Of a stretch of 64,000 nucleotides of DNA, positions 1 through 64,000 are shown one piece after another. Source of the stretch: an uncultured Pelagibacteraceae bacterium (GTDB taxonomy: Bacteria > Pseudomonadota > Alphaproteobacteria > Pelagibacterales > Pelagibacteraceae); assembly GCA_902616675.1 (NCBI GenBank), contig CACMTV010000001.1:186001-250000 (forward strand), read 5' to 3'. The translations under genes and the position numbers were made by a program. The notes under the pieces are model-generated. The model was given only the letters and a program-made list of their open reading frames with translations, was not told the origin of the DNA and did no database searches. Numbering within the stretch: position 1 is the stretch's first letter; every line of letters begins with the position of its first letter.

Positions 1-284
1 TAGCTACCTCATTACCTAAAGAAATAGATGGGGCAGCTTTACTATACGTCGCTGTATTATTTGTTAGAAACTTGACAGATATAGAGTGGAACGATATTGC
101 TGAGTCAGCACCAGCTGTAGTTGCTTTTATTGCAATGCCTTTAACTTATTCTATTAGTCACGGAATTGCTTTAAGTTTTATCGCATATGCATTAATTAAA
201 ATTTTTACAGGAAAATTTAATACTACTTCACCAGCTATTTGGTTGATAGCCGCGTTAAGTGTTGCAAGTTTTGCTGTAGCTTAA
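1..284 (+). CDS. NCS2/AzgA-family purine permease, C-terminal part (5' truncated by window edge)
   Basis: Only the last 94 codons are in the window; the frame is open from base 3 and ends at TAA 282-284. The stretch VRNLTDIEWNDIAESAPA followed by a hydrophobic segment containing MPLTYSISHGIALSF resembles the C-terminal region of AzgA/PbuG-type hypoxanthine-adenine-guanine permeases, where a conserved PLTYSI..GI motif precedes the last membrane helices. The family imports purine bases across the inner membrane. The gene faces a purine phosphoribosyltransferase across a shared terminator, which fits purine salvage. Substrate preference cannot be read from this fragment. An in-frame TTG at 72 is not a real start, because homology continues upstream of it. 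Confidence 0.8.
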   Translation, partial: ATSLPKEIDGAALLYVAVLFVRNLTDIEWNDIAESAPAVVAFIAMPLTYSISHGIALSFIAYALIKIFTGKFNTTSPAIWLIAALSVASFAVA

Positions 285-290
285 ATAATT

Positions 291-316
291 AAAGGGCCAG
301 GAAACTGGCCCTTTTT
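291..316 (+). terminator. Intrinsic terminator between convergent purine genes
   Basis: A perfect 10-bp stem (AAAGGGCCAG at 291-300 with CTGGCCCTTT at 305-314) closes a GAAA tetraloop and runs into a short T tail. It starts 7 bp after the permease stop and touches the stop codon of the convergent phosphoribosyltransferase (complement of 315-317). It probably terminates the permease transcript and may also serve the opposite strand, although the minus-strand U tract is weak. Confidence 0.85.
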
Positions 317-836
317 AATGCTGGTTTTTTTTTAAATCCTCAATTCTTATTTCTTCGTATTTTTCGAATGGCTGAACTATCCAAGGATTATCTTTGAGTT
401 TTTGAGCACAAAAATCTGGATCAAAAGTTGAATCTGCTTTTTTCCAAAGAACTGCAGTTTTAATTGATTTAATTTTGCCTTTTAAAGGTGGGTATTTTTT
501 TAACCAATCAATACTTTTATTTAAAGTAACACCGGTATCAGATAAATCGTCACATAATAAAATATTACCGCTCATTTCTTGTACTGTAGAGCTTAGTTCT
601 CTTGAAAAAATTAATTCTCCTTGTTGATCTTCAATATTTTCACCTGAGTAAGACTCAACTGCCAAATATGCGCATTTGAGTTTAAAAACTCTGCTTAGAA
701 CATCAATTATTGGGGCTCCGCCCCTCATTATTCCTATTAATAAATTAGGTTTAAAACCGCTATCATGAATCTGTATTGCAAGCTTCTCGACTATTTGATT
801 ATATTCTTTCCAGTCTATGATTAATTTCTTAGCCAT
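315..836 (-). CDS. Purine (xanthine/hypoxanthine-guanine type) phosphoribosyltransferase
   Basis: A 173-residue type I phosphoribosyltransferase. The PRPP-binding loop is visible at residues 92-105 (ILLCDDLSDTGVTL), the early MRGG loop at 37-40, and a base-stacking segment NPWIVQPFE near 150-158 that resembles Gpt/xanthine PRTases (WIVFPW type). The enzyme would convert a purine base plus PRPP to the nucleoside monophosphate in the cytoplasm. It converges with a purine permease, so uptake and salvage are genetically adjacent. The fold and role are clear; whether xanthine, hypoxanthine or guanine is preferred is not decided by sequence. It starts at ATG 834-836, 33 bp from the divergent DUF1330 gene. 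Confidence 0.85.
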   Translation of the reverse strand: MAKKLIIDWKEYNQIVEKLAIQIHDSGFKPNLLIGIMRGGAPIIDVLSRVFKLKCAYLAVESYSGENIEDQQGELIFSRELSSTVQEMSGNILLCDDLSDTGVTLNKSIDWLKKYPPLKGKIKSIKTAVLWKKADSTFDPDFCAQKLKDNPWIVQPFEKYEEIRIEDLKKNQH

Positions 837-869
837 AGAAAAAATTAATTTATTTTAAAGGAGTTGTAA

Positions 870-1157
870 ATGAAAGGATATGTAGTTTGTGTTTATAAAA
901 GCATAGGTAATGAGCAAAAACTTAGAGAATATGCTCTTAGAGCTAAAGCAGCAGTTGAAAAATTCAAAGGAAGGTTTTTGATAAGAGGAGGAAAATCAAT
1001 TAGTAATGAAGGTGAAAAATCACCTAGGACCGTTGTGATTGAATTTCCATCTTATGAAGAGGCGAATTCTTTCTATAAATCAAAAGAATATCAAGATGCT
1101 CATGAGATTTTAAAAGGATATGTTGAACGTCAATTTCAAATAGTAGAGGGAACTTAA
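870..1157 (+). CDS. DUF1330 domain protein
   Basis: A 95-residue cytoplasmic protein with the dimeric alpha-beta barrel pattern of DUF1330: a strand at the N terminus (KGYVVCVYKS), RFLIRGGK in the middle, VVIEFPSYEEANSFYKSKEYQ in two adjoining parts, and a final strand. The family's biochemical role is unknown. The start is supported by one of the best Shine-Dalgarno sequences in the window, AAAGGAG six bases before ATG 870. Its 3' end overlaps the convergent glycosylase gene by 4 bp. Confidence 0.85.
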   Translation: MKGYVVCVYKSIGNEQKLREYALRAKAAVEKFKGRFLIRGGKSISNEGEKSPRTVVIEFPSYEEANSFYKSKEYQDAHEILKGYVERQFQIVEGT

Positions 1158-1780
1158 TATTGAATAGGTTCATCATCAATTGATCTCCAAAGGTACCATG
1201 TAGCGACTGAGCAGTATGGTGTAAATCTTTTATAAAGTTTTTTAAGAAATATTTTTGGAGGAAAATATTTTTTTTTATAATTTTTTGATATTGCTCTCAA
1301 AAGACCAATATCTTGCAATGGCCAAATATTTGATCTGTTGAATGTGAATAGCAGTATCATTTCTGCAGACCATCTGCCTATTTGTCTCAAATTTGATAAA
1401 TATATAATAGCTTCATCATCACTCATGTTTTTTATTAAATCCGGATTAAATTCTTTGCTAAGAGTTTTTTTAGCTAATTCTTTTATTCCTTTGACTTTTT
1501 GTCTGCTTAACCCACAACTTTTTAGACTTGATGCAGACAATTTATTTACAATTTTTGGATTTATTTTTCTTTTGCATATTTTTTCAAATTTTAAAAAAAC
1601 CGAATTAGCTGCGGCTACGCTTATTTGTTGTCCAATTATACTTTTACATAAAGAGAAAAATACATCTTTCCGTGTTGTTAGTGATCCGTCTTTATAATTT
1701 GAAATTAATTTAGCTATAACTTTATCTTTTTTAGATAAAAACCTTTTAGCTTTACTCCAATACCTTGGTGGTTTACTCAT
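1154..1780 (-). CDS. DNA-3-methyladenine glycosylase, AlkA/HhH-GPD type
   Basis: A 208-residue base-excision repair glycosylase. The IIGQQIS motif at 48-54 marks the HhH-GPD core, a helix-hairpin-helix is seen around 130-142 (LRQIGRWSAEMIL), and WPLQDIGL places the expected catalytic Asp at 157. It would remove alkylated purines from DNA. It is shorter than E. coli AlkA (282 residues) and lacks that protein's N-terminal domain, as many bacterial AlkA-like enzymes do. Its ATG overlaps the end of the upstream EamA gene by 4 bp, so the two are probably co-transcribed. Confidence 0.85.
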   Translation of the reverse strand: MSKPPRYWSKAKRFLSKKDKVIAKLISNYKDGSLTTRKDVFFSLCKSIIGQQISVAAANSVFLKFEKICKRKINPKIVNKLSASSLKSCGLSRQKVKGIKELAKKTLSKEFNPDLIKNMSDDEAIIYLSNLRQIGRWSAEMILLFTFNRSNIWPLQDIGLLRAISKNYKKKYFPPKIFLKKLYKRFTPYCSVATWYLWRSIDDEPIQY

Positions 1781-2658
1781 GGTCTAGGATTAATAATTTG
1801 CTTTTTAAGTTTATTTTCCCTCATAAAAATTATTAGAGAACTAATTATTACTAATAGTGCACCAAAAAGTGTTAATAATTTGGGTATTTCACTCCAAATT
1901 AAGAAGCCAAAGACTATTGCAAAAACTAAACTTAAATATTTTATTGGGGTTACTAATGATGCTTCTGCTAATCTGTAACTTTGAGTTAGTAATAAATTTG
2001 CAACGCTACCGCATAAACCCATTATAATAAAAATCGCTAAATCTGTTTTAGTGGGCAATATCCAGTTTCCTTGAAATATTGTTATTAAGCCTAACACTGA
2101 GCAAAGAACTGTGAAATAAAAAGCGATTCTGTAGTTTGGTTCTGTTTTTGATAAAGATCTCACACTTATAGCTACACAAGCAAAGAAAATGCAAAATATA
2201 ATTGGTGAAATATAATAATAATTTAAGTCAATAAACGCAGGCTGTACTATTAATAACATGCCTATAAAACCAATTAAAACTGCAGACCATCTTTTAATTC
2301 CAACTCTTTCACTTAAGAAAAATATTGATGCAACTGTCACGAATATAGGGCCTCCAAAAGTTAGAGAAACAACATCTGCTAAAGGAAGTTCTCTTAAACC
2401 AAAGAATAAAGCTATAATTGCTAAAGCTCCACAAATTGCTCTAAAAGCATGAAGTCCAGGTCTAGACGTTTTGTAAAAGTCTAATAATCTTTCTTTAGGA
2501 ATTATAAAAAAGATAGGAATGAAACCTATAAAAAATCTTAAAAAAAGAACTTGCCCAATTGGATAGTAATCTAGCCACTTAACGCATATATCCATTATAG
2601 AAAAGCAAATTACGCTTGCTATCATGTACATTACGCCTATTTGATTTTTAGTAAGCAA
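1777..2658 (-). CDS. EamA/DMT-family transporter
   Basis: A 293-residue inner-membrane protein with about ten hydrophobic helices arranged as two EamA repeats (first repeat about 8-135, second about 150-285), typical of drug/metabolite transporters. Substrate cannot be predicted. The start is a TTG (2656-2658) supported by GAGGAT seven bases upstream (complement of 2665-2670); the next in-frame Met is residue 10, inside the first helix, so the TTG start is preferred. It is divergent from msrA across 39 bp. Confidence 0.85.
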   Translation of the reverse strand: MLTKNQIGVMYMIASVICFSIMDICVKWLDYYPIGQVLFLRFFIGFIPIFFIIPKERLLDFYKTSRPGLHAFRAICGALAIIALFFGLRELPLADVVSLTFGGPIFVTVASIFFLSERVGIKRWSAVLIGFIGMLLIVQPAFIDLNYYYISPIIFCIFFACVAISVRSLSKTEPNYRIAFYFTVLCSVLGLITIFQGNWILPTKTDLAIFIIMGLCGSVANLLLTQSYRLAEASLVTPIKYLSLVFAIVFGFLIWSEIPKLLTLFGALLVIISSLIIFMRENKLKKQIINPRP

Positions 2659-2697
2659 TTTATTATCCTCAACACTTCATAACATATAAATTTACTT

Positions 2698-3147
2698 ATG
2701 CAAAAATGTTACTTAGCAATGGGCTGTTTTTGGAAACCTGAAGAAAAATTTAAAATTCAAAAAGGCATATTAGATACCGAGGTAGGTTATGCGGGAGGAT
2801 ATAAGTCGAAAGTAAGCTATGAAGAGGTCTGTCAAGGAAACACTGGTCATGCAGAAACTGTAAAACTATCATTCGATGAAAATGTAATATCATTTGAGAA
2901 AATTTTAGAGCTCTTTTTTAAATTTCATGATCCAACACAGAAAGATATGCAATTTCCAGATGTTGGAACACAATATAGAAGTGAAATATTCTATGAAAAT
3001 GAACAACAAAGAGAAATAGCAAATAAAGTTAAAGAAAAATTTAATAAAGTATTTAATAACAAAATTGAAACAAAGATTTCTCCAATTAAAAATTATTGTA
3101 GAGCAGAGGAATATCATCAAAAATATATTGAAAAAACTCGAAAATGA
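2698..3147 (+). CDS. msrA: Peptide methionine-S-sulfoxide reductase
   Basis: A 149-residue MsrA that reduces methionine-S-sulfoxide in proteins. The catalytic motif GCFW lies at residues 9-12 with nucleophilic Cys10, and GTQYRSEIFY (about 90-99) and AEEYHQKY (136-143) are conserved. The position usually occupied by Trp/Tyr-Pro before AEEYHQ is here Cys134-Arg. TATAAA sits 7 bp before the ATG and no Shine-Dalgarno is visible. It overlaps the following sulfurtransferase gene by 4 bp, so oxidative protein repair and sulfur transfer are probably co-expressed. Confidence 0.93.
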   Translation: MQKCYLAMGCFWKPEEKFKIQKGILDTEVGYAGGYKSKVSYEEVCQGNTGHAETVKLSFDENVISFEKILELFFKFHDPTQKDMQFPDVGTQYRSEIFYENEQQREIANKVKEKFNKVFNNKIETKISPIKNYCRAEEYHQKYIEKTRK

Positions 3148-3959
3148 ATCCTTTAAAATCTACAAGCTGGTTAAAAGAAAACATTAATAGAGTAAAAATT
3201 TTAGATTCAACTTGGCATATGCCTAGTTCAAATCGAAACGCTTTCAAAGAATATCAAAATAATCATATTGAAAACTCAATTTTTTTTGATTTAGATAAAT
3301 ATTCTAATCAAAAAATTTCATTACCTCACATGCTACCTGAGTTTCGAGAATGGGAAAAAATAGTTTCTGAATTAGGTATTAAAAATGATGATCATATAAT
3401 TATTTATGATAATTCTGATGTGTTAAGTGCGAGTAGATGTTGGTTTTCATTTTTATACTTTGGACACGATACAAATTTAGTTTCAGTTTTAGATGGAGGA
3501 TTAAAAAAATGGAAGTTAGAGAATAGATTTTTGTCAAAAGAAAAAGTAAGTTTACCAAAAACAAATTACAAAGCTAAAGTTAAAGACAATTTAGTAATCA
3601 ACTTAGATCAAGTTGAAAAAAATATTGAAAAAAAAGAATTTTGTTTAGTTGATGCCCGAGGAGAAAATAGATTTAAAGGTTTAGTGGAGGAGCCGAGAAA
3701 AAATTTGAAAAAAGGAAATATTAAAGGATCAAAAAACTTACCATTCTCAAAAATAATAAATTCTGAAAATAATACCTTTAAGAAAAAAGCGGAATTAGAG
3801 AAAATATTCATAAACCACGGTATAAACTTAAATGAAAAATTAGCTTTTAGCTGCGGAAGTGGTATAACGGCCTGTGTCTTAGGTCTGGCTAGTGCTATTA
3901 TTAATAACAAATTGCCGGTTATATATGATGGTTCTTGGGCAGAGTACGGGCTAAAATAA
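3144..3959 (+). CDS. sseA: 3-mercaptopyruvate/thiosulfate sulfurtransferase (two rhodanese domains)
   Basis: A 271-residue protein with a non-catalytic N-terminal rhodanese domain (about 1-130) and a catalytic C-terminal one. The active loop CGSGITA starts with Cys237; CG-S-G-x-T/S-A loops are characteristic of mercaptopyruvate rather than thiosulfate sulfurtransferases. The conserved C terminus YDGSWAEYG is present. It moves sulfane sulfur to acceptors such as thioredoxin or cyanide in the cytoplasm. It overlaps msrA by 4 bp and ends 2 bp before the RND adaptor ATG, in an apparent four-gene operon. Confidence 0.88.
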   Translation: MNPLKSTSWLKENINRVKILDSTWHMPSSNRNAFKEYQNNHIENSIFFDLDKYSNQKISLPHMLPEFREWEKIVSELGIKNDDHIIIYDNSDVLSASRCWFSFLYFGHDTNLVSVLDGGLKKWKLENRFLSKEKVSLPKTNYKAKVKDNLVINLDQVEKNIEKKEFCLVDARGENRFKGLVEEPRKNLKKGNIKGSKNLPFSKIINSENNTFKKKAELEKIFINHGINLNEKLAFSCGSGITACVLGLASAIINNKLPVIYDGSWAEYGLK

Positions 3960-3961
3960 AA

Positions 3962-4831
3962 ATGAAAACATCAACTAAAATAAAAACTTTTTTAATTATC
4001 TTCCTTGTTGCTATTACAGTTGTAATTACTGCAAGACATTTCGTAGGGTTACACTTTAAAAAAAAATTCAGTGCAAGACCAGCTCCTGGCGTAATAGTTC
4101 AAGAAGTTGAGAAATCACAGTTTTATAAAAGTATTGAAACCTTTGGAACTGCAATAGCTAGGAATTCTAAAACTTATAGAATAAAAAAGAACGATGTTAT
4201 TGGAAATCTGAGAATAGAAAATAGATTTGTTAGGAAAGGGGAGGTCATAGCTGCTCTAAAAGACAGTAATAATATAGTTGCAGATTTTGCAGGTAAACTT
4301 GGTAAGAGAGAAATTGCTCAAGGAGTTCTTGGGTCGGACAGCTTGATTATAACACTTGATGATTTAAAAGTTATTGTAATAGATATTAAAATTCCTGAGA
4401 GCTATGTTGGAATATTAAAACCAGGTTTAAAAGCAGAAATTACAAGCTCTACATTTTTAGAAAAAATTTACAAAGGTAGAATAACTTCTATTAGTTCAAG
4501 AATAGACCCCTCAACTAGATCAATTTTAGCAAGAATATCTGTTAACAACAAAAACTTTGAAATTATTCCTGGTCAGCTTATGACTGTCAAAATAATTTAC
4601 GATGAAATAAACCAGATAGGTGTACCGGAGAGTGCAGTTACAATTCAAGGGAACACTTCATTTGTTTATATTGTAAAAAATGAAACTGCAGAGAAAAGAA
4701 ATATAAAAACAGGAAATAGAAATTTTGGAAAGATTTCAGTTGAATCTGGGATTGAAGAAGGGGATATGGTAATTTCTGAGGGAGTTTCTAAAGTTAGAAA
4801 TAAATCAAAAGTAAAAATTATAAATAAATAA
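3962..4831 (+). CDS. RND efflux pump periplasmic adaptor (membrane fusion protein)
   Basis: A 289-residue membrane fusion protein with an N-terminal signal anchor (residues about 9-24). A beta-barrel region follows (around VIVIDIKIPESYVGIL and the stretch after it) and a C-terminal membrane-proximal domain (VYIVKNETAEKRNIKTG). The alpha-helical hairpin is very short or absent, making it smaller than typical AcrA-type proteins (about 380-400). The ATG at 3962 is chosen over an upstream in-frame TTG at 3935, which would lie inside sseA. It sits directly before its pump gene. No outer-membrane channel gene is in the window. Confidence 0.87.
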   Translation: MKTSTKIKTFLIIFLVAITVVITARHFVGLHFKKKFSARPAPGVIVQEVEKSQFYKSIETFGTAIARNSKTYRIKKNDVIGNLRIENRFVRKGEVIAALKDSNNIVADFAGKLGKREIAQGVLGSDSLIITLDDLKVIVIDIKIPESYVGILKPGLKAEITSSTFLEKIYKGRITSISSRIDPSTRSILARISVNNKNFEIIPGQLMTVKIIYDEINQIGVPESAVTIQGNTSFVYIVKNETAEKRNIKTGNRNFGKISVESGIEEGDMVISEGVSKVRNKSKVKIINK

Positions 4832-4834
4832 AAA

Positions 4835-7800
4835 ATGTTTTTAACTGATCTATCAATTAAAAGACCTGTGGTTGCCTCTGTGATGAGTATGGTTTTAGTT
4901 CTCTTTGGTTTATTTACTTTTAATGAAATACCTACAGATGAATTACCAGATGTTCAGCCTCCTGTGGTAACTATTCAAACTGAGTATAAAGGAGCATCTG
5001 CAGAAATCATTGATACTCAAATAACTCAAAAAATAGAAGATTTTGTTGGAGGAACTCCAGGATTAGAAACTATAGACTCTTTTAGTGAAGATGAAAGTTC
5101 TAGAATTACGCTTACCTTTGAAAACAACTTAGATTTAGACGATGTAGCTAATGATGTGAGAAGTTCCGTAGCGAGGGTATTAGATAATCTTCCTGATGGA
5201 GCAGAACAGCCTGAGATATTCAAACAAAGTGCGGGCATGAGAACAACAATGTGGTTATCTTTTAACTCAGATACTATGACAGATTTAGAATTAACTGATT
5301 ATGCTGATAGATATCTCACAGATTTGTTTTCTACTGTAGATGGAGTTGGCAGAGTTCGTTTAGGAGGAGAGAGAGAGCTTTCATTAAGAGTATGGCTTGA
5401 TCCTCTAGCTCTGGCAGCAAGAGATTTGACAACACAAGAAGTAGAGACAGTTTTAAGAAAAGAAAATGTTGAATTTCCTGCAGGTAGAATAGAGTCTAAA
5501 GACGTTGATTTAACAATAAAATTAGACAAAGCCTATAAAAACTTGGAAAGTTATAAAAAATTACCACTCAAAAGAGCAAAAGATGGATCAATAATTACAC
5601 TTTCAGATGTTGCAAAAGTTGAGCTTGGAGCTGAGTCGACAAGAACATTGTTTAAAGGAAATGGAAAACAAGTTGTAGGAATTGGTATTTATCAGCAATC
5701 CGATGCGAATACTATTAAAGTCGCAAATGGAATTAAAAGCAAGATTAAAGAAATTAGACCTGGATTGCCACCTGGAACTTCTTTGGAAGTTTCTTTTGAC
5801 AGAAGTAATTATATAAAAGCTGCAATAAAAGAAGTTTATAAAACATTATTTATTGCTCTAATATTAGTGACAATAATTATCTATTTGTTCTTAGGTAATA
5901 TCAGAGCTTTAGTAGTACCTTTAATAGCACTACCAGTTTCTTTAATATCAACTTTTTTATCAATATACTTTTTTGAATTCTCAATAAATCTATTTACATT
6001 AATGGCGCTGGTGTTAGCTATAGGAATTGTTGTTGATGATGCGATAGTAATGCTTGAGAATATCGTAAGAAGAATAGAACTAGGTGATACACCTCTTGTT
6101 GCTGCATATAAGGGAGCAAAGCAAGTTTCTTTTGCAATTATAGCTACTACAGTTGTATTAGTTGCGGTATTTGTGCCTCTTGTATTTATTAAGGGTATTA
6201 CTGGTGTTTTATTTACTCAAACCGCAATCACTTTAGCTTCAGCAGTTGTTATATCAAGTTTTGTTGCACTATCTTTAAGTCCAATGATAGGCAGTAAAGT
6301 GTTAAAGAAAAATATGAATAAATCAAGAATTGTAGTCAAATTTGAAAAATTTTTAAAAAATATTACTTTAGTTTATAAGCACTCTTTAACAAATTGGGTA
6401 AGAAAAAGAAAAATCATAATTTCATTTTTAGGAATTGTATTGGCACTTACAATTTTTCTATTTAATTACGCTCCAAAAGAATTAATTGCACCAGAAGATA
6501 GGGGTGCTTTTTTTGTAATAGTTAAAGCCCCCCAGGGATCAGGATTTAATTTTACAAAATCAAAAGCTGAAGATATTGAAAATCTTTTGTTACCTAATGT
6601 TGGAAATGGCGAATATAGAAAGTTAATATTACGAGTTCCTGGATTTGGAAAATCAGCCAAACAAGTAAATAGCGGTTTTATAATTGTTCTTTTAGAACCA
6701 TGGGCTAAAAGAGACCGACATGGTGTTAAAATAATGAGGGAGTCTTTTGGAAAAATTTCTCAGGTACCAGGTGTGCTAGCATTTCCTATAATGCCTCAAG
6801 GTATTAGAACTGGTGGAGTTGAAAGCCCCGTTCAATTTGTAATTTTAGGAAATACATATGATAAGTTAATTGAGTGGAAAAATGTTATAAAAAAAGAGGC
6901 TAGAAAAAATCCAGGGCTTACGTCAATACAAGACGACTTTGATTTAAATAAACCACAACTTAACGTTCAAATCGATCAAAAAAAAGCTGCCGACTTGGGT
7001 GTTTCTACAGAGGATATAGGAAGAACTATTGAAACTATTTTTGGTTCTAAAAGAGTAACAAATTTTACGAAGGACGGAAAAGAATACTCAATTATCCTTC
7101 AAGGTGATATCAAAGATAGACAAGAACCAAACAGCATAAGTAAGGTTTTTGTTAGGTCAAATAATAATGGTAAACTTGTATCAATCTCTAATTTAATCAG
7201 TTACGAAGAGGAGGGTCAGTCACCCTTTTTAGCTAGATATAACAGGCAAAAAGCTGTTACAATTTCAGCAAGATTGGTTGGTGACTACTCTTTAGATGAA
7301 GCTTTAAACTTTTTAGTCAAAGTCGTTAAGGAAAATACTCCTGAAGCCCAGATTGCTTACAAGGGAGAAAGCGAAGAGTATAAAAAAACAAACACAGAAT
7401 TATATATTATATTTATATTAGCTTTAGTCACAGCATATTTAGCAATGTGCGCTCAATTTGAAAGCTGGAAACATCCCTTAACCATAATGTTAACAGTTCC
7501 ACTAGCAATTTTAGGAGGTTTGTTAGGAATATTAGTAGTAGGCTCCTCTCTTAATATTTATAGTCAGATAGCTTTAATAATATTAATTGGCTTGTCGGCT
7601 AAAAATGGAATCTTGATTGTAGAATTTGCAAATCAACTTAGAAAAGAAGGAAAAAATTTAGAAACGTCAATCATTGAAGCTGCATCTATTAGATTTAGAC
7701 CTATTTTAATGACAAGTTTATCAACTATTATTGGAGTTCTGCCGCTTATACTTGGATCTGGACCAGGGGCTGCTAGTAGGCTTACAGTTGGCATAACTAT

Positions 7801-7930
7801 ATTTGGTGGAATGCTTTTTTCAACTTTTTTTACTTTATATGTAATTCCAACAATTTACTCCATTATTGGAAAGAATACTCAAAGGATAGACTCTGTTGAA
7901 ATTGAATTAAATAGGCAACTTAAAAAATAA
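4835..7930 (+). CDS. RND (HAE1/AcrB-type) efflux transporter, inner-membrane pump
   Basis: A full-length 1031-residue RND pump with two halves. Each half has one N-terminal helix, a large periplasmic loop (about 35-330 and 550-845) and a cluster of membrane helices. The charge-relay pair in helix 4 is visible near residue 400 (VVDDAIVMLEN), and the partner Lys in helix 10 is in GLSAKNGILIVEF near 923. Such pumps use the proton gradient to export amphiphilic compounds with an adaptor and an outer-membrane channel. The adaptor ends 3 bp upstream. Its last 11 bases overlap the convergent lipoprotein gene. Substrate is unknown. Confidence 0.93.
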   Translation: MFLTDLSIKRPVVASVMSMVLVLFGLFTFNEIPTDELPDVQPPVVTIQTEYKGASAEIIDTQITQKIEDFVGGTPGLETIDSFSEDESSRITLTFENNLDLDDVANDVRSSVARVLDNLPDGAEQPEIFKQSAGMRTTMWLSFNSDTMTDLELTDYADRYLTDLFSTVDGVGRVRLGGERELSLRVWLDPLALAARDLTTQEVETVLRKENVEFPAGRIESKDVDLTIKLDKAYKNLESYKKLPLKRAKDGSIITLSDVAKVELGAESTRTLFKGNGKQVVGIGIYQQSDANTIKVANGIKSKIKEIRPGLPPGTSLEVSFDRSNYIKAAIKEVYKTLFIALILVTIIIYLFLGNIRALVVPLIALPVSLISTFLSIYFFEFSINLFTLMALVLAIGIVVDDAIVMLENIVRRIELGDTPLVAAYKGAKQVSFAIIATTVVLVAVFVPLVFIKGITGVLFTQTAITLASAVVISSFVALSLSPMIGSKVLKKNMNKSRIVVKFEKFLKNITLVYKHSLTNWVRKRKIIISFLGIVLALTIFLFNYAPKELIAPEDRGAFFVIVKAPQGSGFNFTKSKAEDIENLLLPNVGNGEYRKLILRVPGFGKSAKQVNSGFIIVLLEPWAKRDRHGVKIMRESFGKISQVPGVLAFPIMPQGIRTGGVESPVQFVILGNTYDKLIEWKNVIKKEARKNPGLTSIQDDFDLNKPQLNVQIDQKKAADLGVSTEDIGRTIETIFGSKRVTNFTKDGKEYSIILQGDIKDRQEPNSISKVFVRSNNNGKLVSISNLISYEEEGQSPFLARYNRQKAVTISARLVGDYSLDEALNFLVKVVKENTPEAQIAYKGESEEYKKTNTELYIIFILALVTAYLAMCAQFESWKHPLTIMLTVPLAILGGLLGILVVGSSLNIYSQIALIILIGLSAKNGILIVEFANQLRKEGKNLETSIIEAASIRFRPILMTSLSTIIGVLPLILGSGPGAASRLTVGITIFGGMLFSTFFTLYVIPTIYSIIGKNTQRIDSVEIELNRQLKK

Positions 7931-8519
7931 TATACTTATTTTTATCTAAGTTTTTTTTACAAGTGATTAATTGTTTTCTATATTTTGAAGCCATATCTTT
8001 TACTGATTTTGCATAAATAATAGCTTTTTTGTCTTTCGAATAATTTTTATAATCTCCCCAACCCTTATAATAAGCCAAGTATTGTTTGTACGCATCCTTT
8101 TTAGAAATTCTTAATATTTTGTTAGTTTTATTTATATACCAACCAATAAAATCGACAGAGTCTTTAAACCTTGCCCTAGTTGCTAAAGGATTATTAGTCT
8201 CCTTTTTATATTGTTCCCAAGTTCCTTTTACAGCTTGTGAATATCCAAATGATGACGAAGGCCTTTTAAAGGGTATAACTTTAAATAGTTTTTTTCTTGG
8301 TGGTTTAGCCAACCAGTTAAAATCGCTTTCTTTTTTTACAAAAGCCAGTTGTAGATGTATTGGCGCGCCCCATTTTTTATATGAGGCTTTTGCATGTTTA
8401 TACCAAAGATATCTTTCTTCAAATATCGCACAACTGTTCTGAGTGTTTTTCGGAATTGAGGAACATGCTGATAAAACTAAAAAAAGACACAGAATTAATT
8501 TTTTTTTACAAAGAATCAC
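7920..8519 (-). CDS. Transglycosylase SLT-domain lipoprotein
   Basis: A 199-residue lipoprotein: a hydrophobic signal is followed by the lipobox LSAC with Cys19. The SLT-like domain has the expected catalytic Glu64 in FVKKESDF, a GYSQA motif after it, and a late YYKGWG motif of the kind seen in soluble lytic transglycosylases. It would cleave peptidoglycan between MurNAc and GlcNAc from the periplasmic face of a membrane. MurU and AmgK, about 2 kb away, could recycle the MurNAc released. It probably forms a run with the nuclease and VanZ genes upstream. Confidence 0.75.
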   Translation of the reverse strand: MILCKKKLILCLFLVLSACSSIPKNTQNSCAIFEERYLWYKHAKASYKKWGAPIHLQLAFVKKESDFNWLAKPPRKKLFKVIPFKRPSSSFGYSQAVKGTWEQYKKETNNPLATRARFKDSVDFIGWYINKTNKILRISKKDAYKQYLAYYKGWGDYKNYSKDKKAIIYAKSVKDMASKYRKQLITCKKNLDKNKYIIF

Positions 8520-8539
8520 TATTCAATTTATACTAAAAA

Positions 8540-9031
8540 TTAATTGAGCTTTCTCCATTTTTCTGGATTTAAAAATTTACCTTGCCACAAACCTAGCTTA
8601 TTTTTCTTTGCAAAATCTTCATCTGATACATATTCTTTAGAATACCGTCTATATGCTACCGCGTGACCATTTCTAACCATCCATCGATTTAGATTTATTC
8701 TGTTTTTATAACACTTAGCTAAATATCTTTTATACCTATCTTTACCAGAAGAGATGCATTTAATTTTTGAACCATCAACTTTAGTTTCAAGATTTTCTTT
8801 TGAAACTTCTCCACAATTGTAATTTTTATAAAATGTATATCCTATAATGGATGAGATTTTTAATTTCTCTTTTTTACATTGTTGTTTTATCTCAGGAGCA
8901 TCTATTCCTTCAAGCCTAATTTTGAATTCATTAATTTGAACTGTATCTCCATCAACTATTCTTGGTATCCCAATTATTTCCTCGGCTAGAATATTCGATG
9001 TGAAAATAAAAAATAAAATTGCTATTCGCAT
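8540..9031 (-). CDS. Secreted thermonuclease (SNase) family protein
   Basis: A 163-residue protein with a signal peptide (cleavage likely near residue 16, after ILA). The staphylococcal-nuclease core follows: IVDGDTVQI (25-33) and RLEGIDAPE (39-47) supply the metal and active-site residues Asp29, Arg39, Asp44 and Glu47. The later RYKRYLAKCY supplies the second arginine. Several cysteines (QQC, NYNC, KIKC, AKCY) are typical of exported alphaproteobacterial members and probably form disulfides. It would degrade nucleic acid in the periplasm or outside, possibly for phosphorus or nucleoside acquisition. Confidence 0.87.
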   Translation of the reverse strand: MRIAILFFIFTSNILAEEIIGIPRIVDGDTVQINEFKIRLEGIDAPEIKQQCKKEKLKISSIIGYTFYKNYNCGEVSKENLETKVDGSKIKCISSGKDRYKRYLAKCYKNRINLNRWMVRNGHAVAYRRYSKEYVSDEDFAKKNKLGLWQGKFLNPEKWRKLN

Positions 9032-9034
9032 AGT

Positions 9035-9427
9035 TTAATTTATTAATTTTTTCATTAAATTAAAAATTAAAAAGGCTAATAAAACCCCTAAAATATTAGC
9101 AAATAAATCATTTAATTCAAAAGCTCTATTAGGAATAATTAAGTGTAATAATTCAAATAATATTGAAGCGAAAAATAAAAAAGAGAAACTAAAAATTAAT
9201 TTTTTATTCTCAATATAAATAATGAAACCAAGAATACCTAAATAAAAAAAAAATATCGTATGATTTATTGAAGTACCGATTGGATTAGAAATAAGATCAG
9301 GTTGTTTTCCAAGGTCACTATAAAGCAAAAAACCAATTAGACTGCCCGGAAATAAGTATAAAATAAGCAAAACTATTAAAGATAAATAATATGTATATTT
9401 TATTACTTCAAATATAGTATTTTTCAT
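9035..9427 (-). CDS. VanZ-like membrane protein
   Basis: About 130 residues with four predicted helices. The segment ELLHLIIPNRAFELNDLFAN in the third to fourth helix region matches the E-h-x-Q/H-x-x-x-P-x-R-x-x-x-x-x-D signature of VanZ-like proteins. Function in non-resistant bacteria is unknown. I place the start at ATG 9425-9427 (MKNTIFEV) rather than a Met 16 codons upstream, because the longer form would overlap the divergent gpmA start. A TATAAT lies 9 bp upstream of this ATG on the same strand (complement of 9437-9442). Confidence 0.7.
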   Translation of the reverse strand: MKNTIFEVIKYTYYLSLIVLLILYLFPGSLIGFLLYSDLGKQPDLISNPIGTSINHTIFFFYLGILGFIIYIENKKLIFSFSFLFFASILFELLHLIIPNRAFELNDLFANILGVLLAFLIFNLMKKLIN

Positions 9428-9467
9428 TTTGATTTTATTATAGTACAAAATAATTGAATAAACTATT

Positions 9468-10187
9468 ATGAGCAAATTAATCCTTACTAGACATGGTCAA
9501 AGTACATGGAATGCAGAAAATAGATTTACAGGATGGGTAGATGTAGATCTATCAGAAAAAGGTATTAAAGAAGCAGAAAAATCAGGAGAGTTAATAAAAA
9601 AACTAAATCTCAAAATTGATATTTCTTATACCTCTTTTTTAAAGAGAGCGATTAAAACTTTAACTACTATACTTCAAAAAAATAATCTTGAGCTTAAATT
9701 TAATACTGCTTGGCAATTGAACGAAAGACACTATGGATCATTAACTGGGCTCAATAAAGAAGAAACTAAAAGCAAAATTGGTGAGGAGCAATTTAAAAAA
9801 TATAGAAGATCCTGGGATGTACCACCACCTCCAATGCCAGAAGATAGTAAATATCTATTAGATTTCAGTCCACTAAATGGAAGTATCCCGATAGGCATGA
9901 CACCTTTTACTGAGTCTTTAAAAAATACTTATGAAAGGGTAATACCTTTCTATGAAAATGAAATTAAAAAAAATCTCTTTGAGGGAAAAAATATTCTTAT
10001 TTCAGCTCATGGAAACTCCTTGAGGGCACTATGCAAATTTTTGTTTGAGATTTCAGACGATAAAATTAACGAATTAGAAATTCCAACTGGTAACCCATTA
10101 ATGATAGAATTTGAAAATAATTTAAAAATTAAAAAATATTTTTATTTAGATGAAGCTAGAGCTAAGAACATAATTTTTAATCAGTAA
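9468..10187 (+). CDS. gpmA: 2,3-bisphosphoglycerate-dependent phosphoglycerate mutase
   Basis: A 239-residue dPGM interconverting 3- and 2-phosphoglycerate. The phosphohistidine motif LTRHGQS carries His9, NRFTGWVDVDLS follows, LNERHYG gives the catalytic Glu near 90, and the second His181 lies in SAHGNSLRAL. Length matches the family. Cytoplasmic glycolysis/gluconeogenesis. It is divergent from the VanZ-like gene and overlaps the 3' end of murU by 11 bp. Confidence 0.94.
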   Translation: MSKLILTRHGQSTWNAENRFTGWVDVDLSEKGIKEAEKSGELIKKLNLKIDISYTSFLKRAIKTLTTILQKNNLELKFNTAWQLNERHYGSLTGLNKEETKSKIGEEQFKKYRRSWDVPPPPMPEDSKYLLDFSPLNGSIPIGMTPFTESLKNTYERVIPFYENEIKKNLFEGKNILISAHGNSLRALCKFLFEISDDKINELEIPTGNPLMIEFENNLKIKKYFYLDEARAKNIIFNQ

Positions 10188-10875
10188 TATCTAAATTTGA
10201 AATTTTGTTATACATATTTTCTGTATTAAGATGATAAAATTTTTGTCTACTTTCTAAACCGTAAAGCTTATTCTCTTCAATTAACTTGTCCCAAACTTCA
10301 TTCATCGAAAAAACTTTTTTATTAATCATGTTTAAGCAATTTCTGTCTATTAATTGTAGACCAGTGAAAATAAAATTGTTTTCTATATCTTTAGAAACAA
10401 TATTGTCTTTTAGATTAAAATCTCCTTTAAAAGAGTTATCGAAAGATAGTTTTTTATTAACCAATAACAAGCTTGGTTTTTTATTTTCAAAGTAAATTTT
10501 CTCTAAAGATTTCATTTCGTCTAAATAATTGGATAACCATAAAGTATCGGGGTTTAAAACAAAAAAAGGGTTTTTATCAAAAATTTTTGTCCCCTCTTTT
10601 ACCCCGCCACCAGTATCCAGTAGCAAATTTTTTTCATTAGAAATATCTATTTTTATGTTTGATTTAATATCCAAAATAAATTTTTCAATTTGATCTCCTA
10701 GGTGATGAACATTTATAATTATTTTTTCTACTCCATGATTTTCCAAAAGATTTATAGATCTCTCCAATAAATTTTTACTTCCTACCCTTATTAATGGCTT
10801 AGGTGTATCTAAGGTTAACGGTCTCATACGTGTTCCTAGTCCTGCAGCTAATATCATCGCATGTTTAACACTCAT
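10177..10875 (-). CDS. murU: N-acetylmuramate 1-phosphate uridylyltransferase-like nucleotidyltransferase
   Basis: A 232-residue sugar nucleotidyltransferase: the NTP-binding signature AAGLGTRMRPLT is at 10-21 and TPKPLIRV at 24-31, and VLNPDTLW is the metal-binding Asp region. Similar short enzymes in Pseudomonas (MurU) make UDP-MurNAc from MurNAc-1-P in peptidoglycan recycling. The start overlaps the kinase-like gene by 4 bp (ATGA), and the AmgK-MurU pairing is the main argument for this assignment over a generic glucose-1-phosphate thymidylyl/uridylyltransferase. Confidence 0.8.
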   Translation of the reverse strand: MSVKHAMILAAGLGTRMRPLTLDTPKPLIRVGSKNLLERSINLLENHGVEKIIINVHHLGDQIEKFILDIKSNIKIDISNEKNLLLDTGGGVKEGTKIFDKNPFFVLNPDTLWLSNYLDEMKSLEKIYFENKKPSLLLVNKKLSFDNSFKGDFNLKDNIVSKDIENNFIFTGLQLIDRNCLNMINKKVFSMNEVWDKLIEENKLYGLESRQKFYHLNTENMYNKISNLDITD

Positions 10876-11834
10876 AAAGTACTAAATTTTTTTAATCTTT
10901 TTATCTTAACGTGTTTATCAAAAAGTAATCGGAAATCTCTAAATATAGGGTTTTTAAGCCGTCTTTTAATTAAGCTCCAAGTATATGGTATATATTTTAA
11001 ATAAAACGACTTGTTATCCCTTTTGCTCAGCCTAACAAATATTCCTAAAATTTTTAAGTTTCGTTGAACCGATAAAATATCAAAATCATTTTTTAAATTC
11101 TGAAATAGTTCTTTCTTCAGTTTCGAGTTTGAGTAATAATATTTCAGTAATTTATTTTGTAAGTTAATTGGTAACTTAATCCTTACATCATCTATTAACG
11201 AAGCCACATCATAAAGAGGATTACCAATTATCGCGTCTTGACTGTCAATCAAACCAAAAGTTTTTTTGTTAATCATAATATTTGAGGCATGAAAATCTCT
11301 ATGAACAAAGGTATTATTTTTAAAATAAAGGTTTTTGTAAATTTTATTTAGTTCAATTTTTAAAATTTTTTTAATTTTGTTAATTTTCAAATTTTTTGAA
11401 CTAAACTTTAGATACCAATCAAAAAATAAATCAGACTCTTTATGAAGATTTTTTAAAGAATATTTTTGAAATTTAAATTTGTGTTTTCCAAAAAAATATT
11501 TTTTTTTAATTTTTATTTTTTGTAGTTTAAATATAATTTTTATTAAATTTTTGTAGTAATTTAATTTTTTTTTCTTTTTCAATATCATATCAAAAAAAGT
11601 TTTTTGTCCTAAGTCTGAAATTTCGATCATATTATGCTGATAGTGATTGCTTAAGAGTTTAGGTGCGATAATTATGTTTTGCTTGAGAATTTTATTTATT
11701 ATAGCATAAGCAATTAAATTTTTATATTTTTCTTTTTTTGCTTTTACTATAATTGAGGTTCTATTTCCTTTTTTCAATCTATAAAATTCCCTAAAAGAGG
11801 CATCTCCAGATATTTTTTTTAGCCTATAATTCAT
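10872..11834 (-). CDS. amgK: AmgK-like aminoglycoside-phosphotransferase-fold sugar kinase
   Basis: A 320-residue kinase of the APH/choline kinase fold. The catalytic loop FVHRDFHASNIM (HxDxxxxN type) and the metal-binding LIDSQDAIIGNPLYDVASL are both clear. In other proteobacteria AmgK phosphorylates MurNAc/GlcNAc at the anomeric carbon, feeding MurU. The middle of the protein is extremely rich in Lys, Ile, Phe and Asn (for example KKKKKLNYYKNL), extreme even for this genome. It lies between tsaE (11-bp overlap) and murU, the common alphaproteobacterial order. Confidence 0.78.
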   Translation of the reverse strand: MNYRLKKISGDASFREFYRLKKGNRTSIIVKAKKEKYKNLIAYAIINKILKQNIIIAPKLLSNHYQHNMIEISDLGQKTFFDMILKKKKKLNYYKNLIKIIFKLQKIKIKKKYFFGKHKFKFQKYSLKNLHKESDLFFDWYLKFSSKNLKINKIKKILKIELNKIYKNLYFKNNTFVHRDFHASNIMINKKTFGLIDSQDAIIGNPLYDVASLIDDVRIKLPINLQNKLLKYYYSNSKLKKELFQNLKNDFDILSVQRNLKILGIFVRLSKRDNKSFYLKYIPYTWSLIKRRLKNPIFRDFRLLFDKHVKIKRLKKFSTL

Positions 11835-12273
11835 TAAAGTTTTTCCATTTACCTGTACCAGTTAATCTTATTTTTCTCTCATTTTTATACTTAGCATAGT
11901 TTAGGTGAATTTCTAATTTGTCAGATGTTGGAATTTCTATTATACCTGGCCATTCTATAATTTTTATAGCATTTTCATTTTCTTGAAATATACCTAAATT
12001 ATTTAGCTCTTTTACATTTTGAATTCTGTAGAGATCGTAATGCATGATTTTACATTTTTTAAGATCGTATTCATATAACAAATTAAAAGTTGGGCTCAGT
12101 ACCTCCGTCGCCTTTGAACCTTCCTTTTTTTGTAAATAGTTAATCAAATATCTTGTAAATGTAGTTTTTCCAACTCCTATATCCCCTGACAAAAAAATAT
12201 AGTCTTTTTTTGTTAAGTGATCTGCTACTTTTTGTGAAAAGGAATTTAGTTGATCTAAAGATTTTATAATCAT
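11824..12273 (-). CDS. tsaE: tRNA threonylcarbamoyladenosine biosynthesis ATPase
   Basis: A 149-residue P-loop protein. Walker A GDIGVGKTT lies at 30-38, with PTFNLLYEY and a later HYDLYRI motif typical of TsaE. It assists TsaB and TsaD in making t6A37 on ANN-decoding tRNAs. A reduced TsaB is encoded in this window near 54.7 kb; tsaD is not seen here. It lies 11 bp from ahcY on the same strand. Confidence 0.92.
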   Translation of the reverse strand: MIIKSLDQLNSFSQKVADHLTKKDYIFLSGDIGVGKTTFTRYLINYLQKKEGSKATEVLSPTFNLLYEYDLKKCKIMHYDLYRIQNVKELNNLGIFQENENAIKIIEWPGIIEIPTSDKLEIHLNYAKYKNERKIRLTGTGKWKNFNEL

Positions 12274-12284
12274 TAGCTACTAAT

Positions 12285-13577
<1,293 letters not shown>

Positions 13578-13620
13578 TCAACGGTTTTTAACAATATAAA
13601 CTTCTCTAATCAAGCAAGAA

Positions 13621-15141
13621 CTAAGATAATATTTTTGGCAACAAAACTTCTACTTGGGCTCCTTTTTGATTAATTCTATTTGATGCCGCTATGGCGCCTT
13701 TATGAAGCTCTACTATGTTTTTAGCAATATTTAACCCTAATCCAGAGTGTTCTCCAAACTTAGATGGTCTATTACTATAAAATCTTTTGAAAATTTTTTG
13801 AGGCGAAGCTTCAGTAAAACCAGGACCTTGGTCTTTGATAGTCATAACAAAATTATTTGAGGTTTCCGTAAGATCGATTTCAATCTTTTGCTGGTCATTG
13901 CTGAAAGAAATAGCATTATCGAGTAAATTTGCTATTACTTGTTCTAGTCTATTTTCTATTCCAATTATAAAATAATTTTTTTCATCTTTATTTGAGAAAT
14001 TTGTTAAAATCTCAATTTTTTTATTTTGATTAATTAAGTCTTGTCTAAAATCTTCAACAACATTTAAAATTATTTTCATTAAGTTTACCTTTAACATTTT
14101 TTCTCGAGACAGTGAGGCTTCATCTTTTAGCATTTGGGAATAATCTGTAATCAATCTTTCAATTCTTTCTACATCATGATTGATTATCTCAAAAAGTTTA
14201 TTTCTATCTTTTTGATTATCTGTCTTATCTAAAAGTTCTGACGCGCCTTTTAAAGAAGCTAGTGGATTTCTTATTTCATGTGCTAAATCAGTAGAGAATG
14301 TCTCTGCTCGTGTGGTTCTTTTTTGTAGCTCTTTAGTCATTTCATCTATAGATTTTGTTAGTTTTCCCACTTCATCTTCTCTAACAAAAAACTTTTGAAT
14401 ATCTATGTTTTGATCAGATTTATTTTTTATTGCTTCAGTGAACGAGACTAAAAATCCAATTGGTTTTAAAATATATTTATTTAAAAATAATGAAAAAATT
14501 AAAATTACTAAAGCTATAGCTAAAACAGTTCTTATTATAAAATTTTTTCTTTCTGAAACAGCTAGTAAAATATTGTTTGCTTCGTTTGTCACCACTATAT
14601 AACCTGCTTTGACATCTTTCAATTTAAGCTCACTTATTGTACTTACGAAAAAAGAATTATTAATCTCATTTTCAATAGTAATTGGTTGGTCTTTATATTT
14701 TGTCTCAATAATATTTGTAATTAAACTTTGTTCAAATCCCTCCTCTAAAAAAGGTTCTATCTTAGTTTTCTTTTTTTCTACTCCTTCTTCGATAACTTCA
14801 TCAGATTTTTCAAAAACACTAGTATCCAAATCTAATATATTTGTATCACCAATTAATTCTAGTTTATTGGAGAAAAATTGAACCCTATCTAAACCTTGAA
14901 AAAGAAATCTTGTAGAAAGTAAAAATTGTTTGATACCTTCTTTATTAAATTCCACCCCAAGTCTCTCAATATGATCTGATGTATTATTTATTATAATGAA
15001 ATGACTAGAAGAAACTTTTTTTACTAAGTTTGGTTGAATTGCATTTAGATAAAGTATTGTAAATAAACCTAATACGGAAAAAATAGATAGGTTAAAAAGT
15101 AAGAACTTTCTTAAAATAGACGATGTTTTTTTCTTTTTCAT
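13621..15141 (-). CDS. chvG: ChvG-type stimulus-sensing histidine kinase
   Basis: A 506-residue membrane sensor. An N-terminal helix (about 13-33), a periplasmic sensor domain to about 200, a second helix (about 203-220) and a HAMP region lead to the dimerisation box DLAHEIRNPLASLKGA with His288. A HATPase domain with DQGPGF and GLGLNIAKNIVELH closes the protein. In other alphaproteobacteria ChvG responds to acid or envelope stress through ChvI. It shares one base with chvI, so the pair is translationally coupled. hprK and PTS genes that often follow chvG are not present here. Confidence 0.9.
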   Translation of the reverse strand: MKKKKTSSILRKFLLFNLSIFSVLGLFTILYLNAIQPNLVKKVSSSHFIIINNTSDHIERLGVEFNKEGIKQFLLSTRFLFQGLDRVQFFSNKLELIGDTNILDLDTSVFEKSDEVIEEGVEKKKTKIEPFLEEGFEQSLITNIIETKYKDQPITIENEINNSFFVSTISELKLKDVKAGYIVVTNEANNILLAVSERKNFIIRTVLAIALVILIFSLFLNKYILKPIGFLVSFTEAIKNKSDQNIDIQKFFVREDEVGKLTKSIDEMTKELQKRTTRAETFSTDLAHEIRNPLASLKGASELLDKTDNQKDRNKLFEIINHDVERIERLITDYSQMLKDEASLSREKMLKVNLMKIILNVVEDFRQDLINQNKKIEILTNFSNKDEKNYFIIGIENRLEQVIANLLDNAISFSNDQQKIEIDLTETSNNFVMTIKDQGPGFTEASPQKIFKRFYSNRPSKFGEHSGLGLNIAKNIVELHKGAIAASNRINQKGAQVEVLLPKILS

Positions 15142-15839
15142 TAACTAACATTCCATCTATATCCACTTCCATACCTTGTTTCAATTGCTGAAAATTTTTC
15201 ATCTACTCTTTTGAATTTCTTACGAATTCTTTTAACATGACTATCAATGGTTCTATCCTCAATTTCTGTGTTTTCTTTATAAGCAATATCCATTAAATGA
15301 GCTCTTTCTTTAATAACACCTGGTCTTTTGGCCAATTCTTTAACGATCAAGAATTCTGTTGTTGTGAGTTTATCAGGAAGTGCTTTGCCGTTCCACTCGC
15401 ACTCTAACTGGGAAGGATCTAATTTCAATTTTCCATGAGTAATTATATTTTTAGTATCTTCTGCTTTATCTGCTTTTTTTCTTAGTTGAACTCGAATTCT
15501 TTCAATTAAAATTTTCATTGAAAAACCTCCAGATTTTTTTACAAAATCATCAGCTCCGAGTTTTAAACCTAGTAATTCATCTACTTCTTCATCTTTAGAG
15601 GTCAAAAAAATTATTGGAATAGACATTTTTTTTCTTATTTTTTTTAATAATTCCTCTCCGTCCATTCTAGGCATTTTAATATCTAAAATGGCAAGGTCTG
15701 GAGGATTTCTTGTGAGACCTATCAAGGCAGACTCACCATCAATATATGTTTGAACTTTGAAACCTTCTCTTTCCAAGGCAATGCTAATGCTTGTTAAAAG
15801 ATTTCTGTCATCATCTACTAAAGCAATCGTGTGACTCAT
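15141..15839 (-). CDS. chvI: ChvI-type response regulator
   Basis: A 232-residue OmpR-class regulator. The receiver has acidic residues at 9-11 and phospho-acceptor Asp53 ([12 protein letters not shown]), with conserved Thr and Lys later (IFLTSKD, FVKKSG). The C-terminal winged helix contains [17 protein letters not shown] and [11 protein letters not shown] and ends YGSGYRWN. It acts as the DNA-binding partner of the adjacent ChvG kinase. Confidence 0.92.
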
Positions 15840-15889
15840 AATTAATTTTTCATAATTAAATTGTCAAAATTTAGGCGCCAACTTGTTTA

Positions 15890-18661
15890 TTAATGTGCCT
15901 CCCCCCAATTATATCCTGAATTTACATTTACTTCCAATGGAATTGAAAACATATGATGTTCAGAAGCTGATACGGAGGTCATAACTTTTTTTATCAATTT
16001 CTCATTGTTTTTTTGATTTTTTATCGAACTTTCAAAAACCAACTCATCATGGATCTGAAGTAACATTTTAGCACTAATTTTTTTTTCCTTTTCAGTTACT
16101 CTATCAATTTCAATCATTGCCAACCTTATAATGTCTGCTGCAGATCCCTGTATTGGAGCGTTAATTGCTGCCCTTTCTTGAAATGACCTGATGCTAAAAT
16201 TTTTATCATTAATACTTCTTAAATGGATTCTTCTACCAAATATATTATTTACATACCCATTTTTTCTACAAAATTTTATCGTACTGTTCATATAATCTTT
16301 TATCTCAGGAAACTTTTTAAAGTATTCATTAATAAAATCTTGAGCTTCTTGATTTGAAACTGAAATTTGCTTTGCTAAACCATATTGAGTTATTCCATAT
16401 ATTATACCAAAGTTAATTGCTTTTGCTTTTCTTCTTAAATCTTCGTCTATTTTCTTAATAGGAACACCAAAAACTTGGCTAGCAGTTAAAGAATGAATAT
16501 CTTCATTATTTTTAAAAGCTTTTTTTAGTTCTTTTACGTCTGCCATATCGGCAAGTATTCTCATTTCAATTTGGCTATAATCAGCAGATATTAGTATGTT
16601 ACCCTTATCTGCAACAAACGCTTTTCTAATTTCTTTTCCATCAGCAGACTTGATTGGGATATTTTGTAAATTTGGATCGCTAGAAGCAAGTCTACCGGTA
16701 TTTGTTGCTGCTAATAAGAATGAAGTATGAACTCTTTTAGTTTTTTTATTTATATGATCTTGTAAAGCGTCGGTGTAAGTGCTTTTCAATTTAGAGTCTT
16801 GTCTCCACTCAATGATAAGTTTCGGGAATTTATGACCTGTCAATGCCAAATCTTCTAATACTTTAGCGCTTGTTGCTAAACTGCCTTTTTTTGTTTTCTT
16901 AAGTTTGGCAATCTTTAAGTCGTTATAGATTATTTCTCCTAATTGTTTTGTGGAGCCTATATTAAATTTTTTTCCTGAAATTTTATAAATCTCATTCTCT
17001 TTTTTAATTAGTCTTTCTTCAAATTTTTTAGATAATTTTTTTAGATAGCTATCATCAATTTTTATTCCGTTCATTTCTAATTTAGATAATAATTTAACCA
17101 TTGGCTTTTCAAATACTTCATATATTTTACTGAGTTTCTCACTGTCTACTCGATCTTTTAAAATATTATAAAGACGCAATGTAACATCGGCATCCTCTGC
17201 AGCATATTTTGTAGCTTCTTCAAGATTTACATCAGAAAAATTTAATTGTTTTTTACCTGAGCCCACTATTTCTTTATATGCTATTGTTTTATGTCCTAAA
17301 TGGATCTCAGACAAGGTATCCATGTTATGCCTATTATTTCCAGCATCTAAAGTATATGAAAGAAGCATCGTATCTTCTATTGGTTCAATACTGACTCCAT
17401 ATTTTTTAAAAATCATATAATCATATTTGATATTTTGACCAACTTTTTTTATACTTTGATCTTCAAGAATACTTTTTAACTTTTTGATAACAAATTCTTT
17501 GCTTAAACTTTTGAAGTTTTTATGGGCAACAGGGATATAATAAGCTTCATTTATATCATAACAAAAAGAAATGCCTACAAGTTCAGCGTCCATAGGATTA
17601 AGTGATGAAGTCTCACAATCAACAGATATTATTGATTTTTCATTCAATTTTTTTATTAATTTATCTAAGTCAGATTCGTTAAGTACATTTTTATAATTAT
17701 TTGTATTAACTTTTGGCGTTTTGTTAATATTTCCTTTTTCCTTTTTTGAATTTCTAACATCTTCGCCATAAAAACTAATTACTTGACTTAATAGTCTGTT
17801 AAATTCCATTTCTCTCAGAAAATTAAATAGCGTCTCTTTATTGATATCTTTCAAAATAAAACTACTCAATTCATCTTTTACGGGAACATTGGACTTTAAA
17901 GTTACTAATTCTCTACTTAATAAAGCTTTGTCTTTATTTTCTAATAATGTTTGTCTTCTTTTATTTTGTTTAATTTCAGAAGCTTTGTTTAGTAAAGTAT
18001 CTAAAGTTTTGTATTTATTTATTAGTTCAGCAGCAGTTTTTATACCAATTCCTGGTACGCCAGGTATATTATCAGAAGAGTCTCCAGCTAATGATTGAAC
18101 ATCTATGACCTGATTTGGTTTTACTCCAAACTTTTCTATAACTTCTTTTTCCCCTATAACTTTACTTTTCATAGGGTCATACAATCTTATATCTTTTGAA
18201 ACGAGTTGCATTAAATCTTTATCAGATGAAATGATCGTTACTTTTGCTCCCACCTGAGTAATTTGTTTTGCATACGTTGCGATTAAATCATCAGCTTCGT
18301 AATTTAAAAGTTCTATTGATGGTAAGTTAAAAGCTTTAACAGATTTTCTTATATATTCAAATTGAGGCGCTAAATCCTCGGGTGCTTCACTTCTATTTGC
18401 CTTGTACTCTTTGTAGATTTCATTCCTGAAATTTTTTCTAGCAGAGTCAAAAATTACTGCAAAATGAGTTGGTTTTTCTTTGCTATCATCAGCTCTCGAG
18501 TCTTCTAAAAGTTTAAACAGCATTGAACAAAATCCACTTACTGCTCCTGTAGGTAAACCATCACTTTTTCTTGAAAGAGGCGGTAAAGCGTAATAAGCTC
18601 TAAAAATATAACCTGAGCCATCAATTAAATAAAAATGATCTGACTTTTTAATTTTGCTCAT
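15890..18661 (-). CDS. polA: DNA polymerase I
   Basis: A 923-residue full-length PolA. The N-terminal 5' nuclease domain (about 1-290) has YEADDLIAT and SSDKDLMQL motifs. The proofreading domain appears intact, with the exonuclease I DxE motif in SVDCETSSL near 350. The polymerase domain carries motif A (SADYSQIEMRI), motif B (RRKAKAINFGIIYG) and motif C (QIHDELVFE, His871-Asp872-Glu873). It fills gaps and removes RNA primers. It is divergent from the ABC ATPase gene, with 39 bp between starts. Confidence 0.96.
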   Translation of the reverse strand: MSKIKKSDHFYLIDGSGYIFRAYYALPPLSRKSDGLPTGAVSGFCSMLFKLLEDSRADDSKEKPTHFAVIFDSARKNFRNEIYKEYKANRSEAPEDLAPQFEYIRKSVKAFNLPSIELLNYEADDLIATYAKQITQVGAKVTIISSDKDLMQLVSKDIRLYDPMKSKVIGEKEVIEKFGVKPNQVIDVQSLAGDSSDNIPGVPGIGIKTAAELINKYKTLDTLLNKASEIKQNKRRQTLLENKDKALLSRELVTLKSNVPVKDELSSFILKDINKETLFNFLREMEFNRLLSQVISFYGEDVRNSKKEKGNINKTPKVNTNNYKNVLNESDLDKLIKKLNEKSIISVDCETSSLNPMDAELVGISFCYDINEAYYIPVAHKNFKSLSKEFVIKKLKSILEDQSIKKVGQNIKYDYMIFKKYGVSIEPIEDTMLLSYTLDAGNNRHNMDTLSEIHLGHKTIAYKEIVGSGKKQLNFSDVNLEEATKYAAEDADVTLRLYNILKDRVDSEKLSKIYEVFEKPMVKLLSKLEMNGIKIDDSYLKKLSKKFEERLIKKENEIYKISGKKFNIGSTKQLGEIIYNDLKIAKLKKTKKGSLATSAKVLEDLALTGHKFPKLIIEWRQDSKLKSTYTDALQDHINKKTKRVHTSFLLAATNTGRLASSDPNLQNIPIKSADGKEIRKAFVADKGNILISADYSQIEMRILADMADVKELKKAFKNNEDIHSLTASQVFGVPIKKIDEDLRRKAKAINFGIIYGITQYGLAKQISVSNQEAQDFINEYFKKFPEIKDYMNSTIKFCRKNGYVNNIFGRRIHLRSINDKNFSIRSFQERAAINAPIQGSAADIIRLAMIEIDRVTEKEKKISAKMLLQIHDELVFESSIKNQKNNEKLIKKVMTSVSASEHHMFSIPLEVNVNSGYNWGEAH

Positions 18662-18700
18662 AATTTATAATACCTAAATTTAATGTTATAATAAAATTTT

Positions 18701-19633
18701 ATGATTAAAACTGCTTTATCTGTTGAAAACCTCTCTAAGGTGTATTTACAAGACAAAAAAAAGTCTTCAAAGATAAATGCACTAAATAATATTAGTCTAG
18801 AGGTAAAACAGGGCGAAATTTTCGGTTTATTGGGGCCAAACGGCGCGGGCAAAACAACTTTTTTAAATATATTAGCAGGGACAGTTATTAAAACAAACGG
18901 AAAGGTAAATGTTTGGGGGTTTGATCTTGATAAAAATCCAAGACAAGTTAGAGCATCGATTGGCATAGTTCCTCAAGAAGTGAATTTAGATGCTTTCTTT
19001 AGCCCAAAAAAGTTATTAGATTTACAGGCAGGTCTTTATGGGATTAAAGACAGTCAAAAAATAACAGAAACAATTTTAAAGTTAGTTTCCTTAGAAAATC
19101 AGGCAGATAGTTATTCAAGAAATTTATCAGGAGGTATGAAAAGAAGATTATTAATTGCTAAGGCTATGGTTCACCAACCGCCAATACTTGTTTTGGATGA
19201 ACCAACCGCAGGTGTTGACGTTGAGTTAAGAAAAAATCTTTGGGAAAATGTTAAAGAACTTAACAAAATAGGAGTAACAATAATTTTAACAACACACTAT
19301 TTGTTTGAAGCTCAAGAAATGTGTAATCGAATAGCAATTATTAATAAAGGAAATTTAGTTGCTTTAGAAACTACAAAAAAACTTTTAGATAGAATAAAAG
19401 TAAAAAAAATCATATTTAAACTGAAAGAATTTGAATCAAATATTACTCTTGAACTGCCAAATGTAGAATTTTTAATAGAATCAAATGATACAATTGCAGT
19501 GAATTATGAAAAAGACTTAATTAACTTCGAACAATTAATAAATTATCTTAAACAAAAAAACTTGAAAATTCTTGATATTTCGATTGACGAGGGAGACCTT
19601 GAAGATGTTTTCATTAAATTAACAAAAAACTAG
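18701..19633 (+). CDS. ABC transporter ATP-binding protein (ABC-2 exporter type), no permease adjacent
   Basis: A 310-residue ATPase: Walker A GLLGPNGAGKTT (43-54), signature LSGGMKRRLLIAKAM, and Walker B ILVLDEPTAGVD, followed by an ~85-residue C-terminal extension. The pattern matches the CcmA/NodI/YadG group, which normally pairs with an ABC-2 permease encoded next door. Here the next gene is bioY, 31 bp downstream, and no ABC-2 permease is in the window. It does not look like an EcfA-type ATPase. TATAAT lies 8 bp before the ATG (18687-18692). Confidence 0.87.
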   Translation: MIKTALSVENLSKVYLQDKKKSSKINALNNISLEVKQGEIFGLLGPNGAGKTTFLNILAGTVIKTNGKVNVWGFDLDKNPRQVRASIGIVPQEVNLDAFFSPKKLLDLQAGLYGIKDSQKITETILKLVSLENQADSYSRNLSGGMKRRLLIAKAMVHQPPILVLDEPTAGVDVELRKNLWENVKELNKIGVTIILTTHYLFEAQEMCNRIAIINKGNLVALETTKKLLDRIKVKKIIFKLKEFESNITLELPNVEFLIESNDTIAVNYEKDLINFEQLINYLKQKNLKILDISIDEGDLEDVFIKLTKN

Positions 19634-19664
19634 ATAATTTCTTTAAATAGAGGTAAATTCTTTT

Positions 19665-20240
19665 ATGGAATCAGTTAAAAATTTAAAGCAAACTAATATT
19701 TTAAAGTATTTTCTTATAATTTTAATAAGCTCAACTTTATTAGCAATTTCAGCAAAACTTAAAATACCATTTTATCCCGTTCCTATGACTATGCAAACAT
19801 TTGTAGTGCTTTTAATTGGTGTATGTTTTGGCTGGAAATTAGGAGGAGTTATAATTTCTTTTTATTTGCTTGAAGGTATTGTTGGATTACCTGTTTTTTC
19901 TGGCACTCCTGAAAAAGGATCTGGTATAATATACTTTGTTGGGCCAACTATGGGATATCTAATAGGATTTATCTTTGCTGCCATGCTTAGTGGCTTTTTT
20001 AAATTCAACAAAAATATTTTATTAAATTTTTTAAAGTTAGTTTTAAGTGTTAGTATTATTTATTTTTTAGGCATTATATGGCTTGGTACATTAATTGGTT
20101 GGAGCAAACCAATAATTGAATTAGGGGTTACGCCCTTTTTGTTAGCTGAAATTTTTAAGATAGTATTACTCTCATTAATTGTAACTATGTTTAATAAAAA
20201 GTTATCTGAATTGAGAAAGTGGATCGGACTATCTTGGTGA
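19665..20240 (+). CDS. bioY: BioY-family biotin transporter
   Basis: A 191-residue membrane protein with about six helices. Motifs ISAKLKIPFYPVPMTMQTFV near 29-48 and GPTMGYLIGFI near 93-103 are diagnostic for the BioY substrate-binding component. BioY can import biotin alone or with EcfA/EcfT; neither is seen here. AGAGG lies about 10 bases upstream of the ATG. The upstream ABC ATPase is close enough for co-transcription, but it is of a different class, so functional coupling is unproven. It overlaps the convergent regA by 12 bp. Confidence 0.92.
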   Translation: MESVKNLKQTNILKYFLIILISSTLLAISAKLKIPFYPVPMTMQTFVVLLIGVCFGWKLGGVIISFYLLEGIVGLPVFSGTPEKGSGIIYFVGPTMGYLIGFIFAAMLSGFFKFNKNILLNFLKLVLSVSIIYFLGIIWLGTLIGWSKPIIELGVTPFLLAEIFKIVLLSLIVTMFNKKLSELRKWIGLSW

Positions 20241-20801
20241 TCTTTTAGACAAAATTCTCTGTAAAGTTCTTCGGTGCATTTTTAAACGCCTAGCAGTTTC
20301 AGAAACATTTCTGTTACATAGTTCAAAAACTCTGTGGATATGTTCCCATTTTACTCTATCAGCCGACATTGGATTTTCGGGTGGTTTTGCTTTCGACTCT
20401 GGAGCAGCTAACAAAGCTGATTCTACATCGTCTGCATCCACAGGTTTAGCTATATAATCAATTGCCCCTGCTTTAACAGCTGCTACCGCTGTAGGAAGGT
20501 TCCCATAGCCCGTAAGCATCACGATACGAGCATCTGATTTGTTCTTAGAGAGCTCTTTGATGACGTCTAGACCATTTCCATCCTCAAGTCTGAGATCTAC
20601 TACTGCAAAGTTTGGAGGCGAATTTTTGACTATTTCAAGCCCTTCGACCACTGTTTTGGCTTCTTTAACTATAAAGCCCTTTTTTTCCATAGCTCTTGAA
20701 AGTCTTCCCCTAAGAGGATCGTCATCATCAAGAATTAACAACGATTTATCTTGAAAATCACTTAGATTTAGCTGTGGTGTTTGTAAATTTGTCTTTCTCA
20801 T
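20229..20801 (-). CDS. regA: RegA/PrrA/ActR-family redox response regulator
   Basis: A 190-residue two-domain regulator. The receiver carries acidic residues 25-27 and phospho-acceptor Asp69 in AVVDLRLEDGNG. The C-terminal Fis-type helix-turn-helix (NVSETARRLKMHRRTLQRIL) is almost invariant in this family. With RegB it controls respiration, carbon and redox genes. Its kinase partner is not adjacent but lies 3.3 kb away on the same strand (24078-25367), with a polyamine operon in between on the other strand. Confidence 0.93.
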   Translation of the reverse strand: MRKTNLQTPQLNLSDFQDKSLLILDDDDPLRGRLSRAMEKKGFIVKEAKTVVEGLEIVKNSPPNFAVVDLRLEDGNGLDVIKELSKNKSDARIVMLTGYGNLPTAVAAVKAGAIDYIAKPVDADDVESALLAAPESKAKPPENPMSADRVKWEHIHRVFELCNRNVSETARRLKMHRRTLQRILSKRSPR

Positions 20802-20980
20802 ACAATAGCATATAGGTGCCTTAGAAGAATTTACAACCCGCTTAAATGGATAATTCTTTCATAACAGCCATGCATTTTTTTCTTTACATAAGGAGAAAAA
20901 ACACTAAAAAACGAACAAATAAGAGTTTTTTATAAATTTTTTGAAAACTCTTTTGTGTTAATTAACGGGGGACACATGAA
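20802..20980 (+). promoter_or_regulatory. 179-bp intergenic leader upstream of the decarboxylase gene; candidate regulatory RNA
   Basis: This is one of the two longest gaps in a window where most gaps are under 60 bp. It holds a stem-loop (AAGAGTTTT at 20921-20929 with AAAACTCTT at 20944-20952) followed by a short T run, a GGAG at 20892-20895, and a G-rich ribosome-binding site (GGGGGA) 8 bases before ATG 20981. Alphaproteobacterial ornithine decarboxylase genes are known to carry a conserved 5' RNA element, the speF motif. Position and length fit that idea, but I could not align it to the published consensus by eye. The hairpin could equally be an ordinary attenuator. The divergent regA promoter must also lie here. 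Confidence 0.4.
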
Positions 20981-22159
20981 ATGGAAAAATTTAGTAACGT
21001 TAACGAACTAGTTAACACACTTAAACCAGTAAATCCTGTATACTGTATACGCCCGAGTACCATTAAAAATTCTGTTAAATTTTTTAAAGATAAATTTCCT
21101 GGTGAAATATTATATGCTGTCAAAACTAATCCGAATGAGTATGTGTTAAAACAAATTATAAAAAATGGTATAGACAGATTTGATGTTGCCTCAATTAATG
21201 AAGTTAAACTAATAAGAAAAATTAGTCCTAAATCAAAATTATATTTTATGCACCCAATTAAAAGTAGGGAAGATATTGCATCAGCTTATTTTGATTATAA
21301 TGTAAAGGATTTTTCTTTAGATACAAAAGAAGAGTTAATGAAAATTTTAAACTCTACTAAAAACGCTAAAGATTTAAATTTGTTTGTAAGAGTTGCGGTA
21401 TCGAATGAGCATGCTGAATTAGATCTTTCAAGAAAGTTCGGGGCATTAGCAAGTGAAGCCTTAGGTTTGGTAAGGTTATGTAAACAACACTCAAAAAAAT
21501 TAGGTATTAGCTTTCATGTAGGTTCTCAATGTATGCATAAAATTTCTTTTTCAAAAGGATTAAAAGAAATTTTAAATATAATCAAGAAAACTAAAATTAT
21601 TCCAGACACTATTAATGTTGGTGGAGGTTTTCCCTCTATCTATCCAGATTTAAGACCTGAGCCTTTAGAAAATTACTTTAAAGAAATTAAGCAAGGTTTA
21701 GAAAACCTGAAACTTGAGAAAATGCCGGAGGTGATTTGTGAACCTGGAAGAGCTTTGGTAGCTGAAAGTGGCTCTGCTATAGTAAGAGTTAATCTTAGAA
21801 AAAAAGATAAGCTTTATATTAATGATGGTACTTATGGATCCTTATTTGATGCAGGTGTACCTAATTTTATATTACCCTCAAGATTAATAACGAACGGAAG
21901 AATTCAATCAAAAAAAATTACTGCTTTCCAATTTTACGGTCCAACTTGTGATAGTTTAGATTATATGAAGGGGCCTTTTTTATTACCCAACAATATCAAA
22001 GAAGGTGATTATATAGAGCTTGGCCAATTGGGAGCTTACTCGCTTACATTTAGAACTAAATTTAATGGTTTTTATTCAAATACTATTGTAGAACTCAGTG
22101 ACAAACCAATAATGTCATTATACAATAATACTGGTAAATTTAATTACTTAGTAGCTTAA
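20981..22159 (+). CDS. Type III PLP-dependent decarboxylase (ornithine/arginine decarboxylase family)
   Basis: A 392-residue alanine-racemase-fold decarboxylase. The PLP lysine is Lys48 in YAVKTN. FHVGSQ, the phosphate-binding VGGGFPSIYPD and EPGRALVAESG follow, and the partner-subunit catalytic Cys is in GPTCDSLDYM near 324. The family makes putrescine from ornithine, though members act on lysine, arginine or carboxynorspermidine. The downstream agmatinase makes an arginine-to-agmatine step possible. ATG 20981 follows GGGGGA at good spacing; an ATG four bases earlier is out of frame. The stop and the next start share one base (TAATG). Confidence 0.88.
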   Translation: MEKFSNVNELVNTLKPVNPVYCIRPSTIKNSVKFFKDKFPGEILYAVKTNPNEYVLKQIIKNGIDRFDVASINEVKLIRKISPKSKLYFMHPIKSREDIASAYFDYNVKDFSLDTKEELMKILNSTKNAKDLNLFVRVAVSNEHAELDLSRKFGALASEALGLVRLCKQHSKKLGISFHVGSQCMHKISFSKGLKEILNIIKKTKIIPDTINVGGGFPSIYPDLRPEPLENYFKEIKQGLENLKLEKMPEVICEPGRALVAESGSAIVRVNLRKKDKLYINDGTYGSLFDAGVPNFILPSRLITNGRIQSKKITAFQFYGPTCDSLDYMKGPFLLPNNIKEGDYIELGQLGAYSLTFRTKFNGFYSNTIVELSDKPIMSLYNNTGKFNYLVA

Positions 22160-23205
22160 TGAGTAAAAAAAATAGTCCTGCAGCAGGACATAACAAAAAA
22201 TCGTTTCTTAATAAGCCTATCGAACACATAGACATCACAAAATTTGATGCTCGAGATATAATTAAGTCGATGAGCAAAATGTCATTTACCTCAAGAGATA
22301 CGGCTAACGCCTCAAAGATATTTAATGAGATGATTGAAGATAAATCATGCTCTATTTTTTTAACATTGGCAGGTTCAACTTCAGCTGGTGGTTGTATGAA
22401 ATTATATTCTGATTTAGTTAAGTATAATATGGTGGATGCTATTGTCGCAACAGGTGCCTCGATTGTTGATATGGATTTTTTTGAAGCCCTAGGCTTCAAA
22501 CATTATCAAGGTTCACAATTTGAAGATGATACCAAATTAAGAGAAAACTACGTTGATAGAATATACGACACTTATATTGATGAAGAAGAATTACAAGCTT
22601 GTGATCAAAAAATTTGTGATATCGCAAATTCTTTAGAACCTAAAACTTATACTTCAAGAGAATTTATAAGTGAAATGGGAAGATATTTAAAAAAGAATTC
22701 TAAAAAGAAAGATTCTCTAATTGAAACTGCTTTTGATAACAATGTTCCGATTTTTTGCCCAGCATTTACAGATAGCTCGGCCGGTTTTGGTTTGGTAATG
22801 CATCAGGAACAAAATCCGAATAAACATCTTACAATTGACTCTATAAGAGAGTTTAGAGAATTAACCGAAATTAAGCTTAGATCAAAGCAGTCAGGTTTAC
22901 TTATGATTGGTGGAGGAGTTCCAAAAAATTTTATACAAGATACAGTTGTATGTGCTGAATTGTTAGGCAAAAAAGTTGATATGCATAAGTATGCTGTTCA
23001 AATTACAGTTGCAGATACCCGAGATGGTGCTTGTAGTAGCTCAACTCTTAAAGAAGCAAGTTCTTGGGGTAAAGTTGATATATCAAAAGAGCAAATGGTT
23101 TTTGCTGAGGCAACCAGTGTGTTGCCACTTATAGCGAGCGATGCTTTTCATAGAAAAAATTGGAAAAAAAGAGACAAAAGAGAATTTTCTAAAATTTTTA
23201 AATAA
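22159..23205 (+). CDS. Deoxyhypusine-synthase-like protein (putative polyamine aminobutyltransferase)
   Basis: A 348-residue protein of the deoxyhypusine synthase family: LTLAGSTSAGG near 72-82, IVATGASIVDMDFFEALG near 95-112, IGGGVPKNF near 250, and a SSWGK motif whose Lys (about 304) matches the lysine that forms the covalent intermediate in DHS. Bacteria lack eIF5A, so it is unlikely to make deoxyhypusine. Bacterial relatives are thought to transfer the aminobutyl group of a polyamine to another amine, giving homospermidine or a guanidino analogue. It is coupled to the decarboxylase (TAATG) and followed one base later by the agmatinase. Confidence 0.87.
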   Translation: MSKKNSPAAGHNKKSFLNKPIEHIDITKFDARDIIKSMSKMSFTSRDTANASKIFNEMIEDKSCSIFLTLAGSTSAGGCMKLYSDLVKYNMVDAIVATGASIVDMDFFEALGFKHYQGSQFEDDTKLRENYVDRIYDTYIDEEELQACDQKICDIANSLEPKTYTSREFISEMGRYLKKNSKKKDSLIETAFDNNVPIFCPAFTDSSAGFGLVMHQEQNPNKHLTIDSIREFRELTEIKLRSKQSGLLMIGGGVPKNFIQDTVVCAELLGKKVDMHKYAVQITVADTRDGACSSSTLKEASSWGKVDISKEQMVFAEATSVLPLIASDAFHRKNWKKRDKREFSKIFK

Positions 23206-23206
23206 G

Positions 23207-24103
23207 ATGAAATATCTAAAACAGAAAGATGGTTTTTTGGGATACGATGCTAATACAAAAATTAAAAATAAAGTTGTAGTAGTACCATTTGGACTAGAAA
23301 AAACAGTTTCATATGGAGGTGGCACAAAGAATGCGCCAAAAGAAATTATCAAAGCTTCTCATCAAGTTGAGCTATTTGATGAAGAGTTGAATAAAGAAAC
23401 ATTCAGACATATAGGTATTAGAACTTTAAAACCCTTTAAAATTAAAAATCAAATTAAATCCGCTATGACTCAAATATCTAATATAAATCAACAAATTCTA
23501 TCAAAAAAATTATTTCCATTTGTTTTAGGGGGTGAACATTCTATCACAAGTGGCTCAATAAGACCTTTTGTAAAAAAATATAAGAGTCTTTATATTCTTC
23601 ATTTTGACGCTCATGCAGATTTGAGGGAAAAATATAATGGAGAAAAATATTCTCACGCAACAGCCATTAGAAGATGCCTAGATTTTAAAAATGTGAAAGT
23701 TATATCATTTGGTATAAGAAATTTGTCAAAGGAAGAAATGAATTTTTATAATAATAATAGAAAAAAAATTAAAATTTTTTGGGGAAGTAATAAAAATAAA
23801 TGGAAAATATCTGAAATTCGTAAAATATTTAAAAATAAAAATGTTTACATCACATTTGACGTTGATGGTTTTGACTCTAGTTTAATGCCAGCTACCGGCA
23901 CCCCAGAACCTGGTGGAATGTTTTGGAACGATGTTATGCCTATACTAAAAAATGTATGCTCAGTTTCCAATGTAGTTGGCGCAGATATTAATGAACTTGC
24001 ACCAATCAAAAATTTTAATTCATGTAATTTTTTGACAGCAAAACTAGCATATAAAATAATATCTTACGTATTTGAATTTAAGCCGAAATACTCAAATCGC
24101 TAA
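23207..24103 (+). CDS. speB: Agmatinase/arginase-family ureohydrolase
   Basis: A 298-residue ureohydrolase with all metal-binding motifs: GGEHSITSG, LHFDAHADLR, a SHATAIRR loop and TFDVDGFDSSLMPATGTPEPGG (in two adjoining parts). The family releases urea from agmatine, arginine or guanidino acids. Operon position favours agmatine to putrescine, but a guanidinylated polyamine is also possible. The start ATG 23207 lies one base after the preceding stop; a longer frame from 23141 would sit inside that gene. Its 3' end overlaps the convergent regB by 26 bp. Confidence 0.87.
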   Translation: MKYLKQKDGFLGYDANTKIKNKVVVVPFGLEKTVSYGGGTKNAPKEIIKASHQVELFDEELNKETFRHIGIRTLKPFKIKNQIKSAMTQISNINQQILSKKLFPFVLGGEHSITSGSIRPFVKKYKSLYILHFDAHADLREKYNGEKYSHATAIRRCLDFKNVKVISFGIRNLSKEEMNFYNNNRKKIKIFWGSNKNKWKISEIRKIFKNKNVYITFDVDGFDSSLMPATGTPEPGGMFWNDVMPILKNVCSVSNVVGADINELAPIKNFNSCNFLTAKLAYKIISYVFEFKPKYSNR

Positions 24104-25367
24104 CACTCCACTTTATTTTCACTTTAGCGCCTTTTAAGGAACTATCATTATCGAATGATATAACAGCTGATTGCCTTTCTAGCAGAGTTTTGCCTAAAAA
24201 AGTTCCTAATCCTAATCCTGCATTAATTTTAGATAATTTTGATTTTGATTTTATATATGGCTCTCCAAGAGCTTTAATAATATCCTCTGGGAAACCAGGG
24301 CCATCATCCTCAATAAGAACATATAAATTTATGTTATCACTAACAATTGAAATAAGTATATCCTGATTTGAAAATTTAACTGCATTCCCTATAAAGTTCC
24401 TTAATCCATAAACAAGTTCGGGGTTTCTTCTTATGTCTATTTTATTTACATCTTTATCTGTGTTCAATTCAATTTTTTTTTCAGAGGACTCTTTGAAGGA
24501 TTTTATTATTTCCTCTAATAAATCTTCAAAAGACATTGAACTTAAGAATTCATCACTAATAATTTTTTTTTGAGATATTTTTTTTAAAATTTCACTGCAC
24601 CTTTTAGTTTGGCTTATCAGTAAATCTATGTCTTTTGTTAGTTTTGAACTATCTCCAACTTCTTTTCTCATTTCTTTAGCAACTACTGAGATTGTGGCTA
24701 GAGGTGTGCCCAAAGAATGAGCTGCTGCTGCTGCTTGTCCTCCCAAAGACTCTAATTCATATTCTTTTGCCAATATTTGTTGAAGTTTATTTAAAGCATC
24801 CGACCTTTTTTTTGTTTCTCCCGCAAAACGAATACCAAAATAACTTAAAAAAATAAGGCCAATTATTAAAGAAATTAAAATTCCTGTTACATAATAATTT
24901 GGAAACGATAGAACGTATTCTTCCATTCCAGGTAATGGCAAATTGAAAAATGTCAGAGTAAATAATAAAAATATTGTTAATGTACCAAGTATGATTGTGC
25001 TTCCCATACTTAAGAAAGTTGATGAAACAATTGTTGGAACTATTAAAAGAATCGCGAAAGGATTAAAAATTCCACCTGTGAAAAATAAAAGAACACTTAA
25101 CTGAATTATATCATAAACCAAAAATATGGTTGAATACAAATCTTTTAGCAAAGTCACTTTTAATCCAAATTGTAAATAAATATTTGTAAAAAGACCTATA
25201 AAAATTACTACATGGCAAAGTAATACTGGAAAATTTAAATCTAGAAAAAAATATACTAAGTTAACTGAAAAAAGCTGACCAAAAATTGCTATCCATCTTA
25301 AAAATACAAGAGTTTTTCTATCTAAATTTAGGTTTTCCTCTAACCTGAAAATAGTAGCAAGATCCAT
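24078..25367 (-). CDS. regB: RegB/PrrB/ActS-family redox-sensing histidine kinase
   Basis: A 429-residue sensor with about six N-terminal membrane helices. The ubiquinone-binding motif GGIFNPF (98-104, consensus GGxxNPF) is present. The H-box AAAAAHSLGTPLATI contains His217, and Cys257 in SQTKRCSEIL corresponds to the redox-active cysteine of RegB. The HATPase domain ends with GLGLGTFLGKTLLERQ. It phosphorylates RegA in response to quinone or redox state. It overlaps the convergent agmatinase gene and sits 5 bp after gyrB on the same strand. The usual partner senC is not between regB and regA here. Confidence 0.92.
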   Translation of the reverse strand: MDLATIFRLEENLNLDRKTLVFLRWIAIFGQLFSVNLVYFFLDLNFPVLLCHVVIFIGLFTNIYLQFGLKVTLLKDLYSTIFLVYDIIQLSVLLFFTGGIFNPFAILLIVPTIVSSTFLSMGSTIILGTLTIFLLFTLTFFNLPLPGMEEYVLSFPNYYVTGILISLIIGLIFLSYFGIRFAGETKKRSDALNKLQQILAKEYELESLGGQAAAAAHSLGTPLATISVVAKEMRKEVGDSSKLTKDIDLLISQTKRCSEILKKISQKKIISDEFLSSMSFEDLLEEIIKSFKESSEKKIELNTDKDVNKIDIRRNPELVYGLRNFIGNAVKFSNQDILISIVSDNINLYVLIEDDGPGFPEDIIKALGEPYIKSKSKLSKINAGLGLGTFLGKTLLERQSAVISFDNDSSLKGAKVKIKWSVSDLSISA

Positions 25368-25372
25368 GAGTT

Positions 25373-27442
<2,070 letters not shown>

Positions 27443-27463
27443 TTAAATATTAAAATTTTAATT

Positions 27464-27493
27464 TTTATATCATTTTTTATAAACAATATACAA
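27464..27493 (-). promoter_or_regulatory. Possible sigma-70 promoter of gyrB
   Basis: On the minus strand TTGTAT (complement of 27488-27493) is followed after 18 bp by TATAAA (complement of 27464-27469), 21 bp before the gyrB ATG. It lies downstream of a terminator that ends dnaN, so gyrB needs a promoter in this gap. The AT-rich background makes chance matches likely. Confidence 0.35.
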
Positions 27494-27552
27494 TCGACTT
27501 ACATTTTGATCGTCTATTAATAACAAATACCAACGGTTTTAGAGGAATTTTT

Positions 27553-27580
27553 AAAAAAAAAAGATAAAATCTAATCTTTT
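27553..27580 (-). terminator. Intrinsic terminator at the end of dnaN
   Basis: On the minus strand AAAAGAT (complement of 27574-27580) pairs with ATCTTTT (complement of 27559-27565) around an 8-nt loop, followed by an uninterrupted run of Ts (complement of the ten As at 27553-27562). The stem begins inside the dnaN stop codon. It separates dnaA-dnaN transcription from gyrB. Confidence 0.65.
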
Positions 27581-28694
27581 AAATTTTCATCGGCATTATC
27601 ACATAAAAACTGTTTTTATCAGAATTATCGAACACTAAGACTGGAGATGTTGAATTTTTGAGGCTAAAAGTTAAGTCTTTATCTTCTATCTCAGAGGCTA
27701 TATCTATCAAATATTTAGAATTAAAACCTATAACAAGATCATCTCCATCATATTTAGCTGCAACGATTTCATTTCCATCTCCTGAATTCGTACTATTTAC
27801 AGACAATTTTAATTTGTCACGACTTAATTCCAATTTAACACCCTCTTTTCTATCAATTGATACTGAAGCCACTCTTTCAACTGAATTAATAAAATCAGAA
27901 GAAGTAACTGTTAACGTTTTTGTATTTTCTTTAGGAACTACTTTTTGATAATCTGGGAACTTTCCATCAATAACTTTTGAAATTAAATTTATGTTTCCCA
28001 ATGAAAATTTAATTTTGCTAGCACTTACTTGAAGGGTTAAATTTGCATCTATATTGTCTAATAATGAGCATAACTGAAAGACTGTTTTTCTTGGGATTAT
28101 GACCGAAGAAAAACTTTTTACATTATTGACTAAAATACTGCTCGAAGAAAGTCTATGACTATCAGTAGCAACTCCCGTTAAGAAAGTATTTTTATTAGAC
28201 TCAGTGGCGTGAAGGTAAATACCATTAAGATAGTGACGAGTATCGTCATTTGAAATTGATATTTTTGTTTTGTTAAGTAATGATAAAAATTTTTTTTTAT
28301 CAATCTCTATTTTTTCACTTTCGAACTTGTCATCAAAAGTTGGAAAATTACTTGAAGGTAAACACAATAAATTAAAATCTGAATTTTTAGATTTTAAACT
28401 TAATTTGTTCTCACTTTTTAAGGTAAAATTTATTTCAGTTCCCTGAGGAATTTTTCTTAATATATCAAACAGAACATTCGCGGATGTTGTTGTATTTCCT
28501 TCTTCTACAACTTTTAAGTCAGATATTTCATCATAAAAAACTATATCTAAATCAGTAGCTATGATTTCTAATTTATTATTTTTTAAACTAAGAAGAACGT
28601 TTGAAAGAATAGGTAACGTATTTTTTTTCTCTACTACTCCTTGAACAAAGTTTAGAGATTTAAGTAACACGTCTCTATTAATATCAAATTGCAT
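27579..28694 (-). CDS. dnaN: DNA polymerase III beta subunit (sliding clamp)
   Basis: A 371-residue clamp with three repeated domains. Recognisable motifs include TLPILSNVLL near 27-36, the middle DTRHYLNGIYLH, and the C-terminal VIMPMKI, the usual family ending. The ring tethers DNA polymerase to template. It starts 5 bp after the dnaA stop and so is probably co-transcribed with dnaA. recF, which usually follows dnaN, is absent from this position. Confidence 0.96.
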   Translation of the reverse strand: MQFDINRDVLLKSLNFVQGVVEKKNTLPILSNVLLSLKNNKLEIIATDLDIVFYDEISDLKVVEEGNTTTSANVLFDILRKIPQGTEINFTLKSENKLSLKSKNSDFNLLCLPSSNFPTFDDKFESEKIEIDKKKFLSLLNKTKISISNDDTRHYLNGIYLHATESNKNTFLTGVATDSHRLSSSSILVNNVKSFSSVIIPRKTVFQLCSLLDNIDANLTLQVSASKIKFSLGNINLISKVIDGKFPDYQKVVPKENTKTLTVTSSDFINSVERVASVSIDRKEGVKLELSRDKLKLSVNSTNSGDGNEIVAAKYDGDDLVIGFNSKYLIDIASEIEDKDLTFSLKNSTSPVLVFDNSDKNSFYVIMPMKI

Positions 28695-28699
28695 CAGTA

Positions 28700-30094
28700 T
28701 TAATTTTCTAACAAAAGGCTTTTAATCTGTAATAGATTTTTTTTCATTTCTTCGTCTTTTTCTGATAATTTTGTAATAGTTTTTACAGCATGTATTACAG
28801 TGGTGTGGTCTCTATTAGCAAATCTTCTTCCAATTTCAGGTAATGATCTTGTAGTTAATCTTTTAGCCAAAAACATCGCTATTTGTCTTGGACGTGCTAA
28901 TGGTCTAGATCTTCTTTGAGACAACATATCACTTAAGGAAATATTAAAATAATTTGAAACTGTATTTTGAATTTTATCTACTGTAACGATCTTTGCTTGA
29001 TTAAATACATCTTTGAGAATGCTCTTGCAGTCATTAATGTTTAAAACTCTCTTATTAAGGCGACTAAAAGCAACTACTCTGTTTAGAACTCCGATTAATT
29101 CCCTAATATTTGTTTTGGCTTCTGTTGCAATAAAATTAATTACTTCCTCAGAAATGTTTATATGCTCTTTAAATTGATTTTGAATGTGATTTATTCTATT
29201 CAAAATTATTCTTTTTTTCAGCTCTAAATCAGGCACATCAATATCAATAATTAAACCACCAGAAAGTCTTGATTTAATTCTTTCTTGCACTCGATCAAGT
29301 TTCAAGGGTGGTCTATCGGCGGAAATAATAATTTGGGAACCTTTCTCTAAAAGACTGTTAAATGTATGGAAAAATTCTTCTTGGAGGCTCTCTTTGCCTC
29401 TTATGAATTGAATATCATCGATTATGAATACTGAGGACTTTCTGAAAAAATCCTTAAAATTAACCATGTCATTTTTCTTAATTGATTTGATAAAATGATA
29501 CATAAATCTCTCTGCCGAAATAAACATTACCTCTTTAGTAGATTGTAGCTCTAAACCTATAGCGTTAAGCAAATGCGTCTTCCCAAGTCCAACACCCCCA
29601 TAGATGTACAGAGGATTATAACGAGATGTGTGTTCACATACTTTTTTTGAATAAGATAGAGCAACTTCGTTACTTGTTCCTTTTATAAAATTATCAAAAT
29701 TTAAATTGGGATTAAGTCTGTTATAGTTAAGTATAGAATCTTTTATTTCAGTTACTTTATTAAAATCTTCAATTTTGAAATCATCGCTTCTGCTATTTTT
29801 TTGATCTTCAATAATTTTAAACTCTATCCTAGTAAGACTAAGCTTAAAATTTTTTACAAGCTCTAAAATTTTGTCTAGATACCTAGAAACTATCCAATCT
29901 CTAAAAAACCTTGTGGGAACGCCTAAAACTAAATAATCATTGTATTCTTTTACTAATGTTATGCTTTTTAGCCAGCTGCTGTAAACTTCTTCCCCAAAAT
30001 TCTTTTGAAATTCAGATTGTAAATCAGACCAATCGATTGTTTTTTCTTCTTCTGAAATGAAAGTGTTTTGTTGATTGGTTGATTTATTTTTCAT
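28700..30094 (-). CDS. dnaA: Chromosomal replication initiator
   Basis: A 464-residue DnaA: N-terminal domain I (DWSDLQSEFQKNFGEEVYSSWL), a short variable linker, then the AAA+ domain with Walker A GGVGLGKTH (166-174) and Walker B VFIIDDIQFI. The DNA-binding domain IV has the signature PEIGRRFANRDHTTVIHAV. It opens the origin and starts replication. No DnaA-box cluster (TTATCCACA-like) is visible in the flanking gaps, so the origin is probably elsewhere. Confidence 0.97.
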   Translation of the reverse strand: MKNKSTNQQNTFISEEEKTIDWSDLQSEFQKNFGEEVYSSWLKSITLVKEYNDYLVLGVPTRFFRDWIVSRYLDKILELVKNFKLSLTRIEFKIIEDQKNSRSDDFKIEDFNKVTEIKDSILNYNRLNPNLNFDNFIKGTSNEVALSYSKKVCEHTSRYNPLYIYGGVGLGKTHLLNAIGLELQSTKEVMFISAERFMYHFIKSIKKNDMVNFKDFFRKSSVFIIDDIQFIRGKESLQEEFFHTFNSLLEKGSQIIISADRPPLKLDRVQERIKSRLSGGLIIDIDVPDLELKKRIILNRINHIQNQFKEHINISEEVINFIATEAKTNIRELIGVLNRVVAFSRLNKRVLNINDCKSILKDVFNQAKIVTVDKIQNTVSNYFNISLSDMLSQRRSRPLARPRQIAMFLAKRLTTRSLPEIGRRFANRDHTTVIHAVKTITKLSEKDEEMKKNLLQIKSLLLEN

Positions 30095-30301
30095 GATAAA
30101 ATTTTACTTGAAACTTTAAAAACCCCATTTTTATAAAACTTGCAAGAATTATTTTAAATTTAAAAAAAAAAAATCAATTCCGGTTGTAGACTTAGCGTGA
30201 AGATAGAAAAAAAAAATTACAACCCTGAACAGAAAAAAAAATCTATATTTTGTTTTTGAAACTAAATAAGCTAAAGATTTAACAACTTTAAATTGTTTAT
30301 T
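30095..30301 (-). other. 207-bp gap between rpsT and dnaA with an inverted repeat; dnaA promoter/leader region
   Basis: The largest non-coding stretch in the window. It contains a perfect 7-bp inverted repeat (GGTTGTA at 30182-30188 and TACAACC at 30218-30224) separated by 29 bases, with long A/T tracts on both sides. No DnaA box, no tRNA and no convincing ORF is seen. It must contain the dnaA promoter unless dnaA is read through from rpsT. It could encode a small RNA or leader; nothing stronger can be said. Confidence 0.4.
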
Positions 30302-30556
30302 TTAAGAAATTCTTTTTGAGGCTTTAGAAATTTTTCTTGAAGCAGTTTTTTTATTTACAACACCTTTTTTAGCAACCTGCATTAGAATTGATTGAAATTT
30401 AGGAAAATATTTTTTTATAGCTTTTTTATCACCCTTTTTAATCAATATTTCCATATGTTTAACGGCAGACTTGTATTTGCTCTTTCTCACTTTATTAACA
30501 AATGTTTGCTTTTTTACTCTTCTTACTCTTCTAATTGCGGATTTTGTATTTGGCAT
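30302..30556 (-). CDS. rpsT: 30S ribosomal protein S20
   Basis: An 84-residue basic protein beginning MPNTKSAIRRVRR, the S20 signature, with the helical Lys/Arg-rich body and C-terminal KKTASRKISKASKRI. It binds 16S rRNA early in 30S assembly. The start lies only 8 bp below a strong -10 element, so the mRNA may be almost leaderless. The gene sits between mutM and dnaA. Confidence 0.96.
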   Translation of the reverse strand: MPNTKSAIRRVRRVKKQTFVNKVRKSKYKSAVKHMEILIKKGDKKAIKKYFPKFQSILMQVAKKGVVNKKTASRKISKASKRIS

Positions 30557-30564
30557 GATTATTT

Positions 30565-30593
30565 TTTATATATGTCGAATAAATCCCGGTCAA
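30565..30593 (-). promoter_or_regulatory. Strong sigma-70-type promoter of rpsT, predicted near-leaderless transcript
   Basis: On the minus strand TTGACC (complement of 30588-30593) is followed after exactly 17 bp by TATAAA (complement of 30565-30570). Only 8 bp separate the -10 from the rpsT ATG (30554-30556), so a start site at the usual 6-8 bp would give a leader of 0-2 nucleotides. No Shine-Dalgarno fits in between. Confidence 0.65.
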
Positions 30594-30597
30594 CTTA

Positions 30598-31464
30598 TTA
30601 TTTTTGACATATATTACAAAAAAAAGTTGATCTATTAGACATTCTTATTCTTTTTATCACCCCTATACAATTTGGCCGAGTGCATGATTTACCTTCCCTA
30701 CCATAAACATTAAAAAATTGTTGAAAGTTTCCTTTTTTACCTTTGGTATTATTAAAATTTTGAATGGATGATCCGCCTTCAATAATTGCTTTTTTAAGCA
30801 CTTTTTTAATGTTATTTATAAGCACATGAATTTTTTTGTGACAAATATTATTTACCTTAGTTTTAGGATTTATTTTACTTAAAAAAATAACCTCATTTAC
30901 GTAAATATTTCCTAGTCCTGCTATAAATTTTTGATTCATTAACAAATCTTTTAAATAAATTTTTCTTCTTTTTATTTTTTCTCTGAAATATTTAAAGCAA
31001 AAATTTTTTGAAAGAGGTTCTGGTCCGAGATGAATTATATGAGAACTTGATTGAACTTTTGCGGTCTTTAAAATTTTGATGAACCCAAACTTTCTCACAT
31101 CGTTATAAATAAGAGTTATCTTTTTATCGAATTTTAATATTAAATGATCATGGCGACTATTGTTATCGTTCAACTTGTAATGAAAACTAGTTTTATATTT
31201 ATTTTTATTAGCATCAACTATTATAATTTTTCCAGTCATACCTAAATGAATCATTATTGTGTTATTATTGTTCAATTTGATAAATATATATTTTGATCTT
31301 CTAGAAATAGATAAAACTTTTGATTTAACCATTTTTTTCAACAATTTTTCATTAATTTTATATCTTAAATATTTATTACGTATTTCTATATTTTTTATTG
31401 TGAGATCAGATATAGTCTTACTTAGGGACTTTTTAACAACTTCAACTTCAGGTAATTCTGGCAT
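30598..31464 (-). CDS. mutM: Formamidopyrimidine-DNA glycosylase
   Basis: A 288-residue Fpg beginning MPELPEVEVV with the catalytic Pro2 and Glu3. Internal motifs include NDVRKFGFI and AGLGNIYVNEVIF, and a C-terminal zinc finger (cysteines in SCTRPNC and FFCNICQK) binds the lesion strand. It removes 8-oxoguanine and formamidopyrimidines and nicks the strand. Its ATG is only 10 bp from the divergent ubiE ATG. It is followed by rpsT and dnaA. Confidence 0.94.
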   Translation of the reverse strand: MPELPEVEVVKKSLSKTISDLTIKNIEIRNKYLRYKINEKLLKKMVKSKVLSISRRSKYIFIKLNNNNTIMIHLGMTGKIIIVDANKNKYKTSFHYKLNDNNSRHDHLILKFDKKITLIYNDVRKFGFIKILKTAKVQSSSHIIHLGPEPLSKNFCFKYFREKIKRRKIYLKDLLMNQKFIAGLGNIYVNEVIFLSKINPKTKVNNICHKKIHVLINNIKKVLKKAIIEGGSSIQNFNNTKGKKGNFQQFFNVYGREGKSCTRPNCIGVIKRIRMSNRSTFFCNICQK

Positions 31465-31476
31465 ATAATTAATTAT
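31464..31476. promoter_or_regulatory. Palindrome containing -10-like hexamers between divergent mutM and ubiE starts
   Basis: ATAATTAATTAT (31465-31476) is a perfect 12-bp palindrome that spans the whole 10-bp gap and runs into the ubiE start codon. It provides TATAAT on the + strand (31464-31469, 5 bp before the ubiE ATG) and CATAAT on the minus strand a few bases before mutM. Neither strand has a clear -35 at the right distance. If these are the real -10 elements both mRNAs are leaderless; otherwise the promoters lie inside the opposite genes. Confidence 0.35.
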
Positions 31477-32182
31477 GAACTTACGTTATGAAGATAAATC
31501 TAAACTAGTACAGAAAGTTTTCAATAAAGTTTACGACAAATATGATTTAATGAATGATATTATGTCTTTAGGAACACACAGAATATGGAAAAAAAATCTT
31601 GTTTCTTGGATAAATCCAACTCCAAGTAGTAAAATTTTAGATGTCGCATCTGGAACAGGGGATATAGCAAAATTGTGTTCTAATAACACAAACAACAATT
31701 GCTCTATAACGTGTGTAGAGCCTAATGAAAAAATGCTCGATGAGGGTAAAAAAAAACTTAAAGATTTAAATAATTTAAAGTGGGTATTATCATCAGCAGA
31801 GCATCTTCCTTTCAAGAATGATGCATTTGATTATTATACTATAAGTTTTGGAATAAGAAATGTAACAAATTTAGATAAATCTTTAAGTGAAGCTTATAGG
31901 GTATTAAAAAATGGAGGAAGATTTTTTTGTTTAGAATTTTCTAAGCCTCAAAATGAACTTTTAAAAAATATGTATAAAAATTATTCTAAACTGATACCAA
32001 CTATTGGAAAATTTGTTGCGGGTAGCAAAATGCCTTATGATTATTTAATTGAGAGCATAGATAAATTTTATAATCAGGAAGAATTTTCCAAAAAATTAAT
32101 CGACACAGGTTTTATAAATGTGGAGCATAGAAATTTAACAAATGGCATAGCCGCAATACACACCGGCTGGAAAATTGAGTAA
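31475..32182 (+). CDS. ubiE: Ubiquinone/menaquinone biosynthesis C-methyltransferase
   Basis: A 235-residue class I methyltransferase. The family opening KVFNKVYDKYDLMNDIMSLG (written here at full motif length), the SAM-binding LDVASGTGDIA near 54-64, and the conserved ISFGIRNVTNLDKSL and CLEFSKP motifs are present. It methylates the benzoquinol ring in ubiquinone synthesis. Its stop overlaps the ubiB start (TAATG), so the two are coupled. Confidence 0.95.
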   Translation: MNLRYEDKSKLVQKVFNKVYDKYDLMNDIMSLGTHRIWKKNLVSWINPTPSSKILDVASGTGDIAKLCSNNTNNNCSITCVEPNEKMLDEGKKKLKDLNNLKWVLSSAEHLPFKNDAFDYYTISFGIRNVTNLDKSLSEAYRVLKNGGRFFCLEFSKPQNELLKNMYKNYSKLIPTIGKFVAGSKMPYDYLIESIDKFYNQEEFSKKLIDTGFINVEHRNLTNGIAAIHTGWKIE

Positions 32183-33747
32183 TGATTAAAAGACTTATAC
32201 AATTAATAAAAATAGCAAGAAAATTGGCATCTTCTGGAGCGTTGGATACAATTAACCAGCTTTACAAACTGCCTCTAATTTTAAAAATATTCTTTGATTT
32301 AATATCTATTGGCTCGCATAAAAAAAAATTTAACCAAATTAAATCTTCGGGTGAAAAATTGTGTGATGCTTTAGAAGGTATGGGAACTACATTTATTAAA
32401 TTAGGTCAATTTTTAGCTACCCGTCCAGATATAATTGGCAACAAATTAGCAAACGATTTAGAAAAATTACAAGACAAACTCCCACCATTTGATTTTGAAG
32501 AAGCTAAAAGAATATTAAGAAAGGAAGTGGGAGAAGATCAATTTGTTAAAATTATTGATATTTCAGAGCCCATCGCAGCAGCCTCTATAGCGCAAGTTCA
32601 TTTGGCTAAAATAAAAATAGATAATAAAGAAAGAGATGTTGCAATTAAGATCTTAAGACCGAACATTGAAAAGATTTTTAATGAGGAATTAGATGCATTA
32701 ATGTTATTTGCATATATTATTGAAAATACGTTAAAGAAAACTAGAAGATTAAAACTTATTGAGGTAGTTCATCTTTTAAGAGAAATCACTAACATTGAGA
32801 TGGATCTAAGATTTGAAGCTGCTGCTGCTAATGAGTTATTTGAAAATACAAAAAATGATAATGGATTTAAAGTTCCTCAAATATATTGGCAGTATACTTC
32901 CAAAAGGATACTAACATTAGACAAGGTAAATGGAGTATCAATAAGAAATCACATCGCTCTAAAAGAAAATAATATAGAATTAAAAAATATAGCTGAGAAT
33001 TTGATTCAGCATTTTTTGAGACAAGCCGTAAGAGATGGTTTTTTTCATGCAGATATGCACGAAGGAAATTTATTTGTAGATAAAGATGCAAACATTGTGC
33101 CTGTAGATTTTGGTATAATGGGTAGACTAGATAAACACAATAAAAAATATTTAGCGGAGATATTATATGGATTTATTAAAAGAGATTATGTCAAAGTTGC
33201 TGAAGTTCATTTTCAAGCTGGATTGGTTCCAAATACAGCCTCTAAAGAGGAATTTGCTCAAGCTCTAAGATCAGTAGGTGAACCCATTTTTGGACAAAAT
33301 ATAAAAGATATTTCAGGTGGTAATTTACTTTCGCAGTTATTTGAAATTACTGAAAAATTTAACATGGCTACTCAAACACAACTTTTATTGCTTCAAAAAA
33401 CAATGGTGGTAGTTGAGGGCGTAGCTAGAAAATTATATCCCGAAACTAATATATGGAATGTGTCTAAGCCTATACTTGAAAACTGGTTAGAAGAGTTAAA
33501 AGGTCCTAAAGCAACTATTTCGAGCGCGATCGATACCTCTGGTGAGCTCTTAAAAAGAATACCCGATCTTCCAGGTTTTATGGATAAGGCAAATCATGCT
33601 TTGCAACTAATTGCGGAAGGTAAATTAAATGTAACTAGTGGCAGTAATTCCTCTCTGGAGATAGAAAAACTTAGATTAAAATCTTTCAGAAATAATATTT
33701 TAATTTCAATATTAGGTGTTGTAATTTTATCATTTGTAGTATTTTAA
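32182..33747 (+). CDS. ubiB: UbiB-family atypical kinase, ubiquinone biosynthesis
   Basis: A 521-residue ABC1/ADCK protein. The KxGQ signature is in FIKLGQFLATRPDIIG, an Ala-rich loop in PIAAASIAQVHLA replaces the usual P-loop, and HADMHEGNLFV plus VPVDFGIMGRL are the catalytic and metal-binding motifs. A C-terminal hydrophobic segment (NNILISILGVVILSFVVF) anchors it to the membrane. It supports coenzyme Q synthesis by ATPase activity. It is coupled to ubiE, and coaBC follows 2 bp later. Confidence 0.95.
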   Translation: MIKRLIQLIKIARKLASSGALDTINQLYKLPLILKIFFDLISIGSHKKKFNQIKSSGEKLCDALEGMGTTFIKLGQFLATRPDIIGNKLANDLEKLQDKLPPFDFEEAKRILRKEVGEDQFVKIIDISEPIAAASIAQVHLAKIKIDNKERDVAIKILRPNIEKIFNEELDALMLFAYIIENTLKKTRRLKLIEVVHLLREITNIEMDLRFEAAAANELFENTKNDNGFKVPQIYWQYTSKRILTLDKVNGVSIRNHIALKENNIELKNIAENLIQHFLRQAVRDGFFHADMHEGNLFVDKDANIVPVDFGIMGRLDKHNKKYLAEILYGFIKRDYVKVAEVHFQAGLVPNTASKEEFAQALRSVGEPIFGQNIKDISGGNLLSQLFEITEKFNMATQTQLLLLQKTMVVVEGVARKLYPETNIWNVSKPILENWLEELKGPKATISSAIDTSGELLKRIPDLPGFMDKANHALQLIAEGKLNVTSGSNSSLEIEKLRLKSFRNNILISILGVVILSFVVF

Positions 33748-33749
33748 TA

Positions 33750-34982
33750 ATGTTCATGAGTACAAAGAATAAAAAAATATTAATCATAATTGGTGGTGGA
33801 ATATCTGCATATAAATCATTAGACCTTATCAGACTACTTAGAAAAGATAGTTATGAAATAAAGATAGTCTTAACAAAAGGTGGTAAACAATTTGTTACTC
33901 CTTTATCTTTGATCTCTCTATCAGGAGGAAAAGTATACGAAAACTTGTTTGATAAAGAAAATGAAGCTGAAATAGATCACATATCTCTCTCCAGATGGGC
34001 AGATTTGATTGTAGTTGTTCCTGCTACAGCTAATTTGATAAGTAAATTGAGTCATGGAAAAGCGGAAGACTTAGCAACAACAATTATGTTGGCATCAAAC
34101 AAAGATATAATTTTAATTCCAGCTATGAATATAAGAATGTGGAGTCATAAGGCTACTCAAGAAAATTGTAAAACATTAATTTCATATGGATATAAATTTT
34201 TGGGACCTACCGAAGGAATGATGGCTTGTGGGGAATTTGGAAAAGGGAAAATGATAAGTCCTAAGAAAATATTTAAAGAAATTAAAGATTATTTTTATAA
34301 GAGAGATATATTTAAACATAAAAAATTTAAAGCTTTGGTTACCACTGGTCCTACAAGAGAATACTTGGACCCTGTTCGTTTTATATCAAATGAGTCAAGT
34401 GGAAAACAGGGTTATGAAATAGCTTTAGCTCTAAAAAGACAAGGTATAAAAACTACATTAATAGCCGGTCCATCAAATCTTCAAATGGAAAAAGGTTTAA
34501 AAATTGTCAAAGTAAAAACTTCTGATGAAATGCTAAAGGCTGTTAAAAAAAATTTACCAGTTGATGTAGCTGTTTGCACGGCAGCAGTTTCAGATTACAA
34601 ACCTTCGGTTTACCAAAAAAATAAAATTAAAAAAAATAATAAAAAAGAAAATTTAATTTTAGATAACACAGTCGACATTCTAGATTACATAGGAAAAAAC
34701 AATCGACATCGACCAAGACTTGTGGTTGGGTTTTCTGCAGAAACTGAAAAACTTTTACAAAATTCTAAAAATAAATTAAAAAATAAGAATGCTGATTGGA
34801 TAATTGCGAATGATGTATCTAAAAAAGATATTGGATTTAATAAAGAATTTAATGAAGTCACTATAATTCGCTCGAATGGTAAAATGTCTCAAATAAAAAA
34901 AAATAAAAAGAGCTTTATTGCTTCAGTAATATCTGAAAAAATTATCAATGAACTCTTAATTAATGACAAAAGTCTTAATTAA
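33750..34982 (+). CDS. coaBC: Bifunctional phosphopantothenoylcysteine decarboxylase / phosphopantothenate-cysteine ligase
   Basis: A 410-residue fused enzyme of coenzyme A synthesis. The CoaC half (about 1-190) has GGGISAYKSLDLIR, PATANLISKLSHGKAEDL, PAMNIRMW and the catalytic Cys near 160 in GMMACGEFGKG. The CoaB half begins near TTGPTREYLDPVRFISN and ends with ADWIIANDVSKKDIGFN. A second ATG two codons in (MSTKNK) is an alternative start. dut, often next in alphaproteobacteria, is missing; a ThiF-like gene follows after 5 bp. Confidence 0.95.
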   Translation: MFMSTKNKKILIIIGGGISAYKSLDLIRLLRKDSYEIKIVLTKGGKQFVTPLSLISLSGGKVYENLFDKENEAEIDHISLSRWADLIVVVPATANLISKLSHGKAEDLATTIMLASNKDIILIPAMNIRMWSHKATQENCKTLISYGYKFLGPTEGMMACGEFGKGKMISPKKIFKEIKDYFYKRDIFKHKKFKALVTTGPTREYLDPVRFISNESSGKQGYEIALALKRQGIKTTLIAGPSNLQMEKGLKIVKVKTSDEMLKAVKKNLPVDVAVCTAAVSDYKPSVYQKNKIKKNNKKENLILDNTVDILDYIGKNNRHRPRLVVGFSAETEKLLQNSKNKLKNKNADWIIANDVSKKDIGFNKEFNEVTIIRSNGKMSQIKKNKKSFIASVISEKIINELLINDKSLN

Positions 34983-34987
34983 AGAGT

Positions 34988-35731
34988 ATGAAAATTTCTA
35001 GCAAAGAATACGAAAAGTTTTCTAAACAAATAATTTTAAAAAAATTTGGAATTATCGGTCAAAAAAAGATAAAATCTTCTAAAGTTCTTATTTTGGGAAT
35101 GGGAGGTTTAGGATGTCCTTTGGCTGTATATCTTGCAAGTTTAGGAATTGGTACTATTGGTATAGTGGACAATGATAAAGTTGAATTGTCCAACTTAAAT
35201 CGCCAAATCATTTTTAACAGTAAAGACATTGGTAATTACAAGGTAAATGTTGCCAAAAAAAAAATTAAATCAATTGATAAAAAAATAAATATTAAATCTT
35301 ACAGAGTAAGAGTTGATCAAAAAAATATACAAAAACTAATAAAAAATTTTGATATCATTTGCGATGGCACTGACAATTTCAAAACAAGGTTATTAATAAA
35401 TGATTATAGCTTAAAACAAAAAAAAATCTTAATATCTGCTGCTGTAAGTGGATTCGATGGACATATATTTAAGTTTGATTTCAGAAAAAAAACTCCATGT
35501 TACAGGTGTTTTATGCCTGAAGTCCCTTACGAAAATATTAACTGTGATACAGAAGGTGTTGTACCAACAATAACAGGTATCATGGGAACGCTACAAGCAA
35601 ACGAAGTATTAAATACCATACTTGATTTTAATTCTGATATGGAAAGAAAAATGATTGTTTTTGACTCTATAAAAATGAATTTTAGAAAAGTTAATCTGAG
35701 TAGACATAAAGAATGTAAAAACCGATGCTAA
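34988..35731 (+). CDS. ThiF/MoeB/HesA-family adenylyltransferase
   Basis: A 247-residue E1-like enzyme. The nucleotide loop GMGGLGCP is at 37-44, the ATP-contacting NRQIIF at 71-76, and CDGTDNFKTRLLINDY follows. A CYRC pair and a C-terminal C-x3-C (ECKNRC) probably hold zinc, although C-x2-C is usual at the second site. The family adenylates the C-terminal GlyGly of ThiS or MoaD for sulfur transfer. No ThiS/MoaD-like partner is in the window, so thiamine, molybdopterin or another thiolation role cannot be decided. The last 7 bp overlap the next gene. Confidence 0.88.
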   Translation: MKISSKEYEKFSKQIILKKFGIIGQKKIKSSKVLILGMGGLGCPLAVYLASLGIGTIGIVDNDKVELSNLNRQIIFNSKDIGNYKVNVAKKKIKSIDKKINIKSYRVRVDQKNIQKLIKNFDIICDGTDNFKTRLLINDYSLKQKKILISAAVSGFDGHIFKFDFRKKTPCYRCFMPEVPYENINCDTEGVVPTITGIMGTLQANEVLNTILDFNSDMERKMIVFDSIKMNFRKVNLSRHKECKNRC

Positions 35732-36159
35732 AATTTATTATAATTTTTTATTTTATTTCTTTAAGTTTGTTTGCAAATGAAGAATATTTTTTAACTTTGA
35801 GAAACGATAAGGTCAACTTAAGATTAGGTCCATCTTTTGATTATCCCATAAAAATAATTTATAAAAAAAAATATTTACCAGTTATCATTAAAGATAGATC
35901 AGACAATTTTAGAAAGATACAAGATCATGAAAATAATTCTGGCTGGATACATATTTCACAACTATCAAAAAAGAAATCTGGAATAGCTATTCAAGATAAA
36001 ATTTTATATAAAAAACCTACAATTTATTCTAAACCTTTAGCTAACATAAAAACTGGACGTTTACTTTTGATTTCTAAATGTAAATTAGATTGGTGTAAAA
36101 TAAAAACCGGTAAATATTCAGGATGGGTAAAAAAAGAAAATTTATGGGGAAGGTTATAA
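35725..36159 (+). CDS. Exported SH3-domain protein
   Basis: A 144-residue protein with a signal peptide (MLKFIIIFYFISLSLFA, cleavage near 17) and two bacterial SH3-like segments. The first (NLRLGPSFDYPIKIIYKKKYLP) contains the typical N-x-R-x-G-P-S pattern and is followed by a WIHISQL core. The second runs through GRLLLISKCKLDWCKIKTG and GWVKKENLWG. Such domains often bind peptidoglycan or anchor hydrolases in the envelope. It overlaps the ThiF-like gene by 7 bp and abuts the convergent DUF2061 gene with no gap. Confidence 0.82.
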   Translation: MLKFIIIFYFISLSLFANEEYFLTLRNDKVNLRLGPSFDYPIKIIYKKKYLPVIIKDRSDNFRKIQDHENNSGWIHISQLSKKKSGIAIQDKILYKKPTIYSKPLANIKTGRLLLISKCKLDWCKIKTGKYSGWVKKENLWGRL

Positions 36160-36405
36160 CTACTTTAATTTAACTTTAGATGCCCAAAATTTATCTAATA
36201 AAAAGTACCAAACTGTATTAGCTAGTGGCTCTACTATAGCGTCAGTCAAAGCAATCATGAAGGATACGTCCGCGACCAACATTAAAACTGTTATAGCAAT
36301 AATGAAATGACCGATTGTGTATACAAGTGTTCTAAGAAGTGAGCCCTTGTTGTTTTCATATATTCTTTTAGCAGCTCCGTGTATACCATGAGTAAGTTCA
36401 GTCAT
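36160..36405 (-). CDS. DUF2061 membrane protein
   Basis: An 81-residue protein with two helices: LVYTIGHFIIAITVLMLVAD, and a second around FMIALTDAIVEPLANTVWYF. Residues SLLRTLVYTIGHF and VEPLANTVWYFLLDKFW match the DUF2061 pattern of small predicted membrane proteins of unknown role. It starts one base after the katG stop on the same strand and so is likely co-expressed with katG. Confidence 0.8.
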   Translation of the reverse strand: MTELTHGIHGAAKRIYENNKGSLLRTLVYTIGHFIIAITVLMLVADVSFMIALTDAIVEPLANTVWYFLLDKFWASKVKLK

Positions 36406-36406
36406 A

Positions 36407-38616
<2,210 letters not shown>

Positions 38617-38633
38617 AAGTCAATAAAAGATAG

Positions 38634-39053
38634 TTATTTTTGAATTCTGATTATAACTTCAAGATTTTTAATCTTTTTACCTTTTGGAGGAACTGGAACT
38701 TTGCTTAATTTTATTTGATTAGAGTGAATATCAGTAAGTTCTTTGCTACCTTCATCATAAAAGTGGTGGTGCGACTTAATATTTGTATCATAATAACTTT
38801 TATTTTTACTGGTTAAAATTTCTTTTAAATATCCAGCGATAGTAAATGCTTCGACTGTATTATAGATTGTTGCTAAAGAAATTTTTGTAGCTCCATTTTT
38901 ATTTATTTTTTTATTTAACGTTTCAACTGTAAAATGAAATGTTTTTTCTCTATCAAACAAAAACTTGCAAATTTTTAAACGCTGTTTTGTAGGTCTAAGA
39001 TTTGACGACCTTAGTTTTTGGACGTACATTTTTAAATTATCACTGATAATCAT
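38634..39053 (-). CDS. irr: Fur-family transcriptional regulator, Irr-like
   Basis: A 139-residue Fur-superfamily protein. The winged-helix region has LRPTKQRLKICKFLF and SLATIYNTVEAFTIAGYLKEI, and the metal/haem-binding HHHFYDE follows. This pattern, together with position divergent from fabA, matches Irr of alphaproteobacteria, a haem- and iron-responsive regulator. No N-terminal GCPW haem-regulatory motif of the Bradyrhizobium type is present. A second Fur-family gene lies at 54283-54708. On its promoter, TTGATA and TATAAA are 16 bp apart upstream (complement of 39084-39111). Confidence 0.85.
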   Translation of the reverse strand: MIISDNLKMYVQKLRSSNLRPTKQRLKICKFLFDREKTFHFTVETLNKKINKNGATKISLATIYNTVEAFTIAGYLKEILTSKNKSYYDTNIKSHHHFYDEGSKELTDIHSNQIKLSKVPVPPKGKKIKNLEVIIRIQK

Positions 39054-39083
39054 TGTTTTTGCTTTCTTTATAACTTTAAACTA

Positions 39084-39111
39084 TTTATATATAATTACTT
39101 AATTATATCAA
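39084..39111 (-). promoter_or_regulatory. Possible irr promoter in the irr-fabA divergent gap
   Basis: On the minus strand TTGATA (complement of 39106-39111) and TATAAA (complement of 39084-39089) are 16 bp apart, about 30 bp before the irr ATG. On the + strand a perfect TATAAT at 39090-39095 could serve fabA, so the two -10 elements would be interleaved. No canonical Irr box (TTTAGAA-N-TTCTAAA type) is seen in this 77-bp gap. Confidence 0.35.
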
Positions 39112-39130
39112 GTAAAACCATATTTTAAAA

Positions 39131-39637
39131 ATGAAGCAAAAAAATAGTTATAATTATCAAGATTTAATTGATTGTGGAAATGGTATTCTTTTTGGAGAAG
39201 GAAATGCAAAATTACCCCTACCTCCGATGCTCATGTTTGATAGAATTACTAAAATTGAAAATAATTCTGGATCTTTTAAACGAGGTTATTTAGAAGCAGA
39301 ATTAGATATTAAAGATGATCTTTGGTTTTTTAAATGTCATTTTCAAAATGATCCAGTAATGCCTGGTTGTCTTGGATTAGATGCTATGTGGCAATTAGTT
39401 GGTTTTTATCTAGGTTGGACTGGAGAGCCAGGAAAAGGAAGAGCTTTAGGAGTAAGCACAGTTAAATTTACTGGCGAAGTGTTAAAAAAAGTGAAGATGG
39501 CTTCTTATAAAATAAATATAAAAAGAATTTTAAAAAAAGAGGGTGCTGTAGTAGGATTGGCAAATGGAACGTTAGACGCTGATGGAAAAATAATCTATGT
39601 GGCAGAAAATTTGAAAGTAGGTTTATTTAAATCATGA
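39131..39637 (+). CDS. fabA: 3-hydroxydecanoyl-ACP dehydratase/isomerase
   Basis: A 168-residue hotdog-fold enzyme. Catalytic His70 ([13 protein letters not shown]) and Asp84 ([16 protein letters not shown]) fall at the same positions as in E. coli. It dehydrates 3-hydroxydecanoyl-ACP and isomerises trans-2 to cis-3 decenoyl-ACP, the branch point of anaerobic unsaturated fatty acid synthesis. It overlaps fabB by 4 bp and leads the fabA-fabB-fabI operon beside irr. Confidence 0.96.
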
Positions 39638-40845
39638 GAAGAGTAGTAATTACAGGTCTTGGTATAGTGTCTTGTCTCGGTAATAATCAGGAAGAGGTTC
39701 ACCAATCTCTTTTGAATGCAAAGTCAGGCATTTCTTTTGCTGAGGAATATAAAGAGCATAATCTTAAAAGTCATGTGCACGGAAAACCTAATATAAAGCT
39801 TTCAGATTTTGTAGATAGAAAAACAATCAGATTTATGGGGTCTGGATCAGCTTATAACTATATTGCCATGAAAGAAGCAATTTCGGACTCCGGTTTAAAA
39901 GAAAATGATGTAAGTAACTTCAAGACTGGTATTATTATGGGTTCAGGTGGACCGTCGATAGAAAATGTGATTCTTGCAGCAGACAAAACTAGGGCTAAAA
40001 CACCAAAGTTAATGGGACCATTTATTGTACCTAGAACTATGGGCAGCACAGCTTCAGCAACACTTGCCGTGCCTTTCAAAATTAAAGGAACGAACTATAC
40101 GATGAGTTCAGCTTGTGCAACTAGTGGGCACTGTATTGGGAATGCAATGGAATTAATTCAAATGGGAAAGCAAGATATTATTTTTGCGGGTGGAAGTGAG
40201 GAAGTTCATTGGGCAATGACTGCAATGTTTGATGCAATGACTGCGTTATCTTCAAAATATAATGATAAACCTGAAACTGCTTCAAGAGCTTATGATAAAA
40301 CAAGAGATGGATTTGTGATTGCTGGTGGGGCTGGCGTGTTAGTACTTGAAGAATATGAACGCGCAAAAGCGAGAGGAGCAAAAATTTATGCTGAATTAAC
40401 AGGATATGGTGCAACATCTGATGGGTACGACATGGTTGCTCCATCTGGAGAAGGCGCTATCAGGTGTATGCAAATGGCTTTGGCTACTTCTAAAAATAAA
40501 ATTGATTATATTAATACTCATGGAACATCTACTCCTGTAGGAGATATAACCGAATTAAATGCTGTTCAAAAAACTTTTGGAGAAAATATCCCAAAAATAA
40601 GTTCTACAAAATCTTTATCTGGACACCCATTAGGTGCTGCTTCTGTGCATGAAGCTATTTATTGTTTAATAATGATGAAAAATAATTTTATAGCTGGTTC
40701 TGCAAATATCACGGAAATGGATGAAGAAGCTAAAAAATTCCCAATAATTACTAAAACTGAAAAAGTAGCTTCACTTAACGCTGTAATGTCTAATAGTTTT
40801 GGTTTTGGTGGAACAAATGCTGCTTTGATTTTTGAGAAAGTTTAA
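39634..40845 (+). CDS. fabB: 3-oxoacyl-ACP synthase I
   Basis: A 403-residue beta-ketoacyl synthase. The catalytic Cys161 is in [16 protein letters not shown], with the two histidines in [12 protein letters not shown] and LSGHPLGAA and the C-terminal [12 protein letters not shown]. It elongates cis-3-decenoyl-ACP made by FabA. It sits between fabA (4-bp overlap) and fabI (2 bp apart), and the pairing with fabA favours FabB over FabF. Confidence 0.95.
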
Positions 40846-40847
40846 TT

Positions 40848-41633
40848 ATGAGTTTAATGAAAGGTAAAAAGGGATTGATAATGGGTGTTGCAAATGAGCG
40901 ATCTATTGCATGGGGAATATCCCAAAAACTTGCAGAGGCTGGTGCTGAACTAGCTTTTACATATTTAGGTGACGCATTAAAAAAGAGGGTTGTACCTTTG
41001 GCTGAAAAGCTAAACTCAAAAGTCACATTTAGTTGTGATGTTGAAAAAAAAGAGGACGTAAAAAAACTTTTTGAAGATATTAAATCCAAATGGGGAGAAA
41101 TTGATTTTGTGGTTCACGCTGTAGCTTTTTCTGATAAATCGGAATTATCAGGTGAATATTTAAATACGACGAGAGAAAATTTTCTAAGAAGTATGCTGAT
41201 TTCATGTTTTTCTTTTACAGAGGTATCTAAAGAAGCTTCTAAAGTTATGAAAGAAGGCGGAAGTTTGCTAACTCTAACTTATGAATCAAATAAAGCAATT
41301 CCAAACTATAATGTAATGGGTGTTTGTAAATCTGCTTTAGAAGCTAGTGTAAAATATTTAGCTAGAGACCTTGGAAAGAAAAAGATTAGGGTAAATGCTA
41401 TAAGCGCAGGACCTATAAAAACTTTAGCTGCATCTGCAATAGGTGATGCAAAATTTTTATACAAATGGAATGAGGATCATTCTTTTTTAAAAAGAAATGT
41501 AGATATTCATGATGTTGGTAATTCAGCGCTATACTTATTAAGTAATTTGGCTAGTGGAGTAACTGGAGAAATACATTATGTCGACGCGGGATATAATAAA
41601 GTAGGAATGCCTGATCCAAAAAATATTTCATAA
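40848..41633 (+). CDS. fabI: Enoyl-ACP reductase (NADH)
   Basis: A 261-residue short-chain dehydrogenase-type enoyl reductase. The cofactor motif GVANERSIAWGI (13-24) is FabI-specific and the catalytic pair Tyr154/Lys161 (YNVMGVCK, Y-x6-K) is present, as is AISAGPIKTLAAS. It completes each fatty acid elongation cycle. It is the third gene of the fabA-fabB-fabI operon; the next gene starts 77 bp later. Confidence 0.95.
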   Translation: MSLMKGKKGLIMGVANERSIAWGISQKLAEAGAELAFTYLGDALKKRVVPLAEKLNSKVTFSCDVEKKEDVKKLFEDIKSKWGEIDFVVHAVAFSDKSELSGEYLNTTRENFLRSMLISCFSFTEVSKEASKVMKEGGSLLTLTYESNKAIPNYNVMGVCKSALEASVKYLARDLGKKKIRVNAISAGPIKTLAASAIGDAKFLYKWNEDHSFLKRNVDIHDVGNSALYLLSNLASGVTGEIHYVDAGYNKVGMPDPKNIS

Positions 41634-41709
41634 CTTGCAAAAATTACATTACTAAAGTGCAAAAGTTATTACCCATTTAAAACCCAAAAAAGGTAAAAAT
41701 AATAAAAAA

Positions 41710-42225
41710 ATGAGAGATTTAAATAAAAAGGTAAAAGAAAAATTTGGAAATTTTTTTGATTGGATTAAAGGAGCAGAACTTTTAGAGCTAAAATCTTGTA
41801 ATCCAGAAGAGGATCCAATTAGACCAGAATTAAATAATGATTTTAGAACTAGTTATGGTAGAAAAATTTATGGAGTTAAGTACAAAAATGAAATTTGTGC
41901 AATCATGTGTTTTGGTTTTACAAATGAAATTCCAAAAACCGTAAAAGAACTAGATTTAATGACTAAAGATGCGCATTTACAAAGTATAAGAAGAGATCAA
42001 AAAGTTGGTAAAATAGCAATCGCCTATACTGTTTGGTCAAAGAAGAAAGGTGGAGGTAAACTTATTGTTAAAGAAGTATTCAAAAAAATAAAAAAATCTA
42101 ATCATTTAAATAGACTTATAACACTCTCCCCGTTAACTGACATGGCAAGAAATTTCCATTTGAGAAATGGAGCTATTGAACTCCAAGTTAACAATGAAAC
42201 TCAAAATTTTGAATATAAAATTTAA
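41710..42225 (+). CDS. Uncharacterised GNAT-like protein
   Basis: A 171-residue protein I cannot assign to a named family. The order resembles a GNAT acyltransferase: N-terminal strands and helices, IAIAYTVWSKKKGGGKLIVKEV in the place of motif A (GGGK near the pyrophosphate loop), then a strand RLITLSPLTDM and ARNFHLRNGA, which recalls the motif B N/Y-x-x-x-GF region. No signal peptide or membrane segment. It follows fabI after a 76-bp gap and faces pnp. It may be its own transcription unit. The acetyltransferase idea is inference. Confidence 0.6.
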   Translation: MRDLNKKVKEKFGNFFDWIKGAELLELKSCNPEEDPIRPELNNDFRTSYGRKIYGVKYKNEICAIMCFGFTNEIPKTVKELDLMTKDAHLQSIRRDQKVGKIAIAYTVWSKKKGGGKLIVKEVFKKIKKSNHLNRLITLSPLTDMARNFHLRNGAIELQVNNETQNFEYKI

Positions 42226-42230
42226 GAGAT

Positions 42231-44303
42231 TTAAGCTACGGCTTGTTTAATCGACAGTTTTACTTTTCCTCTATCAAAACCAAGAACTTTTACAGATACT
42301 TCATCACCCTCTTTTACAACATCTGTAACTTTAGCGACTCTTTTTCCTGCAAGTTCTGAGATATGAACAAGACCGTCTTGTTTTCCTAGAAAATTTACGA
42401 AAGCACCAAATTCCATTATTTTTACTACTTTGCCTTTATAAATTTTACCTACTTCTGGCTTTGCTATTAATCCTTTAATGATCTCAATAGCAGCATTTCT
42501 TGATTTTTCATCAGGCGCTGCCACAGTAACTTCTCCAGTATCTTTTACGTCAACTTTTGCTCCAGATGTTTCGACAATTTCTCTAATCGTCGCTCCACCT
42601 TTACCAATTACTGTCGCTATATCTTTTTTATCGACTTTAATTGTTTCAATTTTTGGAGTGTGTTTTGAAAATTCTTTTCTCGATGTTTTTATAGCTTTGT
42701 TCATTTCGTTCAAAATATGCTCTCTGCCAGCCTTAGCTTGATTTAAAGCTTGTTCCATAATTTCAAAAGTAATTCCTGTTATTTTTATGTCCATTTGTAA
42801 AGATGTAATACCATCTTTTGTTCCTGCTACTTTAAAATCCATATCACCTAAATGATCCTCATCTCCTAAAATATCAGATAAAACTGAAAACTTTTCACCC
42901 TCTTTAATTAAACCCATGGCTATTCCTGCAACTGGTTCTTTAATTGGTACACCTGCATCCATTAGTGACAAAGATGTTCCGCAGACTGTTGCCATTGAAG
43001 AAGATCCATTTGACTCAGTAATCTCAGATACTACTCTTAGAGTATAAGGGAAATTTTCTTTTAATGGTAATGATGAGTTGATAGCTCTCCATGCTAATTT
43101 ACCATGGCCTATTTCTCTTCTACCTGTTCCTATTCTGCCACACTCACCAACAGAAAAAGGTGGAAAATTGTAATGCAACATAAAGCTCGATCGTTGCATA
43201 CCGTCTAAACTTTCTAGTCTTTGTTCATCGTCAGACATACCTAAAGTTGTGACTACTAACGCTTGGGTTTCTCCTCTTGTAAATAAAGCTGATCCGTGTG
43301 TTCTTGGTAAAACACCTACTTCACATTCAATTTTTCTAACATCAGCAAGACCTCTACCATCAATTCTTTTTTTCTCTTTTAAAATTGCAGTTCTTACAAT
43401 ATCTTTTTCAAGGGATTTTAATTGAGCCATAGCTTGATTTTCTGTTACGCTTTCATCTTCCTTAAACATTTCTTTACACTTGGCATCAATTTCTGAAATA
43501 GCTGTTGATCTTTTTTTCTTATCAACTTCTTTAAAAGCTTTTCTTAGATCGGCTTCAAATTCTTTAGCTATTTTTTTCTTTAGTTCTGAATTATCGATTT
43601 CTTCTACTTCCCATTTAGGCTTGCTAGCTTTTTTTGCTAATTTTTCAATTGAATTTATTACTGGTATGAATTTTTCATGGCCAAATTTAACTGCATCTAG
43701 CATAATTTTTTCTGATAACCCTGAAGTTTCAGACTCTACCATTAAAACAGCTTCCTTAGTTCCAGCAACAACTAAATCTAATTCTGAAGTTTTTAATTCT
43801 TCTTGAGATGGATTTAAAATATATTTCCCGTCCTTAAAACCCACTCTGCTTGCAGCTATAGGTCCCTGAAAAGGTAAGCCTGATATTGATAAAGCTGCAG
43901 AGGAAGCTATAATTGAAAGAATGTCCGGCTGATTTTCTCCATCATAAGATAAAACAGTTGGCAATAACTGCACTTCATTCATAAAACTTGATGGGAACAA
44001 AGGTCTAATAGGTCTATCAATTAATCTAGAAATTAAAGTTTCAGATTCTGTCGGTCTGGCCTCTCTTTTGAAGTAACCGCCGGGTATTTTTCCAGCAGCA
44101 TAATATTTTTCTTGGTAATTTACCGATAAAGGAAAATAATCTTGACCTTCATTTAATTTTTTTGCCCCAACTGCAGTAGCAATTACGACTGTTTCTCCTA
44201 ATTTGGCTATTATTGCTCCATCGGCTTGTCTAGCAATTTTACCAGTTTCAAGAGTTAATTTTTTACCGCCAAAATCTATTTCTTCTTTGTGAATTTTAAA
44301 CAT
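42231..44303 (-). CDS. pnp: Polyribonucleotide nucleotidyltransferase
   Basis: A 690-residue PNPase with two RNase PH cores (about 1-210 and 305-530), a KH domain ([15 protein letters not shown]) and a C-terminal S1 domain ([20 protein letters not shown]). Catalytic-core motifs [15 protein letters not shown] [12 protein letters not shown] and [19 protein letters not shown] are present. It degrades RNA phosphorolytically from the 3' end. Its ATG overlaps the stop of the RbfA-S15 fusion gene by one base, placing it at the end of the nusA-infB operon. Confidence 0.96.
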
Positions 44304-44935
44304 TATTTTCTCAGACTCAGTTGTTTTATAATTTTTTCATACGAGTCAGGTTTTCTTCGTTTAAGATAACTTAATAGTTTTTTCCTTTTATTTACTGACT
44401 TCGATAAACCCATAGTAGAATGTTTATCTTTTTTAAATTTTTTAAAATGGACTGCCAATTTTTCAATTTTATCACTTAACAAACCAATTTGTACTTCTGC
44501 CGATCCGACATCAGATTTATTTATTGCTAGGGACTTAATTATATCTTTTTTTTCTGTTTCATTTTTTTTATTTTCTTTAATTAACTTTTCAATCTTTTCA
44601 GCATATTCGAAAGATTTATCTTCAATAAAGTTGAGTTTTGGAAGAAATTTTAAACTTAGCTTTTTTGATAAGGCTCTTCTAACAATATGTGCGTTATCAG
44701 TCAATATACCTACTATTTCTTTCATGTCTATGCCACCTAGGGGTATCACATAAACCCTAGCTGTTTTCAAGTCTGGGGTCATCCTAACTTCAGTAACAGT
44801 AATGAAACGTGAATTAAATGAAGATATTTTTGTCTCATTTTTTATAAAAATTTCTCCGATGCTTTGCTTCACAAGCTCTCCAACTCTTAATTGCCTCTGA
44901 GAATATCCTTTATTCGATAAATCACTATTAATCAT
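44303..44935 (-). CDS. rbfA-rpsO: RbfA-S15 fusion: ribosome-binding factor A joined in frame to 30S ribosomal protein S15
   Basis: One 210-codon frame. Residues 1 to about 122 are a complete Rbf[36 protein letters not shown], and the C-terminal [19 protein letters not shown]. Residues about 126-210 are a complete S15: [38 protein letters not shown], and the ending IIKQLSLRK. The joint ([12 protein letters not shown]) has no in-frame ATG, GTG or TTG. Two A8 runs (on + strand, T8 runs at about 44525-44532 and 44562-44569) flank an out-of-frame ATG there. truB normally separates these genes. Both parts look full length. This may be a real fusion, a slippage-dependent arrangement or a pair of homopolymer sequence errors. 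Confidence 0.85.
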
Positions 44936-47124
44936 AAAGTTCTCTCAATCTTTTCTATTTGGTAAGACTCTATAATATCTTTTTCTTTAAAATCTATAAA
45001 ATCTCTTAAACTTATCCCACATTCTAAACCATTTTTAACTTCTTTAACCGCATTTTTTTCTCTAAAAATACTCATAATTTCACCATCATATACAACAGCA
45101 CCATCTCTAACTATTCTCGCTTTGGATTTATTTTGTATTTCACCTTCAATTACTTTTGAGCCTGCTATTTGTCCAAATTTTGAAACTTTAAATATTTTTT
45201 GTACTTCAGCAGATCCCAGTGAAATTTCTTTTACATCTGGCTCTAGTAGACCAGATAATCTTTTTTCAATATGTTCTATCGCTTCATAAATTATATTAAA
45301 ATATTTAACTTCTATTTTTTGTTCTTCAGCTATTTTTTTTGCTTCTCTATTAGGTTTTACATTAAAGCCAATTAATACAGCGTTAGAGGCTTTGGCTAAT
45401 GAAACATCAGTTTCATTAATCATACCAATATCTGATAAAATAATTTTAGTTTTAACTTCTGGATGAACAATCTTTTCAATTGCCATTTTGAGTGCTTCAC
45501 TTGATCCATGAACATCAGATTTTATAATAACGTTTAATTCTTCTTTGTCTTCACCTTTGTCAAAAATTGTTGATTTATCATTTATTAAAATTTTCTTTTT
45601 AGAATTTTGATTTTTAAATTCCGAGATTTCCTTAGCTTTATCCTCATCTTCAGTCACTAAAAACTCTGCACCCGCAAAAGCTGTATCGTTCATTCCAAGG
45701 ATTTCTACAGGCATCGATGGAAAAGCCTCATTTAAAGAAGTTCCATCATGACTAATCATGGCTCGAATTTTTCCCCACGTTTTACCGCAAGCAAAATAAT
45801 CTCCTTTATTTAATTTTCCATTTGAAACTAAAATTGTTGAAACAGGACCTTTTCCTTTATCAATTTTAGATTCTATAACTACGCCAGTAGCTTTATCTGT
45901 GATAGAAGCTTTTAAATCTAGAATTTCAGATTGCAATAAAATACTCTCTTTAAGTTTATCTAAATTTGTTTTTTTTGTAGCAGAAACTTCAACGAATAAT
46001 GTGTCCCCACTTAAATCCTCCGCGACCAACTCATATCTCATCAAATCATTTTTAATTTTTGAAACATTTTTATTCGGTAAATCAGACTTATTAATTGCTA
46101 CAATAATTGGAACTTTTGCGGCTTTAGCGTGGTTTATAGCTTCTATAGTTTGTGGTTTTATTCCATCATCTGCAGCTACAACTAAAACCACTATATCTGT
46201 AATTTTAGATCCTCTGGCTCTCATTTCTGTGAAAGCTGCGTGCCCTGGTGTATCTATAAATGTAATTTGTTGATTATTATTTGCTTTCACTTGATAAGCC
46301 CCTATGTGTTGTGTTATGCCGCCAAATTCATTTGAAACGACATTTGATTGTCTCAGTGCATCTAAAAGTGAAGTTTTTCCATGATCAACGTGTCCCATTA
46401 TAGTTACTACAGGTGGTCTTTTTTTAATTGTACCACTCATGGATTTATTTTTATTGATTTCCTCTGGTTGAGAATTTTCTATGATTGCCTTATGACCAAA
46501 TTCTTTAACAATATATTCAGCTGTGTCTTTATCAATAGCATGATTAATCGTTGCTATTACCTTCATATTCAGTAAAAACTTTATAATATCACTGGATTTT
46601 TCAGCCATTCTATTTGATAACTCTTGAATAGTAATTTGTTCAGGAATTTTTACTTCTTTAATAACTTTTTTGTATTCTTTTTTTTCTTCTGTTTCAGGAG
46701 TATTCTTTTTTTCTTTCAATCTAGCTCTTTTTACAGCAGCTAGACTTCTTTGTTTTATCTCAATTTCTTCAACATTAAGTGCTCTTGAAACAGTTAGTTT
46801 AAAATCTCTTTTATCTATTGGAGTTTTAAGCTTTAATTTGCTTTTTCCAGTGGGTTTTTCATCTTTCTTGATAAATGCTTTAGTAGCTTCTTGTTCTACA
46901 AACTTTCTTGTAAATTTTTTGCTTTTATTCTCATGATTTTTAAAATTTTGATTAAAAGCGTTTGTTTTTTTAAAGTTTTTTGATGGTTTAAATAAATTTT
47001 TTTTATCGCTTGGTATGGAGTACGCCTTTTTGTTTTCATTTTTTGAAAGAGAGCTAGAGTCAATTTTTTTTTTAAAATTTGACGAAATTGTTAATGTTTT
47101 TTTCTTTTGTTTTTCTTTATCCAT
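44932..47124 (-). CDS. infB: Translation initiation factor IF-2
   Basis: A 730-residue GTPase. A Lys-rich low-complexity N terminus (about 1-165) is followed by the IF2_N domain, the G domain with GHVDHGKT near 244, IDTPGHAAF and NKSD, and C-terminal domains ending in the fMet-tRNA-binding region (NGLECGISLRDFIDFKEKD in two adjoining parts). It is shorter than many alphaproteobacterial IF-2 proteins because the N-terminal extension is reduced. It lies between nusA (3-bp gap) and the RbfA-S15 gene (4-bp overlap). Confidence 0.96.
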   Translation of the reverse strand: MDKEKQKKKTLTISSNFKKKIDSSSLSKNENKKAYSIPSDKKNLFKPSKNFKKTNAFNQNFKNHENKSKKFTRKFVEQEATKAFIKKDEKPTGKSKLKLKTPIDKRDFKLTVSRALNVEEIEIKQRSLAAVKRARLKEKKNTPETEEKKEYKKVIKEVKIPEQITIQELSNRMAEKSSDIIKFLLNMKVIATINHAIDKDTAEYIVKEFGHKAIIENSQPEEINKNKSMSGTIKKRPPVVTIMGHVDHGKTSLLDALRQSNVVSNEFGGITQHIGAYQVKANNNQQITFIDTPGHAAFTEMRARGSKITDIVVLVVAADDGIKPQTIEAINHAKAAKVPIIVAINKSDLPNKNVSKIKNDLMRYELVAEDLSGDTLFVEVSATKKTNLDKLKESILLQSEILDLKASITDKATGVVIESKIDKGKGPVSTILVSNGKLNKGDYFACGKTWGKIRAMISHDGTSLNEAFPSMPVEILGMNDTAFAGAEFLVTEDEDKAKEISEFKNQNSKKKILINDKSTIFDKGEDKEELNVIIKSDVHGSSEALKMAIEKIVHPEVKTKIILSDIGMINETDVSLAKASNAVLIGFNVKPNREAKKIAEEQKIEVKYFNIIYEAIEHIEKRLSGLLEPDVKEISLGSAEVQKIFKVSKFGQIAGSKVIEGEIQNKSKARIVRDGAVVYDGEIMSIFREKNAVKEVKNGLECGISLRDFIDFKEKDIIESYQIEKIERTL

Positions 47125-47127
47125 AAT

Positions 47128-48681
47128 TTATTTAAATACAATATCTCTTGCAGACATAATTAGCTGATCTGCCTCCTCTCTAGTTAAAGAAAATTCCTCT
47201 AGATATCCATTAAGCCTAACTTTTTTACCTTTGACTTCATCAAATCCACCTACTAACTCGTCAGTTGATAAGTCTGCAAAATCAGAGAGTTTCTTAATAT
47301 TTTTCTGGCCCAAAATCACTAACATTCCCTGAGTCATACCCTTTAAATTTATCAATTCTTCCTCTACACCTAATTCCTTAAGTCTTTTTCCAACTTCTTC
47401 TTTTACCTTGATTAAGCTTTCCTTCGATCTTGTAATTAACTCTTTTGCTGTATCTTCATCAATTGCTTCAATTTTAGAAATATCTTCAGCTTTAGCTTGT
47501 GAAATTTCGTCTATACTTTGAAATCCCTCTGACACTAATAACTGTCCTAAAGTTTCATCAACCTCTAGGTTCTTAATTAAAGCTTCTGTCTTTTCTTTAA
47601 ATTCAGCTTGTCTTCTTTCAGAGTCCTCTTTATCGGTTAAGATATCTATTTCGAAATTAGTCAGTTTAGAAGCTAATCTAACGTTTTGACCTCTTCTTCC
47701 TATTGCTTTACTTAGGTTTTCTTCACTCAAAATGACATCTATTTTTTTATTAGTTTGGTCTATTAAAACTTTTTGAATTTCAGCTGGAGATAATGATTCG
47801 GAGATGAGAGTTGGTAAATCTTCTGTCCATTTTATAATGTCTATTTTTTCTCCGTGTAGTTCGTTTACTATTGTTTGTACTCTGCTACCCCTCATTCCTA
47901 CACATGCTCCAACTGGATCGATTGAAGTATCTTTAGAGTAAACACATATTTTTGCTCTGCTACCTGGATCTCTAGCAACTGATCTAATTTCAATGACCCC
48001 TTCGTAAATCTCAGGAACCTCCTGAAAAAAAAGCTTAGCTAAAAACTGAGGATGAGCTCTTGATAAAAATATTTGATGGCCCTTTAATTCTTTTTTAACT
48101 TCATAACAGTAAGCTTTAACTCTTTCACCTGTTTTTAATATTTCTCTTGGAATTAGCTCGTCTTTTTTTATAACTCCTTCTGCCCTTCCAAGATCAACTA
48201 TTACATTACCATATTCTAATCTTTTGATAATTCCACTTAATATTAATCCTTGTTTGTCAATAAATTCTTCATATTGTCTATTCTTTTCAGCCTCTCTTAC
48301 TTTTGAGTTTATTACTTGTTTTGCGCTTTGAGCAGCTATTCTTCCGAAATCAATTTGAGGAAGATCCTCATAAATCTTATCTCCAACTTTTAATAACTCC
48401 GATTTGTCTTTATTAAAAGAGTTGGCATCTTTAGGGGTTATTTCACGACTGGGGTCTTCTACTATTTCCACAATATCTAAAACTTTTTGAATGCTAATGT
48501 TCCCTGTTTCTCTGTCAATTTTTACCAAAATATTATTGTTTTGACCAAATTTCGTCAGAGCTGCTTTTTGTATTGCGCTTTCCATAGATCCTATAACTAT
48601 GTCTTTATCAATTGATTTTTCGTTGGCAACAGCATCAACGATTCTTAATAACTCTAATTTATCTAGGCCTCTATTTAACAT
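47128..48681 (-). CDS. nusA: Transcription termination/antitermination factor
   Basis: A 517-residue NusA: N-terminal RNA polymerase-binding domain, S1 domain (IIKRLEYGNVIVDLGRAEG), KH1 (DPVGACVGMRGSRVQTI) and KH2 (AIGRRGQNVRLAS) domains, and C-terminal acidic repeats found in proteobacteria. The start is ATG 48679-48681, nine bases after AGGAG; a TTG two codons upstream is too close to that site. The usual upstream gene rimP is absent; a terminator hairpin and then metK lie upstream. Confidence 0.95.
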   Translation of the reverse strand: MLNRGLDKLELLRIVDAVANEKSIDKDIVIGSMESAIQKAALTKFGQNNNILVKIDRETGNISIQKVLDIVEIVEDPSREITPKDANSFNKDKSELLKVGDKIYEDLPQIDFGRIAAQSAKQVINSKVREAEKNRQYEEFIDKQGLILSGIIKRLEYGNVIVDLGRAEGVIKKDELIPREILKTGERVKAYCYEVKKELKGHQIFLSRAHPQFLAKLFFQEVPEIYEGVIEIRSVARDPGSRAKICVYSKDTSIDPVGACVGMRGSRVQTIVNELHGEKIDIIKWTEDLPTLISESLSPAEIQKVLIDQTNKKIDVILSEENLSKAIGRRGQNVRLASKLTNFEIDILTDKEDSERRQAEFKEKTEALIKNLEVDETLGQLLVSEGFQSIDEISQAKAEDISKIEAIDEDTAKELITRSKESLIKVKEEVGKRLKELGVEEELINLKGMTQGMLVILGQKNIKKLSDFADLSTDELVGGFDEVKGKKVRLNGYLEEFSLTREEADQLIMSARDIVFK

Positions 48682-48695
48682 TTTCAAACTCTCCT

Positions 48696-48722
48696 AAAAA
48701 AAAATGGGCTAGTGCCCATTTT
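48696..48722 (-). terminator. Intrinsic terminator after metK, abutting the nusA ribosome-binding site
   Basis: On the minus strand a 9-bp stem (AAAATGGGC with GCCCATTTT, complements of 48714-48722 and 48701-48709) closes a 4-nt loop and continues in a run of nine Ts (complement of 48696-48704). The AGGAG of nusA follows directly after the T run. It should end metK transcription, or act as an attenuator for nusA. Confidence 0.8.
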
Positions 48723-48775
48723 GTAATACTTCAAAATTTTATAATTAATAAAGAAAAATTAAGGTTTTTTCAAGA

Positions 48776-49945
48776 TTACACCTTTTTAAAAAGTGCTATT
48801 TTATCAGTTTTTTCCCAAGAAAATTCACCTTTAATCGTTGGTTTTCTTCCAAAGTGCCCGTAGGACGATGTTATTTCATAAATTGGCTTATTCAAACTCA
48901 ATAACTCTCGAATTCCTCTTGGAGATAAATCAAAATTATTTTTGATAATTTTTTCAACATTTAATGTTTTTTCTTTATCATTTTCACTTAATTTGACGAA
49001 TATAGAAAGTGGTTTAGAAACTCCAATCGCATATGACAACTGGATAAGACATTTATCTGTTAAACCAGATGCAACAATATTTTTAGCCAAATATCTTGAA
49101 ACATAAGCTGCAGATCGATCTACTTTTGTTGGATCTTTACCAGAAAAAGCTCCTCCTCCATGTGGGGCGGCACCGCCATAAGTATCAACAATAATTTTTC
49201 TACCAGTTAGTCCTGTGTCGCCATCAGGGCCTCCGATAATAAATTGTCCTGTAGGATTAATATAAATCTCCGTTTTTTTTAAATCATTAATTAATTCTTT
49301 AGGTATAGATCTATCAATATAAGGAAGTATTAACTCTTTTACCTTTTCCTGATCCAAGTCCTTAGAATGTTGCGTTGAAATAACGACCGAAGTTACTTTG
49401 ATTGGTTTTCCATTTTGATATTCCATAGTTACTTGACTTTTAGAATCAGGCTCAATGCCTTTTAACACTCCAGACTTCCTATCTTTCGCCATTAATCTTA
49501 AAATTTTGTGCGAGTAAAATATAGGTGCTGGCATTAAGTCTTCGGTCTCTGTACAAGCATATCCAAACATTATTCCTTGATCACCAGCACCTTCGTCTTT
49601 ATTGTCTTTTGAATCAACGCCCATAGCAATATCAGTTGACTGTTCATGAAGATGGGACTCAATTTTAGTTTGGTCTTTCCATGAAAAACCTTCCTGGTCG
49701 TAGCCTATATCTTTTATACAATTTCTAACTTTTTCAATAATATCATTCTTATTAATATTTGGTCCACGTATTTCCCCTGCTAAGACAACTTTGTTTGTTG
49801 TAGTCAATGTTTCACAAGCTACTCTAGAAAAGGGATCTTTTGATAAATAACTATCAACTACCATGTCTGATATTCTATCGCATACTTTGTCAGGATGACC
49901 TTCAGAAACAGACTCGCTTGTAAATAAGTAATTTTTTTCAGTCAT
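48776..49945 (-). CDS. metK: S-adenosylmethionine synthetase
   Basis: A 389-residue enzyme making SAM from methionine and ATP. Signature motifs are present: [18 protein letters not shown] (residues about 10-27), [12 protein letters not shown], the P-loop-like [19 protein letters not shown], and the ending FSWEKTDK. Its start overlaps lnt by 8 bp. No SAM riboswitch can fit, since there is no upstream gap. A terminator follows at 48696-48722. With ahcY (12285-13574) it represents both sides of the methyl cycle in this window. Confidence 0.97.
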
Positions 49946-51500
49946 TTTTTTTATATCTTAGAAAGATTAAACAATATGTAAATAAAAGGACAAAAAATAT
50001 CAAATCATTTTTATTTCCTCCTTTTTTTTCAATAATTGGCAGTCTGTACTCTATGTATCCTGTTTCATTGTTTTTTAAGGCTTTTATAACTTGCCCTTTA
50101 TTATTTATTATTGCGCTAATACCTTTATTTGCAGATCTTAGAACGAAGGAGTCGCTTTCAATTGCTCTAAATATTGATTTTGAAAAATGTTGGTATGGGC
50201 CAATGGTTTGTCCAAACCAACCATCTTCTGAAATATTGATTAATAAATTATTCTTAAAATTTATTTTTTGAATTAATTCTGGGAAAATTATTTCGTAACA
50301 TATTAAAGGAATAATATTTAAATCATCATAAAAAAAAGTGCCATTACTACTGCCCTTACTAAAAGATCCAAAACCTTCAGTGATTTTTTTTAATCCAACT
50401 TTTTCGAGTTGATTTTCAAAGGGTAAAAATTCACCAAATGGAACTAGTTTTTCTTTATCATACTGAAATTTTTTATTTAAGTTATGATCTATTATAACCA
50501 AACTATTAAAAAATTTATTTTCTGCTTTATTCATGGTATTAATACCAAATACTATTAAATGGTTTTTGGAAAAATTGTCTTTAATTAAACTTTTATATTT
50601 CTCGAATTCAAAAAAATATTTACCTGACAGTGCTCCCTCGGGCCAAACAAATAATGTTTTTCTATCTTTATCGATATTGCTATATCTTATCAATTTCTTA
50701 ATTCTATTGAGCGACTCTTCTTCAGATAAATTATATTTTAATTCAAAATTTGGTGATATTACTTTGATATATATGGATTTATTTTGTTTCAGTTCCTTCT
50801 GAATTTTAATTTTATTATCATTTAATATATAATTTCCATACAAATAATTTCCAAAAAAAGTGATTGAAATAAAAATTAAAATTAATTTTTTAAATTTTAG
50901 ATTTTTTAAAAAAAGAATACTAGGTGCGCAAAACAAAGTAATTGTAGTTAAATTAAACGCAAACAATCCAATGGGATTTAAAATTTGGATAAATTCATAA
51001 AACCAAGACCAACTATAAGCCCAAAGATTCCAGGGAAAACCAGTTAATATTTTTGCTCTTAAATAATCTATAATTGAAATTAAAGCACAGAATAAGAATA
51101 TAGATTTCAAATCATTCCGAAGGTACTTGCCACAAACTAAAGTTCCCAAACCGTTAAATAAACCTAATAGTAAAGGTATAAGTATAGTAGTAAGGGGTAT
51201 TAAATTTTTTAAAGACTGATCAAATTGTAAAGAATTTGAAATCCAATAAGTTCCAGTTAAATAAAACCCAATTCCAAAAAAATAACCAACAAAAAATAAA
51301 TTTATTAAATGAGGTTTTTTTCTGTACTTATTTTTTGATCTCTTATTGACATTACATAAAATAAAAAAAAGGCATGGAAATATAAAAAAATTAATTATAG
51401 TAAAATTAAAAGGCTGAAAAGAAAAAACAGAAAGACAACCTAGAAAAAAAGGCGCTACAAATACCAGTAATTTTCTGTTGTTTAAAATGAGATTTATCAT
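49938..51500 (-). CDS. lnt: Apolipoprotein N-acyltransferase
   Basis: A 520-residue inner-membrane protein with about seven N-terminal helices, a periplasmic nitrilase domain and a final C-terminal helix. The Glu-Lys-Cys triad is visible in [20 protein letters not shown] and ICYEIIFPE. It adds the third acyl chain to outer-membrane lipoproteins; lipoproteins in this window include those at 7920-8519 and 63073-63654. It starts directly next to ybeY (no gap). The corC/hlyC gene usually between ybeY and lnt is missing. Confidence 0.94.
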
Positions 51501-51962
51501 CTAATATAATTTTTTAAGAAGCTTTTTTTCAATAACATTCATTTTTTTATAATTAGACTCTAGTTTATGGTCATAACCAAATAAATGAACTAAGCCATGT
51601 ATCCACAGTACATCCAAATGTTTTTTAAAAGAAATTTTAGACGAAAAATTAATTTTTTTTAAATTTATTATCACATCTCCTAAATAAATTTTAATTTTTT
51701 TTTTTTTTAATATAGCTAAATTTTTTTTTGTTTGATTTGGAAAAGATAAAATATCAGTTGATTTATTTTTTTTTCGAAACTTTTTGTTAAGAGCTTTTAT
51801 TTCTTTTGAACCAGAAAGTTGTAGACTAAAAGAATAACTTTTTTTTTCAAAAAATTTATCGTTTTTAATTTTTTTAATTTTGTGTTTTAAATAAGTTTCC
51901 GGATTTTTTATAAATTTTAACCAGGATTTATCTTTGACGATAACATTAATCTTTATCATCAA
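51501..51962 (-). CDS. ybeY: Endoribonuclease YbeY, rRNA maturation
   Basis: A 153-residue metalloendoribonuclease with the zinc motif H-x3-H-x5-H at His122, His126 and His132 (HGLVHLFGYDH) and the family motifs KSTDILSFP and YLGDVIIN. It acts in 16S rRNA 3' end maturation and ribosome quality control. The protein is strongly Lys-rich. It overlaps phoH by 17 bp. The alternative start at the second Met changes nothing of note. Confidence 0.94.
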   Translation of the reverse strand: MMIKINVIVKDKSWLKFIKNPETYLKHKIKKIKNDKFFEKKSYSFSLQLSGSKEIKALNKKFRKKNKSTDILSFPNQTKKNLAILKKKKIKIYLGDVIINLKKINFSSKISFKKHLDVLWIHGLVHLFGYDHKLESNYKKMNVIEKKLLKKLY

Positions 51963-52947
51963 TTTTTTTATTAAACGCTTTAATTATCTTAGTAACCAAA
52001 GGATGTCTCACTACATCTTTGTGATCAAATTCTATCATTTTAATTTCTTTCACCTTGTCCAAGATTTTTTTTGTTTTAACCAATCCAGATTGAGATTTAT
52101 TAATTAAATCTATTTGTGATGGATCTCCATTAACAACGATTTTAGAATTTTCACCTATTCTTGTTAAAAACATCTTAATTTGTGTAAGTGTAGCATTTTG
52201 AGCTTCATCTAATATAGCAAAAGAATTTTTTAAAGTTCTTCCTCTCATAAATGCTAAAGGAGCAATTTCAATTTCACCTGACTCAATTTTTTTGTTAATT
52301 TTTTCGAAACCAAAAAGATCATAAAGCGCGTCATATAATGGCCTCAAGTATGGATCTACTTTTTCTTTCATATCACCAGGCAAGAAGCCTAGTTTTTCGC
52401 CAGCTTCTACAGCCGGTCTAGATAAAATTACTTTTTCTACTTTTTTTTCAAATAACATTGTCATTGCAACTGACACTGCTAAAAAACTTTTTCCTGTCCC
52501 TGCAGGACCTAAAGCCACAGTTATATCATTATTAGTTAAAGCTTTTATATACTCTGATTGTTTTTTAGATCTTGCTATAACTGTTTTTTTTGGTGTTTTA
52601 ATTAGTTGGCCAAAATTATGTACGTTAGATTTTAAATTTATATTTTTTTCTTTTACAGATAATACTAAGTCATGTTTTTCAATTAATTTTGTTTTTAAAT
52701 ATTTATTTATTAAAAATTTTATAGCATCTGATGCTTTGATTATTTCAGTATTATTACCCTTAATTGTGATTGAATTTCCTCTGAAAAATATTTTTGTTTT
52801 GGTTAATTTCTCTAATTCATTTAAATTGCTATTAAATTCACCCACAACTGATACTAAAATATCATTATTATAAACTTTGATGTTAATCGTTTCTTTGTCT
52901 ATTTTTTTTATATTATAATTTTGATCAAGATTTTCTATTTTAGACAT
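51946..52947 (-). CDS. phoH: PhoH-family ATPase (YbeZ)
   Basis: A 333-residue P-loop protein. An N-terminal KH-like region (about 25-85) precedes Walker A GPAGTGKS (147-154), SRPAVEAGEKLGFLPGD, Walker B SFAILDEAQNAT and VVNGDPSQIDL. The family is linked to YbeY and RNA metabolism. It overlaps ybeY by 17 bp and follows miaB after 2 bp, the standard miaB-phoH-ybeY order. Confidence 0.94.
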   Translation of the reverse strand: MSKIENLDQNYNIKKIDKETINIKVYNNDILVSVVGEFNSNLNELEKLTKTKIFFRGNSITIKGNNTEIIKASDAIKFLINKYLKTKLIEKHDLVLSVKEKNINLKSNVHNFGQLIKTPKKTVIARSKKQSEYIKALTNNDITVALGPAGTGKSFLAVSVAMTMLFEKKVEKVILSRPAVEAGEKLGFLPGDMKEKVDPYLRPLYDALYDLFGFEKINKKIESGEIEIAPLAFMRGRTLKNSFAILDEAQNATLTQIKMFLTRIGENSKIVVNGDPSQIDLINKSQSGLVKTKKILDKVKEIKMIEFDHKDVVRHPLVTKIIKAFNKKIDDKD

Positions 52948-52949
52948 GA

Positions 52950-54281
52950 TTAAGCTGCTAAGTGATTAACATTATCAATTAATTCTCCGTAGATTGTATG
53001 TTGAGAAAAATTTTTTATAAGTACTCTTTTTTCTTTTCTAATTATATTTTCTTTTGAATGAACTATAACTGGATTTTGGTATTCATCTCTGCCAAAATAT
53101 TTATCCTTTTCATCTTTCATTTTATTTTCAAACAATACTTTGACTTTCTGGTTAAGTAGTTTTTTTTTATAATTTAGTTTGATTTTTTCTGCTAAATTTT
53201 GAAATACAAAAAGTCTTTTTTTTGCTAATTTTTCATCAATCATTTCCATTTCGCAAGCAGGTGTACCTGGTCTTGGACTATAGATAAAAGAGTATGAATT
53301 TATAAATTTAACTCTTTTCATTAATTCGCAACTTTTTTTAAAATCATCATCTCTTTCACCAGGATAAGCAATTATAAAATCGCTAGCAAATTTTATTTTA
53401 GGATTTTTTTCTTTTAAAGTATTAATAATTTCAAAATAATCTTTGATAGTGTGTTTTCTGTTCATACTTTTCAATATTACGTCTGAGCCTGACTGCACAG
53501 GAAGATGTAAAAGTGGCATTAACTTTGTACAATCTTTATGGGCTTCAAACAAATCTTTAGTCATATCTTTAGGATGAGAAGTATAATAGCGAACTCTTAA
53601 AAGATCCTTTTTTTTTTCAAGAGCGTAAATTATATCAGATAGAAATTTATTATTATTATTATAAGCATTTACATTTTGGCCAAGTAAAATTAATTCTTTT
53701 GAACCATTACTTATAAGCCTATCTGCTTCATTTAAAATTTCATGAAAGTTTCTTGAATGTTCTGGGCCCCTCGTGTATGGAACGACACAGAATTTACAAA
53801 ATTTATCACAACCTTCTTGTATTGTTAAAAAAGAGGATACATTTGAATTATTATTATGAGTTAATTTAAGTTCATCAAATTTTTTAATTGTCTCAAAATT
53901 AGTAATTTCATATTGTTCTTTTTTATTTTCAATATCTTTAATTACTTTATTAATAGAATGATAAGACTGGGGGCCAATAACTGCATCAACGTAACGATCC
54001 TTTTTAAGTATTAAATCACCTTCAGCTTGAGCTACGCATCCAGTAATAATTAAAATAGGTTTTTTTTTATTTTTAAATTCTTTTTTAACTCTTCCAACAT
54101 CATGAAATACTTTTTCTGTTGCTTTTTCTCTTATATGACAAGTATTAATTATATAGCAATCGGCTTCAGATTTTTTTGTGGTTGGAAAATAATCAATTTT
54201 TTTTGTAATATCAAATATTCGGTTACTATCATACTCATTCATTTGACAACCAAAAGTTTTTATAAATATTTTTTTTTTCAA
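52950..54281 (-). CDS. miaB: tRNA-2-methylthio-N6-dimethylallyladenosine synthase
   Basis: A 443-residue methylthiotransferase. The UPF0004 domain cysteines are Cys12, Cys48 and Cys82, binding the auxiliary Fe-S cluster, and the radical-SAM C-x3-C-x2-C cysteines are Cys158, Cys162 and Cys165. VQSGSDVILKSMNR and a C-terminal TRAM domain are present. It adds the methylthio group to i6A37 of tRNAs. It lies directly after fur (1-bp gap). Confidence 0.95.
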   Translation of the reverse strand: MKKKIFIKTFGCQMNEYDSNRIFDITKKIDYFPTTKKSEADCYIINTCHIREKATEKVFHDVGRVKKEFKNKKKPILIITGCVAQAEGDLILKKDRYVDAVIGPQSYHSINKVIKDIENKKEQYEITNFETIKKFDELKLTHNNNSNVSSFLTIQEGCDKFCKFCVVPYTRGPEHSRNFHEILNEADRLISNGSKELILLGQNVNAYNNNNKFLSDIIYALEKKKDLLRVRYYTSHPKDMTKDLFEAHKDCTKLMPLLHLPVQSGSDVILKSMNRKHTIKDYFEIINTLKEKNPKIKFASDFIIAYPGERDDDFKKSCELMKRVKFINSYSFIYSPRPGTPACEMEMIDEKLAKKRLFVFQNLAEKIKLNYKKKLLNQKVKVLFENKMKDEKDKYFGRDEYQNPVIVHSKENIIRKEKRVLIKNFSQHTIYGELIDNVNHLAA

Positions 54282-54282
54282 A

Positions 54283-54708
54283 TTATTTTCTTTTTTTTAT
54301 CCCATAAAGTTCGAGTTTATGATCTACTAAATTATAACCAAGCTTCTTAGCTATCTTATTTTGTAATTCTTCAATATCTTTGTCAACAAATTCAATAATT
54401 TCTCCAGTGTTTACATCAATTAAATGATCATGATGTTCTTCCGTAGATGGTTCGTATCTAGATTTTCCCTCTTTAAAGTCATGCCTTTCGATTATACCTG
54501 ACTCTTCAAATAGTTTTAAAGTTCTGTAAACTGTTGCTATACTAATTTTTTTATCTACCAAGCTGACTCTTTTATGTAACTCATCAACATCAGGATGATC
54601 TTTTGATCCAAAAGTTGTCTTTGATTCTGACATTATTTTGGCGATTACTCTCCTTTGCTCAGTAAGCCTTACACCTTTTTGTTTACATTTTTCCTCTATA
54701 ATACTCAT
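54283..54708 (-). CDS. fur: Ferric uptake regulator family protein
   Basis: A 141-residue Fur-family repressor. The DNA-binding region has VRLTEQRRVIAKIM and SIATVYRTLKLFEESG, and metal ligands sit in HDFKEGKSRYEPSTEEHHDH (read in two parts). There is no C-terminal C-x2-C structural zinc site. The location between tsaB and miaB is where alphaproteobacterial Fur/Mur is normally found. In many alphaproteobacteria this protein senses manganese (Mur) while Irr handles iron, so the metal is uncertain. Confidence 0.9.
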   Translation of the reverse strand: MSIIEEKCKQKGVRLTEQRRVIAKIMSESKTTFGSKDHPDVDELHKRVSLVDKKISIATVYRTLKLFEESGIIERHDFKEGKSRYEPSTEEHHDHLIDVNTGEIIEFVDKDIEELQNKIAKKLGYNLVDHKLELYGIKKRK

Positions 54709-54717
54709 TTTTATTAT

Positions 54718-55107
54718 TTAACCCATTTTCTGATAAATTGGATTTACCATTTTATTTTTTAATTGTTTATTTTTTATTAAAATCTCAATATTTTCAAGTT
54801 TAAATTGGGCTAATTGGTCACTTTTATAGCCATAAAGTTTGGAACCATATACAATTCGGATTCCTTTTGCCACAGACAAAGATATTCGTACAGAGGAGTA
54901 GCTGCCAGGACCCATGTTGACTATTAAAGAGTATTTGTTGCTTAATTTAACTTTATATTTGTTTGTAAAGCGAATAATATTATTAACAAGTTGATTGTTT
55001 GAGTTAATATTGTTTTGTAATTTTTTTTTAAAAAATTTATTGTTAGATTTTAAACCTATTGAATTGTTTTTACCAGTGCAACTTATAATTAAAAAATTTT
55101 TAATCAT
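54718..55107 (-). CDS. tsaB: Shortened TsaB-like protein, t6A biosynthesis
   Basis: A 129-residue protein with the TsaB N-terminal domain: LIISCTGKNNSIGL replaces the usual IDTS..S-A-L start, followed by NMGPGSYSSVRISLSVAKGI, the signature of the family. The C terminus NPIYQKMG recalls the terminal P-x-Y motif of complete TsaB. About 80-100 residues that form the second domain in typical TsaB (200-230 residues) are missing, with no frameshift visible. It would partner TsaD and TsaE. rimI, usually next to it, is absent; fur follows after 9 bp. Confidence 0.82.
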   Translation of the reverse strand: MIKNFLIISCTGKNNSIGLKSNNKFFKKKLQNNINSNNQLVNNIIRFTNKYKVKLSNKYSLIVNMGPGSYSSVRISLSVAKGIRIVYGSKLYGYKSDQLAQFKLENIEILIKNKQLKNKMVNPIYQKMG

Positions 55108-56116
55108 CTGTTTTTTTTATTTTCCTTTAAAATTAAATTTACACTCATCTGAATTAGCAATAGATGACTTTGGTATAATTACTATAATGTATCACCGATT
55201 TGAAGAAAATAAATACCCATCCACTAATATAAAAATGGATGCCTTTAACGAACACATTAAAATTATAAAAGAAAATGGTATTAAATTTATTAATCCTGCT
55301 AACTTTGAAGATGAATTGAAAAATAATAAAAGTGAAAGAAAAATACTTCTTACAATTGATGACGGATATCAATCTTTTTATGATAATGCTTGGCCGATTT
55401 TAAAAGAATCAAAAATACCTTTTATTTTGTTTGTAAGTACAAGAGAAGTTGGGAAAAAAGGATATATGAGCTGGGAAAATATCAAAGAAATAGCGGAATA
55501 TGATTTTGTTGAAATAGGTAATCACAGTCACACTCATGAATATCTTATTGACTTTACAGATCAAGAAATAATAAGTGATTTAAAAGAGTCTATAGAAATC
55601 TTTAACAACAGACTTGGAAAAAATTCTAATTTTTTTTCCTATCCATTCGGAGAATATAGCTCTAGCCTAAAAAGTATAGTTATTGAGCTTGGCTTTAAGT
55701 ATGCTTTTGGTCAACATTCTGGAGTAGCGGATTACACTAAAAATTTTTTTGAAATGCCACGATTTCCAATCAATGAAAAGTATGGAGAAATAGAAAGATT
55801 TAAAACTATACTTAAAACTCTTCCATTTCCATATAAAGACATTCAGCCAGAAGAAAAATATATTAGCAATGAAAACAATCCGCCAAAAGTAAATATTCAA
55901 TTCTACGATAACTTAAAGAATTTAAAAAATATAAATTGTTTTTCAAATGAGCAGGATAAATGGAGAAACTCAGAGATTAGCTTAAATAATAATAATTTGA
56001 ATATTAATTTAAAAGGGAAATTTACAACTGAACGAGGAAGAATTAATTGTTCTTTAAGAGAAAAAAATGGTTTTTATAGATGGCTAGGCGTTCAATTTGT
56101 AGTAAAAGAAAAATAA
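55076..56116 (+). CDS. Exported polysaccharide deacetylase (NodB-type)
   Basis: About 346 residues. The GTG at 55076 gives a good signal peptide (QLIIKKFLIICFFYF, Ser/Ser/Glu region after); a frame from 54995 would extend further into tsaB and lacks sense as a signal. The NodB domain has the metal and catalytic motifs LTIDDGYQSF (Asp-Asp), GNHSHTHE (His-x3-His) and FSYPFGEYS. A C-terminal beta-rich region of about 85 residues is unassigned. It probably removes acetyl groups from GlcNAc-containing glycans in the envelope. Its start overlaps the divergent tsaB start by 32 bp. Confidence 0.82.
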   Translation: MQLIIKKFLIICFFYFPLKLNLHSSELAIDDFGIITIMYHRFEENKYPSTNIKMDAFNEHIKIIKENGIKFINPANFEDELKNNKSERKILLTIDDGYQSFYDNAWPILKESKIPFILFVSTREVGKKGYMSWENIKEIAEYDFVEIGNHSHTHEYLIDFTDQEIISDLKESIEIFNNRLGKNSNFFSYPFGEYSSSLKSIVIELGFKYAFGQHSGVADYTKNFFEMPRFPINEKYGEIERFKTILKTLPFPYKDIQPEEKYISNENNPPKVNIQFYDNLKNLKNINCFSNEQDKWRNSEISLNNNNLNINLKGKFTTERGRINCSLREKNGFYRWLGVQFVVKEK

Positions 56117-56118
56117 AT

Positions 56119-57645
56119 TTAGAGCTGTATATCTTTTTTGACGACAGAGTTAGTTAATTGAACTTTCTCAAAATCTGATAGATCGTTTTGTTTAATTATT
56201 TGCTCTAAAATATCTGTATATTCTTTTCCAGTTTGAGCATATCTGTCTAAAGTATCTGTCAGATCCAAACCTTTAATAGATTTATTTCTTTTTCTGATAC
56301 TATATCTTTTTTCTCTAAACTCTGAATAGCCTCTGTGAGTGTTTAGATTGTTCTTATAGGCTTTAACTGAAGCTCTTAAGATTGGAAATCTGAGGATTTT
56401 GTGACCTTCGTTTTTTCCTTTGTTTAATGGTTCTATACCTTGGCCAGTCCATGTCCACTGACCAAATATTGCGTTCCCCTCTAAAGCAAATCTTGATGTT
56501 CCCCAACCACTTTCCTTAGCAGCTTGCGCCAGTGCGATAGAGACAGGTATAATATCCATTCTTTTATTTAATTCAGTCATATCAGAATTTTTTACTTTGT
56601 ATTCTCTTAGTTTTAATCTTAACCAAGATTTTTCTTTATCAGAAGTCATTTTTTTTGAAGTAATTCTTTTTAATTTTAATTTGTCATCTAAAATTTTATC
56701 ATTTTCAGCGACCACTAAAGGCAAAACAATTTTGATAAATGTCTCCTTTTTAAGTTTAGTGTCCTTAATTTCATCTAAATCCTTTGGGAATTGGGTAAAA
56801 TATATCGGTTTAACTCTTTTTTGATATCTCACTGTCTTCAAATCATATTCAACATCTTCAAACAAACTTAAAACTGTCTCAGTTTTGATATTTAAGTTTG
56901 GTAGGACTAATTCAGTGACTTGACTTGGAGATTTCTCTTTTTTTGGTTCAGGTTTTTTTACCTGTTTTTGCTCCTCTTTTTTTTGGGGTTTTTTTTCTAT
57001 TTTTTTCTTAACTTCTTTCTGTTTTTCAAGTTTTTTTGGTTTTTCTTTAACAACTGAAACCGACTCAGTTACGTTACTTCCGTCATAGTTTTCCTTTAGT
57101 GTGAAAAAAGTAATACCTATAGCGCAGATAAAGACTACAATTCCAAAACCTTTTATCAACTTGTTAGTTTTTGTTTTTTCAACTTCCGAGGTATAAAAAC
57201 TACTAAACAAATTTACTAATGAATCCGAAACAAAACTTGAAACTGTATTAAATATTTTGGGGATTGTATTTAAAATGCCAAGTCCTAAACTGCCAGAGTT
57301 CCTCCACAATCTTATAAAGAAATTTCCAACTCCTCCAGTGGTGTCATCGTATAATCCTGTAGCTCCTTTTTTCGTTCTTTTGAAAAATTTTCCTACCCCA
57401 TCTGTTGTATTGCTATAAAATCCCGAAACTTCTTTTCCTGCTTTTGAAATAGGATTTGAGATAGTTTTCTTAAAAAAACTTATATTAAAATCTTTTGGTA
57501 TAGGTACATTATTCTTTTTTAAAATATGCTCAATTTGATGAGTAGTAAGATTCTTTTTTCTTTTAATATAATCTTGTATTTCAGAAATTTTGTATATACT
57601 TGCTAATTCAAGCAATTTATCTCTATAACTTAAATTTTTTTTCAT
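56119..57645 (-). CDS. Membrane-anchored glucosaminidase-domain protein with N-terminal repeats
   Basis: A 508-residue protein in four parts. The N-terminal 60 residues look like a helical peripheral domain. Residues about 75-122 hold two near-repeats of a G-x-Y-x-x-T-T-x-G-V-G-x-F-F-x-R unit. A single membrane helix lies near 165-182, then a Lys/Glu-rich linker of about 50 residues (KKEEQKQVKKPEPKKEKSP). The C-terminal Bax/FlgJ-like glucosaminidase domain has ALAQAAKESGWGTSRFALEGN in two adjoining parts, with the likely catalytic Glu in AKESGWG. It probably cleaves peptidoglycan glycan chains. It converges with the deacetylase gene (2-bp gap). Confidence 0.78.
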   Translation of the reverse strand: MKKNLSYRDKLLELASIYKISEIQDYIKRKKNLTTHQIEHILKKNNVPIPKDFNISFFKKTISNPISKAGKEVSGFYSNTTDGVGKFFKRTKKGATGLYDDTTGGVGNFFIRLWRNSGSLGLGILNTIPKIFNTVSSFVSDSLVNLFSSFYTSEVEKTKTNKLIKGFGIVVFICAIGITFFTLKENYDGSNVTESVSVVKEKPKKLEKQKEVKKKIEKKPQKKEEQKQVKKPEPKKEKSPSQVTELVLPNLNIKTETVLSLFEDVEYDLKTVRYQKRVKPIYFTQFPKDLDEIKDTKLKKETFIKIVLPLVVAENDKILDDKLKLKRITSKKMTSDKEKSWLRLKLREYKVKNSDMTELNKRMDIIPVSIALAQAAKESGWGTSRFALEGNAIFGQWTWTGQGIEPLNKGKNEGHKILRFPILRASVKAYKNNLNTHRGYSEFREKRYSIRKRNKSIKGLDLTDTLDRYAQTGKEYTDILEQIIKQNDLSDFEKVQLTNSVVKKDIQL

Positions 57646-58188
57646 CTAAGTGGCCTCGACTGAGTTTACTTCTTTAACATAATGTTTTAACAAATTTTGT
57701 ACCCCTTGTTTTAAAGTCATTATTGAGCTTGGGCAACCAGAGCAGGCCCCTTGTAATTCGACCTTAACAACACCGTTTTCAAAGGATTTAAATTTAATGT
57801 CACCTCCATCTCTTGCAACTGCTGGCCTTATTTTAGTATCTAAGACATCCCTAATTTTTAAAATAGTTTCATTATCGTCTGATTTTTTTTCTTTTCTATG
57901 GTCAATCAATATTGGATCTTCAGTTTTTTCGAAATAATCATTTAAATGTGAAATGATCATCGGTTTTAAACTATCCCAAGATACATTTTTTTCTTTTTTT
58001 ACTGTCAAAAAATTTTCTGAAATTAAGACGAGTTCTACGCCTGAAAAATTTAATACCTCTTTTATAAAAGGGATTTTAATGCTCTTTAAATTAGATTTTT
58101 TGAATTCCTCTGTACCGACTTTTGATAAAATTTTTTGTGACAAAAATTTTAACGAGTCTGGGTTAGGTGTTTGTTCTACTTGTATCAT
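57646..58188 (-). CDS. NfuA-like iron-sulfur carrier (NifU C-terminal domain)
   Basis: A 180-residue Nfu protein. The N-terminal domain (NPDSLKFLSQKIL, about 9-90) matches the Nfu N-terminal fold, and the C-terminal NifU domain has RPAVARDGGDIKF and the cluster-binding pair Cys149/Cys152 (GACSGCPSSIM). It carries 4Fe-4S clusters to apo-proteins such as MiaB. It lies between trpS (15-bp gap) and the glucosaminidase gene (start adjoining). Mitochondrial NFU1 has the same domain order. Confidence 0.92.
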   Translation of the reverse strand: MIQVEQTPNPDSLKFLSQKILSKVGTEEFKKSNLKSIKIPFIKEVLNFSGVELVLISENFLTVKKEKNVSWDSLKPMIISHLNDYFEKTEDPILIDHRKEKKSDDNETILKIRDVLDTKIRPAVARDGGDIKFKSFENGVVKVELQGACSGCPSSIMTLKQGVQNLLKHYVKEVNSVEAT

Positions 58189-58203
58189 TATAGGATATAT
58201 ATA

Positions 58204-59205
58204 TTACACAAATCCTACTATTTCACGTATCTTTTTAAGGTTTTCCTCAGCGATTATAGTGGCTTTTTGTTTGCCTTTTTTTAATACATCTTCTAGGTGT
58301 TCTTTATCTTTCATTAATTTTGCAATATTCTTTCCGATTGGACTAATTGTCTCAACTAATTTTTCCGAAAGTTTTATTTTTAATGATGAAAAATCTTTTC
58401 CTAAAAATTCGTTAATAGTAGTTTCAATTTTTTGATCTGATATATCTGAGTATATACTTAATAGATTATAGGCCTCTGGTCGATTTTCATAATCTTGTAT
58501 ATTTTCAGTAATTGGGTCTGCATCAGTTTTTGCTTTTTTTATTTTTTTTACAATTTCATCTGAACTATCTTTTAAATTTATCCTAGAATAATCAGACTCT
58601 TCGGACTTGCTCATTTTTTTTGTTCCATCTCTTAAGCTCATGACACGAGAAATATTTTTTTGAATTAAAGGTTCCGGCAGAGGGAAAAAATCTTTTTTAT
58701 TAAAATCATTATTAAACTTTTGCGCAATATCTCTCGATAACTCTAAATGCTGCTTCTGATCAGCACCAACAGGCACATGTGTAGCTTTATATAGCAATAT
58801 ATCTGCGGCCATTAAATTTGGATAGATATATAAACCTACACTAGCTTTTTCTTTATCTTTGCCAGCTTTATCTTTGAACTGAGTCATACGATTTAACCAT
58901 CCAACTCTACAAACACAATTCAAAATCCAAGCAAGTTCTGCGTGACCACTTACAGATGATTGATTAAAAATTATACTCTTTTCTGAGTCAAGACCAGAAG
59001 CTATGAAACCTGCAGTAGTTTCTAAAATATTTGAATTCAACTCTTTTGGGTTTTGAAATGTTGTAATAGCGTGTAAATCAACTACGCAATATAAGCAGTT
59101 CTTTGACTTTTGAAGTGAAACAAAATTTTTTAAAGCTCCTAGATAATTTCCTAGATGTAAATTACCAGTCGGTTGAACCCCAGAAAATACTAATTCCTTT
59201 TTCAT
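58204..59205 (-). CDS. trpS: Tryptophanyl-tRNA synthetase
   Basis: A 333-residue class I synthetase. The HIGH-type signature PTGNLHLGN is at 12-20, the KMSKS loop at about 197-203 (KKMSKSEE), and the tryptophan-site region [17 protein letters not shown] is present in the middle. Length is standard. It starts 1 bp after murJ on the same strand, and nfu follows. This murJ-trpS-nfu order is common in alphaproteobacteria. Confidence 0.96.
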
Positions 59206-59206
59206 A

Positions 59207-60733
59207 CTAGTTAGTTTTAAAACTTCTTAAATTGAATACTTTTAAAAAATAACAAATCAAAAAATACAATAAAGCCACGAAGATTACTATAAATAATAAG
59301 TATAAAATTTTGTAATCGCCTGAATAACTTAAGTTTTTTGCAAAATAATTTATACTATAATGAAAAACATAGGACAGAATAGAAGTAGAAAATACTATCT
59401 TCATTAACCGAGTATAAAAATTTGGTTCAATTCTTAAATATCCATTTTTTAAAAGAATATATAGATAGCAAAGAACTCCAATCCAAGTAGATAAAGTTGT
59501 AGCAATTGGAATAATAACAAAACCAATTTGTTTAAAAAATAGAACACTTATAAAAACATTGATAATGACGACAACTGATGAAATTTTAAATGGGGTCATT
59601 GTGTTATCTCTAGCAAAAAAGAAATTCGCAAATATTTTTAATACTGCAAAAGCTGGTATACCGTAACCAAAATATTGTAATGCAAGTGATGTTTGTTCAA
59701 TATCGTCCTCTGTAAAAGATCCATATCCAAACAAAGCATTTACTATTTCATCGGAGCCAATGATTAAAGCTACACTAGCTGGCAATGATAATAATAAAGA
59801 CAATTCTAAAGATTTATTTTGTATCTTATTTGCCTGATGAATTTTTTTATTTTTAATTAATTTGCTAAGTATTGGCAAAGATACAGTGCTCACTGCAATA
59901 CCTGCTATGGCAAGATTAATTTGATAAACTCTATCTGCGTAGTAAAGATAAGAAACTGCCCCAGACTGAAATGAGGCTATAATTGTCCCTACCAAAATAC
60001 TAATTTGTATTACTCCAGATGAAAAAATACTGGGCAAAAGTTTCTTCAAAAAAAATTGAACTTTCTGTCTTATTTTTTTTTTAAAGACTAATGAAGGCTG
60101 ATAATATTTTGAAGCGAAGAAAATTAAAAAAATTAATTGTATTAATCCTGATATTGAAACTCCATAAGATAAATTAAGTGCGTAATCTAATTTAAAATAA
60201 TATGAAATAATCAAAGAAAATATTAAAATTAAATTTAAAAAAATTGGCGCAGCGGCGGCAGCAGCAAATTTATTTTCAGTATTTAAAATTCCCGCGAAAA
60301 AAGAAGACAAACTTACAAAGGCTAAAAACGGGAAAGTAATTCTAGTTAAATCTACTGCTAAGTCAAATTTGTTACCATTATCGATAAAACCAGGAGCAAT
60401 TAAATAAACTACGTACGGTGTAAAAATTTCTACTATTAAAACCACCGTTAAGAGTCCTACGGTTAGTAAAGTTAAAACTTCATCAGCAAATCTTTTTCCT
60501 TGCGCTTTGCTTTTTAATTTTTCAGACGCATAACTTGGAATAAATGCTGCGTTAAACGTACCTTCTGCAAACAATCTTCTGAAAGTATTAGGAAGTCTGA
60601 ACGCTACAAAAAAAGCATCAGCGTATATAGAAGTTCCTAAAAATATTGCTATCAATATATCTCTAAAATAACCAAGAACACGGCTCAACATAGTATAAAA
60701 ACTAAATACAGTGGTTGAAGATAATAAATTCAT
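59207..60733 (-). CDS. murJ: Lipid II flippase
   Basis: A 508-residue membrane protein with about 14 helices. The MVN signature is clear: [47 protein letters not shown] (in two adjoining parts) and the later [14 protein letters not shown]. MurJ flips the lipid-linked peptidoglycan precursor across the inner membrane. Divergent from maeB across 57 bp. Confidence 0.95.
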
Positions 60734-60790
60734 AATTAAGACAAAATTTTTAGTGATATATTCACTTATATATTACATACTCAAAATCCA

Positions 60791-63076
60791 ATGACAAAAA
60801 AATCAAAAATTGATCATTATACAGATAAAGAGGCTTTAGATTTTCATATAGGCAATAAGTCGGGCAAAATTGAGGTTAATTCTTCTAAACCACTTATTTC
60901 TAAGAGAGATTTGTCACTTGCCTATTCGCCTGGAGTAGCTGCACCTGTAAAAGAAATCTCTAAAGATTCTGCTAAAGCCTATGACTACACCTCAAAAGGA
61001 AATTTAGTAGCGGTTATAAGTAACGGCTCTGCAATTCTTGGTTTAGGAAATTTGGGTTCACTTGCTTCAAAACCAGTTATGGAAGGAAAAGCTGTATTAT
61101 TTAAAAGATTTGCAGACATAGACTCTATCGACATAGAGATTGACAATCAAAATTCAGATGAAATAATTTCTACGATTAAAAATATTGCAGGCACTTTTGG
61201 CGGTATAAATCTTGAGGATATAGCTGCTCCTGATTGTTTCATTATAGAGCAAAAATTAAAAGAAACTTTAGATATTCCAGTCTTTCACGATGATCAACAC
61301 GGAACAGCAATTATAACAACAGCAGCTTTAATTAATGCGCTAGATATTTCAAAAAAAAAAATTAATGAAGTTAAAATAGTTGTGAACGGGGCGGGTGCTT
61401 CAGCAATAGCATGTACGAACTTATTTAAGAAGATAGGTGTAAAAAATGAAAACGTAATTATGTGTGACAGAAAAGGTGTAATTTATAAAGGACGTGGCCA
61501 GGTAGATCAATTTAAATCTGCTCATGCAGTTGAAACAGAACTAAGAACATTGGAGCAGGCTATGAAAGGAGCTGATGTATTTCTTGGGTTGTCTGCGAAA
61601 GACGTTGTGAGTCGAGACATGATTAAATCAATGGCAAAGAATCCTATTGTGTTTGCGTGTGCAAACCCAGATCCTGAAATTAAACCAGAAATAATAAATG
61701 AAGTACGTGATGACGTTATAATTGCAACTGGAAGATCAGACTATCCTAATCAAGTTAATAACCTTATAGGTTTTCCATATATTTTTAGGGGAGCGCTAGA
61801 TGTAAGAGCTAAAATAATTAATGATGAAATGAAAGTTGCTGCAGCGAATGCTATAGCATTATTAGCAAGAGAAGATGTACCTGACGAAGTTGTTTCTGCA
61901 TATGGGGGTGAAAGACCTAAATATGGAAAAAAATATATTATACCTTCAACGTTTGATCCAAGACTGGTTAGAAGAATACCATCTGCTGTAGCTGAAGCCG
62001 CAATTAAAAGTGGTGTTGCAAGAAAAAAAATTAATAATTTAGAAAATTATAAGGATCAACTTTCCGCGAGATTAGATCCGTCTATGTCACTAATGCAAGG
62101 TATAAATGCTAATATCAAAAAAAGCCCGAAAAGGGTTGTGTTTGCAGAAGGTGAGGATGAAAACATGCTTAAAGCTGCCATTGAATTTGGAAAAAATAAA
62201 TTGGGAACTCCAGTTGTTATAGGAAATGAGAAAAGAGTAAAAGAAACATTAAAAAAAATTGGTTTAGATGAGAATTTTAAAATTGAAATCGTCAATTCGA
62301 CAAACAAAGATAAAAGAGAGAAATACACTAAATATTTGTACAAAAAACTTCAAAGAACAGGACAACTAGAGAGAGATGTAGATCGACTAGTTCGAAATGA
62401 CAGAATAGCCTTCGGTTCCTCTATGGTGGCATGTAAGGATGCAGATGCCATGGTCACTGGAAACATTAGACATTATGCAGCTTCAATTGAAAAATTAAAG
62501 CATGTCTGTGATGCTAGAAAAGGTGAACCAATTTTCGGAATGACGATGATGGTTTTTAAAGGAAGAACTGTTTTAGTTGCTGATACGAATGTTGAAGATT
62601 TTCCCTCTTCAGAGAGATTAGTCGAAATTTCAAAATCATGTGTGAGGGTTTCAAAACTGTTTGGTTTTGAACCAAAAGTTGCGTTTTTATCTCATTCAAC
62701 TTTTGGTAAACCAATTTCAAGAAACACAAAACATGTAAGGGATGCTATAGAAATGCTTAAAAAACAAAAAGTTAATTTTGATTTTGATGGTGAAATGCAA
62801 CCAGATGTAGCTTTAAATCCGATTTACCAAGATGTTTATCCTTTTTCAAAAATAGTTGGAAAAGCTAATATTTTAATTATGCCAGCACTCCACAGCGCAG
62901 CCATATCTACTAAATTAATGAAATCGTTCGGTGGTGCTAAATTAATTGGACCACTATTAATTGGCTTGGATTTGCCAATCGAAGTTGCTCCTTTGAGATC
63001 AACCACATCTGATATTTTGAATCTAGCTTCAATAGCAGCCTATTCTGCAGATGTAATAGACTACAATAAAAACTAA
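60791..63076 (+). CDS. maeB: NADP-type malic enzyme with C-terminal phosphotransacetylase-like domain
   Basis: A 761-residue MaeB. The malic enzyme part (about 1-430) has LAYSPGVAAPVKEI, FHDDQHGTA, and the nucleotide loop VNGAGASAIA. The phosphate acetyltransferase-like part (about 430-761) has RVVFAEGEDENMLKAA and DADAMVTGNIRHYA. The enzyme decarboxylates malate to pyruvate; the PTA-like domain is usually regulatory (acetyl-CoA sensing). A small dyad AGTGA/TCACT lies about 30 bp upstream of the ATG. The 3' end overlaps the convergent BON lipoprotein by 4 bp. Confidence 0.95.
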   Translation: MTKKSKIDHYTDKEALDFHIGNKSGKIEVNSSKPLISKRDLSLAYSPGVAAPVKEISKDSAKAYDYTSKGNLVAVISNGSAILGLGNLGSLASKPVMEGKAVLFKRFADIDSIDIEIDNQNSDEIISTIKNIAGTFGGINLEDIAAPDCFIIEQKLKETLDIPVFHDDQHGTAIITTAALINALDISKKKINEVKIVVNGAGASAIACTNLFKKIGVKNENVIMCDRKGVIYKGRGQVDQFKSAHAVETELRTLEQAMKGADVFLGLSAKDVVSRDMIKSMAKNPIVFACANPDPEIKPEIINEVRDDVIIATGRSDYPNQVNNLIGFPYIFRGALDVRAKIINDEMKVAAANAIALLAREDVPDEVVSAYGGERPKYGKKYIIPSTFDPRLVRRIPSAVAEAAIKSGVARKKINNLENYKDQLSARLDPSMSLMQGINANIKKSPKRVVFAEGEDENMLKAAIEFGKNKLGTPVVIGNEKRVKETLKKIGLDENFKIEIVNSTNKDKREKYTKYLYKKLQRTGQLERDVDRLVRNDRIAFGSSMVACKDADAMVTGNIRHYAASIEKLKHVCDARKGEPIFGMTMMVFKGRTVLVADTNVEDFPSSERLVEISKSCVRVSKLFGFEPKVAFLSHSTFGKPISRNTKHVRDAIEMLKKQKVNFDFDGEMQPDVALNPIYQDVYPFSKIVGKANILIMPALHSAAISTKLMKSFGGAKLIGPLLIGLDLPIEVAPLRSTTSDILNLASIAAYSADVIDYNKN

Positions 63077-63654
63077 ATTTTATTTCTGCTAAGTTCCGTA
63101 ACTAAATAAATAGAAGGAATAACTTTTTCTACATCGTATATCTTTTCTGCTTCTAAAAGAACTTCCTTTTTTTCCTCATTATCCATTGCTATACCGAAAA
63201 TATAAATCTTTTTGTTTATAGTCTCTAAAGTATAGTTTCTTGCTTTTGTTTTTTTATTAAAAATTAAAGCCGTTCTCAACTGACTTGTTATAAGAATATC
63301 TTTGGCTGTTTGTTTAAAATTGGACTCTCCTCTAATCACTATAGCATTTTTAACTTCTCGAACTCCTTTTGTTTCCCATGCTAATTTTGTGATTTTAATT
63401 TTTTCTTCTGGTTCGTTAACTTTTCCAGATAAAAATATTCGACCATCTAATACTTCTACTTGAATATTAAGAAAATATTTTTTCTCACTTAAAGAAAGCC
63501 TAGCAACTAGGTTTTTTTGCATTATTGTATCATCAATTTGCATTCCGATGGTCCTTGGGTCAAAAGTAATGTCAACTCCTGCTCCGAAACGTCCTGCAGA
63601 CGAACAACTCGACAAGAAAATAATAATTAAGATAATTGAAAAATAAGCTCTCAT
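63073..63654 (-). CDS. BON-domain lipoprotein
   Basis: A 193-residue lipoprotein: a signal with lipobox LSSC (Cys17), then two BON domains. The first has NIQVEVLDGRIFLSGKVNEP in two adjoining parts and VREVKNAI; the second has YTLETINKKIYIFGIAMDNEEKKEV and VEKVIPSIYLV. The architecture matches DolP/OsmY-like outer-membrane lipoproteins that support envelope integrity. Its start overlaps rsmI by 4 bp, a common pairing in proteobacteria. Confidence 0.88.
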   Translation of the reverse strand: MRAYFSIILIIIFLSSCSSAGRFGAGVDITFDPRTIGMQIDDTIMQKNLVARLSLSEKKYFLNIQVEVLDGRIFLSGKVNEPEEKIKITKLAWETKGVREVKNAIVIRGESNFKQTAKDILITSQLRTALIFNKKTKARNYTLETINKKIYIFGIAMDNEEKKEVLLEAEKIYDVEKVIPSIYLVTELSRNKI

Positions 63655-64000
63655 TTTTTATTTTTAATACAAAGATTATAAATAATCTTTTTTGGTACTT
63701 GTTCTTTTTTAGATATCAAATCTACGATATCTTTTACAGTATAACTTTTAAGATATTTTATAACTTGTTTTTCTATTTTAACATAATCAACGGTTAATAA
63801 GTCTTTTTTTATTTTTTGTGAAATAACTATTGTCAATTCACCTTTTAATTGTGTTTTAAAAGGATTTAGATCATTTATATTTAGTCTGTAATAAGTCTCA
63901 TGTTTTTTTGTCATTTCCCTTGCAATAAATATTTTTCTACCTGAAAAGTATTTTTTAAAGTGTTTGATATAAAAATTTATTTTTATAGCAGGAACGAAAA
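63651..64000 (-). CDS. rsmI: 16S rRNA (cytidine1402-2'-O)-methyltransferase, C-terminal part (5' end beyond window)
   Basis: The minus-strand frame ending at 63651 stays open to the window edge, so this is the last ~115 codons of a longer gene. The segment KKYFSGRKIFIAREMTKKHE just upstream of and across 63914 matches RsmI (R-x-I-x-I-A-R-E-L-T-K-x-H-E), and GELTIVISQ followed by a helical tail (KDIVDLISKKEQVPKKIIY) fits its C-terminal domain. The Met at 63912-63914 is internal, not the start. RsmI methylates C1402 of 16S rRNA. Confidence 0.85.
   Translation of the reverse strand, partial: FVPAIKINFYIKHFKKYFSGRKIFIAREMTKKHETYYRLNINDLNPFKTQLKGELTIVISQKIKKDLLTVDYVKIEKQVIKYLKSYTVKDIVDLISKKEQVPKKIIYNLCIKNKK

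Follow-up and report, generated by a model that had tools for sequence, protein, structure and literature searches.

Judging from its sequence and from those of its relatives, the open reading frame that joins RbfA to ribosomal protein S15 in the analyzed stretch of DNA (64,000 nucleotides, here called the window) most likely does not represent an evolved fusion protein. The explanation that we favor, with slightly better than even confidence, is that the window holds an ordinary overlapping rbfA-rpsO pair from which a single A is missing, the base having been lost in amplification, sequencing, or assembly and not in the cell. Either such a sequence error or, alternatively, a very recent mutation likely lies behind the missing base.

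A single frame of 210 codons on the minus strand (positions 44303 to 44935 of the window) carries the rbfA and rpsO domains with no stop codon between them, confirming the observation from which this analysis started. Full RbfA runs straight into full S15, as the original prediction had described: the RBFA domain (Pfam PF02033, 86.8 bits, cut-off 34.7) covers residues 14 to 119 (44579 to 44896, minus strand), and the Ribosomal_S15 domain (PF00312, 87.9 bits, cut-off 31) covers residues 129 to 209 (44309 to 44551, minus strand). The sharing of one frame by both domains is a feature that would be expected of an evolved RbfA-S15 gene fusion. According to the ORF list and Pfam, the frame is flanked on the same strand by infB (IF-2; 44932 to 47124) upstream and by pnp (PNPase; 42231 to 44303) downstream. 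The joint was also correctly described, in that it has no in-frame ATG, GTG, or TTG and holds an out-of-frame ATG (44562 to 44560, minus strand) between two A8 runs. The final A of the first run (44562 to 44569, minus strand) is the A of this ATG, and the second run (44546 to 44553, minus strand) reads as T8 on the plus strand. The ATG, out of frame with rbfA, aligns with the rpsO start of related genomes; here it opens only the short reading ATG AAA CAG AAA AAA AAG ATA TAA (MKQKKKI and a stop). The TAA at which rbfA ends in relatives (44535 to 44537, minus strand) lies in a different frame from the fused one.

The two genes probably became neighbors through the loss of truB. It had been claimed that truB usually stands between rbfA and rpsO, which holds for all 12 truB loci examined (L111 to L118 and L168 to L171) but not for the window's own genus. 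In a first set of 41 genomes, TruB was found in 14, comprising 14 of the 16 from a sister family and none of the 25 from the window's genus, its own genome included. A second set, of 147 genomes from the window's family, yielded TruB in 28, all of them in four other genera, and none was found in a genus-mate. The adjacency of rbfA and rpsO is thus put down to the loss of truB in this genus, an event that likely joined the two genes. TruB is the tRNA pseudouridine-55 synthase, the enzyme that normally makes a tRNA modification of wide occurrence, and the window's genus would lack it. In the loci shown from genus g7, a stop codon and a short spacer separate rbfA from rpsO.

To compare the junction among relatives, we kept the best 80 of the 404 found, 73 of which are named AG- or AH- and which we take to be single-cell genomes. 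Both genes were present in 79 of these loci, S15 not being found in the remaining one (L084), and in none of the 79 were they fused. A search of genus genomes gave a match in 143 of 169, and among the matches listed only the window's own genome matched residues 1 to 210 without interruption; the others listed showed RbfA alone, S15 alone, or stops between the two. The retention in related genomes that an evolved fusion would lead one to expect was therefore not found, and the comparison does not support the view that the fusion is permanent and a stable trait.

What relatives have instead is an overlap. Their junction typically reads ATGAAACAGAAAAAAAAAGATATAATTAA or some variant of it, in which rpsO begins at the ATG and rbfA stops at the TAA in the other frame. 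With the rpsO start placed at the closest in-frame ATG or GTG, and the overlap measured from the first base of that codon to the rbfA stop, rpsO was found to overlap rbfA in 76 of the 79 loci: by 29 nt in 71, 26 nt in three, 23 nt in one, and 20 nt in one. In two of the other three, the rbfA stop lies directly before the rpsO ATG, and in the third there is a gap of 12 nt. One locus (L043:3374) uses GTG, not ATG, for its rpsO start within rbfA, with S15 in frame. The longest A run past the rpsO start counts nine bases in 56 loci, seven in 17, and eight in three, while runs of 5, 6, and 11 occur in one locus each. The window belongs to the same arrangement, since its rpsO start codon lies within rbfA and the old rbfA stop is still present just downstream, as the alignment shows. 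Its overlap (44535 to 44562, minus strand) is, however, 28 nt long instead of the prevailing 29, and it is one base shorter there than all 20 aligned relatives, the difference falling within the second A run. At the first run, the same 20 relatives differ by substitution and are all equal in length.

The loss of one A from an A9 run appears to be the simplest event, because the locus tree groups the window with L042 and L043 (support 0.81), its nearest loci, both of which carry A9. We also considered that a C was lost from the GACAAAAAAAG form found in some near relatives, a loss that would yield the window's letters; the placing of the window beside A9 loci favors the A9-to-A8 change. These results bear in two ways on the original prediction, which overall was partly supported. 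Its suspicion of a homopolymer shortfall was right insofar as a base is missing, but two errors are not needed: one A in the second run suffices to restore the 29-nt overlap of 71 of the 79 relatives, and the first tract can stay as it is, because in relatives rbfA continues beyond the rpsO start to its own stop. Alignment of the locus did reveal the separate rbfA and rpsO genes that had been proposed as a check, although not with nine As in both tracts, as only the second run differs in length; the predicted ATGA junction is not what relatives show.

The favored reading would accordingly run as follows. The tight junction would have arisen through the loss of truB, leaving the state still seen in relatives, with rpsO starting inside rbfA in the other frame and A9 as the commonest run. 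What would keep the run in place is that each of the two overlapping frames has a lysine-rich end at this point. With one A absent from the second run, the two frames coincide and are read as one gene; in the cell the base would be present, so that separate RbfA and S15 would be made. That the cell instead makes a permanent RbfA-S15 fusion, working as one protein or cut by a protease, we consider very unlikely. The frame is indeed open through both full domains, and the window's own assembly (903 kb in 15 contigs, 72% complete) yielded no further copy of rbfA or rpsO. However, the fusion was seen in this one genome only, across the 79 loci and the matches listed for the 143 genus genomes, and the joint is unchanged beyond the missing base, with the old start and stop kept. 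Moreover, RbfA acts during ribosome assembly and departs from the mature 30S subunit.

Apart from this joint, the assembly looks clean, which weighs against a simple sequence error. We compared relatives' ORFs of at least 90 amino acids with the window, counting as intact those recovered over 93% of their length, a criterion that lets indels within the final 7% of a gene escape detection. Among the ORFs with a match, 58 of 60 from G074, 46 of 47 from G142, and 55 of 56 from G057 were intact, the rest being those cut by the ends of the window; 2, 13, and 2 ORFs, respectively, had no match. Over 196 kb of the window's own contig, 189 genes are shared with G074, and the rbfA-rpsO joint was the sole frameshift seen; viewed from the rbfA of G074, this joint itself counts as intact. 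The other nonintact cases in that comparison (three in each direction) were mismatches at gene or contig ends with no second piece in another frame. In favor of an error, a common single-cell workflow is benchmarked at 3.0 indels per 100 kb in the parts of the reports available to us (PMC5712423, PMC8443664), although this rate may not fit the present genome; at that rate 175 kb of coding sequence should hold about 5, against the single frameshift seen. The window's ORFs contain 92 A/T runs of at least eight bases, two of them in the 210-codon frame. The longest in-ORF homopolymer of this census is a T14 run (51695 to 51708) in an ORF on the minus strand (51501 to 51962).

The cleanness of the compared part of the contig speaks for a different explanation, which we regard as possible but well short of an even chance: a real and recent A8 allele, with S15 made from its own ATG through a −1 ribosomal shift at A_AAA_AAG or through an A added by RNA polymerase, and with the fusion made by those rbfA ribosomes that do not shift. 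This heptamer (44545 to 44551, minus strand) is a potential −1 shift site in phase with the rpsO ATG, as in programmed frameshifting of the dnaX type, and a −1 shift on AAA-AAG would yield MKQKKKDIIKS, the start of S15 in relatives such as L042. According to the available part of one report, −1 shifting on A_AAA_AAG in Escherichia coli is tied to a sole tRNA-Lys (PMC5009743). Among 26 tRNA places in the window's genome, and among 28 in its relative G137 (98% complete), tRNA-Lys(UUU) was the only lysine tRNA found. Likewise, the accessible portion of a study of Blochmannia suggests that frameshifts in A/T runs of its genes may be corrected by slippage (PMC3017870). However, the heptamer is no sign of selection, because it arises whenever this A9 loses one A, and A_AAA_AAG occurs in frame 17 times in the window's ORFs of at least 150 amino acids (19,491 codons). 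A stimulatory stem-loop 3′ of the site was not found beyond chance (z of −0.70; 51 of 200 shuffled sequences fold at least as well). Nor is the need for a shift conserved, since rpsO in relatives is open from its own start without one. As to the polymerase, the part of a reporter study open to us describes E. coli RNA polymerase as slipping little on A runs: slippage was undetectable on A runs shorter than eight, and there was barely any fluorescence on the runs tested except 5% on T7 and 10% on T8 (PMC6260861). Finally, the fused frame was not seen in a second genome, either in the 79 loci or among the matches listed for the 143 genus genomes. Among the literature matches listed, no title or abstract opening dealt with an RbfA-S15 fusion or rpsO recoding in SAR11; the "Trub" of one of those papers (PMC4256733) is a species code. 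The stronger form of this idea, in which this SAR11 species makes the fusion from every unshifted rbfA ribosome and obtains free S15 only by −1 frameshifting at A_AAA_AAG, seems doubtful to us.

The prevalence of A9 in 56 of the 79 loci and of the 29-nt overlap in 71 could also suggest that the overlap is a genus-wide programmed slippage site, making a little RbfA-S15 fusion on purpose. We think this highly improbable. Of the 76 overlapping loci, 20 lack A9 and have both genes open, nine near relatives among them carrying GACA7 or AACA7, for which reason we did not accept A9 conservation as a sign of programmed slippage. Furthermore, AAA already makes up 87% of the lysine codons in the window, and reading in two frames would by itself restrict the run to A.

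Unplaced fused frames recur in the large protein database, which again speaks for a real allele. Among the 120 matches listed, 69 were fused RbfA-S15 proteins, 58 of them single sequences and 11 representing 2 to 31 member sequences. The largest clusters have 31 (P0008), 28 (P0060), and 15 (P0014) members, and four fused proteins (P0003, P0010, P0025, and P0037) each occur on two or three contigs. We did not take these fusions as proof of a real one, as normal ends are seen in only 32 of the 69. The other 37 are abnormal at the N or C terminus, many with an evident out-of-frame tail, although in P0015 the departure is limited to a variant C terminus and contig ends may have truncated some others. 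Database fusions thus often look like products of indel-noisy assemblies, but with 11 of the 69 standing for several sequences, real fused alleles in other SAR11 species are possible. Among the matches listed, the closest full-length fusion is 86% identical to the query (P0002) and a shorter one 89% identical over 59% of it (P0095); a cluster of separate RbfA with 936 members is 95% identical over 62%. P0001 was rejected as a fusion because it is a duplicated RbfA. Outside the 69, P0065 (8 members, 4 contigs) has an RbfA-S15 frame with an in-frame methionine at the joint (NWYNMKNQ), which may reflect an in-frame overlap or a TGA called as Trp by the gene caller, and P0101, from one contig of 1034 bases, has a fused frame with another joint and no A run, resembling sequences of genus g7.

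The case illustrates how, in AT-rich genomes, apparent "fusion" ORFs can result when an overlap between genes loses just one base. If the A8 allele were true, it would be a natural case of a ribosomal protein dependent on recoding, with the supply of S15, a primary 16S-binding protein, hanging on a slip.

Among known systems, the E. coli dnaX site, as far as the available part of its description goes (PMC5009743), shares with the window the heptamer, here in rpsO phase, and tRNA-Lys(UUU) as the only lysine tRNA found, but here there is no stem-loop beyond chance and the heptamer follows automatically from the deletion. The A-run frameshifts of Blochmannia and Buchnera, in the portion of the report that we could draw on (PMC3017870), resemble it in being single-base indels in a translation gene of an AT-rich genome with frames otherwise intact, whereas the indel here fuses two genes and was seen in one genome. 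The overlapping rbfA/rpsO pairs of other genomes of the genus differ from it in that the window is one A short, so that the frames coincide; the neighbors, the rpsO ATG, and the old rbfA stop are the same in the alignment.
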